Shown here piece after piece: positions 1-25,274 of a stretch of 25,274 nt of DNA. The stretch is from a virus. The DNA lies in IMG/VR virus record IMGVR_UViG_3300023116_000317, positions 1 to 25,274 of that record; one strand, 5' to 3'. Numbering within the stretch: the first letter of the stretch is position 1; each line of letters opens with the position of its first letter. The position numbers and the translations under genes are program-made. The notes under the pieces are model-generated. The model saw nothing but the letters and a program-made list of their open reading frames with translations. It was not told where the DNA came from and made no database searches.

Positions 1-1126
1 TGACCGTTAGAGGATTAGGTGGCTCGGGGAACTTTATTCCAGATACCTCTATTGGTTTAGCTCTAACGGTCTCGTTATATAGTTTTCTGGTTTTACTAGA
101 CGCAGGTACTTCTACTATCTGTATAACTCTATCCGGCATATCTAGGCACTCCTCTGCTGTCTTACGCAGAGATACCGACGTAACTAAGTCGTTAAGTTCG
201 TCTAGCCGTTTATAGCCGGTGATGATATGCTTATTGTAAGGTGCTCTAACTGCATAGGTGTTTATAAACTGCCATGAGTTAGGTACTACAAAGTCGCCTA
301 AGCTCTTTAGCTGAGCCCATAGGTGCATAGGTGAACCCAATGAAGGTGTACCAGATAACAGTACTCTACGAGCAACAGGCTTCGCTGTAAGAAGCTCTAG
401 TACTGCTTTAGTCTTTCCAGACTTGGGAGACCTTAGGGAATGCGACTCATCTAGAATGACGTCTGTGTAGGGTACCTTTTCAAGTAGTATATCTTTGGCT
501 ACCCTACACGTATCATAGGTCACTACCAGACCCCTGCAGCTAGGATCCTGAAGTGCTTCTTCTATCTTTTTCTCACGGGCCTTACCGGTAGCCGTTATAG
601 GTATCAGTTTATGTGTGTCCTGTGAGTGAAACTGCATCTCTTTAGACCAGGTAAACTGATTTACCCTCAGTGCTACTACTAACCATAGCCTACTTGGATC
701 TTGGTTATAGGTGTGCTGTATTAAATCACATCCTATCTTAGTCTTACCCAGGCCGGGATCTAAGAATAATCCAAGACGAGGCATATGTATTGCCATACTA
801 AGGGATAGAACCTGGTGATCGTAGGGCTTTATTGGAGGCACAAAGCCCGCTAGGTCTTCATTGGACATAGCATCAATGTCGTTAGCTATCTGAGTACAAA
901 GAGCCTGGTACTTAGCATCTTTGTTAAACTTACACACAGTTTTAAGGCTATCTATATCGTCAGTAACCCACTGAGCAAAGGGCAAGAACCCCGGTGCAAA
1001 CCAAGTGTTGCCCTTTTTGTCTATCCCATATATATTACGAACGGCTGGAACTTCTGCCGGCTGTACGTCAGTTATAACTACTACGGCCAGACCTGATTTA
1101 GATCTAGCTACACTTACATCGGCCAT
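1..1126 (-). CDS. SNF2-type DEAD/H helicase (partial, 3' end outside window)
   Basis: Leftward reading frame open from ATG at 1126 to the left edge, 375 codons visible. The start follows a strong SD (AAAGGAG, five bases before ATG). Superfamily 2 helicase motifs are seen in order: a Q-motif-like PYDHQ at residues 101-105, Walker A DPGLGKT at 123-129, motif II DESH at 226-229 and motif III SGTP at 258-261. The spacing and the DxGLGKT form fit SNF2/Rad54-like ATPases; the second RecA lobe (motifs V and VI) would lie beyond the window. Phage enzymes of this class remodel DNA, for example UvsW-like branch migration or R-loop removal. A glycine- and tryptophan-containing N-terminal region (residues 1-95) is not recognised. 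It is transcribed away from the portal gene, so it probably belongs to a replication or recombination unit expressed at another time. The helicase class is certain; the precise role is not. Confidence 0.88.
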   Translation of the reverse strand, partial: MADVSVARSKSGLAVVVITDVQPAEVPAVRNIYGIDKKGNTWFAPGFLPFAQWVTDDIDSLKTVCKFNKDAKYQALCTQIANDIDAMSNEDLAGFVPPIKPYDHQVLSLSMAIHMPRLGLFLDPGLGKTKIGCDLIQHTYNQDPSRLWLVVALRVNQFTWSKEMQFHSQDTHKLIPITATGKAREKKIEEALQDPSCRGLVVTYDTCRVAKDILLEKVPYTDVILDESHSLRSPKSGKTKAVLELLTAKPVARRVLLSGTPSLGSPMHLWAQLKSLGDFVVPNSWQFINTYAVRAPYNKHIITGYKRLDELNDLVTSVSLRKTAEECLDMPDRVIQIVEVPASSKTRKLYNETVRAKPIEVSGIKFPEPPNPLTV

Positions 1127-1158
1127 AGAATCTCCTTTCTAGATAAATGCCGAGGGCG

Positions 1159-1173
1159 TATACTTATAACACA
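1159..1173 (+). promoter_or_regulatory. Candidate phage promoter motif TATACTTATAACACA before portal gene
   Basis: This 15-mer matches 14 of 15 bases with the one at 5343-5357 before the RNA polymerase fusion gene. Both lie 27-29 bases upstream of a start codon in short non-coding DNA at the head of a rightward gene group. It sits within the 5' extension of the portal reading frame, which supports treating 1147-1200 as leader rather than coding. No clear host -35 box is seen. Promoter function is inferred from repetition and position only. Confidence 0.45.
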
Positions 1174-1200
1174 AAAAGCTTGAAATTAGGGGGCTATAAT

Positions 1201-2925
1201 ATGCTCGGAGATATGTTTAACTCCATGAACAATGGGACTAATGGGGTATACGGAGATCCCATGCGTCTCTGGGCTCACTCATTCTCATCTAGGAACTTAA
1301 AGCAGTTATTTAGATGGACAGAGTACCTATACTACAACTCCGCTCAAATATATGCAGGCACTCGAAAGTTTGCAGAGTACCCTATAACAGAGCTAGAGTA
1401 TATGAGTGATAGTGATAAGCTTACTTCACTATATAGAAGATTACTCGAAGATATCGTGGGTATAAAGCGTAATCTGATTAAAGCGTCTATCGATCTTCAG
1501 GTATACGGAAATTCGTTTACTTCACTACACTTACCGTTTAAGAGGCACCTTAAGTGCTCTAAGTGTCAGTTTAAACAAGTAGCTGAAGTAATTGAATATA
1601 AGTACAACCCTAACAATGCTTCTTTTAAGCATACCTGTGGGGACTGTGGGTTTACTGGAGAATCCGTTGTAGTGGATACTCTTCAGATATCCCCTGAGAA
1701 AATAAATATTGTTAGATGGGACCCTAAGCTAATTCAAATAAGCTACAACTCTGTTACTGGAGAATCTGAGTACTACCTACAGATACCTAGTGAACTTAAG
1801 TCTAAAGTTATGGGTGGAGATAAGCACCTGATAACTACTTTACCCAAGCCTATATTAGAGACTATCTCAAATGGCGAGCTGTTTAAGTTCAATAATGACG
1901 AGATATTCCATATGCGGTCAGATGCGCCTGCTGGGGTACAAAGTGGCTGGGGCTACCCACCTTTAGTGGCATGTATGCCACTATTCTACCATGCCAGTGT
2001 ACTACGAAAAGCTAATGAGTCTATAGCGTTAGAGCGCATTGTACCTATGCGTGTAATGCATCCTCAGGCAATTAGCGGGAATGCAGACCCTATTCTCAGC
2101 TTGTCTATGGGTAAGTTCATGGCTGAGGTAGAGGACAACATATCAAAGTGGCGAAGAGATCCTAACCATATAATGATGAGTCCTGTAGCTGTAGGTGTTA
2201 GTCAGGTTGGGGGCGAGGGCAGAGCTCTTATGGTCAACGCTGAGATACAGCAAGCTGAAGATAACATCATAGCTGCTATGGGATTCCCTAAAGAGTTCGT
2301 CTATGGAGGACTTAGCTACACAGGCAGTAGCGTTACCCTGCGTATGTTGGAGAACCAGTTAGAGTCTTCAGTATTTCAAATTACTCAGTTACTTCGATGG
2401 CTTACTAATAAGATGGGTAAGTTTTTAGGATGGGAGCATTGCCAAGTTGGTCTAGGTGACTTCAAGATGATAGACGATGTTTCTCAAAAGCAACTAGTTA
2501 TGCAGCTATTCCAGATGGGTATGGTAAGCAAAACAACAGTCGCTGAGGCGCATGGTATTGATGTAGCTGAAGAGCGCGAAAAGATTAAACAAGAAAACCT
2601 TACAGATGCTAGATTCCAGAAGGAGCTTGAGCTAGATATGATGGATCTCCAGAAAGACCTTAGCCAGCAAGCCCGTCAGATGTCTGCTGAGCAGGGTGGC
2701 GGAGGCCTTGCTTATGATCAGCAAGCTGTTATCGGTCAAGCAGAGCAGATAGCTGGGCAGATGATGCAAATGGATCCCGGTTCACGTAAGTCGCAACTTG
2801 CTAGCCTTCAGGCAGAAGATTATGTTATGTACTCTGTTGTTATTCAGAGACTTGAGCAAATGCAGCTAGACCAAAAGAATCAGGCTATGCAGCAAATGCA
2901 AGGTCAAATGGGACCCCCAATGTGA
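1201..2925 (+). CDS. Portal protein with inserted zinc ribbon
   Basis: 574 residues from ATG at 1201. This start is chosen over the in-frame ATG at 1147 because it has a strong SD (TTAGGGGG, seven bases upstream) and the 54-base extension contains a promoter-like motif. The protein resembles dodecameric portals that form the vertex for DNA packaging and tail attachment. It has an alpha/beta core with a clip/stem-like middle and a long Gln/Met-rich C-terminal tail (from about residue 475) rich in QQ and QM pairs. A zinc ribbon is visible as CSKC at 119-122 and CGDC at 146-149. The segment FVYGGLSYTGSSVTLRMLEN (around 365-385) resembles the conserved crown-side helix of portals. It is the first gene of a rightward group, followed eight bases later by a small protein. 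The portal call rests on overall pattern and head-gene context, without a database search. Confidence 0.72.
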   Translation: MLGDMFNSMNNGTNGVYGDPMRLWAHSFSSRNLKQLFRWTEYLYYNSAQIYAGTRKFAEYPITELEYMSDSDKLTSLYRRLLEDIVGIKRNLIKASIDLQVYGNSFTSLHLPFKRHLKCSKCQFKQVAEVIEYKYNPNNASFKHTCGDCGFTGESVVVDTLQISPEKINIVRWDPKLIQISYNSVTGESEYYLQIPSELKSKVMGGDKHLITTLPKPILETISNGELFKFNNDEIFHMRSDAPAGVQSGWGYPPLVACMPLFYHASVLRKANESIALERIVPMRVMHPQAISGNADPILSLSMGKFMAEVEDNISKWRRDPNHIMMSPVAVGVSQVGGEGRALMVNAEIQQAEDNIIAAMGFPKEFVYGGLSYTGSSVTLRMLENQLESSVFQITQLLRWLTNKMGKFLGWEHCQVGLGDFKMIDDVSQKQLVMQLFQMGMVSKTTVAEAHGIDVAEEREKIKQENLTDARFQKELELDMMDLQKDLSQQARQMSAEQGGGGLAYDQQAVIGQAEQIAGQMMQMDPGSRKSQLASLQAEDYVMYSVVIQRLEQMQLDQKNQAMQQMQGQMGPPM

Positions 2926-2933
2926 GGTGAGCT

Positions 2934-3299
2934 ATGAGCAGTGATCAAGATTTTATAACTACAGTTTCCCAGTTAGCAGGAAACCAAGAAGGACCGAGTC
3001 TACCAGACCCCTTCCCTAGTATACCTAATCCTCCTGAGGGATTTGACCCTGAAGCTAATCCCTTACATACTAAGGAGCATACTACTGAACCACCCGAGTG
3101 GGCTAAAAAAAAGCAGAAGCAGCAGTTTATTCCGTATGCTCGTGTATTTATGATTACTAACGAGGGTAACCCTGAGTATGATAATATACTAAGACGTGGA
3201 GCTAACGGCGAGATTATTTTAGCTAAAAAAGAAGTGGCAGACTTAAAAGGATCTCCTGGGTTTAAAGTGTATCTAGAGTGGATGGAGCCTGTTAGCTAA
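2934..3299 (+). CDS. Small proline-rich protein downstream of portal
   Basis: 121 residues, ATG at 2934 with an SD-like GAGGTGAG seven bases after the portal stop codon. The first half is rich in Pro, Asp and Glu (residues 20-55, probably disordered). A short basic run KKKQKQQ follows at about 58-64, then a compact mixed alpha/beta C-terminal part containing RVFMITNEGN and VYLEWMEPV. No known domain was recognised and there is no signal peptide or membrane segment. Its place directly after the portal suggests a head or packaging accessory protein, but that is context only. Confidence 0.75.
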   Translation: MSSDQDFITTVSQLAGNQEGPSLPDPFPSIPNPPEGFDPEANPLHTKEHTTEPPEWAKKKQKQQFIPYARVFMITNEGNPEYDNILRRGANGEIILAKKEVADLKGSPGFKVYLEWMEPVS

Positions 3300-3304
3300 A
3301 AAAA

Positions 3305-3336
3305 GAGGTAACTTAGCCTGGCCGCTAAGCTACCTC
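3305..3336 (-). terminator. Rho-independent terminator for the leftward cassette
   Basis: GAGGTAACTTAGC (3305-3317) pairs with GCTAAGCTACCTC (3324-3336) with one mismatch across a six-base loop CTGGCC. Read leftward, the hairpin is followed by a run of Ts (the A-run at 3298-3304), as in an intrinsic terminator. Read rightward it is followed by CTTAAGGG, with no T tract, so it stops leftward transcripts best but may also hold back rightward ones at this convergent junction. Confidence 0.8.
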
Positions 3337-3365
3337 CTTAAGGGTAACTACTACAATCTCCTATT

Positions 3366-3428
3366 TTATTTCTTAGGAGGTGGTGGTAGGAGTCTGCCTA
3401 GCAGATCCCAATCGATTTCACAGGTCAT
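3366..3428 (-). CDS. Possible 20-residue peptide, translationally coupled
   Basis: ATG at 3428-3426 overlaps the TGA of the preceding leftward gene (CTATGA junction). It reads MTCEIDWDLLGRLLPPPPKK and stops at TAA 3368-3366, about 30 bases before the terminator hairpin. The ATGA overlap is the same kind used by other gene pairs here and would allow coupled reinitiation. No function is recognised. It could be chance; the placement between gene and terminator is the only support. Confidence 0.3.
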   Translation of the reverse strand: MTCEIDWDLLGRLLPPPPKK

Positions 3429-3934
3429 AGACGTTGCCCTTTCCGACGGTGGTAACCGTTGCGGTTGTGAGCCTTAGTGAGCTTAGCTAGCTCATCAGGG
3501 TTCACGAATCCGCTACGGAGATCAACGATCTTTTGCCCCGTCCCTTTAATAGTTCGTACAGGTCCAGCCATGCGCAAGTGGTCAGGGTCAAATTCCCTAT
3601 CACCAATGTACATTGTGCCGTTCCCATCTATACCTCTCCAAGGTCCAGTGTGGGGCCTTCCTCCATAAGGGAATACCTTTGTAGGTCGGCCATAATGTGG
3701 ACACTTAGAACGACTAGCTATCAGGTACCCAATACCAAGTCCTAATAGCCCCGCCAGCAAATAAATATCAGCGCCGGCGGCTAGGATAAATGCCTGGCCA
3801 TCTACAGAAGTTTCACCTGACCATGAGTCACCGTATGTATTATCCTTGGCCGCTCGGACCAGGGACGGGTGAACTCTTACCAGGCAACGCTTATCTGGAT
3901 GCCAGTACCAGTCATGTGGATACTTGTTCTGAAT
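3425..3934 (-). CDS. Single-pass membrane protein, probable ATT start
   Basis: A 169-residue frame that has no ATG. The first TTG (3760) lies inside the hydrophobic segment and lacks an SD. The upstream in-frame stop (TAA at 3951-3949) is immediately followed by AAAGGAGG (3948-3941), and six bases later by ATT at 3934-3932, an ideal SD distance, so ATT is taken as the start. The N-terminal part is hydrophilic with aromatic residues (HDWYWHPDK). One transmembrane helix spans about residues 48-73 (ILAAGADIYLLAGLLGLGIG), followed by a basic, Gly/Pro-rich tail with CPHYGRP and a His/Arg/Lys-rich end. The start overlaps the 3' end of the upstream leftward gene by 23 bases. A +1 frameshift from that gene is a less likely alternative. 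Family unknown. Confidence 0.6.
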   Translation of the reverse strand: MQNKYPHDWYWHPDKRCLVRVHPSLVRAAKDNTYGDSWSGETSVDGQAFILAAGADIYLLAGLLGLGIGYLIASRSKCPHYGRPTKVFPYGGRPHTGPWRGIDGNGTMYIGDREFDPDHLRMAGPVRTIKGTGQKIVDLRSGFVNPDELAKLTKAHNRNGYHRRKGQRL

Positions 3935-5255
3935 CCGCCACCTCCTTTAGCCTAACCGTTGTTTCCCCGCTAAGTCCAGGGTGGTACATAACCTGCAAGA
4001 TCCAGTCGTCTCTCGTAGCATACGACTCTACGGGCTCTAGAGGCAGCACGGGCTGACCATCCTCCTGCAACCAGTCGAAGATTGGCCACAGGTCCTCCAA
4101 GCCATTCTCCGTGGGGTTTGCAAAGTCTACAAATAGCTCTGTACACTGAGCCAGTGATAGCTCAGTGCGCATGCTATGCGTACTCTTAACCCAGTCTGCT
4201 ACCCTGTTAAAGACCTCGGACGAGTATTCCGAGAATAGCTTACCTACCGCCTCCTTGGCTGGCTTGCCCGCCCTAACTAAGCCGAATACCATACTCACCT
4301 CGGGTGAGATCTGATCGTAAGCTGCTTTAGCCTCTACTCTTGCCGCCTCCCAGGCGGCCACTAGGTCTGGACGTGTGGTAATCACGTCAGACCACTCTGC
4401 AGCGAGGCGGGCTTGGCGCTCGGCCTCAAGGCGCTCGGCCTCGATGCGCTCGGCCTCCTCACGAGCCTTCTTAGCCTCAGCTATAACTGACCCAAAGACG
4501 TCGAATGCCTCCGCGGCAGCCTTAGCCTCGGCCTTAGCTTTCGCATCAGCTTTCGCTTTGCGAGCTGACTCGGCCTTCTCGGCCTCAGTGGGCTTAGCCC
4601 ACTGCTTAACTCCTGTCTTGAGCAGTGCGCTCATGAAAGAAGTTAGCTCGAGATCGTGTTTACCTCGCTTGACCAGCACAAGACCTTGGTGGCCCAACAT
4701 AGCCCCAGCAGGGATATCGAGGTGATCTCCGTCTTGGTTCGGAGTCAGTGAGATCCCATCTATCTCGAAGGATGACTCCACTAACTCACCCATACGGGCC
4801 GCACGATCCGCGTTAGGCTTACGTGCGATCGTAAACCCGACCTCGAATCCCACAGTAGGATCGAGACCAGCCTTACGAGCAGCGTCGCTAACGGACCAAC
4901 GCGCCTCTCCCCAGCCGAGATCCGGCTTAGGCTCTGACTTAGGCTTGAAGTTAGCCTGCATCAAGAGCTGCGCTTGCTCTTGTAACTTGCGGTGACTCTC
5001 AGGCGTTGGCTTGCCCTCAGAGTCAACCTCTAGTACAAATCCTGCATCAAGAAGATCGCGGTTCTTCTTTACCAGGATATCTATACCCCTAAAGGCACGA
5101 GAGCGCACCTCCAGGAAGTTTTGCTTAGCCGTCTGCTCGAGGGACTCAAACGTCGCCTTAGAGCCAACTGCTGATAACTTCTCCTGCAGGCTCTTCTTAG
5201 CCTTAGGAGTCGTAGGCGCCTTATGCGCCTTAACTGTTTTCTTTTTCTTTGCCAT
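3912..5255 (-). CDS. Lys/Ala/Glu-rich coiled-coil protein of unknown function
   Basis: 447 residues, ATG at 5255 after SD GAAAGGA. A very basic N-terminus (KKKKTVKAHK, continuing with Lys/Pro to about residue 22) precedes a folded region of roughly 170 residues containing VGFEVGFTIARKP and DHLDIPAGAMLG. Then comes a long charged helix of A/K/E repeats at about 220-295 (AKADAKAKAEAKAAAEA, then EAERIEAERLEAERQ), probably a coiled coil. A C-terminal alpha-helical domain with several Trp follows. No catalytic motif was recognised. The gene is markedly richer in G+C than its neighbours: 42 of 60 bases in 4381-4440 against 20 of 60 in 6661-6720. It heads a leftward cassette inserted between rightward late genes, as in a moron-type acquisition. 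A nucleic-acid-binding role is possible from the basic tail but unproven. Confidence 0.85.
   Translation of the reverse strand: MAKKKKTVKAHKAPTTPKAKKSLQEKLSAVGSKATFESLEQTAKQNFLEVRSRAFRGIDILVKKNRDLLDAGFVLEVDSEGKPTPESHRKLQEQAQLLMQANFKPKSEPKPDLGWGEARWSVSDAARKAGLDPTVGFEVGFTIARKPNADRAARMGELVESSFEIDGISLTPNQDGDHLDIPAGAMLGHQGLVLVKRGKHDLELTSFMSALLKTGVKQWAKPTEAEKAESARKAKADAKAKAEAKAAAEAFDVFGSVIAEAKKAREEAERIEAERLEAERQARLAAEWSDVITTRPDLVAAWEAARVEAKAAYDQISPEVSMVFGLVRAGKPAKEAVGKLFSEYSSEVFNRVADWVKSTHSMRTELSLAQCTELFVDFANPTENGLEDLWPIFDWLQEDGQPVLPLEPVESYATRDDWILQVMYHPGLSGETTVRLKEVADSEQVST
3941..3948 (-). promoter_or_regulatory. Strong SD that decides an ATT start
   Basis: AAAGGAGG on the minus strand lies within the last codons of the leftward coiled-coil gene. 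The spacer TGGCGG places ATT at 3934-3932 in the initiation position. No ATG, GTG or TTG in the frame of the downstream membrane protein is near it. Confidence 0.55.
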
Positions 5256-5342
5256 TTGATTCCTTTCATCAATGTGGCTGGGGGATCAAACCCCATGTTA
5301 ATAACTGGTGCCCCACACTTTGAAAGTAGGGTGTGTGGAGCA
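5256..5342. other. Divergent leader with two small inverted repeats
   Basis: Non-coding DNA between the leftward coiled-coil gene and the rightward RNA polymerase gene. GGGG-ATCAAA-CCCC (5281-5294) can form a hairpin in the leftward leader. CCACAC (5313-5318) and GTGTGG (5333-5338) form a second inverted repeat with a 14-base loop. These may be leader RNA structures or an operator; neither has a T tract that would make a terminator. Confidence 0.35.
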
Positions 5343-5357
5343 TATACTTATGACACA
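5343..5357 (+). promoter_or_regulatory. Candidate phage promoter motif TATACTTATGACACA before RNAP gene
   Basis: Differs at a single base from the motif before the portal gene (1159-1173). It lies 29 bases upstream of the ATG of the beta-beta' fusion gene, at the start of a rightward gene group and within the divergent region. The SD of that gene is weak (GCGAGAA), so expression may rely on this promoter. Promoter function is inference. Confidence 0.45.
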
Positions 5358-5386
5358 TATACCCCCATATTTATGCGAGAATAGCT

Positions 5387-8300
5387 ATGGCAAATAATAT
5401 AAGACCATTGTTTACCACCCCTGAAGAGCGCCAGCGACTTCTGCGAGAGAAAACTCTAGAGGGTGTAGCTAGTCTTTTCCCAATAATAGGTACGCATCAC
5501 ACCATTGAAGCCGAAGATTTCAAGGTAAAAGAAACTACAGCTACTTATGCAGACCATAAGAAAGCCTTATTCAAGGGTGGTTCCTTATATGAGCCTATAA
5601 AAGCTAACTTAGTAGTTAAAGATAAGCAGGGAAACGTAGTATCTCGTAAGAAAAACCATACTGTTATGCACCTGCCCAGGGTTACTAATAACAACACTTT
5701 TGTAGTAGGTGGTAACGAGTACGCACTTAAGCATCAGCTTAGAACTCGTCCTGGGGTTTACACACGTAAACGAGGTAGTGATGAGCTAGAGTCTAGCTTT
5801 AACCTTTCTAAGGGGGCTAACTTTAGACTTAGTATGAATGCCACTAAGGGTGGTCTACAGATGGAGTATGGCAGCTCTAAGATACCCATGTACCCTATAC
5901 TTAAGGAGATGGGTGTTCAAGATAGCGACATGTCTAAGTACTGGGGTAAGGAACTTACTGACAGGAATAGAGACATGTATGCTAGATCTGCTAGCTCTGC
6001 TGTAGATAAGCTATATACAAAAATAGTTCCTAAAGCTGAGCAGGTTCACTCAGGACGCAAAGATAAAGCCGCAGCTATTCTTAGAGCCTATGATAATACA
6101 CAGTTAGATGAAGAAACTACACGCTCTACTCTTAAGAAGAGTTTTAACAAGGTAACTCCGGAAGCTCTTCTAACAGCTAGCCAAAAGCTAGTTAAAGTCT
6201 ACAAAGGCGAGGAGAAAGAAGACGAGCGTGACTCTTTAGAGTTCCAGAAAGTAGTTGGCCCTGAAGATATATTTAAAGAAAGGCTACAGCTAAAAGCTAG
6301 AGAGATTCAGTGGAAGATTCGCAATAAGCTAGACCTTAGTCCTAACGTAAATATTAGTAAGGTGATGCCTACTACAGCTACTAGCAATGAGCTTAAGAAG
6401 TTCTTGTCTACAGCACAGTTAGCTAGCTTACCTTCTCAGATAAATCCCGTAGAAATTATGGATAGTGCTATGGCGGTAACCCGCCTAGGTGAGGGAGGTA
6501 TTTCTAGTGATAGAGCGGTTCCTGCGTCCGCTCGTAAATTACATAGCTCTATGCTTGGTATAATCGACGCCTTTAGAACTCCCGAATCGGGTAACGTGGG
6601 TATAGATCAGAGGTTTACTCTGGGTGCTGCGAGAGACGATGAAGGTAACTTATACAGCAAGCTAATGGATGCTAAGACAGATAAAGAAACTTTTGTAAAA
6701 GCTAAAGACATAGCCAACAAAGTTGTAGCATTTGCTAACCAAGACATTAAATCTGGTAACGTAGACGCAATGGTTAAGGGTAAGGTAGGGAAAGTTAAGC
6801 CTAAAGAAGTAGACTATTACGTGGGAAGACACGTAAACATGAATACTATTAATACTAACTTAGTACCATTATTAGATAGTACACAGGGTAACCGCGTTAT
6901 AATGGGTGCTAAGATGGTTGGGCAAGCTATGCCTCTCCTATATAGAGAGAAGCCTCTTGTACAGTCGGGCGCGTTCCTAGATAGAGAAGATGAACACTCT
7001 TCGATGGAACACATAATTGGTAGGTCTAGTACTTCGGGTATGGCTGCACCTGTATCCGGTGTAGTTAAAAAGGTAACTAAAGACTACATAGAAATTGATG
7101 GAGGTAAGGATGGACTACGTAAAGTAGAAATACCCTCCAACATGCCTCTTGCTTCTAAGACGTTTTTAGACGGACATGTACGCGTAAAAGAGGGGGATAA
7201 GGTTAAAAAAGATGAGCTTATAATGGACACTAACTTTACCAAAGATGGTACACTTGCCCTAGGAAAAAACCTAAAGGTGGGTTACTTAGCTTATCATGGG
7301 TTAAACTCTAATGACGCAGTGGTTATGAGCAAGGGTGCTACAAAAAAGATGGCCTCTATCAACATGACTAAGTATGTGATAGAAGAGGATCGAGATACCA
7401 GGATAGACGGAGGCAAGCACTCAGCTAACTTCCCACGAGTGTTTACAAAAGACCAGTATGGCTTACTCGATAAGGGCATAGTTAAAGTCGGCACCAAACT
7501 TAAGCAGGGAGACCCCATAGCAGCTGTGTTGAGAAAGCGAACTCCTTCTATAGAGAACCAAATACTTGGAAAGGTACACAAGTCGCTTAGGCAAGAGTAC
7601 TCAGATGCTAGTGATACCTGGGATAAATCTTCTGAAGGTGAAGTTGTAGCCGTAGAAAAAGAGGGTAAGCGCACTACTATAGTAGTTAAAAGTGTAGAGC
7701 CCCTAAAGATAGGCGATAAAGTAAGTAACCGTTATGGCGGTAAGGGCGTAATAAGTAAGATAGTAGATGATGATAATATGGTCCAAGATGAGTCTGGTAA
7801 GCCTATAGATATACTATGGAGTTCGCTAGGTGTGGTTAGCCGTATTAATCCATCTCAGGTAATAGAAACAGCCGCGGCCAAAGTAGCAGAGAAAACTGGT
7901 AAGCCTATTGCCATACCCTCTTTTAAGAAGCGCAATAACGTTAAGTGGGTCAGAGACTTAATGAAGAAAAATGGGGTCAAAGACAAAGAAACTGTCTATG
8001 ACCCTATTACAGGTAAGAAGATACCTAACATAATGGTAGGACCTCAGTATACCTACAAACTATTCAAGTCTTCTGATACTAACTATGCGGCTAGAGGCTT
8101 AGATGGCGGGTATGATCTTCATGATGCTCCTAGTAAAGGAGGTATTACGGGTGCTAAGGGCACGGGAACAATGGAGATTAATGCATTACTAGCCCATGAT
8201 GCTCGTGACATGTTAAAAGAAAACGCCATATTAAAAGGCACTCGTAATACAGAGTACTGGCGGGCAATGCAGCTAGGTAGACCTCTACCTCCTCCTAAAT

Positions 8301-9748
8301 CTAGTTTTGCCTTTGACAAGTTTAAGGGCATGCTTGCGGGCGCCGGTCTTAGGTTTAAAAAGACTGGTAACGATATGACTCTTAGCCCTATGACTGATAA
8401 GGAAGTTAGGGACATGTCTAACGGTGAGATACAAAACGGCAGGATGGTTCTCGCTAAAAACTTAAAGAGTGAAACGGGTGGGTTATTTGACGTAGGTAAG
8501 ACGGGAGGAGTTATAGGAACTAAGTGGACTCATATTGAGCTACCCGAGCCCGTAGTAAACCCCCTATTCGAAGACGCATCTCGTAGATTACTAGGTCTTA
8601 CAGCAAATCAGTTAACTGAGGAACTGGCTAACAAGGGCGGAGATCATATAAAGAATAAACTTAATTCTATTGATATTGACTCTAGGATGGAGCAGCTCAA
8701 GTCTGAGATAGGTAAGAAAAAAGGAGCAGACAAAGATAACCATTATAAGCAAATTAGGGCCTTAGGTGCTCTTAAAGAAAATGGTCTTAAAGCTGGAGAT
8801 GCCTATACCATGAAAGCTTTTCCGGTGCTACCACCAAAGCTAAGACCCATAGTTCCTGGAGCTAAAGGTGATCTTTTAATTTCCGATATTAACCACGTCT
8901 ATAAAGATCTTATCCTTGCAAAAGACAAGTTAAAAGAAGCACAGGATCTAGGTTTACCCGATAGTGATATAGCAGATATGCGTAAGCATGTAAGTGATGC
9001 CGCAGGTGCCGTCATTGGTGTTAGACCTCCAGTATCTAGTGCACTAGCAGCAAAGCAAGTCAAGGGTATAGTTAATACCATAACAGGTACTAAGACAGGC
9101 TTCTTTAATGGTAAGGTTATATCTAGACGCCTAGACTTTACAGGGCGTGGTACAGCTGCTCCCGATCCTAGTCTTGGTATGGACGAAGTAGGTCTCCCAG
9201 AGGAGATGATGTGGTCTATGTATTCTCCTTTTGTTATCAAAAACTTAGTAAAGAGAGGTCATTCGGCTATTCGTGCTAAGGAGATGGTAGAGAATAAAGC
9301 TAGTCAGGCCCGAGAAGAGATGATGGTAGAAGCTAATCGTAGACCGGTTATACTTAATAGAGCCCCCTCTCTCCATAGGTTTAATATGATAGCTTTCAAC
9401 CCCAAACCTGTAGCAGGTAAAACTATTCAAGTTAATCCGTTCATGGAGGATGGTATGAACCTGGACTACGATGGTGATGCCTTGCAGGTGCATGTACCTG
9501 TTACTGATGGCGCCGTTAACGATAGTAAGAAGATGCTTCTTTCTAATAACGTACTAGGTGACGCGAATAAGAACACTATACTCGCTTACCCTAAGCAAGA
9601 GGCCATGGCTGGTCTCTATAAGGCAACTACTACCGGGGCTAAAACTTCTACTCAAGTTAAGAAGTTTAAGACAACTAGGGATGCTTTAGCTGCTTATCGT
9701 AGAGGAGAAGTAGGCTCTGCTGATACTGTGGAGATTGAAAATGACTGA
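5387..9748 (+). CDS. RNA polymerase beta + beta'-N fusion (catalytic half)
   Basis: 1453 residues covering nearly all of bacterial-type beta and the first part of beta'. Beta landmarks in order: TFVVGGNEYALKHQLRTRPG (about 104-123); the rifampicin-pocket segment AQLASLPSQINPVEI (343-357); GNRVIMGAKMVGQAMPLL (about 500-517); ALGKNLKVGYLAYHGLNSND (about 622-642); GDKVSNRYGGKGVIS (about 776-790), holding the two active-site lysines; and KGTGTMEINALLAHDARDML (about 925-945). The beta C-terminus (SFAFDKFKGMLAGAG, about 973-987) runs straight into beta' (SPMTDKEVRDMSNGEI, from about 1000). Beta' landmarks: LPPKLRPIVPGAKGDLL (about 1148), RRLDFTGRG (about 1247), RPVILNRAPSLHRF (about 1319) and the magnesium-binding NLDYDGD at 1358-1364. 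The beta' N-terminal zinc-binding domain is absent. The frame ends 89 residues after the catalytic loop; the rest of beta' is at 11154-12929. The product is the catalytic half of a phage multisubunit RNA polymerase. Confidence 0.97.
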   Translation: MANNIRPLFTTPEERQRLLREKTLEGVASLFPIIGTHHTIEAEDFKVKETTATYADHKKALFKGGSLYEPIKANLVVKDKQGNVVSRKKNHTVMHLPRVTNNNTFVVGGNEYALKHQLRTRPGVYTRKRGSDELESSFNLSKGANFRLSMNATKGGLQMEYGSSKIPMYPILKEMGVQDSDMSKYWGKELTDRNRDMYARSASSAVDKLYTKIVPKAEQVHSGRKDKAAAILRAYDNTQLDEETTRSTLKKSFNKVTPEALLTASQKLVKVYKGEEKEDERDSLEFQKVVGPEDIFKERLQLKAREIQWKIRNKLDLSPNVNISKVMPTTATSNELKKFLSTAQLASLPSQINPVEIMDSAMAVTRLGEGGISSDRAVPASARKLHSSMLGIIDAFRTPESGNVGIDQRFTLGAARDDEGNLYSKLMDAKTDKETFVKAKDIANKVVAFANQDIKSGNVDAMVKGKVGKVKPKEVDYYVGRHVNMNTINTNLVPLLDSTQGNRVIMGAKMVGQAMPLLYREKPLVQSGAFLDREDEHSSMEHIIGRSSTSGMAAPVSGVVKKVTKDYIEIDGGKDGLRKVEIPSNMPLASKTFLDGHVRVKEGDKVKKDELIMDTNFTKDGTLALGKNLKVGYLAYHGLNSNDAVVMSKGATKKMASINMTKYVIEEDRDTRIDGGKHSANFPRVFTKDQYGLLDKGIVKVGTKLKQGDPIAAVLRKRTPSIENQILGKVHKSLRQEYSDASDTWDKSSEGEVVAVEKEGKRTTIVVKSVEPLKIGDKVSNRYGGKGVISKIVDDDNMVQDESGKPIDILWSSLGVVSRINPSQVIETAAAKVAEKTGKPIAIPSFKKRNNVKWVRDLMKKNGVKDKETVYDPITGKKIPNIMVGPQYTYKLFKSSDTNYAARGLDGGYDLHDAPSKGGITGAKGTGTMEINALLAHDARDMLKENAILKGTRNTEYWRAMQLGRPLPPPKSSFAFDKFKGMLAGAGLRFKKTGNDMTLSPMTDKEVRDMSNGEIQNGRMVLAKNLKSETGGLFDVGKTGGVIGTKWTHIELPEPVVNPLFEDASRRLLGLTANQLTEELANKGGDHIKNKLNSIDIDSRMEQLKSEIGKKKGADKDNHYKQIRALGALKENGLKAGDAYTMKAFPVLPPKLRPIVPGAKGDLLISDINHVYKDLILAKDKLKEAQDLGLPDSDIADMRKHVSDAAGAVIGVRPPVSSALAAKQVKGIVNTITGTKTGFFNGKVISRRLDFTGRGTAAPDPSLGMDEVGLPEEMMWSMYSPFVIKNLVKRGHSAIRAKEMVENKASQAREEMMVEANRRPVILNRAPSLHRFNMIAFNPKPVAGKTIQVNPFMEDGMNLDYDGDALQVHVPVTDGAVNDSKKMLLSNNVLGDANKNTILAYPKQEAMAGLYKATTTGAKTSTQVKKFKTTRDALAAYRRGEVGSADTVEIEND

Positions 9749-9977
9749 TCTAATAAGAGCATATAATCTAGGTAAGGTGCTTGCGCTGCATAAGTTCGCG
9801 GAAGAAACAGACTACAAAGTAGACAGCTTGACTGAGGCTCTAGATTCTTTGCTAGATGGGTCTAGTAAAAAAGATTTAGCTACAAACGTACTAGATAGCT
9901 CTGAGCGAGCTAGTTCTTCTTCCTGGGGCGATAAGATGGAGTTAGAAACTCCAAAGAATACCGGGTTAAATGTATGA
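9741..9977 (+). CDS. Small protein with AYxxGxxxAL N-terminus
   Basis: 78 residues. The ATG at 9741 is preferred over TTG at 9735 because GGAG lies eight bases before it; it overlaps the stop of the polymerase fusion by eight bases, so translation is probably coupled. The N-terminus reads MTDLIRAYNLGKVLALHKFA, then an acidic, Ser-rich remainder with no membrane segment. The AYxxGxxxAL motif recurs in the next gene and, in looser form, at 13687 and 14841. Family unknown. The motif followed by KFA resembles a cleavable capsid-targeting peptide, which would make this an internal head protein, but this is inference. Confidence 0.8.
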   Translation: MTDLIRAYNLGKVLALHKFAEETDYKVDSLTEALDSLLDGSSKKDLATNVLDSSERASSSSWGDKMELETPKNTGLNV

Positions 9978-10822
9978 CTAGTCCTCAAGAACTTAAGCAC
10001 GCCTATGATATAGGTCGCCAGTTAGCTTTATCCGACTACCAAGAAAAAGTAGCCTTTCTTGGCGCCGTAGGTCAAGCAGGTAAGTGGTTGCTTGGTATGG
10101 GTAACTTAGGCGCTAAGGGGTCTACACTAGCAAGGCTCAGCGCTCACCACGTAGGTATGCCCTTAGGATTTGGTTTACTAGGTGCTGCTACAGCCGAAGA
10201 AGGCCAAGGTATGGAAGGGTTTGCAAAGGGACTTGCTGGCGGTTTAGTGTTTAATGCTGCTATGCCTATAGGCGGGTTTCTAGGAAAGAAGTTACTTGCG
10301 CCCGGATTTGGAGGTAAAAACACCCTTGGTCTTATGAAGCGGATGGGCTTTGGAGAGAATGCAGCCAAGGAAATGGCTGCTTCACAGACTCTTAATAAAC
10401 CTTTACATGCAGGTACTGGTTCCTTAGGCAGAAAACTAGAGGCAGGTACTGCTTCATCAGGTCAACTACGTGATTTAAGAACAACTTTCTTAACAACTAC
10501 TAGGGATATACATAGAAACTTAAACCCTGAACTTAAGGCCCAGTTTAACCAGATACGTCAACTACTTAGGAATAAAAATTTAACTGGAGCACAGCAAGCA
10601 GAGCTTAAGAAGCTTTACTCTCAGTTTACTTCTGAACTATATAAAGGCGGGTACAGTACCGGAAGTGGTGCTGCAAGGGCTATGCTAAAGGGAACCCGCT
10701 TTGCTAAGGGACTTGGTACTATGGCCGGAGGAATGGGGCTGGGTATGGCTGCTTCACATCAGGTAGAGGGTATGATGGATACACACCCAGCTTCAGTGTT
10801 TGATGCAAGAGGAGGTCATTGA
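9974..10822 (+). CDS. Glycine-rich, probably membrane-active virion protein
   Basis: 282 residues, ATGA overlap with the preceding stop. The N-terminus has ELKHAYDIGRQLALSDYQEK followed by VAFLG, the same AYxxGxxxAL motif as its neighbour and a K-x-A site. Residues about 28-105 are Gly/Ala/Leu-rich with glycine-zipper spacing (GFGLLGAATAEEG, FAKGLAGGLVF, MPIGGFLGKKLL), suggesting amphipathic or membrane-inserting helices. Residues 155-220 are charged and helical (LRDLRTTFLTTTRDIHRNLN), probably a coiled coil. The C-terminus is again Gly/Met-rich (KGLGTMAGGMGLGMAAS). It lies between the two polymerase pieces. Such proteins are often ejected internal proteins or channel formers; no family was recognised. 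Confidence 0.8.
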   Translation: MTSPQELKHAYDIGRQLALSDYQEKVAFLGAVGQAGKWLLGMGNLGAKGSTLARLSAHHVGMPLGFGLLGAATAEEGQGMEGFAKGLAGGLVFNAAMPIGGFLGKKLLAPGFGGKNTLGLMKRMGFGENAAKEMAASQTLNKPLHAGTGSLGRKLEAGTASSGQLRDLRTTFLTTTRDIHRNLNPELKAQFNQIRQLLRNKNLTGAQQAELKKLYSQFTSELYKGGYSTGSGAARAMLKGTRFAKGLGTMAGGMGLGMAASHQVEGMMDTHPASVFDARGGH

Positions 10823-11136
10823 TGAATACTACTAAAACTGCAGGGCCCAATAAGTTCCTACTAGGCGCAGGATTACTTGGAGGCCTAGGCGCTCTATATG
10901 GCATGGGCGATAATGAGCATAACTATGCAAATGATTTTTTCCATAATTCTACAGGGTCCAGGGCCGCGCAAGGTGCCCTAAGCGGTCTAGCTGGTGTTGG
11001 AGGCTATAAAGTTATGCGTGGATTAGGTAAGGGTAGGGGTGTTGCTGGACTAGCTGCACTATTATCCTCTGCGGGAGCAGCAGCTTTATCAAATCCACAT
11101 CTAAAAGAAGAAAATCCTTATAAGCTACCCTTTTAG
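10822..11136 (+). CDS. Small glycine-zipper protein
   Basis: 104 residues. ATG at 10822 overlaps the previous TGA by one base (TGATG) and has a perfect SD (AGGAGG, six bases upstream), so it is preferred over TTG at 10819. Two hydrophobic glycine-rich stretches are seen: FLLGAGLLGGLGALYGMG (about 12-29), and GALSGLAGVGGYKVM continuing into GLAALLSSAGAAAL (about 52-92). The C-terminus EENPYKLPF is hydrophilic. There is a K-T-A site at residues 5-7 (TTKTAGPNK). Probably a small membrane-interacting virion protein; function unknown. It is the last gene before beta'-C, 17 bases away. Confidence 0.8.
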   Translation: MNTTKTAGPNKFLLGAGLLGGLGALYGMGDNEHNYANDFFHNSTGSRAAQGALSGLAGVGGYKVMRGLGKGRGVAGLAALLSSAGAAALSNPHLKEENPYKLPF

Positions 11137-11153
11137 AAGGGGAGGGGATATTT

Positions 11154-12929
11154 ATGATACGTGGAAGATTAGCGGATATATTAGTTAATGACAGGCTTCC
11201 AAAAGACTACCGTCTACAGGGACAGCTTGACACTAAGATACTAAAGAAAACTATGCTAGGCATGGCCAAAGCTAGTCCAGAAACATACAAAATGGTTATA
11301 CCCAAGATTAAAAAACTTGGAGATGAGTTTTCTACCTTTGAAGGTATAAGTGTTGGGCTAGATGACATAGAGCCCGAATACGCTAAACGAGATCCCATAA
11401 TAAACAACGCTAAGCGAGCACTTCGGTCTGCAGGTTCTAATCACCAGAAAAAAATGTCTATACTCCTAGACACCCAATCTAAGCTTCGAGATCTTACATC
11501 TAAGCACCCAGGTGATATGGGAATGATGGCCCGTTCAGGTAGCCGGGGTAACATGAATCAGCTAATGAAGATGGTATCAAGTCCGGGAATAGTAGGTGAC
11601 TATGATGGCGCCCCAATACCTTTCCTAATTGAGCGGGGTTACTCCGAAGGGTTATCTCCGGCAGAAGCCTGGATAGCAGGAGACGAAAGTAGATCACAGG
11701 TTATTAAAGGTCAGTTGGGTACAGCTGAGCCAGGCGAGATGCAGAAGGTTTTAGCATCTGTTATGAGTGAGCAGGTTATAGCATCAGATGACTGTAAGAC
11801 CTCTAACGGTATAATGTTAGAAGCGGATGACCCTTCAGTAGAGGGTAGATATTCTACCTCAGGAAGTTTAATAGATGGAAGGCAAGCCGCTACTATAGCC
11901 AGAGCTGGTAAGCCTGTTAGAGTTAGGTCCCCTATGACATGCGATTTAGAGAGTGGTGTGTGTCAGAAGTGTATGGGTTCTAGCAATAGAGGAACTAGCT
12001 TTAAGATAGGTATGAATGTGGGTATTAGATCTGCTCAGTCCCTAAGTGAGCCCCTAACTCAGATGGCACTTAGTTCTAAGCATGGAGTATCTCTTGTAGA
12101 GGGGGACCATAACAAACCAAAAGGCCTAGCAGCTTTTAAACAGTTTGTGGAAGTTCCAAAAAACTTTTTTCAAAGAGCACCTATATCTGAAGTTAGCGGT
12201 AGGGTTAACTCAGTGACAAAGGCTCCTCAAGGTGGGTTCGATGTAGATATAGCAGGTAGAGCACACTACATACCCCCAGGACGAGACTTAAAGATTAAAA
12301 AGGGTCAGCGTATTGAGGCAGGGGATGTACTAGGATCAGGTATAGTAGCTCCCGATGATGTGGTAAAACACAAGGGTCTTGGGGCAGGTAGAGAATACTT
12401 AGTTAAATCGCTTAGAGATGTATATAGTGAAAGTGGTAAGCAACTGGATCCTAGGCACTTTGAACTACTAGCAAAGAGCCAGCTTAACTACGTAAAAGTA
12501 AATGGTGGTGTACCAGGATTTGTACCTGGTGACGTAGTTTCTGTATCAAAGATACGTAAAGCATTCGAAGGCAAGGGATCTGAAGTAGCGACTAAAGATA
12601 GCATTGGTAAAGTACTTACTTCAGCACACGGTACTCACTTACCAGGTACTAAGCTTACCAGTAGAGTAGTAGAAGATCTGCAGCGCCAAGGAATAAACAG
12701 GGTAACCGCTACTAGTTCTAATATGCGCATAGAGCCTATAATGGCGGCGGCTACACGAACACCGCTACTAAACCCTAACTGGATGCAGAGACTTGGCTAC
12801 CGCTATCAAAAAGCTACGATTATAAATGCAGCTACTTTCGGTGAGAAGGCAGACTTACATTCGCATAATCCAATACCTGCTCTAGCAGTAGGGCATGAGC
12901 TACGTAGAGATTCTCAAGGAAGGTACTAA
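11154..12929 (+). CDS. RNA polymerase beta' C-terminal part (bridge helix, trigger loop)
   Basis: 591 residues, ATG at 11154 after a G-rich SD (AGGGGAGGGG). It continues beta' where the upstream fusion stops. Funnel region: FEGISVGLDDIEP (about 61-73). F-loop: SGSRGNMNQLMKMVS (127-141). Bridge helix: 163-200, aligning without gaps to the E. coli helix with R180, T190, A191 and G194 kept. Zinc site 2: C214, C263, C270 and C273, all four cysteines present (DDC, then CDLESGVCQKC). Trigger loop: GIRSAQSLSEPLTQMALSSK then H310, with Q303 and H310 kept but the usual Met-Arg replaced by L306 and S307. The C-terminal region RYQKATIINAATFGEKADLH matches the end of beta' that contacts omega and the beta clamp. 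With 5387-9748 this gives a full catalytic core. No alpha, omega or sigma is found in the window. Confidence 0.96.
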   Translation: MIRGRLADILVNDRLPKDYRLQGQLDTKILKKTMLGMAKASPETYKMVIPKIKKLGDEFSTFEGISVGLDDIEPEYAKRDPIINNAKRALRSAGSNHQKKMSILLDTQSKLRDLTSKHPGDMGMMARSGSRGNMNQLMKMVSSPGIVGDYDGAPIPFLIERGYSEGLSPAEAWIAGDESRSQVIKGQLGTAEPGEMQKVLASVMSEQVIASDDCKTSNGIMLEADDPSVEGRYSTSGSLIDGRQAATIARAGKPVRVRSPMTCDLESGVCQKCMGSSNRGTSFKIGMNVGIRSAQSLSEPLTQMALSSKHGVSLVEGDHNKPKGLAAFKQFVEVPKNFFQRAPISEVSGRVNSVTKAPQGGFDVDIAGRAHYIPPGRDLKIKKGQRIEAGDVLGSGIVAPDDVVKHKGLGAGREYLVKSLRDVYSESGKQLDPRHFELLAKSQLNYVKVNGGVPGFVPGDVVSVSKIRKAFEGKGSEVATKDSIGKVLTSAHGTHLPGTKLTSRVVEDLQRQGINRVTATSSNMRIEPIMAAATRTPLLNPNWMQRLGYRYQKATIINAATFGEKADLHSHNPIPALAVGHELRRDSQGRY

Positions 12930-12930
12930 T

Positions 12931-13638
12931 ATGAGCAAAGCAAAAGTATTAAGTGCTGTTTCTAAAGCTTTAGTAGGTGCTGAGAAACTTGCGCCTGAGG
13001 TAGAGGTCGCTGCCAGAAAATTAGTTTCTGACACAGGGAGAATAAATCAGGAAGCTTTAGGTAAGCGCAGGCTGCTGGGGGATCTTCTTATTGGTAAGAA
13101 GGGAGCCTCTCAAGCCTTAAAAGCTAGATATCAGCAAGGAGGTCTTCTAGGTCAGGGAGGTCTTTTAATGGGTGAGTTTGCCCTTGACCCTAGATATAAA
13201 GAGCTAGTAAAAAATTATAGGCAGGCAGGCACTGGCCGCTCAATAATTGATCCTTACTCTGGTCAGAAACTAACAAGGTCAGGTGCTACTAGGAAACTAG
13301 TTACTAAGGGTTTAGAGGAGTCACTTAATCCCTTATTTCTACTAGGATTTCCAGCCATGGACGTAGCTACAGCTATAAATACTCCTGACAGCGATGAGCA
13401 TGGGGGCATGTCCGGAATACTGGGTGCTTTAGCTGGAGGAGCAGGGTTTGCGATTGGCGGACCAATGGGTTTAGTGGGAGGTATGGGTGCTAGCATGTTG
13501 GGTGAGAACATTGGTAAATCTGTAGGAGGACTGTTTGATCCTTCCAAAAGCACCATAAATAATGTGTTACCTAGTCAGCAGGCTGCTCGAGTACCTCGTG
13601 CATCGGACTTAATACTAGACGCCGCTATACCTGCCTAG
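12931..13638 (+). CDS. Glycine-zipper protein downstream of RNAP
   Basis: 235 residues. ATG at 12931 has SD AAGGAAGG seven bases upstream and begins one base after the beta'-C stop codon; the longer in-frame start at 12895 would overlap beta'-C and lacks an SD. The N-terminal 130 residues are charged, with helices (MSKAKVLSAVSKALVGAEKL). Residues about 165-205 form a glycine-rich hydrophobic stretch (GILGALAGGAGFAIGGPMGL, then GGMGASMLGENIGKS) typical of glycine-zipper membrane-spanning or oligomerising helices. The C-terminus is polar. Probably a structural or ejected virion protein, with function unknown. Confidence 0.8.
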   Translation: MSKAKVLSAVSKALVGAEKLAPEVEVAARKLVSDTGRINQEALGKRRLLGDLLIGKKGASQALKARYQQGGLLGQGGLLMGEFALDPRYKELVKNYRQAGTGRSIIDPYSGQKLTRSGATRKLVTKGLEESLNPLFLLGFPAMDVATAINTPDSDEHGGMSGILGALAGGAGFAIGGPMGLVGGMGASMLGENIGKSVGGLFDPSKSTINNVLPSQQAARVPRASDLILDAAIPA

Positions 13639-13653
13639 TATACTTTAGTAAAA
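13639..13653 (+). promoter_or_regulatory. Weak candidate promoter (TATACTTTAGTAAAA)
   Basis: The first seven bases match the motif before the portal and polymerase genes (TATACTT); the rest diverges. It lies in the 48-base gap between 13638 and the ATG at 13687. The similarity is modest and could be chance. Confidence 0.2.
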
Positions 13654-13686
13654 TCTTAAACATTGTAACTTGTACATGGAGTAGAT

Positions 13687-14838
13687 ATGTCACTACTTAA
13701 ATTCGCATATGTTAGGGGCGCACAAAATGCCTTAGTTTCCTCAGGAGCAATCAATCCTTACCCTTCTGAGTTTAAAGCGGACTTGGCTGTAAAGCTAGCT
13801 GCTATGGCTATCTCAGATGATAGCGCTGAAGATGTTAGTGATGAGGAGCTAGCTCAGGCAATGGCTGCTATGGCCTCCAATGCTGAGGAAGACTTGAGCC
13901 CTGAAGAGGTTAAAGAAGTATTGGAATCAGCTGAGGATGGCAAAGAGGAGCTCGCTGAGCTTCTCGAAGGAGAAGGCTCTTCCGACGAAATGTCTGAGGA
14001 AGATGCTCGTGAAGTAGTTGCTTACTTAAAGTCCGCATCCTCTCACGGACAAATTAGCGGTATAGCCAATGCAGCTCCACAAAACCCAGGTGATTTCCAA
14101 ACCGAAGCAGGTGCTAGAGCTAATCCTGGGTATGCCCATCTTGGTGGGCGACAAGGGCTAGCGGATCCTAAGAAGAATGCTGTCCCATTTACGGGCGCTC
14201 AGAAACCTCTAGCTGAGGGAGTTAGCCTCGATGCTAAGACGGCTGCCGCTATTCTTCGTAAACTTAGTGAGGACGCCGCTGGGGGAGGAGCTGCTAATGC
14301 TCTAGGCGGTTCTGGAATGAATGGTTCTAGCAGTGACTATCAAACTGAAGAGGATCCTCGTAAGAATCCCGCCTATGCTAATGTAGCTCAGGGACTAGCT
14401 AAGGGAGATTCTAATGCGGATCCTTTTACAGGTGACATGACAAGCCTTAAGGATAACAATCCTGCAGGACAAATGGACCTTAGCTCCGGAGATAGTAGTA
14501 AGTCTGCCGCTCTAAACTTCTTATTAATGAAGACAGCAGAAGAAGTAGGTCCTTTCTTGCCTGCTAACCTACATCAGCGTGACAAGTTAGCAGCGCTTAG
14601 AGCTATGGTAGGTATGTCGCAGCCCGAGAGAGCACAGTATATCCAGCGTATTAAGTGGGCTATGGAAGACGAGGAGTCTAAGGACGAGGAGTCTAAGGAC
14701 GAGGAGTCTATGCTCTCCGACGAAGAGAAGAAGCTACCTCCTGCTCTTAAAAAAGAGATTATTGAAAAGAAAAAAGACGAGGATAAGCAGGAGAAAGAAG
14801 CTGCCTACATCCTTCGTCAGCTAGGTCTGGGGTACTAA
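13687..14838 (+). CDS. Acidic protein with internal duplication
   Basis: 383 residues, ATG at 13687 after GGAG. The N-terminus LLKFAYVRGAQNAL carries the AYxxGxxxAL motif, followed by VKLAAMA. Residues about 40-115 are strongly acidic (Glu/Asp/Ser). Two copies of a roughly 33-residue motif, DFQTEAGARANPGYAHL...PFTG (136-170) and DYQTEEDPRKNPAYANV...PFTG (217-249), show an internal duplication. Related helices precede or follow them (AAAILRKLSED near 180, AAYILRQLGLGY at the end). A 15-base tandem repeat encodes DEESK copies near 328-341, then a Lys/Glu-rich C-terminal coiled coil. K-x-A sites include VKLA, LKSAS, AKTA, SKSA, MKTA and DKLA. Acidity and repeated cleavage-like sites would suit a core or internal head protein. 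No family recognised. Confidence 0.85.
   Translation: MSLLKFAYVRGAQNALVSSGAINPYPSEFKADLAVKLAAMAISDDSAEDVSDEELAQAMAAMASNAEEDLSPEEVKEVLESAEDGKEELAELLEGEGSSDEMSEEDAREVVAYLKSASSHGQISGIANAAPQNPGDFQTEAGARANPGYAHLGGRQGLADPKKNAVPFTGAQKPLAEGVSLDAKTAAAILRKLSEDAAGGGAANALGGSGMNGSSSDYQTEEDPRKNPAYANVAQGLAKGDSNADPFTGDMTSLKDNNPAGQMDLSSGDSSKSAALNFLLMKTAEEVGPFLPANLHQRDKLAALRAMVGMSQPERAQYIQRIKWAMEDEESKDEESKDEESMLSDEEKKLPPALKKEIIEKKKDEDKQEKEAAYILRQLGLGY
14092..14433 (+). repeat. Internal duplication within acidic protein gene
   Basis: Two diverged copies at 14092-14196 and 14335-14433, recognisable at protein level by D-F/Y-QTE...R-x-NP-x-YA...PFTG. DNA identity is partial, so the duplication is old. Confidence 0.7.
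14668..14709 (+). repeat. 15-base tandem repeat (GACGAGGAGTCTAAG)
   Basis: Nearly three exact copies at 14668-14682, 14683-14697 and 14698-14709, encoding DEESK repeats in the acidic C-terminal part. Exact DNA identity points to a recent slippage expansion. Confidence 0.9.
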
Positions 14839-14840
14839 TC

Positions 14841-15209
14841 ATGCAACTAAAAACAGCCTACATAATGGGTATGACCCACGCTTTTACAGAGGGTGGGCTG
14901 TTACCCCATGTGCCTTTTGAAAAAATGGCGCAAGGTGCGGAGATAGCTGCTCAAGCAAACCCACAAGAAGCTCAGATGATTGGGCAGTCTATTGGGCCGC
15001 AGGATCTTGAATCTATGATGAAAATTTTAGAAGTACTCAGCATCCTATTTGAACAGTACCAAGCTCAGGCAGGCGGAGGAGCACCTCCACCACCTCCGGG
15101 AGCTGGAGCGCCCCCACCACCTCCAGGAGCAGGAGCACCACCACCACCTCCAGGAGCAGGAGCACCACCACCACCTCCAGGAGCAGGAGCACCTCCACCC
15201 CCTATGTAG
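14841..15209 (+). CDS. Small protein with AYxxG N-terminus and Pro-repeat tail
   Basis: 122 residues starting three bases after the previous gene's stop. The N-terminus MQLKTAYIMGMTHAF has the same helix motif as several neighbours, followed by FEKMAQGAE, a K-x-A site. The middle (residues 35-75) is helical and Gln/Glu-rich. The C-terminus is a tandem repeat of GAGAPPPPP (from residue 80), ending PPPPM. Proline-rich tails are usually disordered and can bind other proteins. A similar proline-rich tract is found in the larger protein at 15869, hinting at a shared partner. Function unknown. Confidence 0.85.
   Translation: MQLKTAYIMGMTHAFTEGGLLPHVPFEKMAQGAEIAAQANPQEAQMIGQSIGPQDLESMMKILEVLSILFEQYQAQAGGGAPPPPPGAGAPPPPPGAGAPPPPPGAGAPPPPPGAGAPPPPM
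15078..15206 (+). repeat. 27-base tandem repeat encoding GAGAPPPPP
   Basis: A partial unit at 15078-15098, then four 27-base units at 15099, 15126, 15153 and 15180. The two at 15126 and 15153 are identical. It is a coding minisatellite prone to slippage, not a CRISPR, since there are no spacers. Confidence 0.92.
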
Positions 15210-15270
15210 TAGACTATATGCACAATCTAGCCTATCATTAAATACAATAATAGACTAGAAAGTATAGTTT

Positions 15271-15879
15271 ATGCGAATACAAGACCTTACTACTACCCAA
15301 GGTGCAGATCGTCTGAGGCTGGCCTTGGGTCTAGACGAAGATCAGGTGTCTAAAATTAAGACTCTTGTATCATCTATGGCGGGCAGTAACCCTCACATAA
15401 ACGATACTTATATAGGTAAGTCTGCGCCCAACGTATCTTTTTATGACTTTAAAAATAATAGGCTAGGTATAGGGCATGCCTCATCAGATGTATTAGCACA
15501 TGAGATGGGTCATGCTGCGTCTTTAGCTAACTCTAGTGATATTTATAAGTCATTACTACGTGGAGCTAAAGGTCTTAGTAGGCTTAGTAACAGTGCGTCC
15601 CTGCCTATAGCTTCATTTATTGGATTAAACCCTAAGCTAAAAAAAGAGCAAAAGCAGGACCTATTAAATAAAGCTACAATAGTTAGTTCTTTACTGGCAG
15701 CACCTAATATTCTAGAAGAGCTAAATGCCTCCTCTAAGGCCGTGTATCATAGCCCTACTAAGTTTAGAACTGCTCTAAGTATGGTTCCTGGTATTGCCAG
15801 CCATACATTTAATGACTTTACTGCCCCAGCTACCTATTATTTAGCAAACAAGATTTTACGGAGTTCAGATGATGATTAA
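15271..15879 (+). CDS. HExxH zinc metalloprotease-like protein
   Basis: 202 residues. The zincin motif HEMGH is at residues 77-81 (DVLAHEMGHAAS) and is preceded by a beta-rich segment (VSFYDFKNNRLGIG), as in gluzincins. A glutamate in LEELNASSKA (E149 or E150) is a good candidate for the third zinc ligand. A hydrophobic stretch lies at about 108-118 (SLPIASFIGLN) and another near 130-140. It sits among virion proteins and its stop overlaps the next start, so it may be a virion-associated peptidase acting on host wall peptides, membrane proteins or virion parts. No signal peptide is seen. The substrate cannot be inferred. The SD is weak (AGAAAG). Confidence 0.75.
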   Translation: MRIQDLTTTQGADRLRLALGLDEDQVSKIKTLVSSMAGSNPHINDTYIGKSAPNVSFYDFKNNRLGIGHASSDVLAHEMGHAASLANSSDIYKSLLRGAKGLSRLSNSASLPIASFIGLNPKLKKEQKQDLLNKATIVSSLLAAPNILEELNASSKAVYHSPTKFRTALSMVPGIASHTFNDFTAPATYYLANKILRSSDDD

Positions 15880-17965
15880 GTTAGCAGCTATTTCGCCTAA
15901 GACAATGTCTTCTGCCGAGCAGCAAGGTGTGGGATCCCCGGAAGAGGCACAGCTAAAGCAGTTGTTTAGTGATCTAGCATATGCTATGCTAGAAGGTAAA
16001 GCCCCTACTATAGTACCTAATGTACAGGACTTTAAAGTACTGGAGGTAAACCTAGAAGAAAATAAAGCAGTAGGTGCTTTTTCCGTTAGCCTTGCGGGTA
16101 AAAAAGCTATGATACCAATAGTTATGTCAGATGGCAAAGTTAAGCCGCCAGAGCTAATGTACTCTGAAGAGAGTAAAACTTACCTACCACTAACAGAAGA
16201 GTGGATGCAGGAAATAGGTAACCCTGATTCTAACTATCTCGGCAAGTCAGCAAAAGCCCCTAGCACACTTAGCTCAGATATGGATGTAAGGGCAATAACT
16301 CTACCTCCTAGTACAGGTAGATTTGTATATGCTAGTTACAGAGGGTCCAACCTGCTGACTACTCTGGATAACTGTGATAACACCACTAAGCAATCATTTA
16401 GCAAAATGCTTTCAGATTCCCCGACTATTCTAAAGACAGCAATGAAGTATCATGGTTCAGACCTACTACTAGCTCTAAAACCGTCGATAGAGAAGAAAGC
16501 TTCCGAAACTAAGTCATTTTATGTATTAGACTCTATGTCTACTATGAATGAGTTCCAGGAGGTATTCGGTACTGCCAAACTAGCTGCCTATAACTTAGTC
16601 AGGGATCAGGGAGTTGTAACTAGAGATTTTAGGACCAATGCTAAGATAGCTGTGCTAAAAGAGTCTCCCTTAAATCTTAGCCCAGATTCTCAGTCAGGGT
16701 TGTGCGAGCCCCGTAGCCCTGGTCTTTACACAGTAGTTACCTCTAATGGAGCTAAGGATAAAGTTGTTATAGTTCCTAATCCATTTACTAACTATACACT
16801 TAGCTCGGGACAAGTTAACAAGTATCAAAAAACTTTTTTAGTCTTAAGACCTACAGGTAGGTATGCTATTGTACATGGCGACCTATTAGCTATTCCAGAC
16901 CCACTACCCTTGCCTCCTACATCTAGAGTAGCAAAGGCAATTTCATCTAGTACAGGATCGGTATCTAACGGAGACAACTTATTCATAGGGGTTAAGGGTG
17001 ATGGGGTCACTAACGCTGTAGTACTAGACGATCCCCTAACTAAAGTTGTAGCTAATTCTGATGGATATACTGCTATGAGCGGGGCCACTCCCGTAATCAT
17101 AACCCACTCTAAGGGTGTAGCTATTCCTAAAAGAGTAGAGGGTACTCTCTATATTCCCGCACACTATATAAGTTTAAAAGTATCTAAGGTAGAGAAGCTT
17201 TCTAATCTTATATCGGATACTGAGCAGCTCAGTAACATTGTAACTAAGAAGCTTGATGATGTCTCTGATGATACTTTAAAAGTAGCCTATAACCGCAGAG
17301 CTAACTATTGGACCTGCAATGGAGAGGTGCATGAATCTAAGTATAGCCTACTAAATAAAGTAGGTAGCTTGGGAGTAAATGTTGATGTTATTCGTAAAGA
17401 TCTTCATAAGATAGCTAGTAAAGATATGCCTAGCATATACTCTTTAGTTAGCCCTAGAGAGTTACCCAAGTTAGCTAGTATATTTGGGCCTGAACCTCAG
17501 ATGCCTCCTCCTGGCGCTATGCCTCCTCCTCCTCCTGGCGCTATGCCTCCTCCTCCTCCTGGCGCTATGCCTCCTCCTGGTGCTACGCCTCCTCCTCCTC
17601 CTGGCGCTATGCCTCCTCCTGGTGCTATGCCCGCTGAGGGACCACAGACTATGGAGGCTGCGGCAGGGCTTGGTGACGCTCAGCTATTTGATACCGCTGC
17701 TACAGCACAGCTAATCGCGGCTAACCCATTCAATGAGGCCGTTGCTAGCGAGCTACCTACTGTAGAAAAGGCAATAGATAGTGTAGCAAGAATTTTAGTG
17801 TCTATTCAGCTGCGAGAAGCTCAGCTAATTGAGCAGCTAGGCCCTGAAGAATATGGTGTCCTAGAGCAGAATTTACGTAAGGTCCTAGGCGGGCTAGGAG
17901 ACATTGTGCTCTCTGTTCACTCTCAGAAAAGAATGAACGCCTTGCCTGAGGGTCAGGTATACTAA
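15869..17965 (+). CDS. Large structural-type protein with Pro-Gly-Ala-Met repeats
   Basis: 698 residues, ATG at 15869 (or the adjacent ATG at 15872, eight bases after GGAG), overlapping the protease stop. The N-terminus is MMIKLAAISPK. Residues about 40-520 look like mixed and beta-rich domains (GLYTVVTSNGAKDKVVIVPN, RYAIVHGDLLAIPDPLPLPP, NGDNLFIGVKGDG). A proline-rich tandem tract follows at about 545-587 (MPPPPPGAM units), then a helical C-terminal domain (LREAQLIEQLGPEEYGVLEQ). K-x-A sites are frequent: IKLAA, GKSAK, KKASE, AKLAA, HKIAS, PKLAS. No recognised family. Length, position and beta content suggest a virion structural protein, possibly cleaved during maturation. Confidence 0.85.
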   Translation: MMIKLAAISPKTMSSAEQQGVGSPEEAQLKQLFSDLAYAMLEGKAPTIVPNVQDFKVLEVNLEENKAVGAFSVSLAGKKAMIPIVMSDGKVKPPELMYSEESKTYLPLTEEWMQEIGNPDSNYLGKSAKAPSTLSSDMDVRAITLPPSTGRFVYASYRGSNLLTTLDNCDNTTKQSFSKMLSDSPTILKTAMKYHGSDLLLALKPSIEKKASETKSFYVLDSMSTMNEFQEVFGTAKLAAYNLVRDQGVVTRDFRTNAKIAVLKESPLNLSPDSQSGLCEPRSPGLYTVVTSNGAKDKVVIVPNPFTNYTLSSGQVNKYQKTFLVLRPTGRYAIVHGDLLAIPDPLPLPPTSRVAKAISSSTGSVSNGDNLFIGVKGDGVTNAVVLDDPLTKVVANSDGYTAMSGATPVIITHSKGVAIPKRVEGTLYIPAHYISLKVSKVEKLSNLISDTEQLSNIVTKKLDDVSDDTLKVAYNRRANYWTCNGEVHESKYSLLNKVGSLGVNVDVIRKDLHKIASKDMPSIYSLVSPRELPKLASIFGPEPQMPPPGAMPPPPPGAMPPPPPGAMPPPGATPPPPPGAMPPPGAMPAEGPQTMEAAAGLGDAQLFDTAATAQLIAANPFNEAVASELPTVEKAIDSVARILVSIQLREAQLIEQLGPEEYGVLEQNLRKVLGGLGDIVLSVHSQKRMNALPEGQVY
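17501..17630 (+). repeat. Proline-rich coding tandem repeat (PPPGAM / PPPPPGAM)
   Basis: Alternating short and long units of CCTCCT(CCTCCT)CCTGGCGCTATG encode MPPPGAM and MPPPPPGAM. It resembles the repeat of the gene at 14841 in protein composition but uses different codons (CCT against CCA), so it arose separately or diverged. Confidence 0.9.
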
Positions 17966-17982
17966 AAGTACAGGAATGTAGC

Positions 17983-18705
17983 ATGACTTCTCTACCAAAG
18001 CCTAAATCCCTACGGTCACCCTCGTGGAGGCTAGATCAATGCTTAGACCATGGTGGGGAATTTTCTACAGACGAGTGCCCCTATAAGGAAAGACTACAGT
18101 CATTTCTATCTGAAGACGAGAGTGTGTCAGATGATCAAATATTAGATGAGGCCTACTTACTATACTATTTACCTCAGTCTAGGGCAGTACTATCTAGCCT
18201 TCTTTTGGCTGGCGCCGATATTACTTCTATTGCAGGATATATAGGTACCCATGAAGATACTGTACTTGTTTATTCGAAACTATTCTTTGATACGTCTGTG
18301 TTCCCTAATAAGCTGGTTATAAAAGACTATGTTGATAGTCTGCCTGAGAGTACCGCTACTCAAAAACACTATAAAGCTCTGATGCGTGCTGCTATAAGCT
18401 TAGGTAGTAGATACATTGCTTGGAAGATGTCACTACCCATATCTTCAGAGCTTGATGTTAATGAAATAAATAAGAATCTTTTAGAAGACTCTTACTGGAG
18501 ATCACGGGAGCATAAGCCTTTTGGTATAGATGATCCTAGAGCTAAAGAATCTAAGTCATGGATTCCTCAAGTACTTAGAACAGTAGACACTATAACAGGA
18601 TCTCGAACTGGTGGGGAATTGTCTATCGAGACTCTTAGACTAAAATTAGTTAAAACAGACTCAACAATATCGAAAGCGATATTGTCTGAAGATATAAAGG
18701 GGTGA
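17983..18705 (+). CDS. Helix-turn-helix-containing protein
   Basis: 240 residues, ATG at 17983 after AGGA. The segment LAGADITSIAGYIGTHEDTV (about 74-93) followed by LVYSKLFFD has the shape of a helix-turn-helix: a helix, a turn at Gly, then a recognition-like helix ending in aromatic residues. The rest is helical with several Trp (YIAWKMS, DSYWRSR, KSWIPQVL). No other domain was recognised. It could bind DNA during packaging or act as a small terminase-like or regulatory protein, but it has no ATPase motif. Location among virion genes is the only further clue. Confidence 0.75.
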   Translation: MTSLPKPKSLRSPSWRLDQCLDHGGEFSTDECPYKERLQSFLSEDESVSDDQILDEAYLLYYLPQSRAVLSSLLLAGADITSIAGYIGTHEDTVLVYSKLFFDTSVFPNKLVIKDYVDSLPESTATQKHYKALMRAAISLGSRYIAWKMSLPISSELDVNEINKNLLEDSYWRSREHKPFGIDDPRAKESKSWIPQVLRTVDTITGSRTGGELSIETLRLKLVKTDSTISKAILSEDIKG

Positions 18706-18715
18706 GAGCTGAGCT

Positions 18716-19546
18716 ATGCCTACATTCTCTAGACATGACATTGATACTATGGCCTTTAGAGCTGCTGATGAACTTAAGCAAGGCGTTCCCTTGCACTCTA
18801 GCATTACAAAGATGGCTAGAGATAGCTCTATGAATCCGGAGCAGATAAAGAGATTAGTAGAATCTGCTAATACAACAGCCTTCCTGAATCAGTTCAAAGA
18901 GAAGACTGGCAATGACCGCATGGTAGAGTTTGATGTAGCCGACCCGTCTAAAGTAATAGACGAGGCTCTTGGGGACAGGCCCACGTCAGGCACTACTCCT
19001 ACGATTTCTATAACGATATCTGTAGACAAGCCCGCAGAGGGACTGCACGATTCGGTTGAAAATGAGAACTTGCCTAAGGATAAAATTAGTAACTATCAGG
19101 ACAAAGTAGCTAGTTACGAAGAGCTACCGGTTGTAAAGCTTGCTAGGGATGAATCTAGTCTACAACTAGACATGCACAAGAAAGCCCAGCTAAGAGATAG
19201 CCTATTAACTAAGTTAGCAGATTGTAATTATCGTGCAGCCGACTTAGCAGATGAAATAGCTCTCAGTTTTCGAGGTATATACACTAGAGATAAGTACGCT
19301 AGTCTAGAGCTAGATGCTCTCGCCACACACGGTAATGGGGCTATCCCAGCACTACAGCTCGTAAGATCACGTTTGGGCATGAACAAGATAGCTAATAAGT
19401 TATCTGCACAGCAGGACTACTTCCTATCTGATAGACATGTAGTTCAGGAGTCTAAGGAGCTATCTAAGGTAGCTAGTATAGTACAACTTTGTGAAGTACA
19501 TGATAAGCTTAGTAAATCCTTAAGCGTTCTTATCAGTAAGGTGTAA
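18716..19546 (+). CDS. Virion-module protein rich in K-x-A-S sites
   Basis: 276 residues, ATG at 18716 with a GAGAGCTGAG leader. The N-terminal 65 residues are helical, with SSMNPEQIKRLVESANTTAF and then NDRMVEFDVADPSKV, a compact and apparently conserved unit. A Thr/Pro-rich linker (90-105) leads to a long helical region with many K-x-A sites: DKVAS, VKLAR, TKLAD, DKYAS, NKIAN, SKVAS. The density is like that of the scaffold-like protein downstream, so it may be an internal core protein cut by the prohead protease. Family not recognised. Confidence 0.82.
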   Translation: MPTFSRHDIDTMAFRAADELKQGVPLHSSITKMARDSSMNPEQIKRLVESANTTAFLNQFKEKTGNDRMVEFDVADPSKVIDEALGDRPTSGTTPTISITISVDKPAEGLHDSVENENLPKDKISNYQDKVASYEELPVVKLARDESSLQLDMHKKAQLRDSLLTKLADCNYRAADLADEIALSFRGIYTRDKYASLELDALATHGNGAIPALQLVRSRLGMNKIANKLSAQQDYFLSDRHVVQESKELSKVASIVQLCEVHDKLSKSLSVLISKV

Positions 19547-19550
19547 ACAG

Positions 19551-20177
19551 ATGAGCAAATACTTAGATAAATCTATAGCTAATGCTGAGTATCGGGATAA
19601 ATTGGGGTTTAGTTCAGGGTTAGGTAAGGTTATGGCTAGCACCGTCGAGAAACACCCATTTTTCTCTCTTGCAGGTATGGCTACTGGTGGGGCTATGCTA
19701 AATAACCTGGCTAACTCAGCACTGGGCACTGTTAAACGACCTGCCGATACACAGTCTTATAAGTTAGATAAATCTCTAAACCCTGGTGTTAGCGGGGTCT
19801 TAAACCGTGTACAAGCAGATGAAATTATAGCTCAGTCTATGACTAAAAACGTAGGTGAGATAGCTAACGCATTCATTAACCAGAAATTGGACGACATGTC
19901 TAAAGGCTACAAGAAAATTGTTAATAAGCCAGCACAGCAAGCAATACTTAGAGACCTACTTGAGAATGATGAGATGCTACGAGACGCAGATCCTGAGCAT
20001 GTAGCTAGCCTGTTTAACACAATGGTTGACGTAGCTCCCAAGATGACCAAGTATAAAGATGCAGTGAAGAGCTTCTTGAGGCAAGGTATTGCTCATGAGG
20101 GAGGCTTAGACCCTGTTACTATTGGAGAACTAGCTAAAGCGGAAGCTCGCCTAAGCGGTAGAGGATATGAGACATGA
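19551..20177 (+). CDS. Hypothetical virion-module protein
   Basis: 208 residues, ATG at 19551 four bases after the upstream stop. A short hydrophobic Gly/Ala segment lies at about 33-56 (HPFFSLAGMATGGAMLNNLA). The remainder is helical and charged (DKSLNPGVSGVLNRVQADEI, DLLENDEMLRDADPEHVASL). The stop overlaps the next ATG (ATGA), so the two are probably made together. No known domain. It has fewer K-x-A sites than its neighbours. Confidence 0.8.
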   Translation: MSKYLDKSIANAEYRDKLGFSSGLGKVMASTVEKHPFFSLAGMATGGAMLNNLANSALGTVKRPADTQSYKLDKSLNPGVSGVLNRVQADEIIAQSMTKNVGEIANAFINQKLDDMSKGYKKIVNKPAQQAILRDLLENDEMLRDADPEHVASLFNTMVDVAPKMTKYKDAVKSFLRQGIAHEGGLDPVTIGELAKAEARLSGRGYET

Positions 20178-20389
20178 ACAAGCAAGAAATACTACATATG
20201 ATTCCCCCAGAGGTTTTAGAACTGCGTAACTCTAACCAGTTACATAAACTGGCGCAGGCTAGAACAGGTATTCAAGACTACGGCCTAGACACAGCAGTAG
20301 GTTACATAGCTAAACGTGCTTTTTACAACAGGCAGGTTAACAAAGCTATTGCTGCCTCTATAAACGCGCTAGATACCTTTAAAGACTAA
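20174..20389 (+). CDS. Small helical protein (71 residues)
   Basis: ATGA overlap with the previous gene. All-helical sequence with IPPEVLELRNSNQLHKLAQA and AVGYIAKRAFYNRQVNKAIA. It carries a K-L-A and a K-R-A site. No membrane segment or known domain. Probably a minor virion or assembly protein, by position only. Confidence 0.72.
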   Translation: MNKQEILHMIPPEVLELRNSNQLHKLAQARTGIQDYGLDTAVGYIAKRAFYNRQVNKAIAASINALDTFKD

Positions 20390-20405
20390 ATAAGCAGAGC
20401 GTATA

Positions 20406-21029
20406 ATGAATAGACATATTAGAGCCTCACTACCAACTCTCTTGGATTTGGCCCATAGAAGCAAACACGCTTCTGAAAGTGCAGAGGTAGCCTCTACCTA
20501 CTTTACTAAGAAGGCCCATTTAATAAATCTTGATGGTATTAACTGCGCCCTAGTACAAGAGTCTATTAAGCTAGGTAGCGCTATCCTCAAGTCTATAGAA
20601 GCTACCAAACAAGAAGAAGAGATATCTTCTAAAAAGAAGAAGAAACAAGAAGCCTATACTAAAGAAAGTATGAGCTTGGGCAAAGGTCTTGCTACTGGAG
20701 CAGCTATAGCAGCAATACCTGCGCTAGCGGCTAACTACACACTTAACCGTGCCGATGATAAGCTGCATCAGAACATGCTAGCTATACCTGGTATAGCCGC
20801 GGCTACTGTTGGCGCTATACTAGCGGCTAGAGAAATGTCTAATAGAGGTGGTGGTCCCGCGCTTTCAGGGGATACAGTAAAAGAACTAGAAAATGCTATA
20901 GAGGCTAAAGAAGTACTAGACTCTGCTTTATCTAGTGCCTCTTCTGAAGAAGTCCAGCAGGATCTTCGTAAAATGTCTTCTATTAGCACAGACCATATAG
21001 CTTCTTTAATAGCAGATATTCTTGTGTAG
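20406..21029 (+). CDS. Glycine/alanine-zipper membrane-type protein
   Basis: 207 residues, ATG at 20406 with a weak SD (GCAGAG). The N-terminal helices contain SKHAS and TKKAH sites. A Lys-rich segment SSKKKKKQEAYTKES (about 76-90) precedes two Ala/Gly-rich hydrophobic helices, GKGLATGAAIAAIPALAANY (about 94-113) and AIPGIAAATVGAILAAREM (about 127-145). This is a hairpin that could insert into a membrane. The C-terminal part is acidic and helical. It lies immediately before the prohead protease. Function unknown. Confidence 0.8.
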   Translation: MNRHIRASLPTLLDLAHRSKHASESAEVASTYFTKKAHLINLDGINCALVQESIKLGSAILKSIEATKQEEEISSKKKKKQEAYTKESMSLGKGLATGAAIAAIPALAANYTLNRADDKLHQNMLAIPGIAAATVGAILAAREMSNRGGGPALSGDTVKELENAIEAKEVLDSALSSASSEEVQQDLRKMSSISTDHIASLIADILV

Positions 21030-21046
21030 CAGGGGAGGGTTTAGTT

Positions 21047-22519
21047 ATGTCTTTAGACAAAATACTAGAATTAGATGAACACTTCAGGGGCACTAGTGGT
21101 CTTGAGCCAACTGTGCAGATTATAGATTTTAATTCTAAAACTTCATCTGTAGCAGAGGAATGGTCTCGCTCTATTACACCAAAAGATGGAAAAACCTATA
21201 TACTTGTCTTGGCGATGGGAGCTAGTGAATTTTACGGCCCCAACCGAAATGGTGATGCTTTTAGAGAATCTGAGCTTAAGAAGACTTACAAGACTTTTGA
21301 GACTGACGCTCATGTCTATAAGTCTCATGTTAACAAAGACCCTCTTAAATCATATGGTCGAGTAGTTAAAGCATTCTATAATGATCAAATGCACCGGATA
21401 GAGTTAGTCTTAGAGATAGACAACCTGAAAGCACCCGACATTGTGGATAAGGTTAACTCAGGGGAGTCTGTAGCTGTATCTATGGGGTGTAAAATAAAGT
21501 TTGATGTGTGCAGTATATGTGGAAATGAGGCTCCTACCCGAGCTCAATACTGCTCACACTTAAAAAATGAGCTAAATAAAATATACCCGGATGGTAGAAT
21601 AGTTTGTGCAGATAACCCAAATCCTAAGTTCTTTGATATATCTATAGTCTGGCGCCCTGCAGACAAAACAGGTTATATGCTAAAGAAAGTTGCTTATACT
21701 AGAGATGTGGGGTCTAGTTCTGCTTGGTTAGCAGAAAAGAATGCGGCTAGAGTAGCTCTAGCTGCATACCTTAGTAAAGCTGCTGATATAGAAAAGTTAG
21801 TCTCAGGTCAAGGTATTAAAGCCCCTGTCGGAAGTACTAGCTCTATAAGCTCAGACACTAGCCTCACTAAGCAGTGGCTTAAAACTGTTGTACCAAAGCT
21901 TAGTAAGTCTTTTATTGAGATTAGTGACCAAGACAAACTAGAGCTTAGTAAGCACTCTTTACCCAAGACTCTAAGCTCTCTGTCAAGTATGGGCCTGTTT
22001 CTGGCTACACCTGAATTCCTAGATCTAGTATACATTAAACTGACTGGATCTAAGGCCCCCCAAGGCTTGGCATCTAAGCTTGTAGAGCTGCAGGGAGATA
22101 TATTCTCTCTACTAGCTAAAAATCCAGAGTTAGCTGAGGATTTAATCTACCAAGGAGTATCCCCTACAGGCTCCGAAGAGCCTGATGAGGGTATCCAGGA
22201 TAAAATGGCTAAATACATACCTTATCGTAGTCTGGACGAAGCGTGGCTGTATTCTGAGCAGCGATCTATGTTTAAACAGTCTTCACTAGGTATTACTCAA
22301 GATGGTTATATTCCTAGAAATAGTGTAGGAAATAACTTTGTAACTAAGATAGCTTCTTACGCCTACGCGGGATATATAGCCAGCTTACTAGATCAGGATG
22401 ATAACACACAGTACACTAAGCTAGCCTCATTGAGAGGTGAGCATAGCTCTGGGGTTAGAAAAGCTACTAGTAGACCTTGGGTAGTACCCACTATACTAGC
22501 TATCAACAGAACAATTTGA
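21047..22519 (+). CDS. Prohead maturation protease
   Basis: 490 residues, ATG at 21047 after a strong SD (GGGGAGGG). The N-terminal 225 residues fit the prohead protease fold shared by HK97-type, T4 gp21-type and herpesvirus assemblin enzymes. H94 in KSHVNKDPLKSYGRV and S145 in SVAVSMGCKI are the likely catalytic His and Ser. A zinc-knuckle-like CSICGNEAPTRAQYCSHL follows the Ser strand. Then come FFDISIVWRPADKTGYMLKK and a K-V-A site near residue 227. The C-terminal half is helical with K-x-A-S sites (TKIAS, TKLAS), suiting self-cleavage of a core-binding tail. It acts inside the procapsid on scaffold, capsid and internal proteins. It precedes the scaffold-like gene, as in many phages. Confidence 0.88.
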   Translation: MSLDKILELDEHFRGTSGLEPTVQIIDFNSKTSSVAEEWSRSITPKDGKTYILVLAMGASEFYGPNRNGDAFRESELKKTYKTFETDAHVYKSHVNKDPLKSYGRVVKAFYNDQMHRIELVLEIDNLKAPDIVDKVNSGESVAVSMGCKIKFDVCSICGNEAPTRAQYCSHLKNELNKIYPDGRIVCADNPNPKFFDISIVWRPADKTGYMLKKVAYTRDVGSSSAWLAEKNAARVALAAYLSKAADIEKLVSGQGIKAPVGSTSSISSDTSLTKQWLKTVVPKLSKSFIEISDQDKLELSKHSLPKTLSSLSSMGLFLATPEFLDLVYIKLTGSKAPQGLASKLVELQGDIFSLLAKNPELAEDLIYQGVSPTGSEEPDEGIQDKMAKYIPYRSLDEAWLYSEQRSMFKQSSLGITQDGYIPRNSVGNNFVTKIASYAYAGYIASLLDQDDNTQYTKLASLRGEHSSGVRKATSRPWVVPTILAINRTI

Positions 22520-22557
22520 TTGTTACCCTGAGCTTTCGGGACTAAGATTTAATCAAA
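22515..22557 (+). other. Stem-loop between protease and scaffold-like gene
   Basis: TTTGATT (22515-22521, covering the protease stop) pairs with AATCAAA (22551-22557). Inside, CCC(T)GA pairs with TCGGG across GCTT. No T tract follows directly. It may weaken read-through or stabilise the abundant downstream scaffold and capsid messages. The pairing is imperfect and the function inferred. Confidence 0.4.
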
Positions 22558-22584
22558 CAATTTAATCATACGGAGAATAACACT

Positions 22585-23202
22585 ATGGAACTATCATCCA
22601 TTTTAGATGCGTTATCAGACAATCCTAGAGAAGAGATGTCAAAGACAGCTTCAGCTGTTGATCAGTCACACAGTCAAAGACTAGAGTCTGCTCTAGACGC
22701 AGCACTGTCCATGGATAAGACTGCTTCTTATACTACAGGTAGCGTAAGTACCCCCTCAGAAGACTTAGTAAAAATTGCACAGAAGCTTGCTGATGCAGAG
22801 CAACTAGCTCTAGTTAAAGAAGCTGAAATGTATGGTGCTGCTGTGTGTGATGGTTTCATTGCCCGTATGGGTGAGCACGAGGGTAACGGGGTCAAGGTAG
22901 CTAGCTTTGGTGGCGGAGATGTTGACGAGATACTAGTGAAGCAAGCTATGGAACTCGGATATCGTGAGACACGTAACGAGTTAGAGAAACTAGCTCAAGC
23001 GTCTTATGAGCAAGGTTACCATGAGCAGGAGAAGATTGCTTCTGCAGCACTACAGCAAGGCTACAACGAGACCCAGAAGATTGCTTCTGCAGCACTACAG
23101 CAGGGGTATGCTGAAGGTCAACGTATGATCAAAGTAGCTGCTGAGGATCGAGCTCATCGTGGTTATCAGCATGCTATTAATATCCTTGGAAGCTTAGCTT
23201 AA
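22585..23202 (+). CDS. Probable scaffold / core protein with tandem GY...KIA repeats
   Basis: 205 residues, ATG at 22585 after CGGAG. Entirely helical, Ala/Glu/Gln-rich, no cysteine apart from one in AAVCDGF. Ten K-x-A sites are spread along the chain, five of them K-x-A-S (SKTAS, DKTAS, VKVAS, EKIAS, QKIAS). The C-terminal 90 residues are built from repeats of about 15 residues with GY followed by KLA, KIA or KVA (SAALQQGYNETQKIA and relatives). Its position directly after the protease and before the capsid gene is the classical scaffold position, and a scaffold would be expected to be cut at many sites on maturation. No homologous family was recognised. Confidence 0.72.
   Translation: MELSSILDALSDNPREEMSKTASAVDQSHSQRLESALDAALSMDKTASYTTGSVSTPSEDLVKIAQKLADAEQLALVKEAEMYGAAVCDGFIARMGEHEGNGVKVASFGGGDVDEILVKQAMELGYRETRNELEKLAQASYEQGYHEQEKIASAALQQGYNETQKIASAALQQGYAEGQRMIKVAAEDRAHRGYQHAINILGSLA
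23030..23102 (+). repeat. 45-base tandem repeat in scaffold-like gene
   Basis: A 28-base identical stretch beginning AGAAGATTGCTTCTGCAGCA occurs at 23030-23057 and again at 23075-23102, offset by 45 bases (15 residues). The exact DNA identity shows recent duplication on top of an older, diverged repeat series. Confidence 0.88.
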
Positions 23203-23215
23203 TAGGATAGTTAGT

Positions 23216-23563
23216 ATGTCTGCCGCCACACAATATAAAAAGCTACTAGAAAAAGTAGCGAGTCGTAGTAACCCTGAAGGCATTGAAGCTGTATACAACT
23301 TCTGTATGAGCAAGCATGCTGGTGCTGCTGACAACTTATTGTGGGCTGCTGCAGGTGGCTTACCTGCCTACCTCCTAGGTACTTCTATGGCCCGAGACGA
23401 AGAGAAAAAGAAACATAAGAACTATGCCTTAGCAGGCGCAGCCGCAGGTTTCTTAGCTCCAAAGTTACTTAGTGCCATAGTAGACCCTGCAGGTGCTTTT
23501 CCTAGCGCTTCAGGGTTCGATGCCTCGGATATTAAAAACCTACAATTAGAGTCCTTAGACTAG
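23216..23563 (+). CDS. Small protein with hydrophobic Gly/Ala segments
   Basis: 115 residues, ATG at 23216 after AGGATAG. The N-terminal 40 residues hold LLEKVASRSN and MSKHAG sites. Two hydrophobic stretches, LLWAAAGGLPAYLLGTSMA (about 41-59) and YALAGAAAGFLAPKLLSAIV (about 70-89), are separated by a charged turn EEKKKHKN, giving a membrane-hairpin pattern. The C-terminus is polar. It lies in the head cluster. Possibly an internal protein released by cleavage at the K-V-A-S site; function unknown. Confidence 0.78.
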   Translation: MSAATQYKKLLEKVASRSNPEGIEAVYNFCMSKHAGAADNLLWAAAGGLPAYLLGTSMARDEEKKKHKNYALAGAAAGFLAPKLLSAIVDPAGAFPSASGFDASDIKNLQLESLD

Positions 23564-23575
23564 GAGATAGCTACA

Positions 23576-23791
23576 ATGGCCAATTCTAAATTCGAAAAGA
23601 CTCTTGCTCGTATCGTAGAAGAGGCGTCACGCCCTCAGCCTACTATGACCAAAGAGGCTAGCCTTGAGCAACGAGTTGCGGAGCTAGATGGCGACGTAGC
23701 TAAGTCTCTAACAAAGTTAGCTAGTCTACTACGACAAGAGTCGGTAGAGCCCACCTATCAAGATATCTTAGATTTCATAGGAGAGGGTTAA
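23576..23791 (+). CDS. Small helical head-module protein (71 residues)
   Basis: ATG at 23576 with SD AGGAGA. Charged, helical, with K-E-A-S and K-L-A-S sites (MTKEASLEQ and LTKLASLLR) about 25 residues apart. The stop overlaps the next start (TAATG). No known family. Size and sites suit a small internal or core protein cut during maturation. Confidence 0.72.
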   Translation: MANSKFEKTLARIVEEASRPQPTMTKEASLEQRVAELDGDVAKSLTKLASLLRQESVEPTYQDILDFIGEG

Positions 23792-23934
23792 TGAATACCG
23801 AAAAAGTAAAAGCGCTTGCAGAGCAACTAAGAAAGTATGCTCAACTTCACCAACAAACTAAACGTGAAAAAGTAGCTAACTTGGTAGTTGCAGCTACCGG
23901 GTTAGAATTACTTAGACGTAAGTTAGAGGATTGA
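23791..23934 (+). CDS. Very small helical protein (47 residues)
   Basis: The TAATG junction shares one base with the previous stop. GGAGAGGG lies just upstream as an SD. The sequence is a single amphipathic, basic helix containing ALAEQLRKYAQLHQQTK and EKVANLVVAATG, ending TGLELLRRKLED. K-Y-A and K-V-A sites are present. Coupling, SD and style matching its neighbours support it as a real gene. Function unknown, perhaps a minor internal head peptide. Confidence 0.68.
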   Translation: MNTEKVKALAEQLRKYAQLHQQTKREKVANLVVAATGLELLRRKLED

Positions 23935-23940
23935 TATATT

Positions 23941-24285
23941 ATGAGCAGTGATTTCTTGATTAAAGTTGCTGACGTGCTAGATGCTATTGCAGACGAGAAG
24001 TCTCAACTTGAGACTGAACTGTCTACTATCAAGCAAGCACAGCGCAAACAACAGTTAGACCCTATTGTGGAGAAGCTTAGCTTTATCACCGGAGATGATC
24101 CTGATGAAGTTAGCTCAAAGCTTGCAGGGGTTGATGACTCTGTACTTGGTATGCTTAGCGGCCTTGCTGGTAGCGAGGTTGGCCCAATGGGCTCCGCAGG
24201 TAGTGCCAAGACTGCCGGCTTATTGGGAGGCTCTGCTGGAGCTGACCGTGCCGAGCGTGACTTCGCAAACTGGATCTTAAGTTAA
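23941..24285 (+). CDS. Small head-module protein with coiled coil
   Basis: 114 residues, ATG at 23941. The N-terminus reads DFLIKVADVLDAIADEK, then a coiled coil (about 18-40), a small acidic unit (SFITGDDPDEVSSKLAGVDD) and a Gly/Ser-rich flexible stretch with SAKTAGLLGG. Five K-x-(A/S) sites are seen. It lies directly before the decoration-like and capsid genes. Possibly a core or capsid-associated protein; no family recognised. Confidence 0.75.
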   Translation: MSSDFLIKVADVLDAIADEKSQLETELSTIKQAQRKQQLDPIVEKLSFITGDDPDEVSSKLAGVDDSVLGMLSGLAGSEVGPMGSAGSAKTAGLLGGSAGADRAERDFANWILS

Positions 24286-24288
24286 ACA

Positions 24289-24303
24289 AATACTAAATAC
24301 ACA
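24289..24303 (+). promoter_or_regulatory. Weak candidate promoter (AATACTAAATACACA) before capsid genes
   Basis: Matches 11 of 15 bases with the motif before the portal gene, sharing ATACT and ACACA. It lies in the 30-base gap before the decoration-like gene, where a promoter for abundant head proteins would be expected. It overlaps the SD region, so the match could be chance. Confidence 0.25.
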
Positions 24304-24315
24304 AGGAGATAAAGC

Positions 24316-24819
24316 ATGGTAGCTTTAAATTCAAAGTTTGATATCCTACGTGGCTGGCCTAACTCTTCAGCAGTCCAAGAGGATTTTGTTATTGGCGGTG
24401 ATAGTACCCATAAGCACCGTCAGGGTGAGTGGGTTAGCCTAGCGTCTACTACCGATGGTTCTATGAAGACAGCCGATAGCCTACCTTCTAGTGCGCCAGA
24501 TAAGGTGTGCTATCTTATCATCGAAGGTCTTGATGATCACTCTTCTAAATTTGCTAACCGAGTTACCTGTCTTCTGGGCGGTGGCTACATGGTTAGAATT
24601 CCTGAGGTAGCACCGGATGCTTATGCAGGTGGTAGCGAGTACCGTTGTTTTGGTGCAGTTGGTGGTCAGGACCAAACCGCTTCTGACTTTACTGTAGGCG
24701 GCTTCGCTGCAGTAGCAGCTGGCAAGCTAGTACCCCACGGTCAACGCGATGGCGTAGAGGTGGGCCAGGTTGTAGCTGTTAATGTCAATAACGGCACCAT
24801 CGATCTTTTAGTATTTTAA
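24316..24819 (+). CDS. Probable head decoration protein
   Basis: 167 residues, ATG at 24316 with a strong SD (AAGGAG). Beta-rich throughout, Gly-rich and with few charged helices: CYLIIEGLDDHSSKFANRVT, LLGGGYMVRIPEV, VEVGQVVAVNVNNGTIDLLV. The C-terminal strand pair resembles the small beta-barrel or beta-tulip decoration proteins usually encoded just before the major capsid protein. Codon choice, with more C-ending codons than the upstream genes, suits high expression. Assignment comes from position and beta character, without a recognised motif. Confidence 0.6.
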   Translation: MVALNSKFDILRGWPNSSAVQEDFVIGGDSTHKHRQGEWVSLASTTDGSMKTADSLPSSAPDKVCYLIIEGLDDHSSKFANRVTCLLGGGYMVRIPEVAPDAYAGGSEYRCFGAVGGQDQTASDFTVGGFAAVAAGKLVPHGQRDGVEVGQVVAVNVNNGTIDLLVF

Positions 24820-24842
24820 TTAGACGCACTAAGGAGTAACCC

Positions 24843-25274
24843 ATGAATACAGAGCGTGAGCGCCTTAGCGCGCAGTTTATTAATCAGTCATTTGTTCGTA
24901 AGCTAGACGAAGGTCGTGTTAAGGAGGCTGCTGATGAGGGTAGCCGCTTTATCCGCAGCAAGCTCCGCCAGGAGTCCTTTGCTCGTGAGATCCTAGTTCC
25001 TATCGAGCTTAGCCCAGATGAGATCGATCGTGACGAGCACACCGATCAGCCTAAGAAGATCATCGAGAAGGAGCCTGATTCAACGGCTACTTTCGTTACC
25101 TTCAAGGGCGCTGGTCAGCGTACTTTCTTCCGTGGTCCTCGTTACTCAGTCTTCTTCGGTAAGATCGAGTCACAGCACTTCATGAAGTCAAAGTTCGAAC
25201 TTCTTACCTACCAGAACGACATCCGCAAGATCCTAACTGATAACTCAGTTAAGGATATGGCTGACGTCGAGGAC
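24843..25274 (+). CDS. Major capsid protein (partial, 3' end outside window)
   Basis: 144 codons visible, ATG at 24843 with SD AAGGAG. The N-terminal helix runs to EGRVKEAADEGSRFIRSKLR, then FAREILVPIELSPDEIDRDE, a beta segment ATFVTFKGAGQRTFFRGPRY with VFFGKI, and KFELLTYQNDIRKILTDNSV. This is the pattern of an HK97-fold capsid protein: N-arm, E-loop region, then the spine helix. A K-E-A site at about residues 27-29 could be a maturation site removing the N-terminal piece. The codons are clearly more C-ending than elsewhere (ATCCGCAGCAAGCTCCGCC), as expected for the most abundant virion protein. The remainder is off the right edge. Confidence 0.82.
   Translation, partial: MNTERERLSAQFINQSFVRKLDEGRVKEAADEGSRFIRSKLRQESFAREILVPIELSPDEIDRDEHTDQPKKIIEKEPDSTATFVTFKGAGQRTFFRGPRYSVFFGKIESQHFMKSKFELLTYQNDIRKILTDNSVKDMADVED

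What the first reader, a model, noticed from the sequence alone, without database searches (positions are those of the whole stretch)
5387..12929. RNA polymerase built from a beta-beta'N fusion and a separate beta'C
Seen: one frame carries beta and beta' up to 89 residues after NLDYDGD; a second frame 1.4 kb later starts at the beta' funnel and runs to the end. Known: cellular beta-beta' fusions join whole subunits (Helicobacter, Wolbachia), and the phiKZ/AR9-type phages split each subunit. A fused beta/beta' junction together with a split inside beta' is a different arrangement from both. The join at about residues 988-1000 has almost no linker. Inference: an independent phage lineage of multisubunit RNA polymerase, closer to the bacterial enzyme than phiKZ-type enzymes.
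Basis: partly seen in the sequence, partly recalled or inferred. Interest (0 to 1): 0.88.

Follow-up and report, generated by a model that had tools for sequence, protein, structure and literature searches.

The report
Phage RNA polymerase, fused then re-split
A large, mostly uncultured group of bacterial viruses carries its own bacterial-type RNA polymerase whose two big subunits have been welded into one chain and then cut again at a new place; in one cultured relative the enzyme is packed into the virus particle, so it can be tested at the bench.

Summary
ORF 5387-9748 (1453 aa) is RNAP beta joined without a linker to the N-terminal part of beta' (through NLDYDGD); ORF 11154-12929 (591 aa) is the rest of beta'. 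All catalytic elements are present.

It is not unique to this contig and not an assembly break. The same arrangement occurs in cultured Salmonella phage Arash, Vibrio phage D69 (and D148/D181, where a group I intron also cuts beta) and about 80 IMG/VR loci. In 126 distinct nearest viral loci the beta-beta' junction is always fused; 21 are one unbroken chain (about 2000 aa), 84 have the window's beta' split, 21 a second split. Trees place the split forms in one clade, with single-chain forms outside it, so a full beta-beta' fusion most likely came first and beta' was cut later, once.

The cut lies about 17 residues from the cyanobacterial rpoC1/rpoC2 cut and differs from that of phage YerA41. 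Relatives encode a sigma factor but no alpha, and have one such RNAP each. In Arash virions both chains are among the most abundant proteins (published MS). Best reading: a virion-packaged, sigma-dependent, probably alpha-free RNAP. I found no description of the architecture.

The parts
5387..9748 (+). fused RNAP chain: beta (residues 1 to ~998) plus beta'N (~999-1453)
   Evidence: Pfam Rpb2_2/3/6 + Rpb1_1/2; bacterial RNAP in PDB to E 8e-56; AF2 model of residues 254-1453 pLDDT 82
7712..7747 (+). beta catalytic motif GDKVSNRYGGKG with the two active-site lysines (K778, K786)
   Evidence: motif position; invariant; counterpart of the two conserved lysines of phiKZ gp71-73 (PMC8287921)
8348..8389 (+). 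beta/beta' junction, residues 988-1001, a predicted beta-hairpin with no linker
   Evidence: AF2 strands 735-740 and 743-748 of the model, pLDDT 82-87; beta' homology starts at 999
8477..8551 (+). beta' N-terminus where the bacterial zinc finger 1 is missing (GGLFDVGKTGG...THIELPEP)
   Evidence: alignment to Salmonella beta' and other phage beta'
9458..9478 (+). NLDYDGD, Mg2+-binding motif of the beta' double-psi barrel
9974..10822 (+). 282-aa ORF in the gap; Gly-rich hydrophobic protein, homologues in 11 loci, all with the window's split
   Evidence: no Pfam/PHROG family
10819..11136 (+). 105-aa ORF (TTG start) in the gap, homologues in a few close relatives
11154..12929 (+). beta'C chain (funnel, bridge helix, zinc site 2, trigger loop, C-terminus); own ribosome-binding site GGGGAGGGG
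   Evidence: Pfam Rpb1_4/Rpb1_5; AF2 pLDDT 84, VIA Z up to 34.5 to bacterial beta'; upstream bases
11793..11972 (+). zinc site 2 cysteines C214, C263, C270, C273
   Evidence: invariant in 34 sequences
12045..12086 (+). trigger loop SEPLTQMALSSKHG (Q303 and H310 invariant)
1147..2925 (+). portal protein upstream of RNAP (conserved neighbour)
   Evidence: 30% to Arash gp204 portal; homologues in 105 loci including 11 single-chain ones; PHROG portal
21047..22519 (+). head maturation protease
   Evidence: PHROG; 50% over 195 aa to Arash gp222
24843..25274 (+). major capsid protein, cut by the end of the contig
   Evidence: 49% to Arash gp226 major capsid protein over 144 aa

Best explanation
The two ORFs encode the catalytic core of one phage RNA polymerase. 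Chain 1 carries both double-psi barrels, hence the two active-site lysines and the three Mg2+-binding aspartates, in one polypeptide; chain 2 docks onto it and supplies the funnel, bridge helix, trigger loop and zinc site. The enzyme descends from a bacterial-type beta/beta' pair that was first fused whole (single chain about 2000 aa, still found in related phages) and then cut once just after the beta' catalytic barrel. Fusion holds beta and beta' together in cis and probably replaces the alpha dimer as assembly scaffold; a phage sigma factor gives promoter choice. The core is packed in the virion and enters the cell with the DNA to transcribe early genes. Shown here: chain content, conservation, lineage, order of architectures, sigma present and alpha undetected in relatives. 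Published for the relative Arash: virion packaging. Inferred: activity, alpha-independence, use by the window's own phage at early times.
For: Domains and motifs; confident AF2 models matching bacterial beta and beta'. Conserved across 126 distinct viral loci, beta-beta' junction always fused. Tree: split clade 99 (FastTree) and 98 (mixture model), single-chain forms outside, bacteria outgroup with unsplit beta'. Fused lineage 100% apart from other phage RNAPs and bacteria. Sigma region 2 in 14 of 20 long relatives incl. the two nearest with long contigs; alpha families 0 of 20 with 13 of 14 controls positive; one beta' locus per genome. Arash virion MS: gp206 (fused) 128 unique peptides, 3516 spectra; gp216 (beta'C) 1210; sigma gp10 467, about 2.0-2.3 spectra per residue for all three (my division) (PMC10585845). 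Shared gene order portal-RNAP-beta'C-protease-capsid with Arash.
Against: No biochemistry exists. The Arash authors themselves note that abundant enzymes may be carry-over. Arash chains are only 30-34% identical to the window's. The window is a fragment without its sigma gene. Host alpha could be borrowed. In the mixture-model tree the single-chain forms are not firmly resolved as paraphyletic, so single-chain first then cut rests on the outgroup and parsimony as well as on FastTree; an AU test did not finish.
Confidence: 0.8

Rival explanations
1. Split first, re-fused later: the common ancestor had beta-beta'N plus beta'C, and the single-chain phages re-joined beta'.
For: In the mixture tree the single-chain rows could still be one clade.
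Against: Needs one more step, since bacterial beta' is unsplit; FastTree puts single-chain rows on several successive basal branches with starred support; the single chain runs through the cut site without a scar.
Confidence: 0.12
2. The enzyme needs the host alpha dimer (and omega) to assemble, i.e. it is a hybrid of phage beta/beta' and host small subunits.
For: No alpha in the phage genomes, and the beta' C-terminal region near the bacterial omega site is kept.
Against: phiKZ nvRNAP, also without alpha, works without host alpha (PMC8287921); a fusion gives the same proximity that alpha provides; packaging in the virion would require host alpha to be packaged too.
Confidence: 0.25
3. Inheritance of the cyanobacterial (or phiKZ-type) beta' split, i.e. 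the enzyme comes from a cyanobacterium or a phiKZ-like phage.
For: The cut lies in the same region; the same idea was put forward for phiKZ (PMC7598289).
Against: Cut position differs from the cyanobacterial one by about 17 residues; basal members are unsplit; the cyanobacterial row groups with bacteria, not with the phages.
Confidence: 0.05
4. Assembly break or frameshift artefact splitting one beta' gene.
For: Would give two frames.
Against: 1.4 kb with other ORFs between the frames, beta'C has its own start and ribosome-binding site, same layout in many independent contigs and in isolate genomes.
Confidence: 0.01

Closest known systems
Salmonella phage Arash gp206 + gp216 (OQ632216; PMC10585845)
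   Same: Same fused beta-beta'N and separate beta'C, same split, portal/protease/capsid gene order; found in virions
   Different: 33.5% and 30% identity; 4.7 kb gap with other genes; published as beta and beta' without mention of fusion or split in the passages searched
Vibrio phages D69, D148, D181 (OZ195729, OZ196545, OZ196140)
   Same: Same fused/split layout, 31-34% identity
   Different: Annotated hypothetical; D181 has a group I intron and homing endonuclease inside the beta part (D148 gives the same match pattern)
phiKZ/AR9-type jumbo phage RNAPs
   Same: Phage-encoded msRNAP, no alpha, beta' cut after the catalytic barrel, virion form
   Different: beta is also cut (4-5 chains), two RNAPs per phage, no sigma; here beta is whole and fused to beta'N, one RNAP, sigma present
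mReC RNAPs (Weinheimer and Aylward 2020, PMC7481178)
   Same: Deep phage clade sister to bacterial RNAP, from IMG/VR contigs; the single-chain members here may be among them
   Different: The filter demanded NADxDGD (window has NLDYDGD) and their capsids matched Gp23 (0 of 20 relatives here); the text does not discuss fused or cut chains in mReC
YerA41 / Carin-5 phage RNAPs
   Same: Bacterial-type phage RNAP; YerA41 also has beta' cut
   Different: beta separate; YerA41 cut lies further downstream; separate clade
Cellular whole-subunit rpoB-rpoC fusions (Helicobacter, Wolbachia; own knowledge)
   Same: beta C-terminus joined to beta' N-terminus
   Different: No internal beta' cut, bacterial alpha/omega present

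Membership tests
Multisubunit (double-psi-barrel) RNA polymerase | DxDGD in beta' and two lysines in beta barrel, bridge helix/trigger loop | tested here: met
Arash-like phage RNAP group | beta+beta'N fused, beta'C separate, same cut site, next to portal | tested here: met
Arash-like phage RNAP group | RNAP packaged in virion | not testable with these tools
   shown only for Arash (PMC10585845)
phiKZ/AR9-type RNAP | beta split into two or more chains | tested here: not met
   beta is one piece, fused to beta'N
phiKZ/AR9-type RNAP | two RNAPs per genome, no sigma factor | tested here: not met
   one beta' locus per genome and sigma in 14 of 20 long relatives; the window itself is a fragment
phiKZ/AR9-type RNAP | no alpha subunit | tested here: met
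   0 of 20 relatives, controls 13 of 14
mReC | NADxDGD motif in a beta' protein of 800 aa or more | tested here: not met
   window NLDYDGD; 20 of 21 single-chain relatives do meet the motif
mReC | Gp23-type capsid PF07068 | tested here: inconclusive
   0 of 20 records, but no positive control rang
Cyanobacterial rpoC1/rpoC2-type enzyme | beta' cut downstream of the TTPGR segment | tested here: not met
   cut is upstream of TTxGR; offset about 17 residues
Helicobacter/Wolbachia-type whole fusion | complete beta-beta' in one chain | tested here: not met
   met by 21 relatives (e.g. L060, 2015 aa) but not by the window

The most novel reading that the evidence does not exclude
A phage lineage turned the alpha2-beta-beta' core into an alpha-free single-chain RNAP packed in the virion, and its members then cut that chain at successive new points (0, 1, 2 cuts, plus an intron break in one isolate), giving a natural series that shows where a cellular-type RNAP can be joined and cut without loss of function, with fusion replacing the alpha scaffold.
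Probability: 0.5. Interest if true: 0.8.

Novelty: new variant of a known kind. Interest (0 to 1): 0.64.

Why it matters
RNAP core architecture is among the most conserved in biology and normally needs alpha to bring beta and beta' together. A wide phage lineage with a fused core, phage sigma, no detectable alpha and a graded set of cuts offers a two-chain (or one-chain) bacterial-type RNAP to reconstitute, tests whether alpha is only a scaffold, and gives an order of fusion and cutting that bears on the debate whether split phage RNAPs are primitive remnants or derived. A cultured member growing on a Salmonella laboratory strain makes it directly testable.

Tried and rejected
Assembly artefact (rejected by independent contigs and isolate genomes). 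beta' start nearer residue 1085, suggested by HMM start points and by the second-split forms: rejected, since the beta' N-terminal motifs begin at 999 and the second cut is inside beta'. Gap ORFs as relics of a homing endonuclease or intron that made the cut: no conserved relic found by ORF clustering, no Rfam hit in the window. Cyanobacterial origin of the cut. PHROG 24349/25354 as a known phage group: their lengths (1191, 1216) fit Firmicutes rpoB/rpoC and several phage records hit are bacterial DNA (L090, probably L091), so they were not taken as phage relatives. AU test of single-chain monophyly did not finish. Paper searches for a described beta-beta'N plus beta'C enzyme, incl. plastid rpoB-rpoC1 fusion, found none. 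phiKZ/AR9 rows were not added to the trees.

Full report
What is there. The window is a 25,274-base IMG/VR fragment. ORF 5387-9748 (1453 aa) carries beta domains (Rpb2_2, 3, 6) followed by beta' domains Rpb1_1 and Rpb1_2; ORF 11154-12929 (591 aa) carries Rpb1_4 and Rpb1_5. The active-site lysines K778 and K786, the Mg motif NLDYDGD (1358-1364), the zinc site 2 cysteines C214/C263/C270/C273 and trigger-loop Q303/H310 are present. Zinc finger 1 of bacterial beta' is cleanly missing between GGLFDVGKTGG and THIELPEP, as in the other fused phage rows compared. The second chain has its own ribosome-binding site.

Junction and cut. beta' homology begins at residue 999; AF2 (pLDDT 82) predicts a beta-hairpin at 988-1001, so the join is structured rather than a linker. 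The beta'C model (pLDDT 84) aligns its residue 1 with E. coli beta' 569, while cyanobacterial rpoC2 residue 1 aligns with model residue 18. A sequence alignment agrees: this lineage is cut just before the TTxGR segment, cyanobacteria just after it, YerA41 further downstream. The review of jumbo-phage RNAPs says phiKZ-type beta' is cut after the barrel at the cyanobacterial site (PMC7598289); I did not test the exact phiKZ site.

How common. Close relatives at 77-85% identity share the layout. Cultured Salmonella phage Arash and Vibrio phages D69/D148/D181 have it at 30-34% identity. Alignment-based scans of viral contigs gave, after removing duplicates and counting window and isolates, 126 distinct loci; in every one beta and the start of beta' share a frame. 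21 are single chains, 84 have the window's cut (one of these, L161, is only cut by its contig end), 21 a further cut after the first ~95 beta' residues (tallied). The second scan selected on beta'N alone, so it did not favour fusion; more distant phage RNAPs (YerA41, Carin-5, RHph) are not fused.

Order of events. FastTree on 119 phage rows with six bacteria: the forms cut at the barrel end are one clade (98 rows, 99), the doubly cut forms one clade (15 rows, 100) beside Arash/D69, single-chain forms branch outside. A mixture-model tree of 56 rows keeps the cut clade (98) but leaves the single-chain base unresolved. Because bacterial beta' is uncut, fusion first and one later cut is the shortest history either way. 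A beta'-only tree separates this lineage (100) from bacteria and from four other phage RNAPs.

Genome context and function. The window shares with Arash the order portal, RNAP, beta'C, head protease, capsid protein. Long relatives carry sigma region 2 in 14 of 20 records, no alpha, and one beta' locus each. In Arash virions, gp206 is the most detected protein (128 unique peptides, 3516 spectra), gp216 has 1210 and sigma gp10 467 (PMC10585845); divided by length (1525, 606, 234 aa) these give about 2.3, 2.0 and 2.0 spectra per residue, compatible with a 1:1:1 holoenzyme but only rough. The authors note possible carry-over. I infer a virion RNAP delivered with DNA for early transcription. Fusion as a stand-in for alpha is inference; phiKZ shows that an alpha-free phage enzyme is possible (PMC8287921).

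Mobile elements. RNAP genes in this lineage are invaded repeatedly: a group I intron (RF00028, 100.7 bits) with a homing endonuclease in D181, and intein-like inserts at three sites of beta/beta'N, with LAGLIDADG domains in two of those sites. This fits the suggestion that introns helped to split phage RNAP genes (PMC7598289), but no relic remains at the window's cut.

Known or new. The mReC paper describes a deep phage RNAP clade but does not discuss fused or cut chains in it, and its motif filter would exclude the window. The Arash paper names beta and beta' only. Literature searches found no description of this architecture, within a library limited to open-licence papers. I therefore rate it a new variant of phage multisubunit RNAP, well supported in sequence, untested in function.

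Noticed in passing
L011:6521-6801 (Vibrio phage D181): Group I intron (100.7 bits) with homing endonuclease interrupts the beta part of the fused RNAP gene; D148 shows the same match pattern.
   Followed up: partly
L046/L047/L048 (beta ~402), L077/L078 (beta ~780), L140/L144/L149/L153 (beta'N ~375): Intein-like in-frame inserts of about 350-490 aa in the RNAP chains of relatives, LAGLIDADG domain in L078 and L149, the latter just after the Mg-binding motif.
   Followed up: partly
L052:9714-10118; L053:9717-10145: In-frame inserts of about 140 aa in beta; in L052 it is a GNAT acetyltransferase domain, in L053 unrecognised.
   Followed up: partly
L064-L076, L079-L085, L088, L089: Second beta' cut after the first ~95 beta' residues; in L067-L072 the gap holds about 2.9-3.1 kb with several ORFs.
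   Followed up: partly
3912-5255 (-): 447-aa minus-strand ORF between portal and RNAP in a stretch with GC 0.54-0.57 and reversed skew (rest ~0.43); homologues in only 2 loci: probably a recent insertion.
   Followed up: partly
9974-10822, 10819-11136, 12895-13638: Three Gly-rich, hydrophobic-helix proteins flanking beta'C, like membrane-active or ejected virion proteins; no family found except a weak tail-lysin match for the third.
   Followed up: partly
L009 and L262 (Arash gp196 and gp10): Arash encodes two sigma-like factors; gp10 was detected in virions, gp196 is not mentioned in the paper's main text.
   Followed up: partly
L090, L091 (phages collection): Records in the phage collection such as AGRM01000005 (annotated Salmonella rpoBC) and probably several 'Kay' clone records contain bacterial rpoB/rpoC DNA.
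   Followed up: partly
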